Shown here: piece by piece, positions 1 through 64,000 of the stretch | Position numbering within the stretch: the stretch's first letter is position 1 | Layout: the number at the start of each line of letters is the position of its first letter | Assembly: GCF_004216475.1 (NCBI RefSeq) | Contig: NZ_CP022303.1 | Location: 4,154,001 to 4,218,000, forward strand | Direction: 5' to 3' | Length of the DNA stretch: 64,000 nt | From: Thalassococcus sp. S3 | GTDB taxonomy: Bacteria; Pseudomonadota; Alphaproteobacteria; Rhodobacterales; Rhodobacteraceae | The notes under the pieces: model-generated | The model's input: the letters and a program-made list of their open reading frames with translations, nothing else | Database searches by the model: none | Told to the model about the DNA's origin: nothing | Program-made: the position numbers and the translations under genes

Positions 1-605
1 TTGGCCGCCAGCCAGATCTCGCCGGTGAAGAGGTCTTTTTCATCATCGAGTTTACCGCCACGCCGCGCTTTGACATGAGCGATGAAGTTCTGATGGATGT
101 CGTCCAGAAGAACCTTCAGCCGCGCGACATCCTCTTCATTTTCCGGCCGAAAGGGGTCCAGCATGGATTTCGACTTGCCGGCAGTATAGACGCGGCGTTC
201 GACGCCCTGCCGCGCAAGAAAGACATGCGCGCCAAACCCGGACGAGATCACCCCGATGGATCCCAGAACAGAGCTTTCGTCGGCATAGATCTCATCGGCA
301 GAGGCCGCGAGCCAGTATCCACCCGACGCCGCCACATCCTCGACAAAGGCGACGACAGGGACATCCAGTTCATCGCGCAAACGGCGGATGCGGCTGCCGA
401 TCAGGGACGACTGCACCGGGGAGCCGCCGGGAGAGTTGATCTCCAGCGCAACGGCGTCGGGCTTACCCCGGCGAAAGGCGCGCTCCAGGATCGGCGCAAG
501 AGCCTTGTCGGACAGACCTGCCCGTTCGGAGAGACCGATCGCGCCTGCGAGGCGGACCACGGCCACGGTCGGGTCGGATTTCACAAAGGGCAGCCAGCGT
601 TTCAT
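1..605 (-). CDS. S49 family signal peptide peptidase (SppA/SohB-like), C-terminus cut by window edge
   Basis: The reverse strand opens with ATG at 605 and reads without a stop to the window edge, so about 201 residues are visible and the C-terminus is missing. S49 peptidases are Ser/Lys proteases that degrade cleaved signal peptides or membrane-associated proteins. The visible part holds the family motif INSPGGS near residues 56-62, the nucleophile region VAASGGYW with Ser94, and the likely catalytic lysine Lys144 in TAGKSKSML. The 50-residue spacing between Ser and Lys suits a short, single-domain SohB-type enzyme. No strong signal peptide or transmembrane helix is obvious at the N-terminus. 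The neighbour at 716 is on the same strand but about 110 bp away, so an operon is not required. Confidence 0.88.
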   Translation of the reverse strand, partial: MKRWLPFVKSDPTVAVVRLAGAIGLSERAGLSDKALAPILERAFRRGKPDAVALEINSPGGSPVQSSLIGSRIRRLRDELDVPVVAFVEDVAASGGYWLAASADEIYADESSVLGSIGVISSGFGAHVFLARQGVERRVYTAGKSKSMLDPFRPENEEDVARLKVLLDDIHQNFIAHVKARRGGKLDDEKDLFTGEIWLAA

Positions 606-715
606 GCAGGCCCATGTAGAATGCCGACCCAGCACAAACAAGGCGCGCCCTTAACTTGACAAGATCACCTTGCGGAATTGCGGGGCAGGCAAGCAATTAT
701 GCCACGCTCCCCCGA

Positions 716-1477
716 TCAGCTTCGGATGCGCCAGCCGGTCTTGAAGATCCAGCCGATGATGCCGATGCACAGGGCCGTGAAGGCCCCAATGGCCAGAAGG
801 CTCCATCCCACGGGTACATCGGCCATGCCGAAGAAGGACCAGCGAAATCCCGAGATCAGGTAAACGACCGGATTGAAGAGGGTTACTGTCTGCCAGACAG
901 GCGGCAGCATGGTGATGGAATAAAAGGACCCGCCGAGGAAGACCAACGGCGTGACGATCAAAAGCGGGACAAGCTGAAGCTGTTCGAAATTGCTGGCCCA
1001 GATCCCGATGATAAAGCCGAGCAGCGCAAAACTGAGGCATGTCAGCAGAAGGAAGGCCAACATCGCAAAGGGATGTTGGATTTCGATATCTACGAACAGC
1101 GCCGCGGTGGCCAGAATGATCACCCCGATGAACAAGGCCTTGGTCGCTGCGGCGCCGACATATCCCAACACGATCTCAAGAAAGCTGATCGGTGCGGACA
1201 AAAGCTCGTAGATCGTACCGATGAACTTGGGAAAATAGATCCCGAAAGACGCGTTCGACGTCGCCTGTGTCATCACCGACAACATGATCAGGCCGGGAAC
1301 GATGAACGCCCCGTAGGACACGCCCTCGACTTCCTCGATCCGGCTTCCAATGGCCGCTCCGAAAACTACGAAATAAAGAGACGTCGACAGGACCGGCGAC
1401 AGAAAACTCTGCAACAAGGTTCTAAAAAAGCGGGCCATCTCGAAAGCGTAAATCGCGCGGATTGCAGTCCAGTTCAT
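716..1477 (-). CDS. ABC-2 type transporter permease
   Basis: A 253-residue integral membrane protein with about six hydrophobic helices, matching the ABC-2 permease family (NodJ/DrrB/YadH-like drug, polysaccharide or lipid exporters). The segment [17 protein letters not shown] near residues 201-217 resembles the ABC-2 signature region before the last helix. Its ATG overlaps the stop of the upstream ATPase gene by four bases (ATGA, 1474-1477), so the two are translationally coupled and almost certainly form one exporter. The substrate cannot be read from the sequence. The general family call is secure; drug or lipid export is inference. Confidence 0.92.
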
Positions 1478-2403
1478 GCTCGATCCTCCGCGACCAGGCC
1501 CACGAAAATGTCTTCCAGACTGCTTTGACGGGTTTGCACATCGCTCAGAACAAGGCCGCTTGAGGCCACATCGTTCAGCAACGTCGTGATCCCCGTCCGC
1601 TCAGCCCGCGTGTCATACGCGTAGATAAGCGAGCATCCCCCGTCGCCCAGCGTCAGGTCGTACGCCGATAATGCGTCCGGAATCGTGGACAGGGGTTCGG
1701 TCAATTGCACTTCAAGCTGCTTTTGTCCCATTTGGGCCATCAGGCGCGCCTTTTCTTCGACCAGCAACAATTGTCCCCCGTTGATCACTCCCACACGGTC
1801 GGAAATGGCTTCGGCTTCTTCGATGTAGTGCGTGGTCAGAATGATCGTCACGCCATCTGCCTTCAGTTCGGCGACGACATCCCACATGTCCTTGCGCAAT
1901 TCCACATCCACGCCCGCGGTTGGCTCATCGAGGAAAAGAACCCGCGGTTCATGCGCCAGGGCCTTGGCGATGAGAACTCGCCGCTTCATGCCACCGGACA
2001 ATTCCTTTATCTGATTGTCCTTTTTGTCCCAAAGCGACAGCTTGCGCAGGATGGCCTCAATCGCGGCATCGTCGCGCGCCTTGCCAAACAATCCGCGTGA
2101 GAAACGAACGGTGCTGAGCACCTTTTCGAAAGGCTCCAGCGAGATCTCCTGCGGCACCAGACCGATCATCGATCTTGCCGCCCGGAAATCGGTCTCGATA
2201 TCATGTCCGCCGACAGAAACGCTGCCGGATGATTTCGAGGTGATGCCGCAGACCGTGGAAATCAGCGTGGTCTTGCCTGCGCCGTTCGGGCCGAGAAGCG
2301 CTAGGATTTCGCCTTCTTCGATATCCAGCGACACGCCTTTCAACGCTTCGAACCCGCCATCATAGACTTTGCGCAGATCCCGTATCTTAAGGATGGACGT
2401 CAT
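1474..2403 (-). CDS. ABC transporter ATP-binding protein (exporter partner)
   Basis: A 309-residue ATPase energising the permease encoded directly downstream. It has Walker [10 protein letters not shown], signature LSGGMKRR, Walker [14 protein letters not shown] and the switch histidine in TTHYIEEAE. The long C-terminal tail after the ATPase core is common in DrrA/CcmA-type export ATPases. The open frame extends upstream to 2577, but I start at ATG 2403: a GAGG ribosome site lies just before it, the protein then begins at the usual point ([14 protein letters not shown]), and the extra upstream residues look non-coding. It is divergent from the EamA gene at 2550. Confidence 0.93.
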
Positions 2404-2549
2404 ATTTGCCTCTTCGCTTTGTGCGCAAGCTATGGTCTTTGTCGAGCCTTGCCCAGCGCGCAAATGCACATAAGCCTGCGCGCATACGCGTATAGATCGA
2501 CCGATCATTGTATCTGGACAGCCGCGACCCCTGTGATAGCGCTTGACCC

Positions 2550-3527
2550 ATGTCGCCCTCGAACAACTCCTCAACACTTGGCATCCTGTGCGTCGTGATC
2601 GGCGTGTTCTGCATTTCGATCAACGATATGCTGATCAAGCAATTGTCGGGCGGCTATCCTCTGCACCAGATGGTTTTCACCAGATCCGCGATCGGGCTGA
2701 TGTTCAGCCTTGTTCTTGTTCAGATTGAAGGCGGCTGGGGCATTCTGAGAACCCGGCGCCCCGGCCTTCACCTGGTTCGGGGATTGATGGTCGTGATCTC
2801 GAACATGACCTTCTTTACCGCATTGGCGGTCATCCCACTCGCGGATGCCACCGCACTCTTTTTCGCCGCCCCCCTGTTCATCACCCTGCTCTCCATTCCG
2901 ATTTTGGGTGAAAAGGTCGGCCCCCTGCGACTGTCGGCGGTGCTGGTTGGCTTCTCCGGTGTCATCCTGATGCAACGCCCGTGGGAGGGGACCGAGGATA
3001 TCGGCGTGAACAGGATCGTTCTGTTGCTGCCGGTCTTTTCCGCGCTCACCTACGCGCTTTTGCAATTGCTGACCCGCAAGCTGGGCGCGACGACAAAAGC
3101 ATCGGCGCTGGCCGTCTACATCCAGGTCACGTTCATTGCCGTGTCCGGCCTGTTTTGGCTCGTGGCTGGCGACGGCCGCTATGCCGAAGGGCTGGAGAAC
3201 GAGAGCCTGATCTTTCTTCTGCGCGCCTGGGTCCTGCCGGACGGTTCGGATGTCTGGCTTTTCCTTGGGCTGGGGCTGAACGCGGCCATCATCGGCTACG
3301 CGCTGAGCCAGGCCTACAGGCTCGCCGATGCTGCGACGGTCGCCCCTTTTGAATATGTGGGGCTACCGCTGGCCGTTTTCTGGGGATGGCTGATCTGGAC
3401 AGAAGTCCCCGCCTGGGAAGTGTGGGTTGGCATGGCCTTGATCATGGGGGCTGGCCTGTTTGTCTTCCTGAGAGAGCAGCAAATGTCCCGCCGCGTTGCG
3501 CGGGGCGAAGTCAAACAGCGCTATTAG
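2550..3527 (+). CDS. EamA/DMT superfamily transporter
   Basis: A 325-residue membrane protein with about ten hydrophobic helices in two tandem EamA halves, the architecture of drug/metabolite exporters such as RhaT and YdcZ relatives. The first half starts with a helix followed by [11 protein letters not shown], and the second begins after [20 protein letters not shown] near residue 155. The last helices carry the family-typical stretch [19 protein letters not shown]. No substrate can be assigned. Its stop (TAG, 3525-3527) overlaps the stop of the convergent hydratase gene (3524-3526), so the 3' ends of the two genes share bases. No clear Shine-Dalgarno sequence precedes the chosen ATG. Confidence 0.9.
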
Positions 3528-4384
3528 CGGTTTCTTTTGGGCAGCGGGACATTCTCCGTCCAATCGAAGGTCCCCTCGTCCCGTTCCCGGACGGCGGTCT
3601 TCCACCCCAGATCTTCTGCGCGGGTCTTGAAGTTCAGGCCTTCAGGCGAGTGGCGGGTGATCCCGTCAAAAAGCGTGGCCAGGCGCTGGGTCTCCATCAT
3701 CCCGGTTGCCTCAATCGCCTGATTGATCACCATCTTCTGCATCGCAAGCTGGTTTATCGGAACGCTGGCCATCCGCGCAGCAAGCGCCTCGACCTCATCG
3801 TCCAGGTCATCAGCGGGAACCGCTTTGAGCACAAGGCCCATATCCGCCGCCTCTCGCCCGCTGATTTTGTCGCCGGTAAAGAGCATGCGTTTGGCCCGCT
3901 CGGCCCCCAGCCGGTAGACCCACATGGCTGTTGTCGGACAACCCCAGACGCGTGCCGGCATGTAACCGATCTGTGCATCCTCGGCCATGATCGTCAGATC
4001 CGCGCAAAGGGCGATGTCCGATCCACCGGCAACCGCGACCCCGTGCACCTTGCAGATGACCGGCTTCATGGCTCTCCACAGCGACATGAAGTGTTGGGTG
4101 TTGGTCCACATGAACCGGTAATCCTTGATCGGGTCCCATGGCATGGGTTGCGTCACATCACCTGACCCATTTCCTTCGGCATAATATTTTAGATCATAGC
4201 CCGCGCAAAATGCAGAACCGGCTCCGGCGAGAATCATGACATGGACGTCGGGATCCGCGTCCGCACGTGCCACCGCCGCAGCAAGTGCTGCGGGCATCTC
4301 ATCGTCGATTGCGTTTAAAACACTGGGTCTGTTGAGCAAAATCCGCGCAACACGGTTGTTTACGTCATAAGTCACACACGACAT
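3524..4384 (-). CDS. enoyl-CoA hydratase/isomerase (crotonase) family protein
   Basis: A 286-residue crotonase-fold protein. The two oxyanion-hole segments are visible: GAGSAFCAGYDLKYY near residues 54-68 and HGVAVAGGSDIAL near 115-127. The family covers hydration, isomerisation or thioester hydrolysis of acyl-CoAs; the usual catalytic glutamates are not obvious here, so the precise reaction is open. The C-terminal tail ([13 protein letters not shown]) is longer than in a minimal hydratase. GGAGG at 4389-4393 is a good ribosome site. An inverted repeat (4395-4423) abuts that site upstream. The gene is monocistronic as far as can be seen. Confidence 0.88.
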   Translation of the reverse strand: MSCVTYDVNNRVARILLNRPSVLNAIDDEMPAALAAAVARADADPDVHVMILAGAGSAFCAGYDLKYYAEGNGSGDVTQPMPWDPIKDYRFMWTNTQHFMSLWRAMKPVICKVHGVAVAGGSDIALCADLTIMAEDAQIGYMPARVWGCPTTAMWVYRLGAERAKRMLFTGDKISGREAADMGLVLKAVPADDLDDEVEALAARMASVPINQLAMQKMVINQAIEATGMMETQRLATLFDGITRHSPEGLNFKTRAEDLGWKTAVRERDEGTFDWTENVPLPKRNR

Positions 4385-4394
4385 AGGCGCCTCC

Positions 4395-4423
4395 CTGCCA
4401 AGACCAGATCATGGTTTTGGCAG
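4395..4423. promoter_or_regulatory. inverted repeat next to the hydratase ribosome site
   Basis: Arms CTGCCAAGACC (4395-4405) and GGTTTTGGCAG (4413-4423) pair over 11 positions with one G-T pair and a 7-nt loop. On the reverse strand the hairpin ends just before the GGAGG that precedes the hydratase ATG at 4384. It could be an operator or an mRNA hairpin limiting ribosome access; nothing else in the sequence decides between these. Confidence 0.45.
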
Positions 4424-4485
4424 GATAAACAGAGGCACTATGACAGAAAACAGGGGCAGGCTACTCGTTAAAGAATTTATACTAG

Positions 4486-4513
4486 TTGCTTTGTTAGCCC
4501 ATTATCTTATACA
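4486..4513 (+). promoter_or_regulatory. sigma-70-like promoter of the XRE regulator
   Basis: TTGCTT at 4486-4491 and TATACA at 4508-4513 are separated by 16 bp inside a distinctly AT-rich stretch, giving a predicted transcript start near 4520. That leaves a very short leader to the ATG at 4529, or about 33 nt to the ATG at 4553. Confidence 0.4.
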
Positions 4514-4552
4514 GAGTCATAAATAATTATGCAAGTATGTGATGTCGAAAAA

Positions 4553-5293
4553 ATGAGTGTTTTCCACGAACGGTTGGTCAAGGCGATTGACGCGTCTCCC
4601 GTCTATGCCGGAAACAGGGCCAAGCTGTCGAGGGCCCTGGGGATGAGCCCGAACTATGTCTCTACGGTCCTGAGCACCTCCGCCAATCCCAATTTCGACA
4701 TCGCGGTGAGGATGGCAAAGGAACTCGAAGTATCACTCGCCTTTCTGGCCGGCACGACAGATCAAAGCTTTGATCTGTCGGATCTGTCCAAAGATGGCCC
4801 GATGACCGACAAGGCGCTGCAATTCTTCGACCAGATCGCAGGCAGCCTGCGCGAGGCCGCTGTGGTTCGCGGCCAGGAACCGCTGATCGATGACATGATG
4901 TCAAACTGGTACAAATACGGTCGTCAGCTTTCCGGTTTCAACGCAATGAAAGACTGGTTCGATCTTTACCGCGCGCCGGTGGCCTCCTCGGACCGGCTTG
5001 AGGTTCTTCGCATGGGAAGCAACAGTCTTTCCAGCCGAACGCTGGGCACGTCCGAGGTCAGCGCCCTGCAGTTTGCTCTTGATGAAGTGAAGGATCCTGC
5101 GCTGAAAAGCGCGCTCTTGCGATCCTACAAAACAGCCGCCCAAGGCGAAGCCGTGCTTTCAGAAGAATATCTTGACGTGCTGGCCCCCGGTCACGCCGAA
5201 AAGATCAGGTTGGACTATCTGCGACTGCTTTTGCCCGTCCAGCGCAGCGACGGGTCCAATGCCATTCTCAGCTACTCAAAGCCGTTCCGGTGA
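4553..5293 (+). CDS. XRE-family (Cro/CI-type) transcriptional regulator
   Basis: A 246-residue protein whose first 75 residues form a lambda-repressor-like helix-turn-helix (AKLSRALGMSPNYVSTVLS, then IAVRMAKELEVSLAFLAG). The rest, residues 80-246, matches no domain I recognise and is predicted helical; it has no LexA-type Ser/Lys protease motif. I start at ATG 4553 because related regulators begin just before the first helix; an in-frame ATG at 4529 would add eight residues, and neither has a clear ribosome site. The 3' end overlaps the convergent gene by 18 bp. The role is unknown; regulation of a neighbour is possible but not shown. Confidence 0.82.
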   Translation: MSVFHERLVKAIDASPVYAGNRAKLSRALGMSPNYVSTVLSTSANPNFDIAVRMAKELEVSLAFLAGTTDQSFDLSDLSKDGPMTDKALQFFDQIAGSLREAAVVRGQEPLIDDMMSNWYKYGRQLSGFNAMKDWFDLYRAPVASSDRLEVLRMGSNSLSSRTLGTSEVSALQFALDEVKDPALKSALLRSYKTAAQGEAVLSEEYLDVLAPGHAEKIRLDYLRLLLPVQRSDGSNAILSYSKPFR

Positions 5294-5956
5294 ACGGATA
5301 TAGGCCTCGGCCATATAAGCGAGGTCCCGGCGATTGGTCATCACGCAATATTCCGTATTCTCACGTGGTGCGGGAGGATCGATCCAGAACTGCGCATCGG
5401 GAATGAAGCGGTTGAAGCCATAGTGATAGCAGCCGCCGCGTTTGACATCCCGTTCGCGCAGAAAGGCATATGTCCAATCCGGGTTCCATTTCAGCGCGGT
5501 GATCATATGGCCGATCAGTACAAAGCGGCGCACCGTGTTCAGTGACCGCCCGGCCGCGCGGGTAAAGTAAAGATCCCCGAAGTAAGCCAGTCGTCCGCGC
5601 AAATCCTGTTCGATCGGACTGGCGATTTCGGTGACGACCTCTTCCTTTCCCTCGCCATAGTGCCGGCGCATGGTTCGGCGCCAGTATTCGGTGATGCTTG
5701 CGTCACCCAGATCGTCGAGCCGTGTTCCCGCCGCGGCGACGATCTGACCCTCCTTCTGCAACAGCAGCCAAAAGCAATTCTCACCGGTAAAATCATTGAA
5801 GAACGGAGACATCTTGGGGGTGAGGTAAGGCTTGCCAATCGCTTCGATAATCTTGGGCACCATGTCGAAGTCCTGCTCGACACGAACCGAAAACCCGTCC
5901 GCCAATAGCTTCTCGCGACAGATCGCAATAAGCTCGGCCTTTTCGTATTCTCCCAT
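5276..5956 (-). CDS. hypothetical protein
   Basis: A 226-residue soluble protein that I do not recognise. It has no signal peptide or membrane helix. The middle (residues 65-140) alternates strands and helices in a way that recalls acetyltransferase folds (FWLLLQKEGQIVAAAGTRL, then a second strand LAYFGDLYF), but no acetyl-CoA P-loop motif is visible, so a GNAT call would be a guess. Aromatic and arginine residues are frequent near the C-terminus. It converges on the XRE regulator with an 18-bp overlap. Codon usage looks like that of the neighbouring core genes. Confidence 0.75.
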   Translation of the reverse strand: MGEYEKAELIAICREKLLADGFSVRVEQDFDMVPKIIEAIGKPYLTPKMSPFFNDFTGENCFWLLLQKEGQIVAAAGTRLDDLGDASITEYWRRTMRRHYGEGKEEVVTEIASPIEQDLRGRLAYFGDLYFTRAAGRSLNTVRRFVLIGHMITALKWNPDWTYAFLRERDVKRGGCYHYGFNRFIPDAQFWIDPPAPRENTEYCVMTNRRDLAYMAEAYIRSPERL

Positions 5957-6193
5957 CGTCCCCTCGCCCGTATGTCTTCTGACTGCTTATGCCTTGTGTG
6001 GCATCATATGCGTTTTAGGGGCGCTCCCAACGAAAAGCTGACTATGGAAAACTCCAATCCCTGTGGAACCAGACCGCCGCAGATACCCCGACGTCGCTTT
6101 AAGGGGCGACTTTCGACCCGGCAACATGATCCTGAAAGAAGTCACTGCCCGCATTTGTGTCGGCCCCATCTGATGCGATGGACCACCCAGCAG

Positions 6194-7387
6194 CTATCCG
6201 GCGGTATCGGCGACGGTCGCGGCCTCTTCGACTTGCCGCTTCAGCGCCGTGGGCGTCATGCCCGTTTCCCGTTTGAACGCCTTGTAGAACGAGGACCGCG
6301 AGTTAAAGCCCACATCGTATGAGATCACCAGGATCGTTTCATCGCTGGACTGGATCAGGCGCACCGCCTCCCGGATCCGCCATTTGTTGACGTAGTCAAA
6401 GAAGGTCTCGCCAATGGTTTCGTTCAGCGTCTGTGACAGGTAATTCGATGTCACGCCCACATGTTTGGCCAGATCCCAGAGTGACAGGTTTGGATCCCGA
6501 TAAAGCGCGTCGCGTTGCATCGCGAGATCGATCTTGCGGGCAATACGGTTTGACTGATCGGCGCTGAGCGCGGAACGCTCGTACTTGATCTGTGTCGTTG
6601 TTTCCGAAGCCGCCGACGGCATGCGGAGAAATCCGGGCTTTTGCCGCAAACCCCAGACCGCGATCACAGACAAAACGACCAACGCAGCAACGTTATTGAC
6701 CACTGACATCACGTCTGACGGCAACGTAAAGATGTCGAGCGCCATAAACACAGTGCTGATGCCCCAGAAGCCAATCGCCGATATCGCAAGGGTGCTGATC
6801 CAGCGCATCTCCCGGTCCTCGGTGCTGGCAAAGAGATCTTTCAGACGGGCACGATAGCGCGCTAGACGCCCAAGAATGAGGGCGATGTAGACGGCCACCT
6901 GAGCCAGGAAGACAAGGCTGATCAAGAGCATGGCATAGCCAACAAAAAGGGCGGTGCCGGAGGCCAGAACAGCGTCTGGCAGCACGTCCTCGAACAGGCC
7001 GGTCCGCATGTGACCCGGCAAGCTCAGAAACGCCAGGCCAATGGCCAGCCCGGCAAGGGCGGGCAGCGCATGAAGGAGCGGCCAACCGGGCCTGTCCGCA
7101 TCTTCGCAGGTCAACCGTCTGACATAGACCCAGAGCAGCGGCTTCATGACCAGCGATGCCGGCAGACTAAGCGCAAACAGCAGGTGCAGCGGGAACGACG
7201 TGGGGATGACCAGAGGCGTGGCAAAGATCAGATGCAGGCAGGCCACCGACTGGGCGAGGAAAAAGAGAGACAGGGGAAGATTGACCGACATCTGTTCCGA
7301 GCGCCAGAAAAGGGCATATGCAGCCAGCCCACACAGGCCGAGTTTGACGGCCGCAAATACGACATCGACGTGTTGAACATCTTCCAC
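6194..7387 (-). CDS. AraC-family regulator with N-terminal membrane domain
   Basis: A 397-residue fusion of an N-terminal domain of about seven hydrophobic helices (residues 5-255) to a cytoplasmic AraC helix-turn-helix pair (about 285-385). The HTH shows LSLWDLAKHVGVTSNYLSQ and the family-typical second part SYDVGFNSRSSFYKAFKRE. This layout suggests a membrane-bound one-component sensor. I choose GTG 7387 because AGGAG lies a few bases upstream and the protein then runs straight into the first helix; an ATG at 7453 would add 22 residues without a good ribosome site. The gene is divergent from the secreted hydrolase at 7586, which makes that gene a natural target (inference). Confidence 0.85.
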   Translation of the reverse strand: MEDVQHVDVVFAAVKLGLCGLAAYALFWRSEQMSVNLPLSLFFLAQSVACLHLIFATPLVIPTSFPLHLLFALSLPASLVMKPLLWVYVRRLTCEDADRPGWPLLHALPALAGLAIGLAFLSLPGHMRTGLFEDVLPDAVLASGTALFVGYAMLLISLVFLAQVAVYIALILGRLARYRARLKDLFASTEDREMRWISTLAISAIGFWGISTVFMALDIFTLPSDVMSVVNNVAALVVLSVIAVWGLRQKPGFLRMPSAASETTTQIKYERSALSADQSNRIARKIDLAMQRDALYRDPNLSLWDLAKHVGVTSNYLSQTLNETIGETFFDYVNKWRIREAVRLIQSSDETILVISYDVGFNSRSSFYKAFKRETGMTPTALKRQVEEAATVADTAG

Positions 7388-7585
7388 GGGCACTCTCCTG
7401 CCGGCACGATGCGCTTCTATCCCGACCTTTGCCAAAACACCATCTGACAGCATCCCGGATCTGTCCGTCCCTATCGGGAGACACGGAATTCCTGTCCGCG
7501 AGGGTAGGCCCTGTCAGTCAATCCTGGCGATCCGCTTAGTCAGGTCAGCGGACGATCCCACAGTAAATGTCAAAGGAGACTCAAG

Positions 7586-9379
7586 ATGGCGACTTTCGAT
7601 CCCAAAACGCTGACCGCGCCGGCCAAGGATGGCATGCAACAGTTTGAGGAGGAGAGCAGCCCGCCGGCGGCCCTCATCGAGATATGGCGAGACGGCCTGT
7701 CAGTTCGCGACGCATCGGGTGTGATCGACCTGCAGGCGCCAGAGGCCGCGGGACACGAAAACACGTTCGAGATCGGATCTCAAACCAAGATGATGACGTC
7801 GGTGGTCGTGTTGCAACTGGTCGAGGAAGGATTGGTCGACCTCGACGCGCCGCTATCCGACTATCTTCCTGCCGACGTGATCGACGACCTGCCGAATGCC
7901 GATGTCGCAACGGTGCGAGAGGTCCTGTCGAACCGTTCAGGTATCACCGACTTCGAAGCGATCGCCGGACCCGATGGCACGCCAGCTTATATCGCGCAGC
8001 TGATTGCACATCCAACAACCCCGATCGGGCCGGACGATCTCCTTGCGCTCGCCGCGTCCGTTCCCGCTCAATTCGTCCCCGGCTCTGAATATCAATACTC
8101 GAACACCAACTTCCTGCTCCTTGGCAAGTTGATCGAAACGCTGACCGGCACCGCGGTGGAGACCGCCTTTGCGGATCGGATCTTTGAACAGGCCGGTATG
8201 ACAGAGACGCGCATGAACGGGCTGGAGACCGAAGAAGGCCGCCTGCGCAGCTATACCGATCTGGGGTTGGGCTCCCCCGTCGATGTGACCGACATCCCCC
8301 TCATCGTTGGCGCGAGCGGCGGCGCGGTTTCCACGACCTCCGACATGATCCGGTTCCTCGATGCCCTTCTGGTGTCGAAATCATTGCTGTCGCCCAAGAT
8401 GCTGGCCGAGATGACCGAGTTTCGGGACACGGATGGCAATCCGAGCCTGGATGGCTTCAGCCTTGGCCTGGCATCCGGCACGTTGCACGGGCAGCAATTC
8501 ATCGGCTTCCATGGCGGCACGCTGGGCACCAATTCCTCCACCTTTCTACATGTCCAGAGCGGCACGATCATATCGGTCGCGTCGACCCATTCCGACGCCG
8601 ACCCCACAAAGATGCTGTTCGACGTCTTTACCGCGCTCCTCGCCGATCAGAACTGGGCGCATTTCGACGCGGACGCCGACCATTTCTCCATCATCGGGAC
8701 CGCCGCCGATCTGTTGCTGGACGAAAGCAGGGACGTGGACGGCGCCCTTCAGACGGCGCTTAGCCTCAAGGGCGCGACGCTGACATTCGATGGCGGGCTG
8801 ACCGATCTGGACACCGGGCGCTTTTCCTTCGAGGACGGATCGACCCTTTGGATCGGCAAAGACGAACCGGACGACATCGATATCCTCAGGGACATGCGAG
8901 AGGTCGCCTTTGCCGACAATCAGCTCATCGGTCAGGACGGTTCGGACCGGCTCGCCGCGGGCAAAGGGAACGATAAACTGTCGGGCGGGGCCGGCGATGA
9001 CATGCTTTATGGCCGGGCGGGTGACGATGTCCTGAAAGGGGGCACAGGTCAGGACGTGCTGCGCGGCGGTGCGGGGAACGATCTGCTTCGCGGAGGCAGC
9101 GGCGCTGACAACCTGGGCGGAGGCTCCGGAGACGACACCCTTTTCGGCGCAGAGGGGGCCGACACGTTCCGGTTCGTTGCGGGCGACGGCCACGACCAGA
9201 TCCGCGACTTCGAGGACGGGCTGGATCGTCTCGACTTTTCGGACACCGGTTTGTCCTTCGCCGACCTAAGGATCGAGAAGCAGAGCGCGACACAGACGCT
9301 CGTTCACTATGGGGCGGACAGTGTCCTGATCTCCCATCACGAAACCGCCGAGATCGGCGCGGAGGATTTCCTTTTTTAA
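7586..9379 (+). CDS. secreted serine hydrolase (beta-lactamase/DD-peptidase family) with C-terminal RTX repeats
   Basis: A 597-residue two-part protein. Residues 25-350 are a class C beta-lactamase/penicillin-binding-protein-like serine hydrolase: nucleophile motif SQTK (65-68), Tyr-Ser-Asn (171-173) and HGG (309-311) correspond to SxxK, YxN and HxG. Residues 447-530 hold five or six GGxGxDxLx nonapeptides, followed by a beta-rich tail ([18 protein letters not shown]) typical of calcium-binding RTX proteins exported by type I secretion. There is no N-terminal signal peptide, as expected for that route. A good AGGAG site precedes the ATG. No T1SS genes are in this window. Substrate could be peptidoglycan peptides, esters or beta-lactams; the sequence does not decide. 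Confidence 0.9.
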
Positions 9380-9398
9380 CCCGCGAAGTCCCCGCAGA

Positions 9399-9445
9399 CG
9401 CATCTGGCATCAGCACGCGTTTTGAGAACGCTGGTGCCAGATGCG
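9399..9445. terminator. strong hairpin after the RTX hydrolase
   Basis: A 16-bp stem (9399-9414 with 9430-9445, one T-G pair) with a 15-nt loop lies 20 bp past the hydrolase stop. There is no following T-run, so it may act as a bidirectional or processing-protected 3' end rather than a classic intrinsic terminator. Confidence 0.6.
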
Positions 9446-9847
9446 CTATCCTTGCCGGCTGTGCCTCTACAATTGCGCTCCGGCGGGTGACATCCGGAGG
9501 TTAGGAACGTCCAACGGATCCGAATTTCACGCGATCACCTGGCTAATAGGCGCGGATGGTTACCCATGGGTAAATACCACCGGCAGTTCACGGTGTATGA
9601 TGCTAATCCCGAACGACCATGATGCGCAGGAAGCAGACTTTGCAAAGTTGAAATATGTGAAGCTAAAAGGGGAAGCCTCGCACCAGATTTGTACACCACA
9701 TCCGCGGCCTGATTTATTGCGGTTTGGACGCTGTCACGTAACTTATGACATACGCACCGGACGGTGGCACGCGAAACATGGTTGGGGTAGTCGCTTGGAA
9801 AAAGCTAGGCTGAACCACACGTGAACTGACTGAGAGGAGATCAGACT
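9446..9847. other. AT-richer intergenic stretch without a convincing gene
   Basis: About 400 bp between the hydrolase hairpin and the orphan gene. Base composition is visibly less GC-rich than the flanks. It contains a perfect 14-bp palindrome (9560-9573, TTACCCATGGGTAA). A 127-codon open frame runs through it, but its ATG sits inside the hairpin arm, it has no ribosome site and the peptide looks random, so I do not call it. It may be decayed DNA or the leader of the orphan gene. Confidence 0.5.
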
Positions 9848-10471
9848 GTGGGTCTACATGTTTCTTCTGTCGCGCAAATAGCAAACGCAGCGCCAGAGCT
9901 GAATGAAATCAAGTATTTCGTGTACGTATTGGATTATTATAAATTCTCTGACGGAGTCATGGAAGCGGTTACTGCTGAGCTGCCTAGCCTAGAAGCACAC
10001 TTCGCTCACCTCGGGAATGCGATAATTGTGACCAGTGTCGGCAACATGGATTTTGCTAGTGACGTTTTGTCGTGGCATCAGGTTGCCGGAAAGGACCCAA
10101 GCCAGATTTGTCCTGCAATTTTCATTTCGAGCCTGCCCCCAGCATACTTCTCTGAAAGGCGCGGCAGTGAAGACGACTACGTCGAGTACACAGACGAGGA
10201 ATTTGATACGACCGCCTCTGTAAAAACGCCTTGGATTATTCTGGAGTTGGGTAAGCTCTGCGAGAACAAACAGGATGTGTTGAAGGTTCTCAAAAGCGTC
10301 GTATCGGACATCTCCGAAGGGAACCCGCTTTCCGACTTCGAGTTTACGGGTTCACATGAATTTGAGAATAGACCGATAGTTTCAGGCAAGCTGAAATATG
10401 TTGGTGTTGAGCTTGATATCCAAGCCGCTATCGCAAAATCATTGAAGTGGTTCGCAAGTCGTCGGTTCTAG
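9848..10471 (+). CDS. orphan hypothetical protein in AT-richer patch
   Basis: A 207-residue protein with GTG start; GAGAGGAG at 9832-9839 is a strong ribosome site. I do not recognise the family. It is acidic in the middle (EDDYVEYTDEEFD near residues 109-121), has no signal peptide or membrane helix, and alternates hydrophobic strands (YFVYVLDYY, AIIVTSVGNMD, AIFISSLPP, PWIILELG) with amphipathic helices, suggesting an alpha/beta fold. Codon choice (many AAA, ATT, TAT) differs from neighbouring genes, which suggests horizontal transfer. It stands alone between a hydrolase terminator and the convergent M3 peptidase gene. Confidence 0.75.
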   Translation: MGLHVSSVAQIANAAPELNEIKYFVYVLDYYKFSDGVMEAVTAELPSLEAHFAHLGNAIIVTSVGNMDFASDVLSWHQVAGKDPSQICPAIFISSLPPAYFSERRGSEDDYVEYTDEEFDTTASVKTPWIILELGKLCENKQDVLKVLKSVVSDISEGNPLSDFEFTGSHEFENRPIVSGKLKYVGVELDIQAAIAKSLKWFASRRF

Positions 10472-10708
10472 CTACTTCGACCTTCTGACTATTTTGGGCG
10501 CATAAGCCCTTATATGTGATGGCTGGGCATCTCAGCAGTGTCCGCTCAGGGCTGACTTATTCGGACCACACATCAAGCAGTCAACGCGCCGCGCCGTTCT
10601 GCGACCTGTGGTGAGCCTACAGGTTGACCTGCTCGGAGCGTCGCCTGAAAGCAGGATCGACGGGCACGAGGGTTGGCTGACCGTCCGCGTCCTTGCGGGC
10701 GTTCCGAT

Positions 10709-12721
10709 TCAGGCGGCGAGGCCGCGGCCTTTCAGGAGGGCGTCGACGCCCGGCAGACGGCCGCGGAACGCGATGTAGAGATCCTCTGCCTCGCGCGATC
10801 CGCCGGAGGACAGGATATGGGTCTCCAACGCCCTGGCCCGTTCGGGATCGAACGGATCGCCCGCTTCCTCGAACGCCTCGAACGCATCGGCGTCCATCAC
10901 TTCGGACCACATATAGCTGTAGTACCCGGACGAATAGCCGTCGCCCGCGAAGACATGTGCGAAATGCGGCGTGGCATGGCGCATCCCGATGGCATGAGGC
11001 ATCCCGATCTGGTCCAGGATCTCCGCCTGTTTGGCCATTGGATCGGAGGGGGCCTGCCCTTCGTGAAAGGCAAGATCGACCAGCGCGCTTGCCACGTATT
11101 CGACGGTCTGAAAGCCCATATCGAAGGTGGACGCCTTCAGCACCTTGTCCAGCATGCTTTTGGGCATGGGCTCGCCCGTATCCGCATGGATGGCAAACTC
11201 TGCCAGAACCTCGGGGACGTCCAGCCAATGCTCGTAAAGCTGGCTGGGCAATTCGACGAAATCACGGGCGACTGACGTACCCGACACGCTTTCATAGGTG
11301 ACGTCCGACAGTATCTGGTGCAGGGCGTGCCCAAATTCATGAAAGAGCGTGCGCGCATCGTCATAGGACAAAAGCGCGGGATCGCCCTTGGCGAAGTTGC
11401 ACACGTTGATCACGACCGGGGCCTGAACTTCGGGAAACTTGGCCTGAGACCGCATCGCGCTGCACCAGGCGCCGGAGCGTTTCGATCCACGCGCGAAATA
11501 GTCGCCGATGAACACCGCGATATGCTCACCGCCGCGGGTGACCTCCCAGGCCCGGCAATCCGGATGGTAAAGCGCGATGTCGAGCGGCTTGAACTCCAGG
11601 CCGAAGAGACGTTTTGCACAGGCGAAAGAGGCCTCGATCATCCGGTCGAGCTGGAAATACGGCTTCAATTCGGTTTCATCCAGATCATGCTCTGCCAGGC
11701 GCCGCTTTTCCGCATAGTACCGCCAATCCCATGGCTCAAGCGGACCATTCACCCCATCGGCCTGCATCATTTCGGTGAGAATGCCGCCATCCTGGTTGGC
11801 CCGCTCCTTGGCCGGCTTCCAAACAGCCATCAACAGATCCTGCACCGCCTTTGGCGTCTTTGCCATCTCGGTCTCAAGCTTGAAATCGGCGAAGGACGCG
11901 TATCCCAGCAACGCGGCACGCTCTTCTCTCAGCGACAGGATTTCCGCCGCAATCTCGCGATTGTCCGTGTCTCCGCCATTTGACCCACGCGCGGCCCAGG
12001 CACGATACGCGGTCTCACGCAGGTCACGACGGGGGCTGAACTGCAGGAAGGGAACGATGGTGGAGCGCGACAAGGTCACCACGGGTCCATCGGCCTCCCG
12101 CTCTTCCCCGGCTTTGCGCAGGGCCGAGACAACGAATTGCGGAAGGCCCTCCAGATCATGTTCCTCAAGCGGCATGGCCCAGTCCCGCTCGTCCGCGAGC
12201 AGGTTTTGAGTGAAAGCGGTCCCAAGGCTTGCCAAACGCCCTTTGATCTCTTTCATCCGCGCTTCGGCTTCGCCGTCCAGGGCGGCCCCGGCCCGCACGA
12301 ACCCGCGGTGAGACAGCATCAGAACGCGTTGCTGTTCGGCCGTCAGATCCAGGGTATCACGGGTATCCCAGACTGTTTTCACCCTGGCAAAAAGAGCCTT
12401 GTTCGCCGATATCTCGGCAAAATGAGCGGCGATTTTGGGCGAGAAGTCCCGTTGCAGCGCCTCGCGCTCGGCATTGCTGTCAGCACCGGCCACCGAGAAA
12501 AAGACCGACAGGACCTTGTCGAGATCGCGACCCGACGCTTCGAGCGCCTCGATCGTATTTGCAAAGCTGGCTGGCTCGGCCCCGTTGGAAATCGCGTCGA
12601 TTTCGACGCGATGTGTGACCAGCGCCTCGTCGAGTGCCGGTGCAAAATCGCTGTCCGAGATCGCATCGAACGGTGCGATCTGAAAAGGGGTGTTCCAGTC
12701 TTGCAGGATCGGGTTCGTCAT
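10709..12721 (-). CDS. M3 family metallopeptidase (oligopeptidase A / peptidyl-dipeptidase type)
   Basis: A 670-residue cytoplasmic zinc peptidase. The zinc motif H461EFGH465 (in FHEFGHALHQ) is present, with the downstream acidic segment SGTSVARDFVELPSQ supplying the third ligand. Length and sequence match OpdA/Dcp enzymes that clear oligopeptides and cleaved signal peptides. I start at ATG 12721 because GAGGAGG precedes it and the protein begins MTNPILQDWNTPF as in relatives; the frame open further upstream to 12853 is part of the neighbouring gene's sequence in another frame. It follows the MoeB-like gene on the same strand by 28 bp, so it may be the last gene of the coaBC-dut-moeB operon. 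Confidence 0.93.
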   Translation of the reverse strand: MTNPILQDWNTPFQIAPFDAISDSDFAPALDEALVTHRVEIDAISNGAEPASFANTIEALEASGRDLDKVLSVFFSVAGADSNAEREALQRDFSPKIAAHFAEISANKALFARVKTVWDTRDTLDLTAEQQRVLMLSHRGFVRAGAALDGEAEARMKEIKGRLASLGTAFTQNLLADERDWAMPLEEHDLEGLPQFVVSALRKAGEEREADGPVVTLSRSTIVPFLQFSPRRDLRETAYRAWAARGSNGGDTDNREIAAEILSLREERAALLGYASFADFKLETEMAKTPKAVQDLLMAVWKPAKERANQDGGILTEMMQADGVNGPLEPWDWRYYAEKRRLAEHDLDETELKPYFQLDRMIEASFACAKRLFGLEFKPLDIALYHPDCRAWEVTRGGEHIAVFIGDYFARGSKRSGAWCSAMRSQAKFPEVQAPVVINVCNFAKGDPALLSYDDARTLFHEFGHALHQILSDVTYESVSGTSVARDFVELPSQLYEHWLDVPEVLAEFAIHADTGEPMPKSMLDKVLKASTFDMGFQTVEYVASALVDLAFHEGQAPSDPMAKQAEILDQIGMPHAIGMRHATPHFAHVFAGDGYSSGYYSYMWSEVMDADAFEAFEEAGDPFDPERARALETHILSSGGSREAEDLYIAFRGRLPGVDALLKGRGLAA

Positions 12722-12749
12722 AAGAGCGGCCTCCTCGCCTCGTGCAAAG

Positions 12750-13823
12750 CTAAGCACGCGCCTTCTCGGCGTCCAGAGCGGCGCGTCCACATGTTGGACA
12801 ATCGGCACGCCGCTGCACTGCGATCGTGCGGGTTTCACCATAAAGCGCGTCATAGATCAGCATCTCGCCCCGCAACGCCGTGCCTGCATCGGCGATCAAT
12901 TTGATGGCCTCGACCGCCATCATGGACCCGATAACCCCCGGCAAGGGGCCGACCACGCCCGCCTCGGCGCAGGACGGGGCGAGACCCGCAGAGGGCGGCG
13001 CGGGAAAGATACACTGATAGCAGGGCGCGCCCCAGGCAGGGTCGAAGACGCTGATCTGTCCTTCCCATTGCGACAAGGCGCCGGATATCAGGGGCTTGCC
13101 CTGCGCGACGGCCATGCGATTGGCCAGATAGCGCGTGTCGAAATTATCCGTCCCGTCAAGAATCAGATCGTAATCCTCGAAAAGGTCCGCAGCGATCTCT
13201 TCCGTCAGACGCCGGTTATAGGGCCTCACGGTCACGAACGGGTTCTGTGCTGTCATAGCCGCCTCGGCGGAAAAGGCCTTGGGCATGCCGATATCGGCGT
13301 CGCGGTGGATGACCTGCCTTTGCAGATTGGCATTTTCGACCTTGTCGTCGTCGATCACGCCAATCGTTCCCACTCCAGCGGCCGCAAGGTATTGCAGCGC
13401 GGGCGCGCCCAAGCCGCCCGCTCCGATCACCAGCACTCTGGCATCCTTGAGGCGTTTCTGCCCGGGTCCGCCGAGCTCGCGCAAAACGATGTGCCGTGCG
13501 TATCGGTTGAGTTCGGTTTCTGAAAACGTCTCCGGAATGTGACGCGGCGCTTCGGCGGCCTCCTTGGCCTCTGCCCGGGTGCGCAGCACTTTCAGCCCTT
13601 CGCGATAGATCAAGGCCAGGCCGACAAAACCGGCGATCAGCAACCACAAAGCCGGCGATCCCCCGGTTGCCTCCCGCAGGGGATGTCCGTTGGGCAGGAT
13701 CACCTGCAACAGCAACACACCGGCGAAGAGCGCCAGCAACATCCGCGCGCGCACCCGCACGGGTGTTCCCATAGCATATCCGACACCCCAAAGTGCACCG
13801 GCCATTGCAAAGACAAGCAGCAT
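12750..13823 (-). CDS. moeB: HesA/MoeB/ThiF family adenylyltransferase with N-terminal membrane segments
   Basis: A 357-residue protein. Residues 1-90 hold about three hydrophobic helices; residues 110-357 are an E1-like domain that adenylates the C-terminal glycine of a small sulfur carrier (MoaD or ThiS) for molybdopterin or thiamine synthesis. The nucleotide motif VLVIGAGGLGAPALQYLA, the DGTDNFDTR segment and two CxxC pairs (PCYQC and CPTCG) for zinc are visible. The ATG at 13823 shares one base with the dut stop (TGATG), indicating coupling. The membrane extension is odd for MoeB in general, though I believe it recurs in Rhodobacterales. MoeB versus ThiF cannot be settled from sequence alone. 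Confidence 0.85.
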   Translation of the reverse strand: MLLVFAMAGALWGVGYAMGTPVRVRARMLLALFAGVLLLQVILPNGHPLREATGGSPALWLLIAGFVGLALIYREGLKVLRTRAEAKEAAEAPRHIPETFSETELNRYARHIVLRELGGPGQKRLKDARVLVIGAGGLGAPALQYLAAAGVGTIGVIDDDKVENANLQRQVIHRDADIGMPKAFSAEAAMTAQNPFVTVRPYNRRLTEEIAADLFEDYDLILDGTDNFDTRYLANRMAVAQGKPLISGALSQWEGQISVFDPAWGAPCYQCIFPAPPSAGLAPSCAEAGVVGPLPGVIGSMMAVEAIKLIADAGTALRGEMLIYDALYGETRTIAVQRRADCPTCGRAALDAEKARA

Positions 13824-14278
13824 CAGTGCCTCCCCGTGGATCCGAAGCCACCGGTGCCGCGCGCGGTATCGTCCAAAGCGGCAACTTCGACGAACGTGGC
13901 CGTCACCACCGGGGCCACCACCATTTGCGCAATCCGGTCCCCATGCGCGATCACGAAGCGTTGCGCGCCACCGTTCAAAAGGATCACACCAAGAGGTCCG
14001 CGATAATCGCTGTCTATGGTACCCGGACCGTTGGGGATCATGATCCCATACTTCAGCGCAAGGCCCGACCGTGGACGAATTTGAACCTCGTACCCGGCGG
14101 GTATCGCCAGGCGTAGCCCCGTGGGCACAATGGCCCGGTCCCCGACCTCGAGCTCGATATACCCTCGATCGGGAAGGTTGGCGCACAGATCCGCGCCCGC
14201 CGCGCCAGCGGTCTTGTAAGTTGGAAGACCCAGGCTGCAGTCAGCGCCGTCTTCCCATGTCATTTCGATCCGAACCAC
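13823..14278 (-). CDS. dut: dUTP diphosphatase
   Basis: A 151-residue trimeric-type dUTPase converting dUTP to dUMP and pyrophosphate. All five motifs are present in order: [39 protein letters not shown] and the C-terminal [11 protein letters not shown] choose GTG 14278: AAGGAGG lies 12 nt upstream and the protein then has the family's usual length; the longer frame to 14401 runs into coaBC. It follows coaBC (stop at 14329) by about 50 bp and overlaps the MoeB-like gene by one base, so the three are probably one transcript. The coaBC-dut neighbourhood is common in proteobacteria. Confidence 0.95.
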
Positions 14279-14328
14279 GTTGTGATCCCGCCTCCTTGAG
14301 GTATCGGCCTCCGTGCCGAACTGCTCAT

Positions 14329-15525
14329 CTAGCCTGCCAATGCGCCTGCAATCCTTTCGGCAAGGCGCGTGGCAACCGCATCCTTGCTCATGCGCGGCCA
14401 AGGCTCGGCACCGTCTTCGGTAATCAGCACCACCGCGTTTTCCGCCCCGCCCATGATGCCGGTCTCTGGCGAGACATCGTTGGCCACGATCCAGTCACAT
14501 CCCTTGCGCGCGCGCTTCGCCGTGGCATGCGCCACCACATCCTGCGTTTCAGCGGCAAATCCAACGACCAGATCCGGGCGCCCTTCACCCATCTGCGATA
14601 CTTTTGCGAGGATATCGGGGTTCTGGACGAATTCCAGCGCTGGAACGCCGTCCTTCGACTTCTTGAGCTTTTGATCGGATGCCCTGTTGACCCGCCAGTC
14701 GGCCACCGCCGCTGCGAAAACACCTGCATCGACCGGCAAGGCGGATGAAACCGCCTGATCCATCTGCAGGGCGGTTTCAACCTTGTGAACGGTTACGCCC
14801 TCTGGCGGCGGGATATCAGCCGGACCGGTGACGAACACCACGTCGGCGCCGAGCGCGGCAAGCGCCCGGGCCACTGCCGTGCCCTGCCCCCCGGAAGACC
14901 GGTTTGCAATGTAGCGCACGGGATCAATCGGCTCATGCGTGGGGCCGGATGTCACCAGAACGCGTTTCCCCTTGAGAGGTCCGTCCGAGAGCGCGGCCTC
15001 GATCGCGGCAACGATTTCCAAAGGCTCGGACATCCGGCCCGGACCGTGTTCACCGCACGCCATATCACCCGAATTCGGCCCAACCATGCTGATCCCGTCG
15101 GCCCGCAATTGTTGGTGGTTGCGTTGCGTCGCAGGATGATCCCACATGCGGACGTTCATCGCCGGCGCGATCAGCACCGGGGTGTCCGTCGCCATCAGAA
15201 GGGTCGAGGCCAGATCATCTGCATGCCCGCCGGCCATCTTGGCCATCAGATCCGCGGTGGCCGGCGCGACCACAACCAGATCGGCGCTGCGGGAAAGCTG
15301 GATATGCCCCATTTCCGCTTCATCCGTCAGATCGAACAGGTCGCGATAAACCTTCTCGCCCGCCAGAGCCGACACCGACAAAGGTGTCACGAACTCTGCC
15401 CCGGCGCGGGTCAGAACGGGTATGACCGCGGCTCCACGCTCCATAAGCCGCCGGATCAGCTCAAGAGACTTATAGGCGGCAATACCACCGCCAATGATTA
15501 GCAATATGCGTTTGGAGGCCAGCAT
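14329..15525 (-). CDS. coaBC: bifunctional phosphopantothenoylcysteine decarboxylase / phosphopantothenate-cysteine ligase
   Basis: A 398-residue fusion catalysing two steps of coenzyme A synthesis. The N-terminal flavoprotein CoaC half (1-185) shows IGGGIAAYK, the active-site stretch around [13 protein letters not shown], the PAMNVRMW motif and the catalytic-cysteine loop [12 protein letters not shown]. The C-terminal CoaB half begins at [20 protein letters not shown] and includes NRSSGGQG and the conserved lysine-containing segment NPDILAKV. Length is typical. It is the first gene of a reverse-strand cluster with dut and the MoeB-like gene. Start at ATG 15525 gives the standard N-terminus. 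Confidence 0.96.
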
Positions 15526-15596
15526 TTAGCGTACCCATTCATCCATTCGGATCCGACCATATGGCTGTGTGGGGCAATCTGCCAGTGACAATCGGC

Positions 15597-16409
15597 CTAG
15601 CCACCCTGCCGAAAGGCGAGACATGGATCAGGCCGTTCGATGCCCGGCGCGTCAAGAACCAGGTCGAACTCACCCGCTGCCCCCGCAGCATCCTCGCCCT
15701 GCCCGATGCTCACGATGGTGATGTCCGGCAGGATCCGCTCAAGATAAACCGGGATGCCCCAATCGGCGCGGGCATGGCCGTTTCCGGTGATCACAGCCAC
15801 GGGCCCGCCGGTTTCATCAAAGGCGGTGCCGATTGCACGCGCTAGGCTGGCATCCCGCAGCCGTTGCACATCGACCATCATCGGCAACATCTCGACTGGC
15901 AGCGCATCGCAATGGGCACGCAGTTGAAATGCCTCTCGCTCCGATTGCTCGCCCTCTGGCAGCGGATCAGCCAGGCCGAAGCGGGCCGCTTCGTCGCCAA
16001 AAGCCACAACCACACCCGTTTCCATGGCTGTCCGTGCGTCTGGCCGGGATACATGCGCGCCATAGGTCCTGGCGTCAGGCGCAGCAGCAAAGATCGGGGC
16101 ATACATCACGAAATCAGGCCACCCGGTCTCACTCCAGCCCAAGACCTCTTCCAGCGTTTCAGGGTGCTCCACAATATCACGCGTGACGCGCGATGCCTGG
16201 GTCTGGTCAAGCATTTCCCAAACGATCGCTTTGGGTTGCACGTGCTCGATCACTTTTGTCTGCAAGTCATGGTGGTGCGGATTGTCATGCACTTCGCCGA
16301 GGATAACAACGTCGGCGCCCGAAACGACGCCAAGCACATCCTCAGACAGTGAAGCCGCCCCAAGAGGGACGGCCCAAATTACCGCACAGAAAGCCGATAA
16401 GAGCTTCAT
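15597..16409 (-). CDS. ChaN-like iron/heme-associated exported protein
   Basis: A 270-residue protein with an N-terminal signal peptide (about 1-19, cleavage after GAA). The mature part carries ILGEVHDNPHHHDLQ, the hallmark of the ChaN / DUF399 family, which in Campylobacter binds heme, and the C-terminal segment VITGNGHARADWGIP also typical of it. Function is best described as periplasmic, possibly iron or heme handling. Its ATG overlaps the stop of the rpoH-type sigma factor gene by four bases (16406-16409), so it is cotranscribed and likely made together with that stress sigma factor. It has no lipobox cysteine in the expected place. Confidence 0.83.
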   Translation of the reverse strand: MKLLSAFCAVIWAVPLGAASLSEDVLGVVSGADVVILGEVHDNPHHHDLQTKVIEHVQPKAIVWEMLDQTQASRVTRDIVEHPETLEEVLGWSETGWPDFVMYAPIFAAAPDARTYGAHVSRPDARTAMETGVVVAFGDEAARFGLADPLPEGEQSEREAFQLRAHCDALPVEMLPMMVDVQRLRDASLARAIGTAFDETGGPVAVITGNGHARADWGIPVYLERILPDITIVSIGQGEDAAGAAGEFDLVLDAPGIERPDPCLAFRQGG

Positions 16410-17284
16410 ACGAGGAAGTGTTGCACTTCTCGCGACTGCGCTTCAAGGTTTTTGCGCATTTTCTGAAACGCGGCAGCTTCAAGCTGCCGTACCCGCTCTT
16501 TCGACAGACCCAGCTCGTTGCCGAGGCTCTCGAGGGTCCGCGGCTCATCCCTCAGCTTGCGTTCTCGTACGATAAAGCGTTCGCGGTCGTTCAGCGCGGC
16601 CATCGCTGTCAGCAACCATTCGCGCAGCTGCGCTGTATCATGACTGTCTTCAACCGTTTCAGAGGCTTGAGCGCTTTCGTCTTCAAGCGCGTCAATCCAT
16701 TCGCGCCCCTCTTCGTCCACCGACTGCGTCGCGTTGAGCGAATAGTCCGACCCGGAAAGCCGACCCTCCATCATTTCAACATCATGAAGCGGCACGCCAA
16801 TCTCGGTCGAGATAAGCTGGTGCAGCTGATGCCGGTCCAGCGTTTCACCCGCTGCCGCGGCTTCCCGCTCCAGCCGGGCCTGAACGCGGCGCATGTTGAA
16901 GAACAAGGATTTCTGGGAAGAGGTCGATCCTGTCCGGACCATGGACCAATTCCGCATCACATAATCCTGGATGGATGCCTTGATCCACCAGACGGCGTAG
17001 GTCGAAAAGCGTACGCCCCGATCAGGGTCAAACTTGTCGGCCGCTTTCATCAATCCAAGGCCGGCTTCTTGGATCAGATCATTCATGGGCGCGCCATAGC
17101 GTTTGAACTTGGAGGCCATCGATATGGCGAGGCGCATGTAAGCGGTGATCAGGCGATGCAGCGCCGCTTCATCACGTTCATCCCGCCAGGCATAAGCAAG
17201 TTTCAATTCCGTCTCGGCATCCAGCAATTCCGCCTTCATGGCTTGCCGGGAAAGAGACATGTCGCGTGCACTGTCCAATGCCAT
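16406..17284 (-). CDS. rpoH: RNA polymerase sigma-32 factor (RpoH family)
   Basis: A 292-residue sigma-70-class factor of the RpoH type. Region 2 contains DLIQEAGLGLMKAADKFDP and FSTYAVWWIKASIQDYVMRN for -10 recognition; the RpoH box is seen as QKSLFFNMRR; region 4.2 has TLESLGNELGLSKERVRQLE. Alphaproteobacteria of this group commonly carry two rpoH paralogues, one heat-linked and one tied to singlet-oxygen and oxidative stress. Coupling to a ChaN-like gene suggests the second kind, but that is inference. The protein starts at ATG 17284. It is divergent from cobU. Confidence 0.93.
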   Translation of the reverse strand: MALDSARDMSLSRQAMKAELLDAETELKLAYAWRDERDEAALHRLITAYMRLAISMASKFKRYGAPMNDLIQEAGLGLMKAADKFDPDRGVRFSTYAVWWIKASIQDYVMRNWSMVRTGSTSSQKSLFFNMRRVQARLEREAAAAGETLDRHQLHQLISTEIGVPLHDVEMMEGRLSGSDYSLNATQSVDEEGREWIDALEDESAQASETVEDSHDTAQLREWLLTAMAALNDRERFIVRERKLRDEPRTLESLGNELGLSKERVRQLEAAAFQKMRKNLEAQSREVQHFLV

Positions 17285-17387
17285 TTATCATCCCCCTGAT
17301 GACGAAAGCGCCGTTCGGCGCCTTGTTTTGCGCTCCTGGGTTAGATACGTGGCCAGTCGAGGATCGGTTCACTCAAAGGATAAAAAA

Positions 17388-17909
17388 GTGCTACCTGCGC
17401 GAACGCTCGTTTTAGGCGGAGCGGCGTCCGGCAAATCTGCATATGCCGAGAGCCTTGCTGAAATCGCCCGTAAATCAAAAGCTTACATTGCGACAGCCCA
17501 AGCCTTTGATGATGAGATGCGCGCAAAAATAGATCGGCATCAAACTGCCCGTGGTTCGGGCTGGCACACGATTGAAGAGCCCTTCGACCTCGCCACGGCC
17601 CTGTCACAGGCGCCCGAGGACGGCGTCGTTTTGCTGGATTGCGCGACGCTCTGGCTCAGCAATCACCTTCTGGCGGAACACGATCTGCAAAAGGAGCAGG
17701 ACAAGCTGTTGGATGCCCTTCTTGGCGCGGATCAGCCCATCATCGTGGTGTCGAATGAGGTCGGCCACGGCGTTGTACCGGAAAATCGCTTGGCCCGGCG
17801 CTTTCGTGACGCGCAAGGACAGCTCAACATCGCCTTGGCCGCTCAATGCGATCTGGTTGTTCAGGTGGTTGCCGGATTGCCGCGCGCCTTGAAGGGTAGC
17901 TTGCCGTGA
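17388..17909 (+). CDS. cobU: adenosylcobinamide kinase / adenosylcobinamide-phosphate guanylyltransferase
   Basis: A 173-residue enzyme of the lower cobalamin pathway that phosphorylates adenosylcobinamide and transfers GMP to it. The P-loop GGAASGKSAYAE is at residues 9-20, followed by the usual YIATAQAFDDEM and RHQTARG segments and VVSNEVGHGVVPEN. I start at GTG 17388, seven bases after AAAGGA; the open frame continues upstream but that part is not protein-like and would overlap the sigma factor promoter. Its 3' end overlaps cobC by four bases, so the pair is an operon. B12 is needed by ethylmalonyl-CoA mutase encoded later in this window. Confidence 0.94.
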   Translation: MLPARTLVLGGAASGKSAYAESLAEIARKSKAYIATAQAFDDEMRAKIDRHQTARGSGWHTIEEPFDLATALSQAPEDGVVLLDCATLWLSNHLLAEHDLQKEQDKLLDALLGADQPIIVVSNEVGHGVVPENRLARRFRDAQGQLNIALAAQCDLVVQVVAGLPRALKGSLP

Positions 17910-18484
17910 CACGGTTGCATCTGGTGCGTCATGGGCCGACGCATGCGAAGTCTATGGTGGGATGGTCCGATCTTCCTGCCGATCTGTCGGACCACGCCGC
18001 AATCGCGCGCCTCTCCGCCCATCTTCCACCGGAGGCCTGCGTGGTCTCATCCGACCTGCAACGCGCCGTGCACACGGCTGACGCGATCCAAGACGGTCGG
18101 ATGCGCCTGCCGCATGACCCCGCCTTGCGTGAAATCAATTTCGGTGCATGGGAATTGCGCACTTGGCGCGAGGTCGAAGCAGAGGATCCCGTGCAGATCC
18201 GCGCCTATTGGGAGACACCCGGCGATATCCGCCCGCCCGGCGGCGAAAGCTGGCATGACGTCACCGCGCGGGTGAATGGCGCGGTGGACAGGCTGATGGC
18301 AGCCCACCGGGAACAGGATATCATTCTTGTGGCGCATTTCGGCGTGATCCTGACGCAGGTCCAGCGTGCGCTTGGGATCACAGCCTATGATGCCTTTGCC
18401 CACAAAATAGACAATCTGTCGGTCACGGAAGTCAGCCAGACCTCGAATGGCTGGCAGGTCACAAGGATCAATCATCTCCCGTGA
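17906..18484 (+). CDS. cobC: histidine phosphatase, probable alpha-ribazole phosphatase
   Basis: A 192-residue member of the phosphoglycerate-mutase-like histidine phosphatase superfamily. The catalytic RHG is at residues 8-10 (LHLVRHGPT), the second histidine in VAHFGV near residue 144, and SSDLQRAVHTAD carries the conserved arginine. Because its ATG overlaps the stop of cobU (17906-17909) the likely substrate is alpha-ribazole 5'-phosphate in cobalamin nucleotide-loop assembly. The biochemical family is clear; the B12 role rests on context. Confidence 0.87.
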   Translation: MTRLHLVRHGPTHAKSMVGWSDLPADLSDHAAIARLSAHLPPEACVVSSDLQRAVHTADAIQDGRMRLPHDPALREINFGAWELRTWREVEAEDPVQIRAYWETPGDIRPPGGESWHDVTARVNGAVDRLMAAHREQDIILVAHFGVILTQVQRALGITAYDAFAHKIDNLSVTEVSQTSNGWQVTRINHLP

Positions 18485-18544
18485 TCGCAGGGCGCACAAA
18501 TCAACGTTTTACCAGCGGGTCGTGCACCGCCTAGGCTGGCTGGC

Positions 18545-19243
18545 ATGACTTACAAACTCTATATCGGCGACCGCCTGTTTTCGAGCTGGTCCCTGCGCGG
18601 CTGGCTTATGTTCAGAAAGTTTGGCCTGCCCTGCGAAACGCATCTCGTCGGGCTCTATTCCGGGACAATGTCGCAGGATCTGGCCGCGCTACAGCCGGCC
18701 CGTCTGGTTCCCGCTCTGCAATTGCCCGACGGGGTCGTCGTCGGCGAAAGCCTCGCCATGGCAGAGACCCTGGCGGAGCATTTTCCACAAGCAGGCCTGT
18801 GGCCAGGGGATGCCGCACAACGCGCCACGGCCCGCTGGCTTTGCGCCGAAATGGCGTCGGGCTTCAGCGCCATTCGTGGGGAATGCCCGATGCAGCTTTT
18901 GAAACGCTGGCGGGGCTTTGACGCCTCCGACGCTGTTAGATCCGATCTGGACAGGGTCGAAATGCTCTGGACCCACGCGCGATCCATGTCGGGCGCCGAG
19001 ACGGGACCCCTCTTTGGCCGATATTCTCTGGCCGATGTCTTTTTTACCCCCGTCGCCGCACGCATCGTGGGCTATGGCCTTCCAGTGTCAGACGCATCAG
19101 CGCACTATTGTGCTGCGCTGCTGGATGATCCCGCTCTTCACGAATGGCGCCAAGTCGCGCTTGAAGTGACTTACGATCCTTTCCCTTACGACATGAAATG
19201 TGAAAGTGAGCCCTGGCCATATCCCGGCCCGTCCCAGTCCTGA
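18545..19243 (+). CDS. glutathione S-transferase family protein
   Basis: A 232-residue GST-fold protein. The N-terminal thioredoxin-like domain begins YKLYIGDRLFSSWSLRGWL, with the Ser-Ser-Trp-Ser loop where zeta/omega-like enzymes place the glutathione-activating serine; the conserved cis-proline and GESLAMAETLAE follow near residues 57-77. The C-terminal helical domain (about 95-215) contains the usual SLADVFFTP motif. The tail PWPYPGPSQS is proline-rich. It may detoxify electrophiles, but no specific substrate is indicated. It is preceded by cobC with a 60-bp gap on the same strand. Confidence 0.9.
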   Translation: MTYKLYIGDRLFSSWSLRGWLMFRKFGLPCETHLVGLYSGTMSQDLAALQPARLVPALQLPDGVVVGESLAMAETLAEHFPQAGLWPGDAAQRATARWLCAEMASGFSAIRGECPMQLLKRWRGFDASDAVRSDLDRVEMLWTHARSMSGAETGPLFGRYSLADVFFTPVAARIVGYGLPVSDASAHYCAALLDDPALHEWRQVALEVTYDPFPYDMKCESEPWPYPGPSQS

Positions 19244-19339
19244 GCGCTGAAAAACGGCCTCTGGCTTTCAGGCGTTAACCATTCTGTAAGAAACCCCGCG
19301 TTAGCCATGAGCCATCACATGGACATGGGATAGTCAGGG

Positions 19340-20854
19340 ATGGTTGCGCGCGCATACACGGTGGCGTTTCAGGGGGTCGAGGCCCGGCTGGTCGAAGTGC
19401 AATGTGCGATTGCGCCGGGCCTGCCCGCGTTTTCCATCGTCGGGCTGCCGGACAAGGCCGTGTCAGAGGCGCGCGACAGGGTGCGCAGCGCCTTGAACGC
19501 AATGTCCATTGCGCTGCCATCGAAACGCATCACGATCAATCTGTCCCCGGCGGACCTGCCAAAGGAAGGGAGCCATTTTGACCTGCCCATAGCGCTCGCG
19601 CTTCTGTCGGCGATTGGTATCGTGCCCGCGGATGCCACCGAAGGCAGCGTTGCCTTGGGAGAGCTTTCGCTCGACAGTACCCTTGTTCCCGTGTTGGGCG
19701 CGTTGCCCGCCGCCATGGCGGCCGCGGAAGAAGACCGGATCCTGCTCTGCCCTGCAGCATCGGGGGCGGAGGCTGCCTGGGTCGGCGCCGCGCAGGTCAT
19801 CGCCGCGACAGGGCTGGGCGATGTTGTGCGACACTTCACCGGGCAGGCGCCGCTGACCCCGGCCGAGCCGGGAGAAGTGAAGGCGGAAGGGTCCAGCCGC
19901 GATCTGAGAGATGTCAAAGGACAGGAGCGCGCCAAGCGCGCGCTGGAGATTGCGGCAGCCGGACGACACCATCTGATGCTGATCGGAACGCCGGGTTCCG
20001 GCAAATCCATGTTGGCCGCCCGCATGCCCGGCATTCTCCCCCCGCTCACCGCCACTGAGGCGCTGGAAACCTCGATGATCCATTCCCTTTCGGGGCTTTT
20101 GGACGAAGGTGGTATCTCCCGAGCCCGTCCGTTCCGGGAACCCCATCATACCGCGTCGATGGCCGCGATTGTCGGAGGCGGACGGGGCGCCAAGCCCGGA
20201 GAAATCTCGCTCGCCCATAACGGTGTTCTTTTCATGGACGAGTTGCCCGAGTTTCCGCGCACCGTGCTTGAAACCCTGCGCCAACCCATCGAAACCGGAG
20301 AGGTGATGGTTGCGCGCGCGAACGCGCATGTGCGCTATCCCTGCAAGTTCATGTTGGTCGCGGCGGCGAATCCCTGCAAATGCGGCTATCTTTCGGATCC
20401 CGCGCGCGCCTGCGCCCGCGTGCCGGCTTGTGGAGAGGATTATCTAGGCCGCATCTCAGGGCCCTTGATGGACCGGTTCGATCTCAGGATCGACGTCCCG
20501 CCCGTGTCATTCACCGATCTAGACCTTCCGCCCAGCGGCGATACGTCCCAAGCGGTGGCCGAACGCGTTACAACGGCGCGCGAGGTTCAGTCCAAGCGGT
20601 TCAAGACAGCGCCCGGCCTTCGCCAGAACGCCGATGCCGAGGGGGGTGTTCTGGATGACATTGCGACGCCGGATGCAGAAGGCCGTGATCTGCTGACCCG
20701 GTCAGCCGAACGGTTCGGATTGTCGGCCAGAGGATACCACCGGATCCTGCGGGTTGCCCGTACCATCGCTGATCTTGACGGAGCCGAGCAGGTGCGCCGC
20801 CCCCATATCGCAGAAGCGCTCAGCTTCCGTGTGCTCGGGGCACAAGCGGCCTGA
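19340..20854 (+). CDS. comM: YifB/ComM family AAA+ Mg chelatase-like ATPase
   Basis: A 504-residue protein of the YifB/ComM family, AAA+ helicases that promote branch migration during natural transformation. The N-terminal ChlI-like domain (1-170) precedes Walker A GTPGSGKSMLAARMPG near residues 216-231 and Walker B GVLFMDELPEF. A four-cysteine group (PCKCGYL, ARACARVPACGEDY) follows, as in other family members, and the C-terminal Mg-chelatase-like helical domain ends RVLGAQAA. The stop falls inside the first copy of a 36-bp tandem duplication and overlaps the convergent esterase gene by 35 bp. Confidence 0.93.
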   Translation: MVARAYTVAFQGVEARLVEVQCAIAPGLPAFSIVGLPDKAVSEARDRVRSALNAMSIALPSKRITINLSPADLPKEGSHFDLPIALALLSAIGIVPADATEGSVALGELSLDSTLVPVLGALPAAMAAAEEDRILLCPAASGAEAAWVGAAQVIAATGLGDVVRHFTGQAPLTPAEPGEVKAEGSSRDLRDVKGQERAKRALEIAAAGRHHLMLIGTPGSGKSMLAARMPGILPPLTATEALETSMIHSLSGLLDEGGISRARPFREPHHTASMAAIVGGGRGAKPGEISLAHNGVLFMDELPEFPRTVLETLRQPIETGEVMVARANAHVRYPCKFMLVAAANPCKCGYLSDPARACARVPACGEDYLGRISGPLMDRFDLRIDVPPVSFTDLDLPPSGDTSQAVAERVTTAREVQSKRFKTAPGLRQNADAEGGVLDDIATPDAEGRDLLTRSAERFGLSARGYHRILRVARTIADLDGAEQVRRPHIAEALSFRVLGAQAA

Positions 20855-21770
20855 TCCAGTCCGCGTGTGCTCGGGGCACAAGCGGCCTGATCCAGTCCGC
20901 GACCTCATCCAAAGTCTCCCCCGCCTCGGGGATCAGGCCGTGAAAGATCGGCCAGACATGAGGCAGATCGCGGCGGATACGCTCTGTCACCTCTACGTTC
21001 TGTGCCCGCAGATGCGATGTCATCCGCCGTGTGTCGTCCAGCAGGATTTCCGTGTCACCCGCGGTGAGATAGACCGGAGGCGCCCCGTCGAACACGGCAT
21101 GCAACGGCGTGGCACGAGGGTCTGCAGCCGGACGACCGTTCAGATAAAGCGCAACCATTTCGCTTGCCCGATGGGCGGGCAGCATAACCTCTGCCTTGGC
21201 GTTGTCTGCAAAAGAGGCGCCTGAAAAAGTCAGGTCAGCCAGAGGTGAAAGCGCGAAACAGCCCGCCGGGCGGTCAAGACCCTCGCGGAGGATCTCGGCC
21301 AGGCAGGACAGCGCAAGGCCGCCGCCGGCGCTGTCTCCCCCCAGAATAATGCGGGACGCCGGCACCCATTCGGCGATCAATGCGCTATAGGCAGCCAGCG
21401 CGTCTTCCACGGCGGCCGGAAAACAATGCTCCGGGGCAAGGCGGTAAGCGGGAAGATAGGCCGGCAACCCCGTGCGCCGCGACAGATGCGCTAACATCGC
21501 CCGATGCGTCTTGGGGCTTCCAAAAACATAGCCGCCGCCATGAAAATAAAGGATCGCCGCATCTGTCACGCACGATCCGACCGTGGCGCGGATGGTTGGT
21601 ATATCGCCCAAAGTGCTGTTCTCGAACCGGGCGCCTTGCGGTGGACGGAACCAAAAGCGGGCCTTCTTTTCAAACCCCTGCCGCAGCATCTGCGGATCTG
21701 ACGCCTTGGCCAGATAGGGCTTTTCCATGAACCGCAGGTTGAGGTTCAAAAGGCGCGCGCGCAGGCTCAT
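20820..21770 (-). CDS. alpha/beta hydrolase, hormone-sensitive-lipase type
   Basis: A 316-residue esterase of the HSL family. The oxyanion HGGG motif is in [10 protein letters not shown], the nucleophile elbow in [11 protein letters not shown], the acid in the [11 protein letters not shown] segment and the histidine in [11 protein letters not shown]. Such enzymes hydrolyse short acyl esters. The last 24 residues before the final HGS are two copies of the 12-residue unit [16 protein letters not shown] sequence, generated by a 36-bp tandem DNA duplication that extends the gene's 3' end. Its start overlaps the stop of gshB by four bases, so it is the last gene of the rsmI-yraN-gshB operon. Confidence 0.9.
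20829..20900. repeat. 36-bp perfect tandem duplication at convergent 3' ends
   Basis: Two identical 36-bp units, 20829-20864 and 20865-20900, lie head to tail where comM and the esterase converge. Copy 1 encodes the last residues and stop of ComM on the plus strand; both copies encode a 12-residue unit of the esterase on the minus strand. The unit length is a multiple of three, so neither reading frame is broken. Confidence 0.97.
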
Positions 21771-22702
21771 GCCATCCGCGCCTCGATCGCGGCCCAGATC
21801 TTTTCAGCGATGTTCACCCCGTCAAAGCGTTCGAGTTCCTGAATACCGGTTGGTGAGGTCACGTTGATCTCTGTAAGATAGTCGCCGATCACGTCGATCC
21901 CGACGAATATCTGCCCCTTTTCGCGCAGGAGAGGGCCAATCGCGTGACAGATTTCAAGATCACGGTCGGTAAGGCCGATCTTTTCGGGTCGCCCGCCAAC
22001 ATGCATGTTCGACCGTGTCTCGCCAGCCGCCGGAACCCGGTTGATGGCCCCCACCGCTTCCCCATCAACCAGAATGACACGTTTGTCGCCGTTCGATACA
22101 TCGGGGAGGAATTTCTGCACGATCAGCGGCTCGCGCGAAAAGCCCGTGAAAAGCTCGTGCAGGGATGTCAGGTTGCGGTCGCCCGCGTCCAGGCGGAACA
22201 CGCCCGCGCCGCCGTTGCCGTAAAGAGGTTTGAGGATGATGTCGCCATGGCGATCCTTGAAGGCCTTGATCGTTTCAAGATCCCGCGCAATGGTCGTGGG
22301 AGGTGTCAGGTCGGGAAAATCCAGGACCAGCAGCTTTTCGGGATAGTTCCGCACCCAGAAGGGATCGTTCACGACCAACGTGGTCGGCTTGAGCCGATCC
22401 AGCAAATGCGTCGACGTGATATAGTGCATGTCAAACGGCGGGTCCTGGCGGAGCCAGACAACATCCATCTCTTCCAGATCCACCTCCCGCATATCCCCCA
22501 GGATAGCCGGTTCGCCAGCCACTCGCTGGACCGACATGTCCTGCCCGCGGGCCGTGATACGCCCCTCCTGATACGCAAGTTGATCCGGGCTGTAATAAAA
22601 TAACGTATGCCCCCGGGCCTGCGCTTCCTCAGCCAGCCGGAAGCTGCTGTCTGCATTGATGTCGACGGCCCCGATCGGGTCCATCTGGAATGCGATCTTC
22701 AT
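21767..22702 (-). CDS. gshB: glutathione synthetase
   Basis: A 311-residue ATP-grasp ligase joining gamma-glutamylcysteine and glycine. The N-terminal substrate domain has [17 protein letters not shown] and [13 protein letters not shown]; the ATP-grasp core has [35 protein letters not shown] and the C-terminal metal/ATP segment [20 protein letters not shown]. Length equals that of E. coli GshB. It follows yraN and overlaps the esterase gene by four bases on the same strand. Confidence 0.97.
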
Positions 22703-22776
22703 TCTGCGCCCCTCGGTTTTGGTTGTTCCGATACATGACGCAGCGCGCGGCAGGGTTCAATGGGTCGTCCGTTGCC

Positions 22777-23151
22777 TCAGTCCGGCACGATGGCATTCTC
22801 GACAATCCTGTATGCGCCCGACCCGTCGACGAGCGCCACGTCAAAGCGCGTGTCGATCAGCTGGCCCTCGGCTTCTTCTGCCAGAAAAACCTCTGCCGCA
22901 GCGTAGATCCGGCGCATCTGAGCAGCCGTCAAACGCTCGGCAGCCCGCTCGAACGAGCTGCTTTGTTTGACTTCCACGAAGACGATCCTTTCATCATCAC
23001 GCAAGATAAGGTCGATTTCACCGCCGCCGCGCCGCCAGCGCTGCGCCAGCAGTTGAAATCCGCGCCGCTGATAGGCCAGCGCGATGCGCATCTCAGCCGA
23101 CGCGCCGGCGTGAAAGGCCGTCCGTCCCCGCAGCTCCGCAGCTTCCGTCAT
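22777..23151 (-). CDS. yraN: YraN family (UPF0102) endonuclease-like protein
   Basis: A 124-residue protein of the UPF0102 family, whose fold resembles Holliday-junction resolvases. The core GGGEIDLILRDDERIVFVEVK provides the Glu-x-Asp and Glu-x-Lys pattern of PD-(D/E)xK nucleases. Its biological role is unclear. I choose ATG 23151 (MTEAAEL) with GGAG six bases upstream rather than the TTG seven codons earlier. It sits between rsmI and gshB on the same strand; the rsmI-yraN-gshB neighbourhood is frequent in alphaproteobacteria. Confidence 0.92.
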   Translation of the reverse strand: MTEAAELRGRTAFHAGASAEMRIALAYQRRGFQLLAQRWRRGGGEIDLILRDDERIVFVEVKQSSSFERAAERLTAAQMRRIYAAAEVFLAEEAEGQLIDTRFDVALVDGSGAYRIVENAIVPD

Positions 23152-23201
23152 CGCGCGCTCCAATTGACACAAAACCGTTTTGCGACGCTCGCACGGAAAT
23201 C

Positions 23202-24059
23202 TTAACGTTCAACGAAGGTGAGGGCCCTCTGGTAGACTGAGCGTTTCGGCAGCCCATGTGCCTTCGACACCATTTCGGCGGCGTCCTTGACGGACATGGA
23301 GGTCAGCGCATCGCGCAGTGCGGCATCTATATCAACAGCTTCGCGTTCTGCCGGGTCGGCGCGTCCGATCAGGACGACCACCTCGCCCCTCAGCTTCTCG
23401 GGCGCAGTTTCGGCGAGGTCCTGCAGGGTGCCGCGTTTGATCTCTTCGAACTTCTTTGTCAGCTCCCGGCAGATGGCACCGTCACGCCTGCCCCCCAACG
23501 TCGCGCGGGCATCTTCAAGCATGGCTTTCACACGGCGCGGTGACTCGTAGAAGATCAATGTGCCCGGAACCTCCCTCAAGGCCTCAAGCCGAGCCTTGCG
23601 GGCCGTCGCACTGCTTGGAAGAAAGCCAGCAAAGAAGAAAGCGTCGGTTGGCAGCCCGGCGAGCGCCAGCGCCGTTATCGCCGCCGACGGGCCCGGCGCG
23701 GAGGTGACCGAGTATCCCGCATCGCTGATCGCGCGGGCCAGTTCAAAGCCGGGATCGGCGATCATCGGCATACCGGCTTCGGATGCGTAAGCAACCGATT
23801 GCCCATCTCCAACCGCCTGCAGAACGCGTTCCGTGACCCGCTGGCCGCTGTGATCATGATGCGAAAACAGGGGCCTGTCCGCGAGGGGCACGCCGTGAAT
23901 GTCCAGCAATTTACGCATGCTGCGCGTATCCTCCGCTACCAGCAGGTCCGCCGAGGCCAGAATATCGAGGGCGCGCAAGGTGATATCGCGGGCTGTCCCG
24001 ATCGGTGTTCCCACCAGATAAAGGCCCGGCTGCAATTTGATGTTTTGGTGATTCACCAC
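23202..24059 (-). CDS. rsmI: 16S rRNA (cytidine1402-2'-O)-methyltransferase
   Basis: A 285-residue tetrapyrrole-methylase-fold enzyme that 2'-O-methylates C1402 of 16S rRNA. Typical motifs are LYLVGTPIGTARDITLRAL, VAEDTRSMRKLL, FSHHDHSGQR, SEAGMPMIADPGFEL, and SAPGPSAAITALALAGL with FAGFLPSS. The C-terminal SMSVKDAAEMVSKAHGLPKR is the family tail. It is the first gene of a reverse-strand operon with yraN and gshB and is divergent from the LpoA-like gene. Confidence 0.96.
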   Translation of the reverse strand: MVNHQNIKLQPGLYLVGTPIGTARDITLRALDILASADLLVAEDTRSMRKLLDIHGVPLADRPLFSHHDHSGQRVTERVLQAVGDGQSVAYASEAGMPMIADPGFELARAISDAGYSVTSAPGPSAAITALALAGLPTDAFFFAGFLPSSATARKARLEALREVPGTLIFYESPRRVKAMLEDARATLGGRRDGAICRELTKKFEEIKRGTLQDLAETAPEKLRGEVVVLIGRADPAEREAVDIDAALRDALTSMSVKDAAEMVSKAHGLPKRSVYQRALTFVER

Positions 24060-24141
24060 TGGACCCGCCTTTCGTGACGCTTATTATCCCGCTCAACAAA
24101 AAATGCGCCGCCGCGCAGCTTGCAACTGGGAGTTTTCATCT

Positions 24142-25320
24142 ATGTTTGCCGTTTTCCGACCCGCCCGCAAGCTGGGGTTGCGCGCGCTGGCGCTTGCCTC
24201 TGCTCTTGCCCTGGCCGCCTGTGAACCTGTCGCCCTCGGCGGAGGGGGTGGACCCACCATCAACACAGCCCAGCCCGTCCCGGTTGCGCTGCTGGTGCCA
24301 AGAGGATCCGGCCAAGGTGGCGACGATATCGTCGCGCAAAGCCTTGAAAATGCGGCGCGCCTGGCGATCAGCGACCTTGAAGGGGTGCAGGTCGACCTGC
24401 GCGTCTATGCGACCGCGGGCAATGCGCAGCAAGCCGCATCCCAGGCTGTTCAGGCGGTCAACGATGGCGCCAAGATCATTCTGGGCCCCGTCTACGGCGA
24501 AGCGGCCAATGCCGCCGGCGTTGCCGTTGCGGGGCGCGGGATCAACGTTCTGTCATTCTCCAACAATACGACCATCGCGGGTGGGAACGTGTTTGTCCTT
24601 GGCCCGACATTCGACAACACGGCGAGCCGCCTGACGCGCTTTGCCGCAAGTCAGGGCAAATCGAACATTCTGGTCGTGCATTCACAGGACGTCTCGGGCC
24701 AGCTTGGCAAGGCAGCGATCGAGCGGGCCGTCCAGGGCTCTCCGGCGCGCCTGGCCGGGATCGTGCCCTATCAGCGCTCGCAGCAGGGCGTGGTTGCCTC
24801 CGTGCCCCAGGTGCGCTCCGCCGTCAGCAGCTCCGGCGCTGATGCGGTATTCCTGACCGCGACGACGGCAGGTGCGCTGCCCCTCTTTACACAGCTTTTG
24901 CCAGAGGCTGGCGTCAGACCTGAAAACGTTCAGTATATCGGGTTGACCCGCTGGGATATCCCACCGCAAACGCTTGAGCTGCCCGGCGTTCAAGGCGGGT
25001 GGTTCGCTCTGCCTGATCCGGGAATGAGCGCGCGCTTTCGCAGCCGCTATCAGGCCGCTTATGGCGAGCCGCCACACCCGATCGGGGGGCTGGCCTATGA
25101 CGGCATCGCCGCAATCGGAGCGCTTGTCGGTGCGGGCCAATCGAACGCCCTCACGGGCGCGGCGCTGACACAGGGTGCAGGCTTTCAGGGTGTAAACGGG
25201 ATCTTCCGGCTGCGCCGCGATGGTGGTAATGAACGTGGGCTCGCAGTTGCGACGATCCGGAACAGACAGGTGGTTGTGATTGACCCTGCCCCAAGAAGCT
25301 TTGGCGGCCCCGGCTTCTGA
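24142..25320 (+). CDS. LpoA-like penicillin-binding protein activator lipoprotein
   Basis: A 392-residue outer-membrane-type lipoprotein with a lipobox ending at Cys27 (ALAAC). The mature part is a periplasmic-binding-protein fold of the branched-chain amino-acid receptor type: VALLVPRGS at the start, IILGPVYGEAA and a second lobe with GADAVFLTATT. This matches the C-terminal domain of LpoA, which activates PBP1A, without the N-terminal TPR domain of E. coli LpoA. I start at ATG 24142, with GGGAG nine bases upstream; the frame opens 13 codons earlier. The divergent rsmI placement is the same as in many proteobacteria (rsmI-lpoA). The 3' end overlaps the glnD frame. Confidence 0.87.
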   Translation: MFAVFRPARKLGLRALALASALALAACEPVALGGGGGPTINTAQPVPVALLVPRGSGQGGDDIVAQSLENAARLAISDLEGVQVDLRVYATAGNAQQAASQAVQAVNDGAKIILGPVYGEAANAAGVAVAGRGINVLSFSNNTTIAGGNVFVLGPTFDNTASRLTRFAASQGKSNILVVHSQDVSGQLGKAAIERAVQGSPARLAGIVPYQRSQQGVVASVPQVRSAVSSSGADAVFLTATTAGALPLFTQLLPEAGVRPENVQYIGLTRWDIPPQTLELPGVQGGWFALPDPGMSARFRSRYQAAYGEPPHPIGGLAYDGIAAIGALVGAGQSNALTGAALTQGAGFQGVNGIFRLRRDGGNERGLAVATIRNRQVVVIDPAPRSFGGPGF

Positions 25321-28102
25321 GCCTGAAACGCCCCTGATCCGACGACCGTCGGGCGATCTCATCTGTGATGCCTCACTGATTTTTGATCAGCCCGGTCTTG
25401 TGCGCAAGCTCGACGACGCTGCGGGCGAGGCACAAGATGCGCTGGGTCTTCGAAATGCCTGCGTGCGGATCTTGCGTCAGGCCAAGGAGGATGGACGGGC
25501 GGCCATCGCCAAGGCGTTTCAGCAGCACCCTTTCGCGGCGCGTCCCCTGACGCGGTCCTATACCTACCTGACCGATTGTCTGGTGACTGCCGCGTTGCAT
25601 ATGGCCCAAACGCATATGCATCCGCTGCCCAATCCGACACGGGGGGAGCGGATTGCCCTGATTGCAGTCGGTGGCTATGGCCGGGGGGAAATGGCGCCCT
25701 TCTCGGACGTGGATCTGCTGTTTCTCACACCCTACAAAATCACGGCCTGGGCGGAGAGCGTCATTGAATCGATGCTCTACATCTTGTGGGACCTGAAGCT
25801 GAAGGTCGGCCATTCAAGCCGAACGATCAAGGACTGCCTGCGCCTGGGCGCCGAGGATTTCACGATCCGGACCGCGATGCTGGAACACCGCTTTCTCGCC
25901 GGTTACGCCCCTTTGGGCGAAGAGCTTGCAACGCGTTTGCGTGAGGATCTTTTCACCGGGACGGGGCGCGACTTCATCGAAGCAAAGCTCGAAGAACGTG
26001 AAAAACGGCATGAACGTCAGGGTCAGCGATATGTTGTCGAGCCCAACGTGAAAGAAGGCAAAGGGGGCTTGAGGGATCTGCAATCCCTGTTCTGGATCGC
26101 AAAATACATCCAGGGGGTTCAGAATGCCGCGGATCTGGTCCCGCTGGGCGTCTTCCGTCCCGAGGAGTTTGAACGGTTCGTACATGCGGAGGATTTCCTT
26201 TGGGCGGTGCGCGCGCATCTGCACCTGATCAGCGGACGGGCCAGCGAGCAATTGACCTTTGACCGGCAGGTCGAGGTGGCCGGAGCGATGGGTTATCAGG
26301 ACAAGGCCGGACGCCGGGCGGTCGAGGTGTTCATGCAGGACTACTTCCGCCACGCGACCGCGGTCGGAGATCTGACCCGCATCTTTCTGACCAAGCTCGA
26401 AGCGACCCACGTGAAATCCGAACCCCTGCTTGAGCGGATCTTTCGGCGGAAGCCCAGGGTCAGGTCGGGCTATAGCGTGATCCATAATCGTCTTGCCGTT
26501 GAAGACGAAACCTCGTTTCTGGCGGACAAGCTGAACCTGTTGCGGATCTTCGAAGAAGGCTTGCGAACCGGGATGCTGATCCATCCGGATGCCATGCGTC
26601 TCGTCACCGCCAACCTGCACCTGATAGATGACGACATGCGGCAGGATCGGGAGGCGACGCGGATCTTCCTCGACCTGCTTTTGAAACACGGAAATCCCGA
26701 ACGCGCCTTGCGCCGGATGAACGAGTTGGGCGTCCTTGCGGCCTTCATCCCCGAATTCGAGCCGGTCGTGGCGATGATGCAGTTCAATATGTATCACAGC
26801 TATACCGTGGACGAGCATATCATCCAGTGCATCGCCCAGCTGGCCCAGATCGAAAAAGAGGAGCTGGTCGAAGATCTGCCGGTCGCCTCGTCGATCCTGA
26901 AGAACGGGGTGAACCGCAAGGTTCTCTATGTCGCTCTTCTGCTTCACGATATCGGCAAAGGCCGCTCGGAAGATCATTCGATCCTCGGGGCCCAGATCGC
27001 GCGGAAAGTCGCGCCTCGGCTCGGGTTGAACAAATCCGAATGCGAAACCGTGGAATGGCTTGTCCGCTACCATCTTCTGATGTCGGACATGGCTCAGAAA
27101 CGGGACATTGCAGATCCCCGCACCGTGCGGGATTTCTGCAAGGCCGTTCAAACCGTCAAACGGCTTGACCTGCTCTGCGTCCTTACGGTCTGCGATATCC
27201 GTGGTGTGGGACCTGATACCTGGAACAACTGGAAGGCCGCGTTGATCCGCGCGCTTTATCGCCAGGCGCGTCGCGCGCTTGAAACCGGGATGGAGGACCT
27301 CAACCGCGAAAACCGGGGGGCGGAGGCCAAGAAGCTGCTGCGCGCAGCCCTGCCCGATTGGTCCCGCGCAGATCTCAAGCGGGAAACCGGACGGCACTAT
27401 GCGCCCTATTGGCAGGGGCTTCATGTCACGGCGCATGTGGTCTTTGCTCGGCTTCTTCGCGATCTGGAGGACAGCCACGATTTGGCCGAGATCGGTATCG
27501 ACGTGCATCCGGATGAGGATCGCGATGCAACACGCGCCTGTTTCGTAATGGCGGATCATCCGGGGATCTTCGCACGCCTTGCGGGCGCCCTGGCTCTGGT
27601 GGGTGCCAATGTCGTCGATGCACGCAGCTATACGACCAAGGATGGAAACGTGACCGGCGCCTTCTGGATCCAAGACGGCGATGGCGCGCCCTACGAGGCC
27701 GACCGTTTGCCGCGCCTCACCCAGATGATCCACAAAACACTGATGGGTCAGGTGGTCCCGCGTGAGGCGCTCAAATCCCGCGACAAGATCAAGAAGCGTG
27801 AAAAAGCGTTCGAGGTCCCGACCCATATCACCTTCGATAATGAAGGCTCCGACATCTACACGATCATCGAAGTCGACACGCGGGATCGCCCGGGACTGCT
27901 CTACGACCTCGCCCGGACCTTGGCGACGGCAAATGTCTACATCGCCAACGCCGTCATCGCGACGTACGGAGAGCAGGTGGTCGATACATTCTACGTCAAG
28001 GATATGTTCGGGCTGAAATACTATTCGGAGTCGAAACAGAAGTTCCTTGAAGGCAAGCTGCGAACGGCCATTGCCGAAGGCGTCGAGCGCGCCGAGGGAT
28101 GA
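25280..28102 (+). CDS. glnD: [protein-PII] uridylyltransferase/uridylyl-removing enzyme
   Basis: A 940-residue bifunctional nitrogen sensor that uridylylates and deuridylylates PII proteins according to glutamine level. Domains in order: nucleotidyltransferase with GGYGRGEMAPFSDVDLL (131-147), a long helical region, an HD hydrolase domain with LLHDIGKGRSEDHS near 555-568, and two ACT domains at the end (one starting VMADHPGIFARLAGAL, the second VDTRDRPGLLYDLAR). An in-frame stop lies right before the TTG at 25280, so translation cannot start earlier; no ATG is near, and TTG is my choice with modest confidence. The start lies 41 bp inside the lipoprotein gene. Confidence 0.93.
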   Translation: MTLPQEALAAPASEPETPLIRRPSGDLICDASLIFDQPGLVRKLDDAAGEAQDALGLRNACVRILRQAKEDGRAAIAKAFQQHPFAARPLTRSYTYLTDCLVTAALHMAQTHMHPLPNPTRGERIALIAVGGYGRGEMAPFSDVDLLFLTPYKITAWAESVIESMLYILWDLKLKVGHSSRTIKDCLRLGAEDFTIRTAMLEHRFLAGYAPLGEELATRLREDLFTGTGRDFIEAKLEEREKRHERQGQRYVVEPNVKEGKGGLRDLQSLFWIAKYIQGVQNAADLVPLGVFRPEEFERFVHAEDFLWAVRAHLHLISGRASEQLTFDRQVEVAGAMGYQDKAGRRAVEVFMQDYFRHATAVGDLTRIFLTKLEATHVKSEPLLERIFRRKPRVRSGYSVIHNRLAVEDETSFLADKLNLLRIFEEGLRTGMLIHPDAMRLVTANLHLIDDDMRQDREATRIFLDLLLKHGNPERALRRMNELGVLAAFIPEFEPVVAMMQFNMYHSYTVDEHIIQCIAQLAQIEKEELVEDLPVASSILKNGVNRKVLYVALLLHDIGKGRSEDHSILGAQIARKVAPRLGLNKSECETVEWLVRYHLLMSDMAQKRDIADPRTVRDFCKAVQTVKRLDLLCVLTVCDIRGVGPDTWNNWKAALIRALYRQARRALETGMEDLNRENRGAEAKKLLRAALPDWSRADLKRETGRHYAPYWQGLHVTAHVVFARLLRDLEDSHDLAEIGIDVHPDEDRDATRACFVMADHPGIFARLAGALALVGANVVDARSYTTKDGNVTGAFWIQDGDGAPYEADRLPRLTQMIHKTLMGQVVPREALKSRDKIKKREKAFEVPTHITFDNEGSDIYTIIEVDTRDRPGLLYDLARTLATANVYIANAVIATYGEQVVDTFYVKDMFGLKYYSESKQKFLEGKLRTAIAEGVERAEG

Positions 28103-28208
28103 CAGGCAGACATCCGATGCATGACCGGGGCCAATTCGGGATCGGCGTGATGGCCCGATGCGGAGCTTTGGTGGATCGGTCCCTGATGCGCATGGGCTGT
28201 GGCCCGTC

Positions 28209-29747
28209 ATGAAACCCATTCGCCTCATGACCGGGTTTCTCACCGTTGGCGTCTGGACTTTGCTGAGCCGCGTTCTGGGCTTTGTGAGAGACGCGATGAT
28301 CCTCGCCCTAATCGGAACCGGCCCGCTTTACGAAGCCTATGTCGTGGCCTTCCGGCTGCCCAATATGTTCCGCCGCTTCTTTGCCGAGGGGGCATTCAAC
28401 ATGGCATTCGTGCCCATGTTCTCCAAGAAGCTAGAAACCGACGAGGCGCCGGCGGAATTCGCATCACAGGCCTTTTCAGGTCTGGCCAGCGTGCTCATAG
28501 TGCTGACGTTGATTGCCCAGGCGACGATGCCTTGGCTGATCTTCGGGATGGCCAGCGGCTTTGCCGGCGCCGCGCAATTCGATCTCGCGACAGAGTTCGG
28601 GCGCATCGCGTTTCCCTATGTGCTCTTTATCTCCCTGGCTGCCCTGGCGTCTGGGGTGCTGAATGCGACGGGCCGTTTCGCGGCGGCGGCGGCGGCCCCT
28701 GTTCTGCTGAATGTCCTTCTGATCAGCGCGATGTTGGTGGCGCAAGCTGTGGGGGGCAACATCGCGCGCGCGCTTATCTGGGCGGTCCCGGTGGCGGGTC
28801 TTGCGCAACTCGCGCTGGTCTGGATCGCTGCGAACCGGGCCGGCGTACCGATCCGCATCCAGCGCCCGCGCCTTACGCCGGAACTGAGGCGCCTGATCAA
28901 GATCGCGGTTCCGGCGGCCCTTGCGGGCGGGGTGGTTCAAATCAACCTGCTCGTCGGGCAGCAGGTCGCGTCCTATTTCGACCGCGCGGTGGGGTGGCTC
29001 TATGCGGCAGACCGGCTTTATCAGTTGCCTCTGGGTGTCGTGGGGATTGCGATTGGGGTGGTGCTTCTTCCGGACCTCTCTCGACGGCTCGCCGCGCGGG
29101 ATGACGCAGGCGCCCGCAATGCGCTGTCGCGCGCGGGCGAAGCCGCGCTGGCCCTGACGATACCCTCCGCAGTGGCGTTGATCGTGATCCCGTTGCCCCT
29201 TGTGTCGGTCCTGTTTCAAAGGGGTGAGGTTACGGCGGATGACAGCGCCTCGATCGCACTTGCCGTTGCGATTTACGGGCTTGGCCTGCCAGCCTTCGTG
29301 CTGCAAAAGATCCTCCAGCCTCTCTTTTTCGCAAGAGAGGACACACGCAGCCCCTTTCGCTATGCGCTTTGGGCAATGGTGGTGAACGCCATTCTGGCCA
29401 TCGGCCTTGCCCCGGTCATCGGCTGGTTCGCCCCGGCGATCGCCACCACCGTCGCGGGCTGGGCCATGGTGTGGCTGCTGGCACGCGGCACTGGCGAGAT
29501 GGGGGATGCCGCCAAATTCGATGACCGCTTCTGGGCACGGCTCTGGCGTATTTGCGCGTCTGCCGCTGTCATGGGGGGGCTTCTTTGGGCCGTCAATCTT
29601 GCCCTGACCCCGATGCTGGGGACGCCCGGATGGCGCTATCTTGCCCTTGCGCTTCTTGTGACGTCAGGCATCGTCAGTTTCTTTGCGACAGCCCAGATCA
29701 CCGGGGGCTTTCGCCTCTCCGATCTTCGTCACGCCTTGCGCCGCTAA
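28209..29747 (+). CDS. murJ: lipid II flippase MurJ
   Basis: A 512-residue polytopic membrane protein (about 14 helices) of the MOP superfamily that flips lipid II across the inner membrane. The N-terminus KPIRLMTGFLTVGVWTLLSR and the following RVLGFVRDAMI are hallmark MurJ sequence, as are NMFRRFFAEGAFNMAFVPMF and the later FAREDTRSPF. I start at ATG 28209 because relatives begin MKPIRL; an in-frame ATG at 28158 would add 17 residues, and neither has a strong ribosome site. It follows glnD on the same strand; glnD-murJ-trpS is a familiar order in this group. Confidence 0.95.
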   Translation: MKPIRLMTGFLTVGVWTLLSRVLGFVRDAMILALIGTGPLYEAYVVAFRLPNMFRRFFAEGAFNMAFVPMFSKKLETDEAPAEFASQAFSGLASVLIVLTLIAQATMPWLIFGMASGFAGAAQFDLATEFGRIAFPYVLFISLAALASGVLNATGRFAAAAAAPVLLNVLLISAMLVAQAVGGNIARALIWAVPVAGLAQLALVWIAANRAGVPIRIQRPRLTPELRRLIKIAVPAALAGGVVQINLLVGQQVASYFDRAVGWLYAADRLYQLPLGVVGIAIGVVLLPDLSRRLAARDDAGARNALSRAGEAALALTIPSAVALIVIPLPLVSVLFQRGEVTADDSASIALAVAIYGLGLPAFVLQKILQPLFFAREDTRSPFRYALWAMVVNAILAIGLAPVIGWFAPAIATTVAGWAMVWLLARGTGEMGDAAKFDDRFWARLWRICASAAVMGGLLWAVNLALTPMLGTPGWRYLALALLVTSGIVSFFATAQITGGFRLSDLRHALRR

Positions 29748-29758
29748 GGTGACAGCTT

Positions 29759-30445
29759 TCAGTCCCGACGCACCCTGTCAATGATAGCGGACCAGCCCCC
29801 GGGAGCGATGAAGAACGACATCCCGAAACCCGCCGCAAACCCTGCCAGATCCGCGACCCAGTCGTTGTGCAGACCAAACAGCAAACCAAATACGAGCTGA
29901 ATCCCCATGAGGATCCCGATCAGCGTGAAAGCACGCGCCTGATTGGCGCCGATAGACGACAAAGACCGCCAGAGCATAAAGGTGAACGCGCCGATCAGAC
30001 CATAGACATTCGGGAACGCACCCACGATTGGCGCCGGATCGTTCAGTAGGATCGCATAGGCCAGCACGCCCAGCGCGCCCGAGCCAAAAAAGATGATCAC
30101 CGTGGCAACCGAACCAAAGACCTCACCCACCATCTTGCCCATCGCCAGAAGGATCACGCCTGCAAAAATCGTGTGGGTGAACGAGCCGTGGACGAAGGGA
30201 AAACTGAGAAAGCGGATCACATGTTCGATGGGCCAGCGCCCGCTCTGCCACATCCAGTCAAAGATATCGCCGGAAAAGGCATAGGATTGCAGCGCCGCCA
30301 GCCGCCAGCCGACCGCGGCCGGTCCACCAACCAACCCGCGGGCGCCAAGGCTGAAGGCAATTTCGATGCACAAAATGACAAGAAACAGGGCCACCACGAC
30401 GGGTGGCAGCGGATTTACGGCAGGGATCTGCGGCGAACTGCTCAT
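29759..30445 (-). CDS. rhomboid-family membrane protein lacking catalytic residues
   Basis: A 228-residue protein with about six hydrophobic helices and the rhomboid fold signature: HGSFTHTIF at 86-94, the GxxxG-rich helix [26 protein letters not shown] at 141-154 and [11 protein letters not shown] at 197-207. In active rhomboid proteases these are HxxxxHxxxN, GASG and AHLGG. Here the oxyanion asparagine is Ala95, the nucleophilic serine is Phe144 and the catalytic histidine is Asp199, so it should be proteolytically dead, like iRhoms and derlins. It sits between murJ (convergent) and trpS (divergent), and its role is unknown. Confidence 0.85.
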
Positions 30446-30534
30446 GCCCGGGCCTCCTTTGCGGCTTCTTGACGGCTATTACCCTCCTCGGTAATGCACC
30501 CAAGCGATTTTTTCCAGCCGTGAGTGCCTGCCCC

Positions 30535-31563
30535 ATGACCTCTCCCGTCTTCACACCGCGCGTCTTCTCCGGCATTCAACCGTCCGGTGGACTGACGCTT
30601 GGTAACTATCTGGGCGCCATCAAGCGCTTTGTGGACATGCAGGATGATGCGTTCGAAACCATCTACTGCATGGTCGATCTGCACGCGATCACCGTCTGGC
30701 AGGATCCGGCGGATCTGCGGCGCAATACGCGAGAGCTTTGCGCGGGCTTTATTGCCTCCGGCATCAACCCGGAAAAGTCGATCCTGATAAATCAGAGCCA
30801 GGTGCCGGAACATGCTCAACTGGCCTGGATCTTCAATTGTGTCGCCCGGATGGGCTGGATGCAACGGATGACCCAGTTCAAGGACAAGGCCGGCAAGAAC
30901 GCGCAAAATGCGTCACTGGGCCTTTTTGCCTATCCTGCTTTGATGGCGGCGGATATCCTGATTTATCATGCCACGCATGTGCCTGTGGGCGAGGACCAGA
31001 AGCAACATCTTGAGCTAACCCGTGACATCGCCACCAAGTTCAATCACGATTTCAGCGTGGATTTCTTTCCGCTGACCGAGCCGGTCATCAAGGGCGCCGC
31101 GACACGGGTGATGAGCCTGCGGGACGGGTCCAAGAAGATGTCGAAGTCGGACCCGTCGGATGCCTCCCGTATTAACATGACCGATGATTCGGATACGATC
31201 GCCAAGAAGATCCGCAAGGCCAAGACGGATCCCGATGGCCTGCCCTCGGAAGCCAAAGGCCTCGAAGAGCGGCCGGAGGCCCGCAATCTGGTGAACATCT
31301 ATGCGGCCTTGGCGGATCAGACGGTCGCTGAGGTTCTGACCGAGATGGGGGGTAAGCAGTTTTCCGAGTTCAAACCGATCCTTGCCGACCTTGCGGTCGC
31401 AAAACTGTCGCCGATATCGACGGAAATGGCACGGCTCGTCGCCGAACCGGACGAGATCGACCGGCTTCTGACAGCGGGTGCGCAGCAAGCGCGGGACATC
31501 ACAGCGCCTATCCTGCGCCAGACCTACGACATCGTCGGAATGATCCCGCCCAAGCACGTTTAG
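30535..31563 (+). CDS. trpS: tryptophanyl-tRNA synthetase
   Basis: A 342-residue class I aminoacyl-tRNA synthetase charging tRNA-Trp. The HIGH-equivalent lies in [13 protein letters not shown], the tryptophan-binding region in [14 protein letters not shown], and the KMSKS motif is exact in [11 protein letters not shown] start at ATG 30535 ([18 protein letters not shown]) as in relatives; the open frame upstream overlaps the divergent rhomboid gene. The gene is followed by a hairpin and the unusual inverted-repeat cluster at 31586-31671. Confidence 0.97.
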
Positions 31564-31571
31564 AAATGGCG

Positions 31572-31591
31572 CCCCCAGGTTTGCCAGGGGG
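31572..31591. terminator. hairpin just after trpS
   Basis: CCCCC (31572-31576) pairs with GGGGG (31587-31591) around an inner GG/CC pair and a TTTG loop, nine bases past the trpS stop. It cannot form at the same time as the closing stem of the next element (31586-31595), so the two structures are mutually exclusive. Confidence 0.55.
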
Positions 31592-31671
31592 TGCCGGAAT
31601 TTGATCCAAATTCCGGTCTGGAAAACGAACCGTTTTCCACCGTTTTTTGTCACAAAAAACGGGCACCCCTT
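31586..31671. repeat. cloverleaf-like cluster of three perfect inverted repeats in a closing stem
   Basis: Three hairpins follow each other: 31594-31616 (10-bp stem, loop ATC), 31619-31639 (9-bp stem, loop AAC) and 31640-31662 (10-bp stem, loop TCA). An outer stem pairs 31586-31595 with 31662-31671 (eight Watson-Crick pairs, one G-T and one A-T). The result is a four-way-junction fold of 86 nt, either as RNA or extruded DNA. It fills most of the space between trpS and the aminotransferase and has no ORF. It could be a mobile palindromic element, a structured leader or a 3' end; see findings. Confidence 0.85.
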
Positions 31672-31754
31672 GCTGATGACGCGTGCTGATCCAGGGGCTG
31701 GACGGAACCGCGCCTGCGCCCTACCGTCAGGTCAAACATGTGAACGAGGACATG

Positions 31755-32618
31755 ATGGCGGTCGGGACAAATATTCTCACTTATTTCAATGGCAGCTGGC
31801 ATGAAGGCGACATTCCGATCATGCGCGCTGCCGATCATGCATCCTGGCTGGGAAGCTCGGTTTTCGACGGGGCGCGCCAGGTCAATGGCCTCGCCCCCGA
31901 TCTCGTCGCACATTGTGCTCGCGTGAACCGCTCGGCCGAGGCGTTGATGCTTGCCCCAACCGTCGGCACCGAGGAGATGGTGTCCATCATCCGGGAAGGG
32001 CTAACGCGATGCGCCAAAGGGGCCGCGATCTACATCAGGCCGATGTATTGGGCAACGCAGGGCGATGCGCTGGCGATCGTCCCTGAAAGCGATTCCACAG
32101 CCTTCGCCGTCTGCCTCGAAGAGATACCGATGCCGGCTGCGGATGCATCCACCACGCTGACCCGGACACGCTTCCGCCGGCCCGTTCTTGAAGATGCCGT
32201 TGTCAACGCCAAGGCAGGCTGCCTATACCCAAACAATGCCCGCATGCTGACAGAGGCCCGCTCCAAAGGGTTTGGCAACGCGCTGGTGGCCGACGCAATG
32301 GGCAATGTCGCCGAAACCGCCACCTCCAATGTCTTTATGGTCAAGGATGGCGAAGTCTTCACCCCGATTGCAAACGGCACCTTCCTCGCGGGCATAACGC
32401 GCGCACGTCATATGACGAATATGCGGGCGGACGGCATGATCGTCCATGAACGCGTTCTGACATTTGACGATTTCCATGATGCGGACGAGGTCTTTCTGTC
32501 GGGGAACATGACAAAGGTCACCCCGGTCACGGCGTTTGACGAGACGCAATATCAGGTGGGACCCGTGACCAGACGCGTGCGGAACATGTACTGGGACTGG
32601 GCGGCCTCTTCCGCGTAG
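31755..32618 (+). CDS. PLP-dependent class IV aminotransferase (branched-chain type)
   Basis: A 287-residue fold-type IV transaminase related to IlvE. The PLP lysine region is VVNAKAGCLYPNNARMLTEA, followed by the typical NVAETATSNVFMVKDG and the later TVGTEEMVSIIREGL and FLAGITRARHM. In most organisms such enzymes move amino groups between branched-chain amino acids and 2-oxoglutarate, but D-amino-acid and aminodeoxychorismate enzymes share the fold, so the substrate is not certain. I start at ATG 31755 with GAGGA a few bases upstream. It lies downstream of the cloverleaf element, so its mRNA may carry that structure as a leader. Confidence 0.88.
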   Translation: MAVGTNILTYFNGSWHEGDIPIMRAADHASWLGSSVFDGARQVNGLAPDLVAHCARVNRSAEALMLAPTVGTEEMVSIIREGLTRCAKGAAIYIRPMYWATQGDALAIVPESDSTAFAVCLEEIPMPAADASTTLTRTRFRRPVLEDAVVNAKAGCLYPNNARMLTEARSKGFGNALVADAMGNVAETATSNVFMVKDGEVFTPIANGTFLAGITRARHMTNMRADGMIVHERVLTFDDFHDADEVFLSGNMTKVTPVTAFDETQYQVGPVTRRVRNMYWDWAASSA

Positions 32619-32628
32619 GCTCAGCAAC

Positions 32629-33477
32629 CTAGTGCCAGGACAGCGAAACGAGCCAGTCCACAGCAGCCTCCACTGCCGGCAAGCCCCGTTGCGCTTTATG
32701 TGACAAAAGCCAGATATCGCGGCTGGGCAAACCCTCCGTCGGGATGATTCGTATGCGCGCGTCCCGCTTTGCGACACAAGCGGGCAGCAATCCTTTGCCC
32801 AAACCGTCGGAAATGGCGGCCTGCAACGTCTCCGCATCAGAGACTTTCAGACCAGAGATTGCCCCGCCTTGACGCGCCATCCATCGCGCCTGCGGCAGAC
32901 CCGAATGCGCCTCGTCATAAAGCAGCCAGGACAGAGACGCAGGCGCCTCGCATTGGGCCGGAGCACAAAGCACATAGCCCAAGGTTCCAACACGGCGCGT
33001 CAGAACCTCCTGACCGCCATCTCTCGGGCGCGCCAGCCTCAAGGCGAGATCGGCCTCGCGACGGGTGAGGTTGAGATCCCTGGCCTCCGGCACGAGTTCG
33101 ACGTCAAGGTCGGGATGCGCCTTCAGGAGGGGACCCAGCGCGGGCACAAGGACATGGTTGACCAAGATCGGGACCGCCGTGAGGCGAACCCGACCTGTAA
33201 GCCGATCCCCCAGCTGGCCCAGCTTGCCCGTCAGCGCATCAGCCTCAGGTTCCATGCGTTCAGCATGTCCGACAACAACCTGTCCTTGGCTGGTTGGCCA
33301 AAGACGGCCAGCGGCATTGCGTATGAACAAGGGGGCACCGATAACCTCTCCCAGTGCATGCAGGCGCCGGGCAACGGTTGTTTCGTTCACCCCCATCCGC
33401 CGTGCAGCCGCGGCAAGACTGCCTCCGCGATGGACAGCAAGGGCAAATCTCAAATCGCTCCAGTTCAGATCCTGCAT
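32629..33477 (-). CDS. LysR-family transcriptional regulator
   Basis: A 282-residue regulator with an N-terminal winged HTH (LRFALAVHRGGSLAAAARRMGVNETTVARRLHAL, residues 9-42) and a C-terminal effector-binding domain beginning around residue 90 with GRVRLTAVPILVNH. Effector unknown. It is divergent from the YciI-like gene at 33565 with an 87-bp gap, the usual arrangement for a LysR regulator and its target. Its stop is 11 bp from that of the convergent aminotransferase gene. Confidence 0.93.
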   Translation of the reverse strand: MQDLNWSDLRFALAVHRGGSLAAAARRMGVNETTVARRLHALGEVIGAPLFIRNAAGRLWPTSQGQVVVGHAERMEPEADALTGKLGQLGDRLTGRVRLTAVPILVNHVLVPALGPLLKAHPDLDVELVPEARDLNLTRREADLALRLARPRDGGQEVLTRRVGTLGYVLCAPAQCEAPASLSWLLYDEAHSGLPQARWMARQGGAISGLKVSDAETLQAAISDGLGKGLLPACVAKRDARIRIIPTEGLPSRDIWLLSHKAQRGLPAVEAAVDWLVSLSWH

Positions 33478-33564
33478 TTATGCAGGCTAGGCTGGCAAAA
33501 ATCTCATCTTCAACCCGCGATCGTGCAGATGCAATTTTTCGGAACGCAAAAGAGGAGGTTCAAG

Positions 33565-33861
33565 ATGCACTTTGTGGTTTTGTTCACCGATGCCACTGAC
33601 GCCGACCCCGGTCTGCGTCAGCGACATATGGAAAAACACCTGGCCTTTCTGGAAGAACACAGCGACCGGATCATCGCCGCCGGTCCTCTGACGGAAACGG
33701 AAGGCACATCCGCAGGTGGGCTGTGGCTGGTCAACGCTAAAGATGAGGAAGAGATCGAGTCCTTGATCCGATCAGACCCGTTCTGGACGACGGGCCTGAG
33801 AGACACCCACCGCATCCTGCGCTGGAAACAGGTCTTTGCAAACGGCCAGCGCCAAATCTAA
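33565..33861 (+). CDS. YciI-like small protein
   Basis: A 98-residue ferredoxin-like-fold protein of the YciI/YCII family. The family pattern of a histidine-containing start and a paired glycine turn is seen in HMEKHLAFLEEHSDRIIAAGPL and the later SDPFWTTGLRDTHRILRWKQ. Some relatives dechlorinate or lyse chloromuconolactones and others have no known activity. AGAGGAGG is a strong ribosome site for ATG 33565; the long open frame upstream from 32869 is antisense to the LysR gene and is not coding. The LysR regulator next door is the likely controller. Confidence 0.9.
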   Translation: MHFVVLFTDATDADPGLRQRHMEKHLAFLEEHSDRIIAAGPLTETEGTSAGGLWLVNAKDEEEIESLIRSDPFWTTGLRDTHRILRWKQVFANGQRQI

Positions 33862-33920
33862 TCCATTGCACGTCTTCCGCGCTTGGGTCATGATCCGCCC
33901 GCTGAGGGAGACGCAAGATC

Positions 33921-34376
33921 ATGCGCAAGTTTCTGGTGGTGTTGGACGACAGCCGCGAATGTCTGAATGCAATGCGCTTTGCCGCGATGCGTGCGTCTCA
34001 CACGGGGGCGGGCGTTGAAATACTGTCCATCATCGCACCAGAGGAGTTCAACCACTGGATCGGTGTCGGCGAGGTCATGCGCGAGGAAGCCCGCGAGCGC
34101 ATACACGCCCATTTCGAGGTCTTTGCCAAATGGATGCGGGACCGTCAGCATATTGACCCGGAACTCGTGATCCGGGAGGGCGAAGCAGTGCCGGAGATCA
34201 TGGCGCAGATCAAGGACGATCCAGAGATCGGCGTTCTGGTTCTTGGGGCTGGCACCGGCAAGAAAGGCCCGGGCCCGCTTGTCACGCAATTGACCAAGAA
34301 TGCAGGCGCGCTTCCCGTGCCCATCACCATCGTGCCGGGCGATCTGACAAAAGAGCAGCTTGAGGCGATCACCTGA
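33921..34376 (+). CDS. universal stress protein family protein
   Basis: A 151-residue single-domain UspA-fold protein. It begins RKFLVVLDDSRECLNAMRFA, with the nucleotide-site aspartate of the first strand, and near the end has VLVLGAGTGKKGPGPLVTQL in the place of the ATP-binding G-x2-G-x9-G-S/T loop; the spacing is irregular, so ATP binding is uncertain. The gene is closely preceded by GAGGGAG. It converges on argS, with only 10 bp between the stops. Confidence 0.87.
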   Translation: MRKFLVVLDDSRECLNAMRFAAMRASHTGAGVEILSIIAPEEFNHWIGVGEVMREEARERIHAHFEVFAKWMRDRQHIDPELVIREGEAVPEIMAQIKDDPEIGVLVLGAGTGKKGPGPLVTQLTKNAGALPVPITIVPGDLTKEQLEAIT

Positions 34377-34386
34377 TCGCCCCGCG

Positions 34387-36114
34387 CTACATCTTTTCAG
34401 GAATCTCAATCCCAAGAAGCTTCAGCCCGAGATCCAACTGACTGAGCGCGAGAGACAGAAGGCCCAGATGTGACTGCGCCGTTTCACGCGGAACCCCGGC
34501 AGCAAGCACCTTGTTCGACTGATAATAGGTGTTGGTCTTGTTGGCCAACTTGTAGACATGGCCGGCCAAAGCGCTGGGTTTTCGGGTGTCGACCGCCCGC
34601 TCCATCTGGCGTGCGAACTCGTCCAGGCAAAGGATCAGATCGCGACCTCCCTTGCCCAATTCGAGCAGCGCGCCAGGCATTGTCCCGTCAGCAGCTGCAT
34701 TGTGCAGAAGCGACCGGATCCGGACGCATGAATACTGAATATAGGGGCCTGTCTTGCCTTCGAATTGCAGGAACTGATCCATATCGAAAACATAGTTGCT
34801 TTCGCGGTCATGAGAGAGTTCGCCGAACTTGATCGCCGCAATCGCGATCTGCTCCGCGATGGCCTCGCGCTCCTCGGGCTCCAGCTCTCCGCCCGCTTTC
34901 AGGCGCTCGGCTGCTGCCTTATGCATGGTCTCAAGCAGATCGTGCAGGCGCATCACACCGCCCGCCCTTGTCTTGAAGGGCTTGCCATCCGTCCCGTTCA
35001 CCGTCCCGAAAGGGATGTGTTCCGGTTTTGCATGCCCCGTCAGGGCACACAGATCCGCAGCGCGGAAAACCTGCCGGAAATGCAGTTTCTGCCGGGCATC
35101 CACGATATAAAGGATGTAGTCGGGATTATCCTCGGTCACCCGGTCGATGATGGTGGCCAGATCGGTGGCACCATACCCATAGCCACCCTTTGAGTTGCGC
35201 AGCATCAGCGGCGGCAGGGCCTCATCGCCAAGTGGGATAATAACCGCGCCCTCATCGACGATGGCATGACCTTCGCCCATCAGGCGCTCCACCAGGCCGT
35301 CAAGCGCCGCCTGATAGCGGCTTTCGCCGTACCAGCAGTCAAAACCAACGCCCATCCGGCCAAAATCCCGCTGCAAACTGCGCGAGCTTGCATCGAATAT
35401 CCGTTTCCAGAGTGCCATATAGGCAGGATCGCCCGCCTGTAGCGCCGCCGTGGCTTTCCGGGCGCGATCCAAGAAAACCTCGTCCTCTTTGGACCGTGCG
35501 GAGGCTTTGGGATACCAGGTCTGCAGGTCGGCCATCGTGAGATCGGCATCGTCCTCTCCGGCCAGAAGCCCCGGCCGTTCGTCTTCGATCTGGCTGATCA
35601 GCTGGCCGATCTGAAGACCCCAATCGCCGAGGTGAACATCGCTGATCGTCCGATGGCCCGCGAAATCCAGGAGCGTCTTCAAGGCCTGCCCCACGATTGA
35701 GGAGCGCAGATGGCCGACATGCATTTCCTTGGCCAGGTTCGGGCCGCCGTAATCCAGCAGATAGGTTTTCGCCGCCTCTGCTTCAGACGCCAGAAAGCGG
35801 GGATCGGAGGAGAGATGCTCCGCCTGCTCGATCAATGCTTTTTCCGTTACCCGGAAGTTCAGAAATCCCGGATTGACCAACGTGACCGCGAACCGGTCCT
35901 GAGTGTCGATCAGGCCCATCACCTGCTCGCCGGCAACCTTCGGGTTCATCTTGTTGGCCTTGGCGACGCCCAGCAACCCGTTGCATTGGAAATCGGCCAG
36001 ATCGGGGCGATCCGAAGGGCGCACAGCTCCGAACTTTTCGTCAAAGCCGGCAGCAACGAAAGCCTGCTTGCAGATTTGCTCAAGTTGGTCGAGCAGCGCG
36101 GTCTTGGCATCCAT
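34387..36114 (-). CDS. argS: arginyl-tRNA synthetase
   Basis: A 575-residue class I synthetase charging tRNA-Arg. The HIGH motif is HVGH in NLAKEMHVGHLRSSIVG, the N-terminal Add-1 domain (tRNA D-loop recognition) covers about 1-115, and the C-terminal DALR anticodon-binding domain begins near residue 445 and ends SLALSQLDLGLKLLGIEIPEKM-like. Many ArgRS lack a canonical KMSKS; here TDGKPFKTRAGG occupies that position. Length is normal. It is transcribed divergently from nfuA with about 170 bp between. Confidence 0.97.
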   Translation of the reverse strand: MDAKTALLDQLEQICKQAFVAAGFDEKFGAVRPSDRPDLADFQCNGLLGVAKANKMNPKVAGEQVMGLIDTQDRFAVTLVNPGFLNFRVTEKALIEQAEHLSSDPRFLASEAEAAKTYLLDYGGPNLAKEMHVGHLRSSIVGQALKTLLDFAGHRTISDVHLGDWGLQIGQLISQIEDERPGLLAGEDDADLTMADLQTWYPKASARSKEDEVFLDRARKATAALQAGDPAYMALWKRIFDASSRSLQRDFGRMGVGFDCWYGESRYQAALDGLVERLMGEGHAIVDEGAVIIPLGDEALPPLMLRNSKGGYGYGATDLATIIDRVTEDNPDYILYIVDARQKLHFRQVFRAADLCALTGHAKPEHIPFGTVNGTDGKPFKTRAGGVMRLHDLLETMHKAAAERLKAGGELEPEEREAIAEQIAIAAIKFGELSHDRESNYVFDMDQFLQFEGKTGPYIQYSCVRIRSLLHNAAADGTMPGALLELGKGGRDLILCLDEFARQMERAVDTRKPSALAGHVYKLANKTNTYYQSNKVLAAGVPRETAQSHLGLLSLALSQLDLGLKLLGIEIPEKM

Positions 36115-36285
36115 GGGCGCACCCTTTGTCTAATGATCGCCTCCTCTTAGTTTCCGAGTTGAACGAGAACAAGGGCCGCCCCGCACCGGAGGACGGTGGT
36201 CAGGCATGCAGATTAGAACCATTCCAAACCTTGACTTGGCCAATCCCGATCCGCATATGCTGTAAGGCGCCTTAGGAGATGTCTT

Positions 36286-36849
36286 ATGTTTATCCAGACG
36301 GAATCAACGCCGAACCCGGCAACCTTGAAATTCCTGCCCGGTCAGACGGTGCTGGATATGGGAACGGCCGATTTTCCGAGCGCTGATACAGCGGACAAAT
36401 CACCGCTTGCGACAAGGATCTTTGCGGTTGAAGGCGTGACCGGAGTGTTTTTCGGAAACGATTTCGTCACCGTGACGAAAGCCGATGCAACCGAATGGGA
36501 CCATATCAAACCCGCGATCCTGGGCGCGATCATGGAACATTATCAATCGGGCCAACCGGTCATCGAAGGCGACACCGCGCCCCAGTCGGGCCACGCGGAA
36601 CATTCCGGTGAAGATGCCGAGATCGTGGGCCAGATCAAGGAACTGCTCGACAGCCGCGTCAGACCGGCAGTCGCCCAGGACGGAGGCGACATCACTTTCC
36701 ACGGCTTTGACCGGGGTGTCGTCTATCTGCATATGCAAGGGGCCTGCGCGGGTTGTCCGTCCTCCACGCTCACGCTGAAGATGGGCATTGAGAATCTGCT
36801 GCGCCACTACATTCCCGAAGTGACCGAGGTTCGCCCGGTTGCCGTCTGA
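36286..36849 (+). CDS. nfuA: Fe-S cluster carrier NfuA/NifU-like
   Basis: A 187-residue scaffold/carrier for iron-sulfur clusters. The Nfu N-terminal domain (FIQTESTPNPATLKFLPG) covers residues 1-85 and the NifU domain begins near 105 with ELLDSRVRPAVAQDGGDI and ends in the cluster-binding CAGCPSS near residues 155-161. AGGAG precedes the ATG. A possible promoter with TTGACT (36231-36236) and TATGCT (36256-36261) has a long 19-bp spacer. Its stop overlaps the TTG start of tsaB. Confidence 0.94.
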   Translation: MFIQTESTPNPATLKFLPGQTVLDMGTADFPSADTADKSPLATRIFAVEGVTGVFFGNDFVTVTKADATEWDHIKPAILGAIMEHYQSGQPVIEGDTAPQSGHAEHSGEDAEIVGQIKELLDSRVRPAVAQDGGDITFHGFDRGVVYLHMQGACAGCPSSTLTLKMGIENLLRHYIPEVTEVRPVAV

Positions 36850-37543
36850 CGCACCGCTTATTCTGGCTTTTGACACGTCGGCCGCGCATTGCGCGGCCGC
36901 TTTGATGTCTGGCGACACTCTGCTCGCCACGGACAAGGGGGACATGGCACGTGGTCAGGCGGAGCATCTGATGCCGATGCTGCAAACAATGCTGAAAACC
37001 CAGCAACGCGACTGGACCGATATCGACCTCATCGCCGTCGGTGTAGGCCCGGGAAACTTCACCGGAATTCGCATCTCGGTTGCGGCGGCACGTGGCCTTG
37101 CGCTTGGTCTTGGCATACCGACCATGGCGGTCTCGACGTTCGAGGTGATGCGTGGACCGACCAGCCCCCACGACAAAGCGCCACAATTGGTCAGCATCAA
37201 GGGGTCGCGCGACAGTCTTTACCTGCAGCTCTTTGGCGGCGGGCATCCGTCAGGTCCACCTCGTCAGGTGGATTTTTCGGCGAATGTACCCGACTGCATC
37301 ATCACCCCGGAGACCTTGATCCTCGGGCATCGGGTGGGCGATCTTGCGCAGCGTCTCGACGGGCCGATAGCCCCCGAACAGCTTGTGGAACGGGAAATGG
37401 CGGATTTCGGCCCAACACTTGCCCGAATAGCGCTGGCCCGCTGGCGTCAGGGCGAAACAACGCCTCCGCCTCCCGCCCCCCTCTACGTCCGGGCCGCCGA
37501 TGCCGCCCCCGCGCGGGACGCGCCGCCGGTGCTTCTGGATTGA
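36839..37543 (+). CDS. tsaB: tRNA N6-threonylcarbamoyladenosine complex protein TsaB
   Basis: A 234-residue ASKHA-fold protein that partners TsaD and TsaE in making t6A37 of ANN-decoding tRNAs. The family motifs ILAFDTSAAHCAAALM at the start, GQAEHLMPML and AVGVGPGNFTGIRISVAAARGLALG are clear. It uses a TTG start at 36839, which overlaps nfuA by 11 bp; no other start fits the conserved N-terminus. Its TGA overlaps the rimI TTG. nfuA-tsaB-rimI is therefore a tightly packed operon. Confidence 0.92.
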   Translation: MPSDAPLILAFDTSAAHCAAALMSGDTLLATDKGDMARGQAEHLMPMLQTMLKTQQRDWTDIDLIAVGVGPGNFTGIRISVAAARGLALGLGIPTMAVSTFEVMRGPTSPHDKAPQLVSIKGSRDSLYLQLFGGGHPSGPPRQVDFSANVPDCIITPETLILGHRVGDLAQRLDGPIAPEQLVEREMADFGPTLARIALARWRQGETTPPPPAPLYVRAADAAPARDAPPVLLD

Positions 37544-37956
37544 TTTCAGCAGCCGACATGGCGCGTCTGCATCGCGAGGCATTCGATCAGGGGCGCCCGT
37601 GGAGCGAAGAGGAGTTTGCATCCCTTTTGTCCCTTGCCGGCACCTTCGCGATCGGTGACCGGCATGCTTTCGCGCTCTACCGTGTCGTTCTGGACGAGGT
37701 GGAACTGCTGACAATCGTCACCCACCCATCCCATCGCCGACTTGGGCAAGCAACAGCTCTGATGAAAACCTGGCATGCTCAGGCAAGATCCGCAGGCGCA
37801 ACCCTGGCGTTCCTGGAGGTCGCGTCGGACAATGTCCCCGCCCGGGCGCTTTACGAGCGGATGGAGTATGCGCAAACGGGGATGCGCAAGGCATATTACA
37901 AGCGGCCATGCAGTCCGTCGGTTGACGCGGTGCTGATGTCTCGCGCGCTCACGTAA
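37540..37956 (+). CDS. rimI: ribosomal-protein-alanine N-acetyltransferase RimI-like
   Basis: A 138-residue GNAT acetyltransferase that in E. coli acetylates the N-terminus of S18. The start LHREAFDQGRPWSEEEF, the acetyl-CoA site THPSHRRLGQATALM with its R/Q-x-x-G-x-A pattern, and the C-terminal NVPARALYERMEYAQTGMRKAYY are typical. I start at TTG 37540, overlapping the tsaB stop (TTGA), because the sequence is RimI-like from the first codons; ATG 37558 would remove six residues. Following tsaB is the usual context. Confidence 0.9.
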   Translation: MISAADMARLHREAFDQGRPWSEEEFASLLSLAGTFAIGDRHAFALYRVVLDEVELLTIVTHPSHRRLGQATALMKTWHAQARSAGATLAFLEVASDNVPARALYERMEYAQTGMRKAYYKRPCSPSVDAVLMSRALT

Positions 37957-38118
37957 AGTCAGCGTCGGTTACCCGCGCACGTTAACAAAAATCAGTTGAC
38001 CCTCTGCTCCAGCTACGGCCTTATTTGCCTGATCAAAACGATCTGCTCGCTTGACTGGGCCGCTTCTGAAATGGGAACAGCGGCCCCAACCAAGATAACC
38101 AACCGGGAGACACCCACT

Positions 38119-39114
38119 ATGACCGTAATGCAAAGACTGATGGGCGCGGCGGCAGGTCTTGCGCTGAGCGCAGGTGCTGCATTGGCCGAACCGGCCCTGA
38201 TCTTCGATCTGGGCGGCAAATTCGACAAATCCTTTAACGAAGCGGCCTTCAACGGCGCCAAACGCTGGGCGGACGAGACCGGCAACAGCTTCCGCGAGAT
38301 AGAACTGCAATCCGAAGCCCAGCGCGAACAGGCCCTTCGCCGCTTTGCGGAGGCTGGCGCCAACCCGATCGTGATGGCGGGCTTTGCCTTTGCCGACGCC
38401 TTGGGGCAGGTGGCGGGCGACTATCCCGACACGTCCTTTGTCATCATCGACATGGTGGTGGACGCACCCAACGTGCGCTCGGTCGTCTTCAACGAGCATG
38501 AAGGCTCCTACCTTGTGGGCATGATGGCGGCCAAAGCCTCCGAATCCGGTACTGTCGGCTTCATCGGCGGCATGGACATCCCGCTGATCCGCAAATTCGC
38601 CTGCGGCTATGCCCAGGGCGTGCTGGCGGCGAACCCCGATGCCAGCATCATCGCCAACATGACCGGTACGACGCCCGCCGCCTGGAACGACCCGGTGAAA
38701 GGCTCCGAACTGACCAAGGCCCAGATTTCACAGGGCGCTGACGTGGTTTATGCCGCCGCCGGCGGCACTGGCGTGGGCGTGCTTCAGACCGCCGCTGACG
38801 AAGGGATCCTGTCGATCGGCGTCGACAGCAATCAGAACTACCTGCATCCCGGCAAGGTCCTGACCTCGATGATGAAACGCGTCGACAACGCCGTGTTCGA
38901 GGCCTTTGCCGACGGCCCGGGCCTTGAAACCGGCTTTCAGGTGATGGGCCTGGCCAATGGCGGCGTCGGCTATGCCATGGACGAGCACAATGCCGAGCTG
39001 GTGTCTTCGGACATGCAATCCGCCGTCGATGCGGCATCCGCCCAGATCGCCAGCGGCGAAATCACCGTGCATGACTACATGTCGGACGACAGCTGCCCGG
39101 TTCTGAGCTTCTGA
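38119..39114 (+). CDS. BMP family ABC transporter substrate-binding protein
   Basis: A 331-residue periplasmic binding protein of the BMP/Med (PnrA-like) family, which in studied cases bind purine or other nucleosides. It has a signal peptide (about 1-25, LALSAGAALAEPALIF) and the family sequence IFDLGGKFDKSFNEAAFNGAKRW, GIGVDS-type loop (ILSIGVDSNQNYLHPGKVLTSMMK). ATG 38119 follows GGGAGA; the frame is open upstream but not coding. It heads an operon with an ATPase and two permeases. Nucleoside uptake is inferred from the family and the two-permease layout. Confidence 0.92.
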   Translation: MTVMQRLMGAAAGLALSAGAALAEPALIFDLGGKFDKSFNEAAFNGAKRWADETGNSFREIELQSEAQREQALRRFAEAGANPIVMAGFAFADALGQVAGDYPDTSFVIIDMVVDAPNVRSVVFNEHEGSYLVGMMAAKASESGTVGFIGGMDIPLIRKFACGYAQGVLAANPDASIIANMTGTTPAAWNDPVKGSELTKAQISQGADVVYAAAGGTGVGVLQTAADEGILSIGVDSNQNYLHPGKVLTSMMKRVDNAVFEAFADGPGLETGFQVMGLANGGVGYAMDEHNAELVSSDMQSAVDAASAQIASGEITVHDYMSDDSCPVLSF

Positions 39115-39116
39115 GC

Positions 39117-40679
39117 ATGACACTCGATCAAACAGCGGAGCGGCAGGCAACTGCCGCTCCGGCCATTGAACTCAAAGGTATTTCCAAAGCCTTCGGCCCC
39201 GTCCAGGCCAACAAGGACATTTCCATCCGCGTCATGCCCGGTACGATCCACGGGATCATCGGCGAGAATGGCGCGGGCAAATCGACGCTGATGTCGATCC
39301 TCTACGGATTTTACAAGGCCGATGCGGGTGAGATCTTCATCTCCGGCCAAAAGACGGACATTCCCGACAGCCAGGCCGCCATCGCCGCCGGCATCGGCAT
39401 GGTGTTCCAACATTTCAAACTGGTGGAAAACTTCACTGTCCTCGAAAATATCATCCTGGGCGCCGAGGATGGCGGCCTCCTGCGCCCGTCCCTTGCCAAG
39501 GCACGACGCTCCCTGACCGACCTTGCCCGCGAATATGAGTTGAACGTCGACCCCGACGCCGTCATCGAAGAGATCGGTGTCGGCATGCAGCAGCGGGTCG
39601 AGATCCTCAAGGCGCTCTACCGCGAGGCCGAAATCCTCATCCTCGACGAACCGACCGGCGTGCTTACCCCTGCCGAGGCGGATCAGCTTTTCCGTATTCT
39701 CGGGCGGCTGCGCGAAGAGGGCAAGACGATCATCCTGATCACCCACAAGCTGCGCGAGATCATGGACATCACCGACACTGTCAGCGTGATGCGGCGTGGG
39801 GAAATGACGGCAACCGTGAAGACGGCCGAGACCAACCCCGAGCAACTGGCTGAGTTGATGGTGGGACGCAAGGTCTTGTTGCGCGTCGACAAGGTGCCAG
39901 CACAGCCGGGCAAAACAGTGCTCGAGATCGAAAACCTGCACGTCACCGACGACAAAGGGGTCGAACGGGTCAAGGGTATCAATCTCAAGGTGCAGGCCGG
40001 TGAAATCCTGGGGATCGCGGGGGTGGCCGGCAACGGGCAATCCGAACTACTCGAAGTTTTGGGCGGCATGCGCGAAGGCTCCGGCACGGTACGCCTGAAC
40101 GGGGCGCCCTTGCCGCTGAGCGGCCCGGCGGCGGACGGACGCGCGCGACGACAAAGCTATGTCGCGCATGTGCCCGAAGATCGCCAGCGCGAAGGGCTGA
40201 TCATGGATTTCTACGCGTGGGAAAACGTCGCGTTCGGCTACCACCGCGATCCCGCTTACAAAAGTGGCCTTCTAATGAACAACGCCGCCTTGCGCGCGGA
40301 TACCGAGGCCAAGATCGAAAAGTTCGACATCCGCCCAGCAAATTGCTGGCAGTCGGCCAAGAACTTTTCAGGTGGGAACCAGCAAAAGATCGTCGTCGCC
40401 CGCGAGATTGAGCGTAATCCCGATCTGTTGCTTGTCGGCCAACCCACCCGAGGGGTCGATATCGGCGCGATCGAATTCATCCACAAGCAGATCGTGGCCC
40501 TTCGCGATCAGGGCAAGGCGATCCTTCTCGTCTCGGTAGAGCTTGAAGAGATCTTTTCGCTGTCAGATCGCATCGCGGTGATGTTTGACGGCCACATCAT
40601 GGGCGAGCGGCTTCCCGACGAAACGGATGAAAAAGAACTTGGCCTTTTGATGGCCGGTGTCTCCGGCGATGCCGCATGA
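39117..40679 (+). CDS. nucleoside-type ABC transporter ATP-binding protein (two ATPase domains)
   Basis: A 520-residue protein with two tandem ABC domains, the arrangement of sugar and BMP-type nucleoside importers. The first has Walker A GENGAGKSTLMSILYG, a signature replaced by VGMQQRVEILKAL and Walker B ILILDEPTGVLTP; the second has the degenerate Walker A GVAGNGQSELLEVLGG, signature FSGGNQQKIVVARE and LLLVGQPTRGVD. Such asymmetry is normal for this group. Its ATG lies 3 bp after the binding-protein stop, so it is cotranslated. Confidence 0.95.
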   Translation: MTLDQTAERQATAAPAIELKGISKAFGPVQANKDISIRVMPGTIHGIIGENGAGKSTLMSILYGFYKADAGEIFISGQKTDIPDSQAAIAAGIGMVFQHFKLVENFTVLENIILGAEDGGLLRPSLAKARRSLTDLAREYELNVDPDAVIEEIGVGMQQRVEILKALYREAEILILDEPTGVLTPAEADQLFRILGRLREEGKTIILITHKLREIMDITDTVSVMRRGEMTATVKTAETNPEQLAELMVGRKVLLRVDKVPAQPGKTVLEIENLHVTDDKGVERVKGINLKVQAGEILGIAGVAGNGQSELLEVLGGMREGSGTVRLNGAPLPLSGPAADGRARRQSYVAHVPEDRQREGLIMDFYAWENVAFGYHRDPAYKSGLLMNNAALRADTEAKIEKFDIRPANCWQSAKNFSGGNQQKIVVAREIERNPDLLLVGQPTRGVDIGAIEFIHKQIVALRDQGKAILLVSVELEEIFSLSDRIAVMFDGHIMGERLPDETDEKELGLLMAGVSGDAA

Positions 40680-40709
40680 TCCCAAGACCGCCAAATAGAG
40701 AGAGCTGAC

Positions 40710-41834
40710 ATGGACAAAATGCCCCAATGGGCCGATGTGGTCCTTATCCCTCTGATCTCGCTGCTTCTGGCGGCGATCCTGTCGGCGCTTGTCATTCTCG
40801 CCATCGGCGAGGACCCGGTCGCCGCTGTCCAGCTGATGGTGTCCGGCGCATTGGGATCGACCTATGGCTGGGGTTATACGCTCTATTACGCCACGAATTT
40901 CATGTTCACAGGGCTTGCGGTCGCGGTGGCCTTTCATGCGCGCCTCTTCAACATCGGCGGTGAGGGGCAAGCCATGCTGGGCGGGTTGGGCGTGGCGTTG
41001 GTGGCGTTGATGATCCCTTGGCCGCATTGGTCGATTGCCTTGATTTTCGCGATGCTGGGCGCGATGGCCTTCGGTGCGCTTTGGGCTGCGATCCCTGCCT
41101 ATCTGCAGGCCAAACGCGGCAGCCATATCGTAATTACCACGATCATGTTCAACTTCATCGCCGCCGCTGTGTTGAACTATGTCCTGGTCAACCTCCTGCG
41201 TCCTGCGGGCTCGATGGAGCCTGCGACCGCACGCTTCCCCGAAGCCGTCCATCTGCCGACCCTGCATGAGCTTCTGGCCCCGTTTGGCATTGCGTTCTCG
41301 CGCGCGGCACCTGCGAATGTCAGCTTGCTGGTCGCCATCATCGCATGTGTCCTGGTGTGGCTTCTGATCTGGCGGACCCGCACGGGATACGAGATCCGAG
41401 CCTATGGACACTCGGAAACCGGCGCGCTCTATGCCGGTATTTCCCCCGTCAAGATCACCATGATCGCGATGCTGATCTCCGGCGCACTTGCCGGAATGAT
41501 GGCCATCAACAACGTCATGGGCGAGGCCGAACGGCTGGTGTTGAACGCCACCGAAGGCGCTGGTTTCATCGGTATTGCCGTTGCGCTGATGGGTCGGTCG
41601 CATCCATTCGGCGTCTTCCTCGCCGCGATCCTCTTTGGCTTCCTCTACCAAGGCGGGGCGGAACTGGCCCTCTGGACCTCGATCCCGCGCGAGTTGATCG
41701 TGGTGATCCAGGCGCTCGTGATCCTCTTTACCGGCGCGCTCGACAACATGGTGCGGATGCCGCTTGAGAAGGTCTTCCTCGCCGCACGGCGCCGCCGTCA
41801 GGCCACCGAGGCCGCCCGGAAGCCCGCTGAATAA
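40710..41834 (+). CDS. ABC transporter permease (BMP/nucleoside type)
   Basis: A 374-residue permease of the BPD_transp_2 family with eight to ten hydrophobic helices. The family stretch FHARLFNIGGEGQAMLGGL near residues 77-95 and the later YEIRAYGHSETGALYAGI mark it as the first of two permeases of an Nup/BmpC-type importer. GAGAGCTGAC lies in front of the ATG as a modest ribosome site. It is followed after 11 bp by the second permease. Confidence 0.94.
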   Translation: MDKMPQWADVVLIPLISLLLAAILSALVILAIGEDPVAAVQLMVSGALGSTYGWGYTLYYATNFMFTGLAVAVAFHARLFNIGGEGQAMLGGLGVALVALMIPWPHWSIALIFAMLGAMAFGALWAAIPAYLQAKRGSHIVITTIMFNFIAAAVLNYVLVNLLRPAGSMEPATARFPEAVHLPTLHELLAPFGIAFSRAAPANVSLLVAIIACVLVWLLIWRTRTGYEIRAYGHSETGALYAGISPVKITMIAMLISGALAGMMAINNVMGEAERLVLNATEGAGFIGIAVALMGRSHPFGVFLAAILFGFLYQGGAELALWTSIPRELIVVIQALVILFTGALDNMVRMPLEKVFLAARRRRQATEAARKPAE

Positions 41835-41845
41835 AGGCCGTTGAG

Positions 41846-42811
41846 ATGGATTTTCTGACCCTCATCCAAGTGCTCGACAGCACGATCCGGCTGGCCACGC
41901 CCTTGTTGCTCGCTTGCCTGGCCGGGCTCTTTTCCGAGCGCGCGGGCATCTTCGACATCGGGCTCGAAGGCAAGATGCTGATGGCCGCCTTCTTCTCCGC
42001 AGCCGTCGCCGCGCTGACCGGGTCGGTCTGGCTGGGCCTTCTGGCCGGTGTGGCCTCTTCGATGATCCTCAGCGGCCTGCATGGGCTCGCCTCCATCACC
42101 TTCCGGGGCAACCAACTGATCTCCGGTGTCGCGATCAACTTCCTTGCTGCCGGCCTTACCGTCCTGATCGCTCAGGACTGGTTCCAGCAGGGCGGGCGCA
42201 CCCCCTCTCTGATCGGTGGCGGTCGCTTTACACCGATCGTCCTGCCCTTTGCCGAGACGCTTCGCGATGTGCCGATCCTCGGCCCCATCTATTCCGAGCT
42301 GCTCTCGGGCCATTCCATCCTCGTCTATGTCGCCTTCCTGATGGTTCCCGCCACTTGGTGGATCCTCTTTCGCACCCGCTTTGGTCTGCGCCTGCGGGCC
42401 GTGGGCGAAAATCCCGCCGCCGTCGATACCGCTGGCGTTTCAGTCGTCGGCCTGCGCTATGCCGCCGTTGCGATCTGCGGCATGCTTTGCGGCATTGCGG
42501 GCGCCTATCTTGCAACAGCCCTTCAGGCGGGTTTCGTCAAGGACATGACCGCCGGGCGCGGCTTTATCGCGCTCGCTGCTCTGATCTTCGCCAAATGGCG
42601 GCCTTGGTACGCGCTCTATGCCTGCTTGCTTTTCGGCTTTCTTCAGGCCATCGCCCTTCGGTATCAGAACATCGACCTTTTCGGCCTGGTGATCCCGGTG
42701 CAGTTCATGGATGCACTGCCCTATATCCTGACAGTGGTTATTCTTGCAGGCTTTGTCGGCAAGGCGATCCCGCCCCGTGCGGGGGGAGAGCCGTATGTCA
42801 AGGAACGTTGA
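41846..42811 (+). CDS. ABC transporter permease (BMP/nucleoside type)
   Basis: A 321-residue BPD_transp_2 permease that pairs with the preceding one. It has the family signature SERAGIFDIGLEGKMLMAAF near residues 30-49, NQLISGVAINFLAAGLT, and FGLRLRAVGENPAAVDTAGV. About eight hydrophobic helices. It closes the four-gene importer operon. The protein ends GKAIPPRAGGEPYVKER, also typical of the second subunit in this system. Confidence 0.94.
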   Translation: MDFLTLIQVLDSTIRLATPLLLACLAGLFSERAGIFDIGLEGKMLMAAFFSAAVAALTGSVWLGLLAGVASSMILSGLHGLASITFRGNQLISGVAINFLAAGLTVLIAQDWFQQGGRTPSLIGGGRFTPIVLPFAETLRDVPILGPIYSELLSGHSILVYVAFLMVPATWWILFRTRFGLRLRAVGENPAAVDTAGVSVVGLRYAAVAICGMLCGIAGAYLATALQAGFVKDMTAGRGFIALAALIFAKWRPWYALYACLLFGFLQAIALRYQNIDLFGLVIPVQFMDALPYILTVVILAGFVGKAIPPRAGGEPYVKER

Positions 42812-42907
42812 TCTGTTAAGTCCAGTTTCTGACATCTGACCAGTCCTGTTTGCTGCGCGGCAGCGCGCGTGGTTGATTTTGCGATGCGGCGCGGTCTATC
42901 TGCTATC

Positions 42908-43831
42908 ATGCAGATCTACCTCCCCATCGCCGAGGTTTCGGTTAACGCCTTTCTCCTTCTCGGGTTGGGCGGCATGGTGGGCATTCTGTCGGGCATGTTC
43001 GGCGTGGGCGGCGGCTTTCTCATGACACCGCTTCTGTTTTTCATCGGCATTCCGCCAGCCGTGGCCGTCGCCACCGAAGCCAATCAGATCGTGGCCTCTT
43101 CTTTCTCGGGTGTTCTCGCGCATTTCAGGCGAAAGACGGTCGATCTGAGGATGGGAACAGTCCTGCTGATCGGCGGTCTGGTCGGCGCGGCCCTTGGTGT
43201 GCTGGTCTTCAACTATCTGAAAAGCCTCGGCCAGGTCGATCTGTTGGTGCGTCTCTGTTACGTGGTTTTTCTGGGGGTCATCGGCTCGCTGATGTTCATC
43301 GAAAGCCTCAACGCCATTCGCAAGGCCCGCAATGCGGGAGGCGCCCCTCCGCCCAAGCGCCGTCAGCGCACCTGGATCCACGCCTTGCCGTTCAAGATGC
43401 GCTTTCGCACCTCGGGCCTCTACATCTCGGTCATTCCGCCGCTTGTCGTGGGCGTTGCGGTGGGTGTCCTTGCCGCGATCATGGGCGTCGGCGGCGGCTT
43501 TATCATGGTGCCTGCGATGATCTATCTTCTGGGCATGCCGACAAAGGTGGTTGTCGGCACGTCTCTCTTTCAGATCATCTTTGTCACGGCCTTCACCACG
43601 TTGCTGCATGCGACCACCAACTTCACCGTCGACATCGTTCTTGCGGTTCTTTTGCTGGTCGGCGGCGTGATTGGCGCGCAGATCGGAACGCAGATCGGCG
43701 TGCGCATGAAGGCCGAGCAGTTGCGGATTTTGCTGGCGCTCATGGTGCTCGCCGTCTGTGGCAAGCTTGCCCTGGATCTCCTTCTTCAGCCGGCGGAGCT
43801 TTATTCGCTTGGCCGTGGCGGAGGGCATTAG
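42908..43831 (+). CDS. TSUP/TauE-SafE family membrane exporter
   Basis: A 307-residue protein with about eight helices, containing the doubled family motif: GMFGVGGGFLMTPLLFF near residues 29-45 and IMGVGGGFIMVPAMIYLLG near 195-213. TSUP proteins move sulfite, sulfonates or other anions. I start at ATG 42908 (MQIYLPIAEVSVNAF); the frame opens 13 codons earlier but relatives begin here. It is four bases ahead of the TIGR02186 gene, so the two are an operon, an association that recurs in alphaproteobacteria. Confidence 0.9.
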   Translation: MQIYLPIAEVSVNAFLLLGLGGMVGILSGMFGVGGGFLMTPLLFFIGIPPAVAVATEANQIVASSFSGVLAHFRRKTVDLRMGTVLLIGGLVGAALGVLVFNYLKSLGQVDLLVRLCYVVFLGVIGSLMFIESLNAIRKARNAGGAPPPKRRQRTWIHALPFKMRFRTSGLYISVIPPLVVGVAVGVLAAIMGVGGGFIMVPAMIYLLGMPTKVVVGTSLFQIIFVTAFTTLLHATTNFTVDIVLAVLLLVGGVIGAQIGTQIGVRMKAEQLRILLALMVLAVCGKLALDLLLQPAELYSLGRGGGH

Positions 43832-43835
43832 GGCG

Positions 43836-44597
43836 ATGTGGCGTTGGCTTGCCGGGCTATTGCTGATGCTGCCGCTGGCGTCTCTGGCAGAGGAAGTTGT
43901 TCTGGGCCTGTCCAGGGATGAGGTTGCCATCACAACGCGGTTCGATGGCTCGGAGATCCTGATCTTCGGCGCCGTCAAACGGGACCGCGCCATCCCGGAC
44001 GGCCCCCCGCTTGAGGTCGTCATGGCCATTGCCGGGCCGTCCGAACCCGTGATCGTCCGGCGCAAGGCAAATCGGTTTGGCATCTGGGTAAATACCGATG
44101 CCGTCGAAGTTGATGCCGCCCCCAGCTTTTATGCCGTTGCCACCAGCGGCCCCCTGCGCGAGGTGCTTTCCAATACCGAGGATCTGCGCAACAAGATCAC
44201 CGTTCAACGGGCCATCCGGTCCGTCGGCGCACCGCGGGGAATTCAGGATCCCCGAAGCTTTACCGAGGCGGTGATCCGAATTCGTGAAGATGCGGGGCTT
44301 TACCAATTGCTGGAAGAGCAAGTCGTCCTGGATCAGCAGACGCTTTTTCGCACCTCTATCCGCATGCCGGCCAATCTTACCGAAGGGTCTTACAAAACCC
44401 GGATTTTCCTGACGCGTAGCGGACAGGTCGTATCCAGCTATGAAACCTTCATAGATGTCCGGAAAGTCGGGCTGGAACGCTGGCTGTTCTCGCTGTCGCG
44501 CGAGCAGCCTCTTGTCTACGGGCTGATGTCACTTGCGATCGCAATCGCCGCGGGCTGGGGGGCCTCTGCCGCATTCCGCCTTCTGCGCAACAGCTAA
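43836..44597 (+). CDS. TIGR02186 family membrane-anchored protein
   Basis: A 253-residue protein with an N-terminal signal peptide (about 1-19) and a single C-terminal hydrophobic helix (about 227-248), so the bulk lies in the periplasm as a beta-rich domain. The family is known only as TIGR02186 in alphaproteobacteria, normally adjacent to a TSUP transporter, as here. GAGGG precedes the ATG at 43836. Role in the transport process is inferred from neighbourhood; the molecular activity is not known. Confidence 0.85.
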   Translation: MWRWLAGLLLMLPLASLAEEVVLGLSRDEVAITTRFDGSEILIFGAVKRDRAIPDGPPLEVVMAIAGPSEPVIVRRKANRFGIWVNTDAVEVDAAPSFYAVATSGPLREVLSNTEDLRNKITVQRAIRSVGAPRGIQDPRSFTEAVIRIREDAGLYQLLEEQVVLDQQTLFRTSIRMPANLTEGSYKTRIFLTRSGQVVSSYETFIDVRKVGLERWLFSLSREQPLVYGLMSLAIAIAAGWGASAAFRLLRNS

Positions 44598-44617
44598 CGT
44601 CCCGCCCATCTCAGGCG

Positions 44618-46147
44618 TCAGGAGCTTTCGGCCTCAAGATGAAGGGCCGCTGGTGCTGGTTTGCGAAGATCGGCGATGCTGAGCGCCTCGCTGGGCTTGG
44701 CAAGCCGGTTGCGAACAACCCAGATCAACCGTTCCTGCGCGCGAGTGATCGCGACATATGCAAGGCGCTTCCAAAGCGGTTGGCCCGCCTCCACCCGTCC
44801 CATGCGCGCGGCGACAAACAGATCCGGGGCAAAGACCTGAACCGTATTCCATTGCGACCCTTGCGCCTTGTGGATCGTGACCGCCGCGCCGTGCAGGAAC
44901 GTGGCGCCCATGCGCGCGGCGAAGGGGATGAAGGGCTCTTCCTCATCCGGCTTTTCAATCTTTACGATCGACGCGGCACTGACCTGCGGATCTTCCGCCC
45001 CCATCACGTGCAGGCGTGAGAAGCCGGGCTTCCGACCGGGCCCCAGATAGATGACCTGCGCCCCTTTGATAAGGCCGCGCGCCTCCAGATCCAGGCGTTT
45101 CTTGCGGTGCTTCAACGGCAGCTCGATCCCGTCGCAGATCAGCGGCTCGCCTTCCAGCAGCTCCTCTTCGGGGGCGCCGTAAACGCTGCGAAAGGCATTG
45201 ATGAGCCGGATCCGCGTCGCGTTGCGCCAAACCAGAACCGGGCTGCGCGCCATCAAATCCACCTCGACCCGCTGCCCCCAGACGACGCGCGGATCACGCT
45301 TGGCCGCGTCTTCGACCATCTGCTCGAAATCATGGAACTCAAGCTGAGGGTCGGCCAGAGCATGGGCCAGGTCCAGGATCGGGTTGTCGGCGTTCTGGCG
45401 ATGCACACGGCTTAGTTCCAGTTTGCGTTTGTCGCTCAAGGCGTCAAAAACCATGGCGCCCGACTGGTTTACCGGTGCCAATTGTGCGGGATCGCCAAAA
45501 AGCAGAAGCGTCGGAAAGATCTCTTTCAGGTCTTCGAATTGCCGGTTGTCCAACATGGATGCTTCGTCGATGAAGCCGATATCAAGAGGTTCTTCGCGTC
45601 GCTTCCAGCCGGTAATGAAATCCGATCCGCGCAGGCCGGCGGCCGCCAGAGCACCGGGGATTGACTTGTTCTTGGCAAAAAACGCCGCTGCCCGGTCCAG
45701 GGCCTCATCGGTCAGGCCTTCGATCTCGGGGCGTTCACCGTTGCCAGCCAGCCATTCGGCGATGCGCTCGTATTCCGGATCGTAAACCGGCGTGTAGAGG
45801 ATGCGGTGGATGGTGGTTGCGGGCACACCGCGGAACCGCAAAACGCTCGCCGCCTTGTTGGTTGGCGCCAAGATCGCCAGGGTACGCCGATCCTTGCGTT
45901 TTCGTCCCTCATAGTCGCCCGAAACGACATCAACCCCTGCCGTCTCCAGCGCCTTATAAAGTTCGGCCAGCAGCAGCGTTTTGCCCGACCCGGCCTTGCC
46001 CAATACGGCCATGACCCCCCCTCCGGCGCTGCGGGGCGGGGTCAACAGGCTGTCTGTCAGGTCAATACCGGCGCCCTGCAGCATCTCTGTGATACTGTCA
46101 TAAGCCTGAGCCTGATCGTCGGAAAACGTGATGAGATCGGAGGTCAT
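44618..46147 (-). CDS. RecD-like ATP-dependent DNA helicase (superfamily 1)
   Basis: A 509-residue SF1B-type helicase. Motif I (Walker A) is GKAGSGKTLLLAEL near residues 50-63; motif Ia APTNKAASVLR; motif II in IGFIDEASMLD; motif III LLLFGDPAQLAPV; motif V/VI in AAVTIHKAQGSQWNTVQVF and LAYVAITRAQERLIWVV. It lacks the long N-terminal domains of RecD2 proteins and the RecBCD partners are not adjacent. It could act in repair or recombination. It is encoded on the strand of luxI, 50 bp after the luxI stop. Confidence 0.92.
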   Translation of the reverse strand: MTSDLITFSDDQAQAYDSITEMLQGAGIDLTDSLLTPPRSAGGGVMAVLGKAGSGKTLLLAELYKALETAGVDVVSGDYEGRKRKDRRTLAILAPTNKAASVLRFRGVPATTIHRILYTPVYDPEYERIAEWLAGNGERPEIEGLTDEALDRAAAFFAKNKSIPGALAAAGLRGSDFITGWKRREEPLDIGFIDEASMLDNRQFEDLKEIFPTLLLFGDPAQLAPVNQSGAMVFDALSDKRKLELSRVHRQNADNPILDLAHALADPQLEFHDFEQMVEDAAKRDPRVVWGQRVEVDLMARSPVLVWRNATRIRLINAFRSVYGAPEEELLEGEPLICDGIELPLKHRKKRLDLEARGLIKGAQVIYLGPGRKPGFSRLHVMGAEDPQVSAASIVKIEKPDEEEPFIPFAARMGATFLHGAAVTIHKAQGSQWNTVQVFAPDLFVAARMGRVEAGQPLWKRLAYVAITRAQERLIWVVRNRLAKPSEALSIADLRKPAPAALHLEAESS

Positions 46148-46196
46148 GGGGCGACCCTACAGGGGCGCCCGAAGAACAGCCAGAGTGCTTCGCCGA

Positions 46197-46835
46197 CTAG
46201 GCCGACAAAGCAAACTCTGGTTCAGACGATCCTCCGAATGCGCGTTCGAACCACAGACGCGAAATGGCGGGAGACAGGCCAGCGCGCGCGGCAACGCGCG
46301 TCTTGGCTTCGGGTGTGAACTCCCAAAGACCAACGCTGATGCGTTCCCGCCCCTCCCCTTCGCTACCCAAGACCTCGGGCGACGAACCGATTGAGCGATA
46401 GATCCGCACCATGCGTGCATCGAAGACCCCTGCAAAATGGCGGATGCCAAAGCCGGTCATGATCTCCCCACCGGCCAACATCAACGCGGCCGCGACACGC
46501 GATCCGGCATCGCGCGACAGGCAGAACCGCGTGCATTCCCAGATCAGAGGACTGCGGATCGGCGCGCCGCCCGTCAGATGGCCGAAGACTTCGTTGACCA
46601 TCACCGGCCCCGTCGTCGGCAGAAACCGCATGGATCCGCCATGTGTGCCGTCCTGCTGTTCCCAGATGACATAAAGCGGGTTCAGCGCATCATACTGATC
46701 GCGTTCTTCACCCTCTTCGGTGACAGTGACGTCCCAGCCCAGGCGAACCTTGAACTGATCCGCCCGATCCCGAAACATGGACCGGGACAAGGTTGGAAAA
46801 CGGTGTAAATCATTGGCGTAAATATAGCGCAGCAT
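46197..46835 (-). CDS. luxI: acyl-homoserine-lactone synthase (LuxI family)
   Basis: A 212-residue autoinducer synthase making N-acyl homoserine lactones from S-adenosylmethionine and an acyl carrier. With the start at ATG 46835 the invariant residues fall at the family positions: Arg24, Phe28, Trp34, Arg70, Phe84, Glu100 and Arg103, with Asp46 and Asp49 close by. This numbering supports the chosen start over ATG 46871 or 46847. The gene is about 100 bp after luxR on the same strand. Acyl-chain length cannot be read from the sequence. No clear lux-box was found upstream. Confidence 0.95.
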   Translation of the reverse strand: MLRYIYANDLHRFPTLSRSMFRDRADQFKVRLGWDVTVTEEGEERDQYDALNPLYVIWEQQDGTHGGSMRFLPTTGPVMVNEVFGHLTGGAPIRSPLIWECTRFCLSRDAGSRVAAALMLAGGEIMTGFGIRHFAGVFDARMVRIYRSIGSSPEVLGSEGEGRERISVGLWEFTPEAKTRVAARAGLSPAISRLWFERAFGGSSEPEFALSA

Positions 46836-46933
46836 AACAATCCCCATTGCGTCCTGACTGGGAAAAGCCATACCTCCGCTACCGTTAACATTTGCTCAGC
46901 GCGGCGATCTTTTGGGTAAAGAAAGGCTGAAGA

Positions 46934-47653
46934 TTACACGACGATCAGCCCGCGGCTCATCGCGCGCGCCACGGCATGTGTGGTATTCAATGCGCCCAGC
47001 TTGAACCGCGCGCTTTCAATATAGACGCGCAAGGTATGCTCCGAAATCGAGAGGGACTCCGCCACTTGCGCCCGATTGTATCCCATCGCGATAAGCGTCA
47101 TTGCATCCTTTTCCCTGGGGGAAAGAGCTTGTGACTGTTCCGGGCGGCGGCCCGGCTCGAATTCAAGCGCCTTGCGATTGAAATAATGCGCAATCAGGAT
47201 CAGCGACCGTCCATGTTCCTCGGTGAAAGCGCTCCATGCCGCGTCATCGCAAGTGTGACTTACGGTAAAGAGTGCGAATTGTCCGTTCGGTCCGCGAATG
47301 GGAATGGAATAGCCCTGATTGCCAACGCCGTATTCGATCGCTTCGGCCTGAAAGGCGCGTGCTGCCTTGCTGGACCAATCCAGACGCTTCCAGTCTACCG
47401 GATGAAAGCGCTGGTAGCAGCCGATGATGACCGGGTCGACCCGCAGATAGCATTGTTCGAGATATCGGTCTCGCCACGCATCGGTATAGGTGCCGCAACC
47501 GTATTGATCGCCCGCGCTATCGACCCAATGATACACGATGTGATCGACGTTAAAATGATCGCGGATCGCAACCGCGACCTCTTGCAATCCTTCAAGCGCG
47601 CTGGTGTCGTCCAACGCCTCCAAAATTTGATCCAATCGCCCCTGTGTCACCAT
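46934..47653 (-). CDS. luxR: LuxR-family quorum-sensing regulator
   Basis: A 239-residue autoinducer-binding regulator. The N-terminal ligand domain carries the conserved WRDRYLEQCYLRVDPVI region (Trp, Tyr, Asp-Pro); the C-terminal GerE HTH is LSPREKDAMTLIAMGYNRAQ and VAESLSISEHTLRVYIESA. I start at ATG 47653 (MVTQGRLDQILEAL) because the residues upstream in that frame are out-of-frame reading of a small gene. It overlaps the 3' end of that small gene by 62 bp and lies just before luxI, so it is the cognate receptor. Confidence 0.92.
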   Translation of the reverse strand: MVTQGRLDQILEALDDTSALEGLQEVAVAIRDHFNVDHIVYHWVDSAGDQYGCGTYTDAWRDRYLEQCYLRVDPVIIGCYQRFHPVDWKRLDWSSKAARAFQAEAIEYGVGNQGYSIPIRGPNGQFALFTVSHTCDDAAWSAFTEEHGRSLILIAHYFNRKALEFEPGRRPEQSQALSPREKDAMTLIAMGYNRAQVAESLSISEHTLRVYIESARFKLGALNTTHAVARAMSRGLIVV

Positions 47654-47807
47654 AAGCCTGCGCTTGCGCCTTTTGCTGCAAGGACGCAATCTCGGTGGCC
47701 GCCACGAGCTTGGCATCGTCAAGCTGCTCAGCCAAAGCCCCCAATCCATTAGCTTTGGCAAACGTGTTCAGGTCGGCGAGAACGTCCAAAATCCAGTCAT
47801 GTTGCAT
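47592..47807 (-). CDS. small protein overlapping luxR
   Basis: A 71-residue ORF beginning MQHDWILDVLADLNTFAKAN, on the same strand as luxR and overlapping its first 62 bp. The first half is an acidic amphipathic helix region (LGALAEQLDDAKLVAATEIA) with no signal peptide; the rest is glycine-rich. I believe similar ORFs precede luxR genes in other Rhodobacterales, but cannot verify this here. Function unknown; a translational-coupling leader or modulator of LuxR are possibilities. GGAG lies 11 bases before the ATG. Confidence 0.65.
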   Translation of the reverse strand: MQHDWILDVLADLNTFAKANGLGALAEQLDDAKLVAATEIASLQQKAQAQAYGDTGAIGSNFGGVGRHQRA

Positions 47808-47959
47808 CGTCAGACTCGCTCCGGAGTGGTTAATGAAAGGTTAACACAACTATAGCATGAGCGCGATTTGTAAGGAAATTCGCTGCTTTCAACTCCCCGA
47901 AAATAGCGAGGCGCAGATTTCTAACCCATTGTTTTGTTGTAAGTGGCCTCTCGACAGCA

Positions 47960-47998
47960 AATCGCCCGCGACGGCGATGGGCCGATTCGCGGGCGATT
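47960..47998. terminator. hairpin downstream of ccr
   Basis: A perfect 12-bp inverted repeat, AATCGCCCGCGA (47960-47971) and TCGCGGGCGATT (47987-47998), with a 15-nt loop, starts 28 bp past the ccr stop. On the reverse strand it is followed by a short TTT run, so it is a plausible intrinsic terminator for ccr. Confidence 0.7.
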
Positions 47999-48025
47999 GT
48001 CTTCGAATGGGAAACGATGTGTTTC

Positions 48026-49312
48026 TTAACCGCGAGCCGCCAGCGCGTCTTCTAGCGTCCGCAAGCCCGTCTTGGGCGCCTGCACCAGCACCGACATGTT
48101 GCCCGGCTTATGCTCGTTGCGGAGCATCTTCATGTGCGCCTGTGGCAGGTCATTCCAGGTGAACACCTCCGACATGCAGGGATCCAGGCGCCGCTCCACC
48201 ATCAACTGGTTGGCCGCGCTGGCTTGCTTGAGATGCGCGAAGTGGCTGCCCTGCAGACGCTTCTGGTGCATCCACATATAGCGCACGTCGAACGTGCAGT
48301 TGAACCCGGTGGTACCCGCGCAGATCACGACCATTCCACCCTTCTTGCAGACAAAGGTCGAGACCGGGAAGGTGCTCTCGCCCGGATGTTCGAACACCAT
48401 ATCGACGTTCACGCCCTTACCGGTGATGTCCCAGATCGCCTTGCCGAACTTGCGCACTTCCTTGAACCATTCGGCATATTCCGGCGTGTTCACCGTGGGC
48501 AACTGACCCCAGCAGTTGAAATCCCGGCGATTCAGCACGCCCTTGGCGCCCAGGCCCATGACGAAATCGCGCTTGCTCTCGTCCGAGATCACGCCGATCG
48601 CATTCGCACCCGCGGTGTTGATCAACTGGATCGCGTAAGAGCCCAGACCGCCCGACGCACCCCAGACCAGAACATTCTGGCCGGGCTTCAGGTCATGCGG
48701 CGCGTGGCCGAACAGCATCCGGTAGGCCGTGGCCAGCGTCAGCGTGTAGCATGCGCTTTCTTCCCAGGTCTGGTGCTTCGGGCGCGGCATCAGCTGCTGG
48801 CTCTGCACGCGGGTGAACTGGCTGAACGATCCGTCCGGCGTCTCGTAGCCCCAGATGCGCTGACTCTGCGAATACATCGGGTCGCCGCCGTTGCATTCCT
48901 CGTCATCGCCATCGTCCTGGTTGCAGTGGATGACCACCTCATCGCCCACTTTCCAGCGTGTCACCTTCTCGCCCACGGCCCAGACGATGCCTGCCGCGTC
49001 CGACCCTGCGATGTGATACGGCTGCTTGTGACCGTCAAACGGGCTGATCGGCTGACCCAGCGCGGCCCAGACACCGTTGTAGTTCACGCCGGCCGCCATC
49101 ACGAGGACCAACACCTCGTTGCTGTCGAGCGTCGGCACGTCCACAACTTCCTGCAGCATCGCCGTATCAGGGTCGCCGTGCCGCTCCCGCCGGATCGCCC
49201 AGGCATACATCTGCTTGGGCACGTATCCCATCGGGGGCATCTCGCCCATCTCGTACAGGTCCTTCTCGGGCGCGTCGTAGCTGGCAATGCCGCTGTTTGT
49301 GTCGAGAGCCAT
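48026..49312 (-). CDS. ccrA: crotonyl-CoA carboxylase/reductase
   Basis: A 428-residue MDR-superfamily enzyme that reductively carboxylates crotonyl-CoA to ethylmalonyl-CoA with NADPH, the key step of the ethylmalonyl-CoA pathway. The N-terminus YAWAIRRERHGDPDTAMLQEV, the nucleotide-binding VLVWGASGGLGSYAIQL and the conserved GMVVICAGTTGFNCTFDVRY with YMWMHQKRLQGSHFA are all diagnostic of Ccr. GGAGG precedes ATG 49312; the ATG four codons earlier is in a weaker context. It stands near ecm (50975, opposite strand), its pathway partner. Confidence 0.96.
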   Translation of the reverse strand: MALDTNSGIASYDAPEKDLYEMGEMPPMGYVPKQMYAWAIRRERHGDPDTAMLQEVVDVPTLDSNEVLVLVMAAGVNYNGVWAALGQPISPFDGHKQPYHIAGSDAAGIVWAVGEKVTRWKVGDEVVIHCNQDDGDDEECNGGDPMYSQSQRIWGYETPDGSFSQFTRVQSQQLMPRPKHQTWEESACYTLTLATAYRMLFGHAPHDLKPGQNVLVWGASGGLGSYAIQLINTAGANAIGVISDESKRDFVMGLGAKGVLNRRDFNCWGQLPTVNTPEYAEWFKEVRKFGKAIWDITGKGVNVDMVFEHPGESTFPVSTFVCKKGGMVVICAGTTGFNCTFDVRYMWMHQKRLQGSHFAHLKQASAANQLMVERRLDPCMSEVFTWNDLPQAHMKMLRNEHKPGNMSVLVQAPKTGLRTLEDALAARG

Positions 49313-49422
49313 CTGAGCCTCCATAAAATTATCCGTTGCCGCGATGCAGAATCGCCGCTCTGTGAGACGGAATATGGTTCGCCACGAAATAATGCAACAC
49401 CTGATGCTTCCGTTTTGTAACT

Positions 49423-50835
49423 TTATGACCCAGCAGCTGCAGAATGTTGCTTTGCAGTCGCAGCATTTTCAGCAATCTTGCGCCCAGCCAGATGTGCAAT
49501 GGAATTAGCGTAGAACTGGCAGACCGGACGTTCTTTCTCGTCAATTCGATAGATATCGCCATCCTGCCGGATGATGTGGCGTTTCAGCAAATGACGCAGC
49601 CCGACCTCGGCCATATACGCGTGATCCTGCCGTGGCAGGTGAATATGTGCCTGCGGCATGTGCGCCATCGCCTCTTTCATGGCCGCTTCGACCTCCGCGC
49701 GGGTCATCGCGCCCTGTTCCAACAACACCGATGCGGTCAGGGGCACAGGCAGAACCGGGACCAATTCGCCGATCCGGTTGAAGAGAAAGGTGCCCAGCCG
49801 TCGCGTCGTCTCGGACGGATACTGGTCGATAAACGCGTTCAGCGACACAGGCGCACCGAAACTCACCGCAGCATAGCCAAAGCGGTAGAAGCGCCCGGTG
49901 ATCCGCAGCCACAACTGCTTGAGCGCAAAGCCAGCAATCACGCTGATCCGCGCCCGAAACCGCCTTCGCCCGCTTTGCGCGGCCTGCAAGAGCACACGAT
50001 CCTCAAGCACCCGATCATAATTCAGCGCCACGGGAACAAAGACGACATCCCTCTCGGTCTGCTCAAACCCGTCCACGATGTAATTCAGCAGCCCCAGCTT
50101 GAGCGGCATCAGCTTGCCCTGCACGCTCAGCCCGCCTTCGGGGAAGAACGCCTGCGTCACGCCCCCGCGCATGGCGAGTTGCACGTACCGCGCAAGAATC
50201 CGGCTATAAAGCTCATTCCGCGCCCGGCGCCGGATGAAATACGCCCCCATCGCCCGGATCAGCCGGCTGAGCGGCCAGACCCGCGCCCATTCACCCACCG
50301 CATAAGACAAGGCCGAGCGTTCGGCGGCGAGGTAGGTCACCAGCACATAATCCATGTTGCTGCGGTGATTCATCACGAACACCACCGTCGCCTTGGGGTC
50401 GATCTGTTTCAGCGCCTCTTCATCATGATGGCCCAGACGTACGCGGTAGAGTGCATTCGACAGAAACCGCGCCGCCCGGATGGCAAAGCCGAAATAGGCT
50501 GACGCCGAAAAGGACGGCACGATCTCTCGCGCGTATTTGCGCGCCTTCTCGAATGCCACATTTTCCGGAACACCTTCCGCCCTGGCATGGTCCGCGATGG
50601 CCTGGCTGACCTCCGGGTCATAAATCAGCCGCTGGATCATGTCGTAGCGCCGCGCCAGCTTGAACGGCTGAATGGGCCGCTCCAGCCTTTCGTTCAGCTG
50701 TGCCACCGCTTTCTCAAGCCGCCGTCGGAAAAACCAGCGCACCGAAGGCAACATGACCTTGTCCAGTGCTGCAATCGCCGCAAAGCCGACGATCAGCACC
50801 AGCAGCCAAACCGGTATTTCCACCAATTGCGTCAT
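49423..50835 (-). CDS. PlsB/PlsC-type acyltransferase family protein
   Basis: A 470-residue membrane acyltransferase of the glycerol-3-phosphate/lysophospholipid family. A hydrophobic N-terminal anchor (about 5-27) precedes the acyltransferase domain with the catalytic H-x4-D motif in MNHRSNMDYVL, the FPEGGLS motif and the downstream VFVPVALNYDRVLED. The C-terminal domain (about 330-470) is of unknown role. The start at ATG 50835 (MTQLVEIPVWLL) is preferred to the GTG 11 codons earlier. Substrate is not established. It lies between ccr and the divergent ecm. Confidence 0.87.
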   Translation of the reverse strand: MTQLVEIPVWLLVLIVGFAAIAALDKVMLPSVRWFFRRRLEKAVAQLNERLERPIQPFKLARRYDMIQRLIYDPEVSQAIADHARAEGVPENVAFEKARKYAREIVPSFSASAYFGFAIRAARFLSNALYRVRLGHHDEEALKQIDPKATVVFVMNHRSNMDYVLVTYLAAERSALSYAVGEWARVWPLSRLIRAMGAYFIRRRARNELYSRILARYVQLAMRGGVTQAFFPEGGLSVQGKLMPLKLGLLNYIVDGFEQTERDVVFVPVALNYDRVLEDRVLLQAAQSGRRRFRARISVIAGFALKQLWLRITGRFYRFGYAAVSFGAPVSLNAFIDQYPSETTRRLGTFLFNRIGELVPVLPVPLTASVLLEQGAMTRAEVEAAMKEAMAHMPQAHIHLPRQDHAYMAEVGLRHLLKRHIIRQDGDIYRIDEKERPVCQFYANSIAHLAGRKIAENAATAKQHSAAAGS

Positions 50836-50898
50836 TGATGTACCGTGACAGCAAATGCAGGCGGTCACAATCTCCGACAGATGCCGCAGCGCAGCGAA

Positions 50899-50927
50899 TT
50901 GACATGTTCTGAAAATTACTATTTAGA
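50899..50927 (+). promoter_or_regulatory. probable promoter of ecm
   Basis: TTGACA at 50899-50904 is followed after 17 bp by TTTAGA (50922-50927), or after 15 bp by TATTTA, within an AT-rich stretch that contrasts with the GC-rich surroundings. The transcript would begin about 40 nt upstream of the ecm ATG at 50975. Confidence 0.45.
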
Positions 50928-50974
50928 CAGTGAAATCGAAACAATGTTGCCCAACCGAGTGACGAGGCCCTGAG

Positions 50975-52942
50975 ATGACCGAGACGCAAAAAGACCGCCC
51001 CTGGCTGATCCGCACCTATGCCGGCCATTCCACGGCCAAGGCTTCGAACGCCCTCTACCGTGGAAACCTGGCCAAGGGTCAGACCGGTCTCTCTGTCGCG
51101 TTCGATCTGCCCACCCAGACGGGCTATGACAGTGACCATACGCTCGCCCGCGGAGAGGTCGGCAAGGTCGGCGTGCCCGTCGCGCATCTGGGCGACATGC
51201 GCACGCTTTTCGACCAGATCCCGCTGGAGCAGATGAACACGTCGATGACGATCAACGCGACGGCCCCATGGCTTTTGTCGCTCTACATCGCTGTGGCCGA
51301 AGAACAGGGGGCGGATGTCTCAAAACTCCAGGGCACCGTTCAGAACGATATCATCAAGGAATATCTCAGCCGCGGCACTTATATCCTGCCGCCTGAACCG
51401 TCGCTGCGCCTGATCACCGACGTTGCGGCCTATTGCTATACCAATGTTCCGAAATGGAACCCGATGAATGTCTGCTCCTACCACCTGCAAGAGGCTGGCG
51501 CGACGCCAGAGCAGGAATTGGCATTCGCATTGGCAACGGCCCAGGCCGTGCTTGACGGCCTGAAAGGCAAAGTGCCGGACGAAGACTTCCCGCGCCTCGT
51601 CGGCCGTATCTCTTTCTTCGTGAATGCTGGCATTCGGTTTATCACCGAGATGTGCAAGATGCGCGCCTTCGTCGATCTTTGGGACGAGATTTGCGAAAAG
51701 CGTTATGGCGTGACCGACGCTAAGTTCCGCCGCTTCCGCTATGGGGTTCAGGTCAACTCCCTGGGCCTCACCGAACAGCAGCCGGAAAACAACGTCTATC
51801 GCATCCTGATCGAAATGCTGGCCGTCACGCTGTCGAAAAAGGCCCGCGCCCGTGCTGTGCAATTGCCCGCCTGGAACGAAGCGCTTGGCCTGCCCCGTCC
51901 CTGGGACCAACAATGGTCGATGCGGATGCAGCAAATCCTGGCCTACGAGACCGACCTGCTGGAATACGGCGATCTTTTCGACGGCAACCCAGTTGTCGAT
52001 GCGAAGGTCGAGGAATTGAAAGACGGCGCGCGCGCTGAATTGGCCAACCTCGATTCCATGGGTGGCGCAATCGGCGCGATCAAATACATGAAATCACGCC
52101 TCGTGGACAGCAATGCAGACCGCCTGAACCGGATCGAAGCCGGTGAAACGACCGTCGTCGGCGTGAATAAGTTCACCACGGGCGAGCCTTCCCCGCTGCA
52201 GACCGAAGATGGTGGCATCATGGTTGTCGATCCCGCTGTCGAGCAAGAGCAGATTGATCGCCTGAACGCCTGGCGCGCTGAGCGTGACGAGGACGCCGCC
52301 CAAGCCGCTCTCTCCGCGCTGCGGGCCGCCGCAAAGTCGGGTGAGAACATCATGGAGCCGTCCATCGCCGCCGCCAAGGCGGGCGTGACCACCGGCGAAT
52401 GGGCCGAGGAGATGCGCCGCGTCTTCGGCACCTATCGCGGCCCCACGGGTGTCTCTGCCTCCGTGTCGAACAAGACCGAGGGGCTTGACGATATCCGTGA
52501 CGCGGTCAACGCAGTCAGCGACCGTCTGGGCCGCCGTCTGAAATTCCTTGTCGGCAAGCCGGGGCTCGACGGCCATTCCAACGGCGCCGAGCAAATTGCC
52601 TTCCGCGCCCGCGATTGTGGCATGGACATCCGCTATGAGGGGATCCGGCTGACGCCCGAAGAAATCGTGTCCGCCGCGCTTGAGGACGAAGCTCATGTCG
52701 TCGGCCTCTCGATCCTGTCAGGTAGTCATATTCCGCTGGTCGAAGATCTGATGAAGCGCATGAAAGAAGCAGGCCTTGGCCATATTCCCGTCATTGTCGG
52801 TGGTATTATCCCGGATGAAGACGCAAAACGCCTCAAGGCGATGGGCATTGCGAAAGTCTATACGCCTAAAGATTTTGAACTCAATACAATCATGAGTGAT
52901 ATCGTGACATTAGCTGATCCCGCTGCGATTGCCGCCGAATAG
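50975..52942 (+). CDS. ecm: ethylmalonyl-CoA mutase
   Basis: A 655-residue B12-dependent mutase turning ethylmalonyl-CoA into methylsuccinyl-CoA. The TIM-barrel mutase domain covers about 1-480 (LSVAFDLPTQTGYDSDH near residues 39-55) and the C-terminal cobalamin-binding domain has the lower-ligand motif DGHSNG in VGKPGLDGHSNG near 525-536. The sequence and single-chain length suit Ecm/MeaA rather than methylmalonyl-CoA mutase. The gene is divergent from the acyltransferase and near ccr; together they encode two successive-type steps of the ethylmalonyl-CoA pathway. The cofactor may be supplied via cobU/cobC, also in this window. Confidence 0.94.
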   Translation: MTETQKDRPWLIRTYAGHSTAKASNALYRGNLAKGQTGLSVAFDLPTQTGYDSDHTLARGEVGKVGVPVAHLGDMRTLFDQIPLEQMNTSMTINATAPWLLSLYIAVAEEQGADVSKLQGTVQNDIIKEYLSRGTYILPPEPSLRLITDVAAYCYTNVPKWNPMNVCSYHLQEAGATPEQELAFALATAQAVLDGLKGKVPDEDFPRLVGRISFFVNAGIRFITEMCKMRAFVDLWDEICEKRYGVTDAKFRRFRYGVQVNSLGLTEQQPENNVYRILIEMLAVTLSKKARARAVQLPAWNEALGLPRPWDQQWSMRMQQILAYETDLLEYGDLFDGNPVVDAKVEELKDGARAELANLDSMGGAIGAIKYMKSRLVDSNADRLNRIEAGETTVVGVNKFTTGEPSPLQTEDGGIMVVDPAVEQEQIDRLNAWRAERDEDAAQAALSALRAAAKSGENIMEPSIAAAKAGVTTGEWAEEMRRVFGTYRGPTGVSASVSNKTEGLDDIRDAVNAVSDRLGRRLKFLVGKPGLDGHSNGAEQIAFRARDCGMDIRYEGIRLTPEEIVSAALEDEAHVVGLSILSGSHIPLVEDLMKRMKEAGLGHIPVIVGGIIPDEDAKRLKAMGIAKVYTPKDFELNTIMSDIVTLADPAAIAAE

Positions 52943-53051
52943 CGGAAATCAGCCGACTGACACAAAATAGGGCTATGACGCGCGGTTGCCCAGCTTGTGC
53001 GACCTTTTTTTGCTATGCCATAAGCACGAAAAGAAAAGAAGGAGAGCGTCA

Positions 53052-53384
53052 ATGTCACTTGATCTGGAGTCGATGTCCCGGAAAGAACTGGTAGATCTGC
53101 ATTCGCAAGTCGAAAAAGCGATAAAACAAGCTGAAATTCGTGATCTTCGCGACGCGCGCAAAGCGGCCGAAAAGGCAGCTGCAGAGTTCGGCTATTCCCT
53201 GGATGAAGTCACCGGAGGGGAAATGGCCGGTAAAGGGAAGCGGCGGACAAAAGCAAGTGCTTCAACAGCCAAATACCGCAATCCCGACAATGCAGAACAG
53301 ACATGGACCGGAAAAGGGCGTCAGCCACAATGGTTCAAGGACGCAATGAGCGCCGGAATTGATCCTGCCAAGCTCGAAGTCTGA
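53052..53384 (+). CDS. H-NS family nucleoid-associated protein (HvrA/Spb type)
   Basis: A 110-residue DNA-binding protein of the H-NS family. The N-terminal coiled-coil oligomerisation region spans about 1-55 and the C-terminal DNA-binding motif is YRNPDNAEQTWTGKGRQPQW near 76-95. HvrA in Rhodobacter regulates photosynthesis genes; in heterotrophs of this group it is a general silencer of AT-rich DNA. I start at ATG 53052, 5-8 bases after AAGGAGAG; the frame upstream to 52986 is not typical. It is followed after 18 bp by deoD. Confidence 0.93.
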   Translation: MSLDLESMSRKELVDLHSQVEKAIKQAEIRDLRDARKAAEKAAAEFGYSLDEVTGGEMAGKGKRRTKASASTAKYRNPDNAEQTWTGKGRQPQWFKDAMSAGIDPAKLEV

Positions 53385-53402
53385 GACGGATAAAACAGCG
53401 GC

Positions 53403-54116
53403 ATGACAATTCATATCGGGGCCAGTCCCGGTGAAATAGCCGAGACAGTCCTTTTGCCCGGTGATCCCTATCGGGCGAAATGGGCTGCAGAAACATTTCT
53501 GGAAAATGTAAAGCTGGTGAACGAAGTGCGCGGCATGCTGGGCTTTACCGGCACTTGGCGTGGCAACCCGGTGACGATCCAGGGCAGCGGCATGGGCATG
53601 CCCTCCCTCAGCATCTACGTGAACGAGTTGATCAAGGATTATGGGGCTCAGACTCTGATCCGAATTGGCTCTTGCGGCGGAATGCAGGAAAGAGTTGACG
53701 TGCGGGACGTGATCATCGCGATGACAGCCAGTACGATCAGCACCCCGTCGCGGGGCATCTTTCGCGAATTGAACTATGCACCTTGTGCCGATTGGGAGCT
53801 ATTGCGCGCCGCTGTCTCAGCCGCCGAGGCGAAAGGCACCAAAACGCATGTCGGTGGCATCTACTCCGCCGATGTCTTTTACGATGAACGGCCCGACCTG
53901 AACGATCAGATGGTGCGACACGGCATTCTGGGCGTCGAAATGGAAGCTGCGGAGCTTTATACGCTGGCCGCACGTTTCGGGCGCCGCGCCCTTGCGGTTC
54001 TGACAGTATCCGATCACCTGCTGACCGGCGCCTCCCTGCCTTCGGATCAGAGAGAGCGGAGTTTCGGTGATATGGTCGAGATCGCGCTCGGCGCTGCCTT
54101 CGACACCAAGGGGTGA
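53403..54116 (+). CDS. deoD: purine-nucleoside phosphorylase, DeoD type
   Basis: A 237-residue trimeric/hexameric phosphorylase cleaving purine nucleosides to base and ribose-1-phosphate. Family motifs are [20 protein letters not shown] and DPYRAKW (phosphate and substrate site), [24 protein letters not shown] and [16 protein letters not shown] near 180-195. It lies behind the H-NS gene with an 18-bp gap. The nucleoside-type ABC transporter in this window makes it a natural partner for nucleoside salvage. Confidence 0.95.
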
Positions 54117-54142
54117 AGACCCGGCCTCCTTCCGGCCTTTTC

Positions 54143-54991
54143 TCAGCGCGTTCCGTGTGTGCGATCATATCCGCTCACCACAGGCGATTTCATCCTCGCG
54201 AGGTGGTCCTCGCGTGGCCTGAAGACCTCGACCTGAAGGGGATGACATGCGGCAACGTCGCTTGAATGCGTCGCCGAACAATCGCCACCCGGACAGGCAC
54301 TCAGTGCGCCAAGCAGATCAATCTCAGCAAACATTTCCAGGTAATCCCCGGGTTTGACAGGGCTTGCCTTCATAAAGTATTGTCCGGTGTCACGCGTGAA
54401 CCCGGTGCACATGAAGACATTCAACACATCATGGACATGGAATTCGATCGACGCGGGATCCGTCCCCAGGTGTTCCGCCAGCGCACGGGACAGATTTGAG
54501 TGACAGCAATGATGGTACTGCCCTCCCGACAACAGGTGATGGGTGTAAGGATCGCAGCGGGTCCCGATCACATCGTGGACCGATCCGCCAAATTCGTCGA
54601 TCCCGTACCAACTCAACGTATCATCCGTGACCGTCGCAAGCGGGCGCAGGGCCGGGAAACCGGACCACAACCGATCACCAACGCTGACATGTGTTCCATG
54701 AAGCGCCCGCGTCTTTCCCGAATAAAAGCGTTCCGAAAGGTCATTCATGTTCCAGAGGTTCAGATCCCCGACCTGGGGTCCCTCCACCGATGTGATCCGG
54801 AAAAAGTGACCCGCTGGCACCGAAAAGCAGCGCGCCTCTCTCGGCGGGATTTGCGTTTGCGAAACCCGCTCCGCACCGTCTCGTATCTCTGCCAAAAGCT
54901 TCAAATCCGGTTGGGGCAGCGTTTCGACCGGATAGCAGATCACTGGTTCAACGGACCTGCGTGCCGCGGCATCGTCGGGGATCTGGGGCAT
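54143..54991 (-). CDS. DUF1989 / urea carboxylase-associated family protein
   Basis: A 282-residue protein of the DUF1989 (urea-carboxylase-associated) family. The C-terminal half has the family HDVLNVFMCTGFTRDTGQYF, VKPGDYLEMFAEIDLL and the cysteine-containing ALSACPGGDCSAT. Function is unknown; other members sit near urea amidolyase, but no urea genes are here. GAGGAG precedes ATG 54991; the ATG ten codons earlier overlaps this ribosome site, so I prefer the later start. It converges on deoD. Confidence 0.87.
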   Translation of the reverse strand: MPQIPDDAAARRSVEPVICYPVETLPQPDLKLLAEIRDGAERVSQTQIPPREARCFSVPAGHFFRITSVEGPQVGDLNLWNMNDLSERFYSGKTRALHGTHVSVGDRLWSGFPALRPLATVTDDTLSWYGIDEFGGSVHDVIGTRCDPYTHHLLSGGQYHHCCHSNLSRALAEHLGTDPASIEFHVHDVLNVFMCTGFTRDTGQYFMKASPVKPGDYLEMFAEIDLLGALSACPGGDCSATHSSDVAACHPLQVEVFRPREDHLARMKSPVVSGYDRTHGTR

Positions 54992-55110
54992 TTTCCAAAA
55001 CTCCTCTTTCGGCATCGGCAAATTGGCGGAGCCTCATCCGGAAGGCAAGCATAAGGCTTGACCGCCGTGAGAGGCTCCATAAGCTTGCTCTACGATCCAA
55101 AGGAAACGCG

Positions 55111-55551
55111 ATGCGGTGGCTGATCCTGACATTTTTTCTGCTCACGGCGCCTGCCTCTCAGGCGCAGCAGCAGGGATGGGGCGACCTGGACACGCTTTTG
55201 CTGCAGACGCTCTCCCCGACAGGAGATATGGTTTCATCCTTCTGGATGCCGGACCATCAAGACCCCGCCGCCGCACGGCACGCTCTTGCAATCATCTATT
55301 CTCACATTCCCGGCTCGGCAGGGAACGTTTCCATTCACAGCGGCCTTTTTGAGCGAACGTCATCCGGCTGGTCCCTGCGCCAGCAAGTAACAGGGCTTTT
55401 CGGTCAGAGCCCGAGCGACCCCAAACACCTACCGGATCGGATCGAGGTCACCACCGCCACCCTCGGCCCTAATGATCCACGATGCTGTCCGACGCAAAGC
55501 ACACGTTGGTGGATCGATCCCCGGACCGGGGCAGCGCACCCATCAAACTGA
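55111..55551 (+). CDS. hypothetical exported protein
   Basis: A 146-residue protein with a signal peptide (MRWLILTFFLLTAPASQAQ, cleavage near residue 19). The mature part matches no family I recognise: it contains a tryptophan near GWGDLD, a middle with several histidines, and a C-terminal motif NDPRCCPTQSTRWWID with adjacent cysteines. AAGGAAA precedes the ATG. The sequence continues in-frame upstream, but that segment is out of line with the signal peptide. It may be periplasmic; nothing else can be said. Confidence 0.72.
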   Translation: MRWLILTFFLLTAPASQAQQQGWGDLDTLLLQTLSPTGDMVSSFWMPDHQDPAAARHALAIIYSHIPGSAGNVSIHSGLFERTSSGWSLRQQVTGLFGQSPSDPKHLPDRIEVTTATLGPNDPRCCPTQSTRWWIDPRTGAAHPSN

Positions 55552-55734
55552 TCGGCCTGCGCAGCGATTTGGTTTCAAAGATCCGCTTTGCTCAGCCCCG
55601 CATGCTGCACAGCGCCACACTCCTTCCGCTCGCTGCTGCCGCCATCGGCAGGCACGCGTCACACCATTTTTTCGCCAACGCCAGGCGAAATAGACAAAAA
55701 CGCCGAAGGTCAGCAGTGTCAGAAGAAACGGCAT
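55543..55734 (-). CDS. small membrane protein with zinc-ribbon-like motif
   Basis: A 63-residue ORF: a hydrophobic N-terminal helix (MPFLLTLLTFGVFVYFAW) then a basic linker and a CAAC motif, preceded and followed by single cysteines (RACRW, NRCAG). This resembles small membrane-anchored zinc ribbons. Its stop overlaps the convergent exported-protein gene by 9 bp. The call is plausible but it could also be a spurious ORF in GC-rich DNA. Confidence 0.5.
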   Translation of the reverse strand: MPFLLTLLTFGVFVYFAWRWRKNGVTRACRWRQQRAEGVWRCAACGAEQSGSLKPNRCAGRSV

Positions 55735-55884
55735 GCAACACCCCCTTCTTCTTCTCGATAAAAATACGGAAACACCCCGCTATATGCCGGGACCTTCCAT
55801 CGCCCAGCTCGCGCTCCCCGCCCATGCCGGGCGGTCAAAGATGTCGCGCGCGGCCTTGGCCGCGCTCCGCTTGGTCACAGCCGG

Positions 55885-56664
55885 TCAGACCGTGCGCTCG
55901 ACCATCATCTTCTTGATCTCGGCAATCGCCTTGGCCGGGTTCAGCCCCTTTGGACAGGTCTTCGCGCAGTTCATGATCGTGTGGCACCGATAAAGCTTGA
56001 AAGGATCCTCCAGATCATCCAGCCGCTCTCCGGTCGCTTCGTCCCGGCTGTCGATAATCCAGCGATAGGCGTGCAGCAGAGCTGCCGGCCCCAGATACCG
56101 ATCCCCGTTCCACCAATACGAGGGACACGCCGTCGAGCATGACGCACACATCACGCATTCATAGAGCCCGTCGAGTTTCTTACGATCCTCGATCGACTGT
56201 CGCCATTCCTTCGCCGGTCGGTTTGTCTTGGTCTCAAGCCAGGGCATGATCGACGCGTGCTGCGCGTAGAAATGCGTCAGATCCGGGATCAGGTCCTTGA
56301 CCACCGGCATATGCGGCAGCGGATAGATCTTAACGTCGCCCTTGATCTCATCCATGCCGTAGATGCAGGCCAGCGTATTGATCCCGTCGATGTTCATCGC
56401 GCAGGATCCGCAAATCCCCTCGCGGCACGAACGACGGAAGGTCAGCGTCGGATCGATCTCGTTCTTGATCTTGATCAGCGCATCCAGAACCATCGGCCCG
56501 CAAGTGTCCATGTCCACCCAATAGGTGTCCACGCGGGGGTTCTCCCCGTCATCGGGGTTCCAGCGATAAATGCTGAATTTGCGCAAGTTGGTCGCGCCGT
56601 CCGGTTTGGGCCAGGTCTTGCCCGTCTTGATGCGCGAGTTTTTCGGGAGTGTCAGTTGAACCAT
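55885..56664 (-). CDS. sdhB: succinate dehydrogenase iron-sulfur subunit
   Basis: A 259-residue subunit carrying the [2Fe-2S], [4Fe-4S] and [3Fe-4S] centres that pass electrons from FAD to quinone. The three cysteine groups are [26 protein letters not shown] (first), [19 protein letters not shown] and [17 protein letters not shown]. The gene is separated from sdhA by a lipoprotein gene, a chimeric ORF and an FkbM gene on the same strand. Its N-terminus is repeated in the chimeric ORF at 57538-57765. A weak hairpin between FkbM and sdhB may modulate read-through. Confidence 0.97.
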
Positions 56665-56836
56665 GTCTCGATTTACCTTTCCCGTTCAAAGACGTTTGAT
56701 ATCTGCAGGGCGTGCCGTTTGGGTGCCCGCGAAATGTTGTGGGGTGTGTTCGCAAAGCATTCCGGGCCAGCCGCGTTGTCGTGGTATGCCGCGACGGCCC
56801 TAGGGTCGAAAAGCCATGCGGGATTTTGGCCATACG

Positions 56837-57541
56837 TCATGCCGACCACCTTGTGAAAAGAATGTCAAAGTGGCGGGGGCGCGCGTATTTGCCCGGCGCG
56901 TGCGACACGGCCAAAACATCGCGAAATTCAAGGCCCGCCTTTGCCAGAAGGTCGATCATCACGCTCGGCGCCGCCAGATTGGCAAAGCGCTCCGTTACCG
57001 ACATCTCAAGGATCACGAAAACACATCTCTTCAAGGTCTCGGGGCCGCCATTGAGTATATTCAGCTCATAACCTTCCGTATCAATCTTCAGGCCAACCGA
57101 TCCGGGGTACTCCTTCGCGATGTCGTCAAGACGCACCACATCGACATCCCTGCGCTCCACCGATGTGAACGTGTCTTTCAGGTGGTCTTTCCGCTCCATC
57201 AGGCTGGCCATCGCACCGCCCTTGCCCGGTTCCGTCGTCGGTATCTCCAACACAGCACGTTCGTTGCCGGCACCCAGCGCGGTCGCGTGAAAATCGAAAT
57301 CCTTGAGCAGTCCGGACCCGCGAACGGCCTCTTCCGCTTCGGGTTTTGGATCGACCAGAACAAACTTCGTATCCGGGAATGTTTTGTAGAGAAACGGGGT
57401 CCCCTGATGGACCCCAACATCGAACACGACATCCGGGCGGAAGTCATAGCCCTTCAAATAGCCCGCGCTTGCCTTGTCGGCCCGGACAAGAAAGCCCTCT
57501 TCGCGCAAGGCGCGGCGAAGTTTGGGCACGTCCACGATCAA
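56837..57541 (-). CDS. FkbM family methyltransferase inserted in the sdh operon
   Basis: A 234-residue SAM-dependent methyltransferase of the FkbM family. The SAM site is DVVFDVGVHQGTPFLY near residues 37-52, with VLVDPKPEAEE and the family KIDTEGYELNILNGG near 152-166. FkbM enzymes usually methylate hydroxyls of polyketides or glycans. Its ATG overlaps the stop of the chimeric ORF by four bases (ATGA, 57538-57541), so the two are translationally coupled. The location between sdhA and sdhB is unexpected and is not part of the usual operon. The substrate is unknown. Confidence 0.88.
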   Translation of the reverse strand: MIVDVPKLRRALREEGFLVRADKASAGYLKGYDFRPDVVFDVGVHQGTPFLYKTFPDTKFVLVDPKPEAEEAVRGSGLLKDFDFHATALGAGNERAVLEIPTTEPGKGGAMASLMERKDHLKDTFTSVERRDVDVVRLDDIAKEYPGSVGLKIDTEGYELNILNGGPETLKRCVFVILEMSVTERFANLAAPSVMIDLLAKAGLEFRDVLAVSHAPGKYARPRHFDILFTRWSA

Positions 57542-57765
57542 TACTCGCGCACTTCCGGCGCAACATTCTTCAGGTCGACGCCGTGATCATGGCTGGTCAG
57601 CCGGTTCGGATGCACGCTGAAATAGCTGTTCATGCGCCGGCTCCCCGCATTGTCGGAGCCCTCGGGATCGGTGCTGAACATGCGCTGGTGTACCGCACCG
57701 TAAGGCTTGGGCCACGTCTTGCTCGTATTGATCGGCGACGTTTCGGTCAGAACCAGTTGAGCCAT
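57538..57765 (-). CDS. chimeric small ORF: SdhB-like N-terminus joined to SdhA-like C-terminus
   Basis: A 75-residue ORF. Residues 1-31 match the start of SdhB (18 of 31 identical by hand, including KTWPKP and the GA that follows); residues 48-75 match the last residues of SdhA (16 of 28 identical, including LTSH and the DLK near the end). The DNA is also similar at both ends. It retains a strong ribosome site (TAAGGAGG, 57773-57780) and ends in an ATGA overlap with the FkbM gene. No cofactor-binding part of either parent remains, so it cannot be an active dehydrogenase. It is probably the scar of a tandem sdhA-sdhB duplication with an internal deletion; whether the peptide has a role is unknown. 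Confidence 0.8.
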   Translation of the reverse strand: MAQLVLTETSPINTSKTWPKPYGAVHQRMFSTDPEGSDNAGSRRMNSYFSVHPNRLTSHDHGVDLKNVAPEVREY

Positions 57766-57777
57766 GTCACATCCTCC

Positions 57778-58146
57778 TTACGAGAGAGCCCGGGCGATCC
57801 CGGCCTCTGCGGTGCAGGTCAGAGTATCGGGCCGCCGCACGATGTCGGTCACCAGGCCCACCGTCTCCCCATCAACCCCGGCCACCGCATCCTGGGCCAG
57901 ACTGTTGATTTCCAGGGCCGAGGCATTGTCGATCACGCAATCGGTAAACGGGATCAGGTTGGCGGAGGTTGCCGCGTCGAACCGGGTGAAGAGGACCTCA
58001 TTCACCGTCTTCTTCGCCGCCTCCCGGGCCACCTCATTGGCCGTCTCGTTCACGACATTGCACGCGACCAGCGCCATGCAGCCCATCCCGATCGTGAGCG
58101 CGGCGCGCGAGCCCCGGCAGACGGATATGAGGTGCAGACGCGTCAC
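57778..58146 (-). CDS. small lipoprotein of the sdh operon
   Basis: A 122-residue protein with a lipobox ending at Cys29 (LVAC), preceded by a basic, hydrophobic leader. The mature part has VNETANEVAREAAKKTVNEV and a pair of cysteines (FTDCVIDN and DTLTCTAE), which may form a disulfide. Genes of this type, of unknown function, occur in sdh operons of Rhodobacterales in my recollection. It is 4 bp after sdhA and directly before the chimeric ORF; its stop contributes to that ORF's ribosome site. Confidence 0.75.
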   Translation of the reverse strand: MTRLHLISVCRGSRAALTIGMGCMALVACNVVNETANEVAREAAKKTVNEVLFTRFDAATSANLIPFTDCVIDNASALEINSLAQDAVAGVDGETVGLVTDIVRRPDTLTCTAEAGIARALS

Positions 58147-58150
58147 GCCG

Positions 58151-59956
58151 TCAGTAAACCCGCGCTTTCGGCGCGATTTTCTTCAGGTCGATGCCGCCAT
58201 CATTGTGGCTGGTGAGCGGGTTGAGATGCACGCCGCGATAGCCAAGGCTCGCCTGATTGCCTTTGAACCAGACCAGGCTGTGCTTGCGCCAGGTCTCATC
58301 ATCGCGGTCGGGGTAGTCCTCATGCGCATGCGCGCCCCGGCTCTCCTTCCGCGCGGCGGCCGCGGTGATCGTGGCCACGGCGTTGGGCATCAGGTTGGTC
58401 AGCTCCAGCGTCTCCATCAGGTCTGAATTCCAGACCATGGAGGTGTCCGTCACTTTCACATCCGACAGCTTCTCGGCCACGCCTTCCATCTTCTCCTGAC
58501 CCTCGGCCAGCGTTTTGTCGGTCCGGAAGACCGCAGCGTCCTGCTGCATCGTCTTCTGCATCTCCAACCGCAGTTCCGCCGTGGGCACGTGCCCTTTGGC
58601 ATAGCGCAGCCCGTCAAAGCGGCTGAGCGCGGCTTCGACCGACCGCCGGTTCGGCGTCGGCACGGCTGTCTTCGGATCGACAACCTGACCCGCGCGGATC
58701 GCCGCGGCCCGGCCAAAGACGACGAGGTCGATCAGCGAGTTTGAGCCCAGCCGGTTCGCCCCATGCACCGAAGCGCAGCCTGCCTCACCCACAGCCATCA
58801 GGCCCGGTGCGACGTGATCGGGGTTATCCTTGGTCGGCGCCAGAACCTCGCCCCAATAGTTGGTGGGAATGCCGCCCATATTGTAATGCACAGTCGGCAG
58901 AACCGGGATCGGCTCTTTCGTGACATCGACACCTGCGAAGATCCGTGCGCTTTCCGAAATACCCGGCAAACGTTCAGCCAGCGTTTCGGGGGGCAGGTGG
59001 TTGAGGTGGAGGTGAATGTGATCACCGTCCTTGCCCACACCGCGCCCTTCGCGGATCTCCATCGTCATGCAGCGTGACACCACATCGCGAGAGGCGAGGT
59101 CCTTGTAGGTCGGCGCATAGCGCTCCATGAACCGCTCACCTTCGGAGTTGGTGAGGTAGCCGCCCTCGCCGCGTGCACCTTCGGTGATCAGGCAGCCGGC
59201 GCCATAGATACCTGTCGGGTGGAACTGCACGAATTCCATATCTTGCAGCGGCAGACCTGCGCGGGCCGTCATGCCGCCGCCGTCGCCCGTGCAAGTATGG
59301 GCGGAGGTCGCACTGAAATAGGCGCGGCCATAACCGCCCGTGGCCAGCACCACCATCTTGGCCGCGAAAAGGTGCAGTGTGCCGTCATCCAGCTTCCAGC
59401 AGAGAACGCCCTGGCAGACCCCGTCATCGTCCATGATCAGGTCGATGGCGAAATACTCGATGTAGAATTCCGCGTTGTTCTTCAGACTTTGCCCGTAAAG
59501 CGTATGCAGGATCGCGTGGCCCGTGCGGTCGGCGGCCGCACAGGTGCGCTGCACTGGGGGGCCTTCGCCGAATTCCGTGGTATGCCCGCCAAAAGGCCGC
59601 TGATAGATCTTGCCCTCTTCGGTACGCGAGAAGGGCACACCGTAGTGCTCCAGCTCGTAGACCGCCTTGGGCGCCTCGCGAGCGAGGTATTCCATCGCAT
59701 CCGTATCGCCCAGCCAGTCCGACCCCTTCACGGTGTCGTACATATGCCACTGCCAGCTGTCCGGGCCCATATTGCCAAGGCTCGCCGCGATGCCGCCCTG
59801 GGCCGCCACCGTGTGCGACCGGGTGGGGAACACCTTGGTTACACAGGCCGTCCGCAGGCCCTGTTCCGCCATGCCGAGTGTGGCGCGCAACCCCGCGCCG
59901 CCAGCGCCCACGACCACGACGTCATATTCATGCGTCTCGTAATCATATGCAGCCAT
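58151..59956 (-). CDS. sdhA: succinate dehydrogenase flavoprotein subunit
   Basis: A 601-residue FAD protein catalysing succinate to fumarate. The FAD motif [19 protein letters not shown] is at the N-terminus, with the covalent flavin histidine in [17 protein letters not shown]. Active-site segments [17 protein letters not shown] and the substrate loop with HxxxxGGI-like [13 protein letters not shown] follow; the C-terminus [18 protein letters not shown] is typical. It precedes the lipoprotein gene by 4 bp and follows sdhD. Confidence 0.98.
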
Positions 59957-59978
59957 ATCTTCTTCTCCCTTTGCGGAG

Positions 59979-60350
59979 TTACAATGCCAGCCGCGCGATG
60001 GCGAAAAGGCCGGTCGCGGCGGCGGCGTAGCTGAGGCAGACCATCAGGATGATCAGCACTTTTTGGTTCAGACCATGGACATAGTCCTCGATCAGGACCT
60101 GAACACCGTCCTTGAAATGCATGAACGCGACAACGATGGTCAGCGCGGCCACGATCGCCGGGAAGGGGCGCGCGAAGTAGTCTGTCACCGTCGCGTAATC
60201 CTGGCCCAGCATCGGACCAAAGGTCAGCAGGAAGGCCGGGATCAGGAACAACAGAGCGACCGAACTTACCTTCATCGCCCAGAAGTGGGCCGTGCCGGTT
60301 TTGGCCGATCCCATACCCTCCGCGCGTTTGCGGTCTGTGAGATAACGCAT
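59979..60350 (-). CDS. sdhD: succinate dehydrogenase membrane anchor subunit
   Basis: A 123-residue membrane protein with three helices that helps bind heme b and ubiquinone. The segments [20 protein letters not shown] and [19 protein letters not shown] contain the conserved histidine and the DxxH-like region of SdhD. It is encoded between sdhC and sdhA on the same strand, with small gaps of 11 and 22 bp. Length is typical. Confidence 0.92.
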
Positions 60351-60361
60351 CTTCGGCCTCC

Positions 60362-60745
60362 TTATATCACAAGCGCCGTCAGGATGGTCAGCACGACCGA
60401 ACCGCCGATGACCGCCCAGCCCAGCTTTTCCGCCGTTTCCAGCTCAAGCCCGATGGCGTTGTCCCAGATCAGATGACGAATGCCCGCCAGCGTGTGATAC
60501 CAAAGCCCCCAGAGAGACAGGAACATCACCAGATCGCCGAACCAGCTGGTGATCACGCCATTCGCGACGGCGAAATGCGCCTCGGATGTCGAAGCGGCCA
60601 TGAACCACCAAACAATCAAAAGAGCAGCGATCAGAATCGCGTTGCCGGTGATCCGGGTCAGGATTGACGTCATGGATGTCAGCTGTGGCCGGTAGATCGT
60701 CAGATGCGGCGAGAGCGGGCGATTGCCCCTGTTTACATCAGCCAT
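60362..60745 (-). CDS. sdhC: succinate dehydrogenase cytochrome b556 subunit
   Basis: A 127-residue integral membrane subunit with three helices. The family start NRGNRPLSPHLTIYRPQLT and the SILTRITGNAILIAAL and YHTLAGIRHLIWD segments (heme-ligand histidine) identify it. I start at ATG 60745, with AAGGAACG upstream; the frame open to 60859 is not SdhC-like before that. It is the first gene of the sdh operon; a palindrome pair at 60861-60890 lies about 115 bp ahead of its start. Confidence 0.94.
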   Translation of the reverse strand: MADVNRGNRPLSPHLTIYRPQLTSMTSILTRITGNAILIAALLIVWWFMAASTSEAHFAVANGVITSWFGDLVMFLSLWGLWYHTLAGIRHLIWDNAIGLELETAEKLGWAVIGGSVVLTILTALVI

Positions 60746-60860
60746 ATACGTTCCTTTCGCGGTGCGCTGCGCAAGGTGTACTCCTTTTTCAGCGTCTGTC
60801 ACGCGCTGCAGCGCGGAAAAGGCGCGGTTTTTTGGCGCGCCCCAGCAATTTTTGGCCATT

Positions 60861-60890
60861 TGTGATCACACGTTTGAAAAGTGTGATCAC
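60861..60890. promoter_or_regulatory. paired GTGATCAC palindromes upstream of sdhC
   Basis: TGTGATCACA (60861-60870, a perfect palindrome) and GTGATCAC (60883-60890) have centres 21 bp apart, two turns of the helix, so a pair of dimers would sit on one face of the DNA. Together they also form a 10-bp inverted repeat (60862-60871 with 60881-60890). They lie 116-145 bp upstream of the sdhC start. An operator for a TCA-cycle or C4-dicarboxylate regulator is the natural reading. Confidence 0.6.
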
Positions 60891-61023
60891 GCTGTCGCGC
60901 AAACTTGACACCTCCCTTGTTCAGATAGGTCGCAAAACCACGTTCCGCAGCAGGAAACCCCGCAAACGGTTACGTTGGGTTTAACCGATGGCAAGATTAC
61001 GCCCGCAGGCCTGGCGGATCGCA

Positions 61024-61056
61024 GCGCCGACCGATCGGATGAGGATCGGTCGGCGC
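61024..61056. terminator. hairpin after dctM
   Basis: A perfect 13-bp inverted repeat (61024-61036 with 61044-61056, 7-nt loop) begins 8 bp past the dctM stop. No T-run follows on the reverse strand, so the end may be stabilised or Rho-assisted. Confidence 0.7.
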
Positions 61057-61063
61057 AGGTCGA

Positions 61064-62344
61064 TCAACGATAGAAGTATTCGACCAGAAACAGCGGGATC
61101 GACGGGATATAGGTACACATCAGCAGCACCGTCAACAGAACGGCGATGAAGTAGATGTTGACCTTGCTCACCTCCCAGATATTGGCACGCGCCACTGCGC
61201 AGGCGGTGATCAGCACGCTCGCCACCGGCGGGGTCTGCTGTCCGATGGCCAGGTTCAGCGTCACCACCAGCCCGAAATGCACCGGATCGATGCCGGCGGC
61301 CTGAATGAGCGGGATGACAATCGGCACGACCAGAATGATCGCCGCCGCAGAATGAAGGAAAAACCCGATCACGAGGAAGAAGAAGTTCAGGATCAGCAGG
61401 ATGACCCACTTGTTCTGGGTGAGCTCCAGGATACTGGCCGCCAGCTCCTGAGGCATCTGAGCCCGGGTGAGAAACCCGCCCATCACCACCGAGGCCGCAA
61501 CCAGAAGCATCACGACCGCCGTCTGCATGCCACCATCCAGCATCGCGCGGCGCAGGTGGCGCAGATCAACCTGCCGGTACCAGAGGCTGACGAGGATTGC
61601 GGCAAGAACCGCCAGACCCGCCGCTTCGGTCGCCGTCACGAACCCGCCAAAGATACCGCCCAGAATGATAACCGGCAGGGCAAAGGCCGGCAGCGCGTCG
61701 ACAAAGGTCTCGCCCAGCCGGCGCAGATTGAACGCCTCCTCCCTTGGCAGGTCGTAGCGGACCGCAAACCAATAAGCGACACCCATCAGGCCCGCCGCGC
61801 CCAGCAGGCCAGGAATGACACCGGCCACGAAAAGCTGCTCCACCGACGTATTGGCCGAGGTCGCATAAAGGATCATCGGAATGGACGGGGGGATAATGAT
61901 GGCCAGCGAGGCCGACGAAGACGTCACAGCCGCAGACAAAGCACCCGAATATCCGCGTTTCTTCATCTGCGGGATCAGGACCGAGCCCATCGCCGCCACA
62001 TCGGCGACAGCCGAACCGGAGATTTCGGCAAAGAACAGCGACACACCGATATTTACATGCGCCAGCCCGCCCCGGATGAAGCCGATGATGGCCGTGACGA
62101 AATTGATCAGCCGGTCGGTGATGCCGCCTGCATTCATGATGGCCCCTGCCAACACAAACATCGGGATGGCGATCAGCGAGAACTTGGTGGCCCCTGAATA
62201 CATGTCGAGCGCCACATTCACGAGGGAACCTGTCCCCTCCATCACCAAAAGCCCGCCAATTGCCGACACGGCGAGCGCCACCGCGATAGGCACGTTCAGG
62301 CAGATCATAACCACCATGGCCACAAAGATCGCAAGCATCAGCAT
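61064..62344 (-). CDS. dctM: TRAP transporter large permease (DctM)
   Basis: A 426-residue protein with about 12 helices, the transport subunit of a tripartite ATP-independent periplasmic system. Family motifs are FVLAGAIMNAGGITDRLINF near the start, FFAEISGSAVADVAAMGSVLIP and the later INVYFIAVLLT-like end (KVNIYFIAVLLTVLLMCTY). It shares one base with the stop of dctQ (TGATG at 62344). With dctP and dctQ it forms a TRAP importer whose substrate is probably an organic acid. Confidence 0.95.
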   Translation of the reverse strand: MLMLAIFVAMVVMICLNVPIAVALAVSAIGGLLVMEGTGSLVNVALDMYSGATKFSLIAIPMFVLAGAIMNAGGITDRLINFVTAIIGFIRGGLAHVNIGVSLFFAEISGSAVADVAAMGSVLIPQMKKRGYSGALSAAVTSSSASLAIIIPPSIPMILYATSANTSVEQLFVAGVIPGLLGAAGLMGVAYWFAVRYDLPREEAFNLRRLGETFVDALPAFALPVIILGGIFGGFVTATEAAGLAVLAAILVSLWYRQVDLRHLRRAMLDGGMQTAVVMLLVAASVVMGGFLTRAQMPQELAASILELTQNKWVILLILNFFFLVIGFFLHSAAAIILVVPIVIPLIQAAGIDPVHFGLVVTLNLAIGQQTPPVASVLITACAVARANIWEVSKVNIYFIAVLLTVLLMCTYIPSIPLFLVEYFYR

Positions 62345-62883
62345 CAGGCGTTCCCCGCTTTTTTCATTTCGCTTTCGACCTCTTCCTCGATCTCCGCGTG
62401 TTCGAGAGAGATGCCGCGCGCGCAGGCGCGCCAGTAACCTGGCAGACTAAGCGCCTGACAGATCAGGAACAGGACCGCACCTATGGGAATGACGCTTTGA
62501 GTGAAGCTGACCGGGACCCAGGTGATCGACACCAGAGACATGCCACCCAGGATCGACATCACGACAAATCCGGCCCAGGCAAGAAGGAGGAAGAAGCCTG
62601 CAGTGACGATCTCGGCAAAGGCCACGGCGCCCATGCGGATGGGCATCGGGATCGACAAGAGCACGCTGTCAAACCCGATATGGCGTCGCCGCAGCGCGGC
62701 CAGGGCCGAGCCGTAATAGGTGATCCAAGCCAGCAGGATCGCCGCAACCTCGTCGTACCAGGCAAGGCTAGAGCCGACGAGCCGGTAGAGCACAGCAACG
62801 ATCACCACGACGGTCAGAAGGACCATCAGAAGGATCACGAACCATTCCAAAAGGGCTTCCAACCCGCGTTTCACCACTGACAC
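62344..62883 (-). CDS. dctQ: TRAP transporter small permease (DctQ)
   Basis: A 179-residue four-helix membrane protein. It shows the DctQ pattern LVGSSLAWYDEVAAILLAWITYYGSALAALRRRHIGFD near residues 34-71. The C-terminal 30 residues are charged and acidic (EHAEIEEEVESE). It is between dctP and dctM on the same strand, with a 100-bp gap from dctP that contains an intercistronic hairpin. Confidence 0.93.
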   Translation of the reverse strand: MSVVKRGLEALLEWFVILLMVLLTVVVIVAVLYRLVGSSLAWYDEVAAILLAWITYYGSALAALRRRHIGFDSVLLSIPMPIRMGAVAFAEIVTAGFFLLLAWAGFVVMSILGGMSLVSITWVPVSFTQSVIPIGAVLFLICQALSLPGYWRACARGISLEHAEIEEEVESEMKKAGNA

Positions 62884-62947
62884 GATGCACCTATCCCGTC
62901 CGCCACCGCGACGTCACTGTCGGGCAGTCTTTGTTATGGGTGGGAAA

Positions 62948-62974
62948 GCGGGGCGGCCAGGTGGCGCGCCCCGC
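62948..62974. terminator. intercistronic hairpin between dctP and dctQ
   Basis: GCGGGGCG (62948-62955) pairs with CGCCCCGC (62967-62974), extended by GCC/GGC inside one bulged G, with a 4-nt loop. On the reverse strand it is followed by TTT. It lies ten bases past the dctP stop and probably stabilises the abundant dctP transcript while lowering read-through to dctQM. Confidence 0.65.
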
Positions 62975-62983
62975 AAAGTCAGA

Positions 62984-63964
62984 TCAGGACCCGCCAGCGA
63001 GCGCCTGAACCTGCTCGATCATCTCTCCGCCGCCGTCGACCTCAGCCGCGAAGGCCTCATAAATCGGCTGGGATGCTGCGATGAACGCGTCCTTGTCGGC
63101 CTCGTTCACCTCGACACCTGCCGCCTTGATCACGTCCAGCAGTTCGGTTTCCAGTTTGGCGGCATGCTCGTAGACAAAATCCTGCGTTTCCGCTCCGCAG
63201 GTCTCAAGATCCGCGCGCACATCTTCAGGCAGACGCTGCCACTGGTTCTCGGCCACCAGCACATAGGCCGGGGTGTAGACGTGGCCGGTGATCGACAGAT
63301 ATTCCTGCACCTCCTGGAATTTCGCCGAGGCGATCTGCGCATAGGGGTTCTCCTGCCCGTCGATCACCTTGGTCTGCAGCGCCGTGAACACTTCCGAGAA
63401 GGACATCGGCGTCGGGTTTGCGCCGTATTGCTGGAACATCTTCACCCGCCACGCGCCGTTGGGTGTGCGCAGTTTAATGCCCGCCAGATCCTCGGGCGTG
63501 TTGATGGGCCGCGTGTTATTCGTGATGTGACGGAACCCGTTCTCGAAATAGCCGATGATGCGGTAGCCTTCGCTCATCGCCGCGTCCTGGAACACCTCGC
63601 CCATCTCCGCCTGCACGCGCTTCATGTGCTCGCGGTCCTGGATGATATAGGGCATCTCGAAAATGCCGAATTCGGGCGCGACCGAAGACATCACCGATGA
63701 GGGCAGCCCGAAGGTCACCTGACCGAGCTTCAGCTTCTGCAGCACCTCGCGGTCTTTGCCCAACTGGCTGGCACCGAAGGTCTGCACCTCTGCCCGGTCG
63801 CCCAGCTTGCCGTTGGCGCATTCCGCAAAGGCATCTGCCGACGCCTCGAACAACGACCCCGGCGCGCCGACATGGCCAAAGCGCAGGGTCAGATCCGCCG
63901 CGAACGCGTTCAGCGGCAGCATAACGGCGGCCACGCCGCCCAGCAAAGCAGTCTTGAGTTTCAT
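62984..63964 (-). CDS. dctP: TRAP transporter substrate-binding protein (DctP)
   Basis: A 326-residue periplasmic binding protein with a signal peptide (about 1-22, ending AFAAD). The family's conserved arginine region is LAGIKLRTPNGAWRVKMFQQ near residues 145-165, with SEVFTALQTKVIDGQENPYAQI and a C-terminal helical bundle. The sequence suits the DctP family for C4-dicarboxylates or other carboxylates. GGGAGGAAAG precedes the ATG at 63964 (63968-63977). It is the first gene of the TRAP operon. Confidence 0.94.
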   Translation of the reverse strand: MKLKTALLGGVAAVMLPLNAFAADLTLRFGHVGAPGSLFEASADAFAECANGKLGDRAEVQTFGASQLGKDREVLQKLKLGQVTFGLPSSVMSSVAPEFGIFEMPYIIQDREHMKRVQAEMGEVFQDAAMSEGYRIIGYFENGFRHITNNTRPINTPEDLAGIKLRTPNGAWRVKMFQQYGANPTPMSFSEVFTALQTKVIDGQENPYAQIASAKFQEVQEYLSITGHVYTPAYVLVAENQWQRLPEDVRADLETCGAETQDFVYEHAAKLETELLDVIKAAGVEVNEADKDAFIAASQPIYEAFAAEVDGGGEMIEQVQALAGGS

Positions 63965-64000
63965 ATCTTTCCTCCCAAAGGTGCCCCGTTCGGGGCGTCG

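Follow-up and report, generated by a model that had tools for sequence, protein, structure and literature searches.

A short open reading frame (ORF) that begins like SdhB and ends like SdhA, with the intact genes for both proteins on either side of it, raises the question of how such a chimera arose inside a central metabolic operon and why it has stayed open. The operon lies on the minus strand of the window, the whole stretch of 64,000 nt that was analysed, in the order sdhC-sdhD-sdhA-lipoprotein-chimera-FkbM-172 nt-sdhB, of which the first two genes are taken by us to be sdhC and sdhD from their position in the operon.

Anatomy of the chimeric reading frame

The chimeric junction ORF (57538..57765, minus strand) comprises 75 codons with an ATG start and a TGA stop, as originally predicted. 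Its sdhB-derived head (57619..57765, minus strand) extends over 49 codons without a gap and is identical to the window's own sdhB at 98 of 147 nt, and its sdhA-derived tail (57541..57621, minus strand) of 27 codons, one fewer than in sdhA, is identical to the own sdhA at 62 of 81 nt. At the protein level, residues 1-49 align ungapped with SdhB 1-49, with 21 identities counted on the alignment and a local alignment score of 99, where 2000 shuffles reached 51 at most; residues 41-75 align with SdhA 566-601 with one gap and a score of 83, the maximum of 2000 shuffles being 52. The DNA alignment scores at the two ends (54 and 46) also exceed the maxima of 18 and 19 obtained in 200 mononucleotide shuffles, the query being 451 nt containing the ORF. 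The likeness to SdhB at the start and to SdhA at the end, in protein as well as in DNA, had been read by hand in the original prediction and is borne out by these alignments; the identities counted there, 18 of 31 for SdhB and 16 of 28 for SdhA, agree with the alignments by eye, the latter being 16 of 27 by codon count.

The seam between head and tail (TAT TTC; 57619..57624, minus strand) falls where present-day sdhB and sdhA have CTAT in common, as read by eye; the seam has diverged, and its exact place is uncertain by about one codon. The chimera is devoid of the defining domains of both parents, with only the first 49 of 259 SdhB residues present (no Fer2_3 or 4Fe-4S domain) and only the last 36 SdhA residues aligning (no FAD_binding_2 or Succ_DH_flav_C domain), and no Pfam family matched it at E-values up to 1.

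Both parent genes are intact. The gene sdhA (58151..59956, minus strand), parent of the tail, matches PF00890 and PF02910, and sdhB (55885..56664, minus strand), parent of the head, matches PF13085 and 4Fe-4S families, its product being 99% identical to SdhB of the relative G301. Upstream of the chimera lies a putative small lipoprotein gene (57778..58146, minus strand), which is read as a retained first copy and for which no Pfam family scored above its cut-off. Its start is uncertain, the candidates being GTG 58146, 4 nt past the sdhA stop, and ATG 58077, 73 nt past it; the form in the database (P0089) is 99 aa long. Downstream lies an FkbM-family methyltransferase gene (56837..57535, minus strand; PF05050, E=3.1e-14), separated from sdhB by a spacer of 172 nt (56665..56836, minus strand).

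Among 5.77 billion clustered proteins, the window's own protein, counted on two contigs, was the sole match at E<=0.01. Matches at E<=1e-5 were obtained in 42 of 394 family genomes, own included; except for the ORF itself, they cover at most query residues 1-50 and lie within frames of at least 260 residues, and no other carrier was found among these genomes. In a set of 61 genomes, 19 gave matches at E<=0.001, which are SdhB heads apart from the ORF itself. Orthologues, which the original prediction had named as contrary evidence if they occur without an sdh duplication and amid unrelated neighbours, were thus found neither in the 394 genomes nor, apart from the window's own protein, in the protein database at E<=0.01, where the searches start from shared words or a loose first look and could miss diverged copies. 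Similarly, the 97 sdhA-sdhB spacers of at least 60 nt, out of 109, contain no such seam other than that of the window; the one further hit is a 17-residue reverse-strand match (E=0.006) in L135.

Parentage and probable duplication history

The parents of the chimera were compared within a joint set of 109 operons, own included, for which FkbM carriers were fetched on purpose, so that counts in this set are not frequencies. Three records, L108, L109 and L111, duplicate L278, L133 and L135 and were not included, and the FkbM-alignment scan of named genomes kept 80 of 163 relatives. The own sdhB ranks first of 109 heads when gaps are allowed (98 matches, next 95) and first of 103 in the ungapped comparison, from which L110, L132, L134, L135, L136 and L140 were dropped, as a one-codon gap shifts their tyrosine 48. 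The own sdhA likewise ranks first of 109 tails (62 of 81 matches, next 60), and the ungapped matches of head and tail, added together for each of 103 genomes, amount to 160 for the own genome as compared to 148 for the next. Of the candidate parents compared, those of the window itself come closest, each by a small margin, and internal duplication is supported because the two first ranks fall on separate parent genes.

The order sdhA-FkbM-lipoprotein-sdhB was recorded in 17 of 108 relatives (L116-L129, L133, L138 and L278), with records from Sulfitobacter, Pseudosulfitobacter, Tateyamaria, Roseobacter and Litoreibacter. L296 has the same order with a weak, 30% partial FkbM match, the same as the weak match of G310 in its sdh spacer. 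In seven of the 17 (L116-L118, L120, L122, L126 and L127), FkbM starts 3-5 nt past the sdhA stop. Four Pseudorhodobacter operons (L132, L134, L136 and L140) display sdhA-lipoprotein-FkbM-sdhB as in the window, without a chimera; the swapped order can therefore exist without this seam. In the family sample, four of the eight strongest relatives (G290, G002, G199 and G296) carry FkbM in the sdhA-sdhB interval, in the same orientation as these two genes.

Among the 109 operons, the length of the sdhA-sdhB spacer ranges between 10 nt and 4031 nt, like an insertion hotspot within a central metabolic operon. Two lipoprotein-like genes flank FkbM in Litoreibacter L119, L123 and L125, possibly by another duplication with partial loss, and two lipoprotein-like matches lie ahead of FkbM in Pseudorhodobacter L136. 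An opposite-strand FkbM gene occupies the sdhA-sdhB interval in L141 (Marivita), L142 (Yoonia) and L146 (Ruegeria). The record L133 is titled Enemella evansiae TN21-6, the name of an actinobacterium, and holds a Rhodobacteraceae-type sdh operon with the layout of G002:C11; it is perhaps mislabelled or a mixed assembly.

It is highly probable that one short-junction tandem duplication within the operon left the ORF as its seam. The ancestor would have carried sdhA-FkbM-lipoprotein-sdhB, and duplication of the segment from late sdhA through FkbM and the lipoprotein gene to early sdhB, at a few shared bases, would have produced sdhA-FkbM1-lipo1-(sdhB'-'sdhA')-FkbM2-lipo2-sdhB. Loss of FkbM1 and lipo2 would then have changed the order to lipoprotein-FkbM. 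Both losses are postulated, because no remnant of either is detectable: FkbM1 was not found between sdhA and the lipoprotein gene (185 of 300 shuffles aligned as well), and lipo2 was not found in the 172-nt spacer, its expected site, where the alignment is within the shuffle range (42 of 300 as good). An SdhB-SdhA chimera from tandem duplication in the operon, as originally proposed, is retained, and the full sdhA-lipoprotein-sdhB copy followed by a deletion becomes unnecessary, because the joint of a duplication from late sdhA to early sdhB is already the chimera, and in relatives FkbM is placed ahead of the lipoprotein gene, next after sdhA.

The left flank of the chimera resembles a lipoprotein-sdhB junction, with TAAGGAGG between the lipoprotein stop and the start codon as compared to GCGTAAAGGAGACACCAG in L116, and its right flank resembles an sdhA-FkbM junction, the TGATC at its stop recurring after sdhA in L122 and L127 (two of the seven). 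The head of a downstream gene is joined to the tail of an upstream gene, as in short-junction duplication seams; duplicated copies are not present on both sides, there being one lipoprotein gene on the left and one FkbM gene on the right. The chimera is claimed as a descendant of such a duplication, not as an intact one, and later loss would explain the missing copies. An FkbM-less ancestor with subsequent import of FkbM is a conceivable alternative to the ancestral order, given that 14 relatives, including G137, have a lipoprotein gene at most 60 nt from the sdhA stop and no FkbM.

Divergence of the chimera and translation of FkbM

The head differs from the own sdhB at 15, 17 and 17 sites in the three codon positions and the tail from the own sdhA at 6, 6 and 8, as compared to means of 4.8, 4.4 and 23.9 between the own sdhB and 102 relatives, an average that leaves out rows with a one-codon gap in the head and repeated operons. 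Of the 49 differences in the head, a simple parsimony rule with 44 relatives assigns 39 (14/16/9) to the branch of the chimera and leaves 10 ambiguous (1/1/8). The chimera thus appears to evolve much like unconstrained sequence, with no clear protein-level constraint. Pairwise NG86 estimates are dN 0.38, dS 0.70 and dN/dS about 0.55 for the head (49 codons), and dN 0.26-0.28, dS 0.44 and dN/dS 0.59-0.64 for the tail (27 codons). Weak constraint on the peptide would be compatible with a pairwise dN/dS near 0.6, a ratio that synonymous change in the parents would lower.

The dS between the own sdhB and that of G301, the closest SdhB, is 0.93 (NG86). The duplication is not recent and is perhaps lineage-specific, because the dS of the head is 0.70 as compared to this 0.93; the chimera may postdate the split from G301, where no chimera was found. 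By rpoB, among 35 chosen genomes, G097, G005 and G067 are nearest at 95%, followed by G301, G290, G165 and G137 at 94%; G139 gave no match.

The ribosome-binding site of the chimera, TAAGGAGG at 57773..57780 (minus strand), overlaps the lipoprotein stop codon and is strong, in agreement with the original prediction. The anti-SD duplex formed by the 20 nt upstream of its start (-12.1 kcal/mol) ranks second in strength among seven starts, the others being sdhD (-12.2), sdhA (-8.4), sdhB (-6.3), sdhC (-5.6), the lipoprotein GTG (-3.8) and the FkbM GTG (-2.6), the weakest. The FkbM start is most likely GTG 57535, at which the database form P0002 (232 aa) begins. An ATGA overlap of the chimera with this gene, as predicted earlier, is absent; the junction reads TAT TGA TC GTG, with the GTG 2 nt past the TGA of the chimera. 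A start at TTG 57541 is a less favoured alternative, with a TTGA overlap that has the geometry of ATGA, so that under either start FkbM begins a few nt from the upstream stop or overlaps it, as in coupled pairs. The upstream duplex of the TTG is -6.5 kcal/mol, similar to the -6.3 of sdhB, and FkbM could therefore own a weak ribosome site. In seven relatives, the duplex upstream of FkbM is -4.1 (five) or -6.3 kcal/mol (L120 and L122).

FkbM is a maintained gene under purifying selection, as evident from its dN of 0.34-0.43 as compared to a dS of 1.5-2.5 (NG86) against these seven relatives, dS being not computable for L117; dN/dS is below 0.3 against six of the seven. A sigma-70 scan revealed no internal promoter, and no RNA family reached its gathering threshold in 55800-61000. 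Four terminator-like sites were recorded as compared to a shuffle mean of 1.7; three are on the coding strand, all of them inside FkbM.

With the FkbM start 3-5 nt past the sdhA stop, ribosomes that finish sdhA in the seven relatives could reinitiate at FkbM. In the window, the seam ORF, loaded via the old sdhB ribosome site, would deliver ribosomes to FkbM instead of sdhA. Such coupling would need only the frame, the stop position and the ribosome site, leaving the peptide free to drift. According to PMC10666635, a short gap is of great importance for termination-reinitiation, which drops sharply as the gap lengthens and requires no more of the upstream gene than its last 15 nt; for three gene pairs of E. 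coli, a 2-nt gap reduced it by 5, 20 and 70%. Coupling over long gaps is reported by studies cited there. We infer that the ORF may have replaced sdhA as translational coupler for FkbM. That the seam became an ORF kept by selection only for openness, conveying ribosomes that load at an inherited strong start to a neighbour left stranded in the rearrangement, is a tentative reading, at somewhat under even odds. For the history and the coupling taken together, i.e. a duplication seam that would now serve as translational coupler for FkbM, a rough probability of 0.45 is given. Among the functions originally offered, a leader for FkbM is the best fit, with the role itself conjectural and an idle relic nearly as likely.

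In that case, the same duplication would have left a functionless ORF that is still open by chance and is going to be lost, which is a serious possibility. The codon-position differences without clear protein-level constraint, the failure to find other carriers in the 394 family genomes and the possibility of a ribosome site owned by FkbM, if it starts at the TTG, are all in line with a relic. The frame also stays stop-free in 0.16-0.33 of neutral substitution runs (0.16-0.27 in one simulation and 0.23-0.33 in another), depending on the number of substitutions. However, survival decreases to 0.018-0.045, 0.0005-0.008 and 0.0003-0.002 with indels at 5, 10 and 15% of substitutions, hence 0.0005-0.045 at 5-10%, where the indel rates and the three-quarters share of frame-breaking indels are assumptions. 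The frame, with its one in-frame 3-nt gap, the strong ribosome site and the stop 2 nt before the FkbM GTG have moreover all been kept, and the chimera persists where FkbM1 and lipo2 are traceless; these observations speak against a relic.

Two further explanations depart from this choice. A foreign piece of sdhA tail-FkbM-sdhB could have recombined into a resident sdhA-lipoprotein-sdhB, by sdhB homology on one side and an illegitimate join on the other. A patchy distribution of FkbM (50 of 295 family genomes have a match at E<=0.001), the highly variable sdhA-sdhB spacer and the sdhA-lipoprotein-sdhB operon of G137, whose lipoprotein is the closest in the family sample (57%), lend it some weight, but the own sdhA and the own sdhB are the best of 109 tail and 109 head parents, respectively. 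Nor is a recent import of sdhB supported, the top whole-gene DNA identity being 87% (G301) among the 40 of 51 relatives of equal sdhB length, with 11 of other length left out; a foreign origin is considered unlikely. It is much less probable still that the 75-residue protein has a function of its own, serving succinate dehydrogenase as a decoy or in assembly. An in-frame ORF with a strong ribosome site, the retention of KTWPKP and LTSH and a pairwise dN/dS below 1 would agree with a functional peptide. The even spread of differences over codon positions does not, and for this reason the dominant-negative or assembly peptide originally suggested finds no support; the absence of a Pfam match, the restriction to the first 49 of 259 SdhB residues and the retention of 37 of 76 residues, as compared to about 34 in neutral simulation at equal divergence, point the same way.

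Meaning and comparison with known systems

Judged on sequence comparison, the ORF appears to be a real duplication seam present in this genome alone among the 394 of the family, with a well supported history, a plausible coupling role and an unlikely peptide function. If the coupling is true, the operon is a natural case in which tandem duplication followed by complementary loss altered the gene order and the seam turned into a coupling element. It would show how gene order in a central metabolic operon could change with neither parent gene broken. It would also show how a fusion ORF without meaning of its own could acquire a role immediately, provided that the following gene relies on it for translation. 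Among the small ORFs of operons, those specific to one lineage are often without an assigned role, and some of them could be seams, which can be tested by their flanks.

In the open-licence literature, no account was found of FkbM, succinate dehydrogenase and operon together, of this arrangement in titles on Roseobacter sdh, or of an old seam ORF as coupler after a gene-order swap. The component parts are of known kinds.

The original prediction knew of no described counterpart, but short-junction duplications in S. aureus made nusG'-'sigH and rplK'-'sigH with the same geometry, according to PMC3486894. There too, a downstream gene contributes the head, along with start codon and ribosome site, and is fused in frame to the later part of an upstream gene, with intact parents on both sides; the join in S. 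aureus falls on a short repeat, 8 bp long in clone B1, and may have done so here. The S. aureus fusions differ in being selected, reversible laboratory events (1210 bp in clone B1) with an active fusion protein, whereas the chimera of the window is an old, diverged seam whose flanking copies have seemingly been lost on opposite sides and whose protein looks unconstrained. With termination-reinitiation pairs (PMC10666635, PMC6728339 and PMC12548453), the junction shares a start a few nt from the upstream stop and perhaps a downstream gene whose own ribosome site is weak or lacking; unlike in such pairs, the upstream ORF of the window would be a duplication by-product and not an ordinary gene. 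Tandem duplication-random loss, as reported for mitochondria, similarly changes gene order by duplication and complementary loss, but the window concerns a bacterial operon in which the seam is still readable as an ORF.
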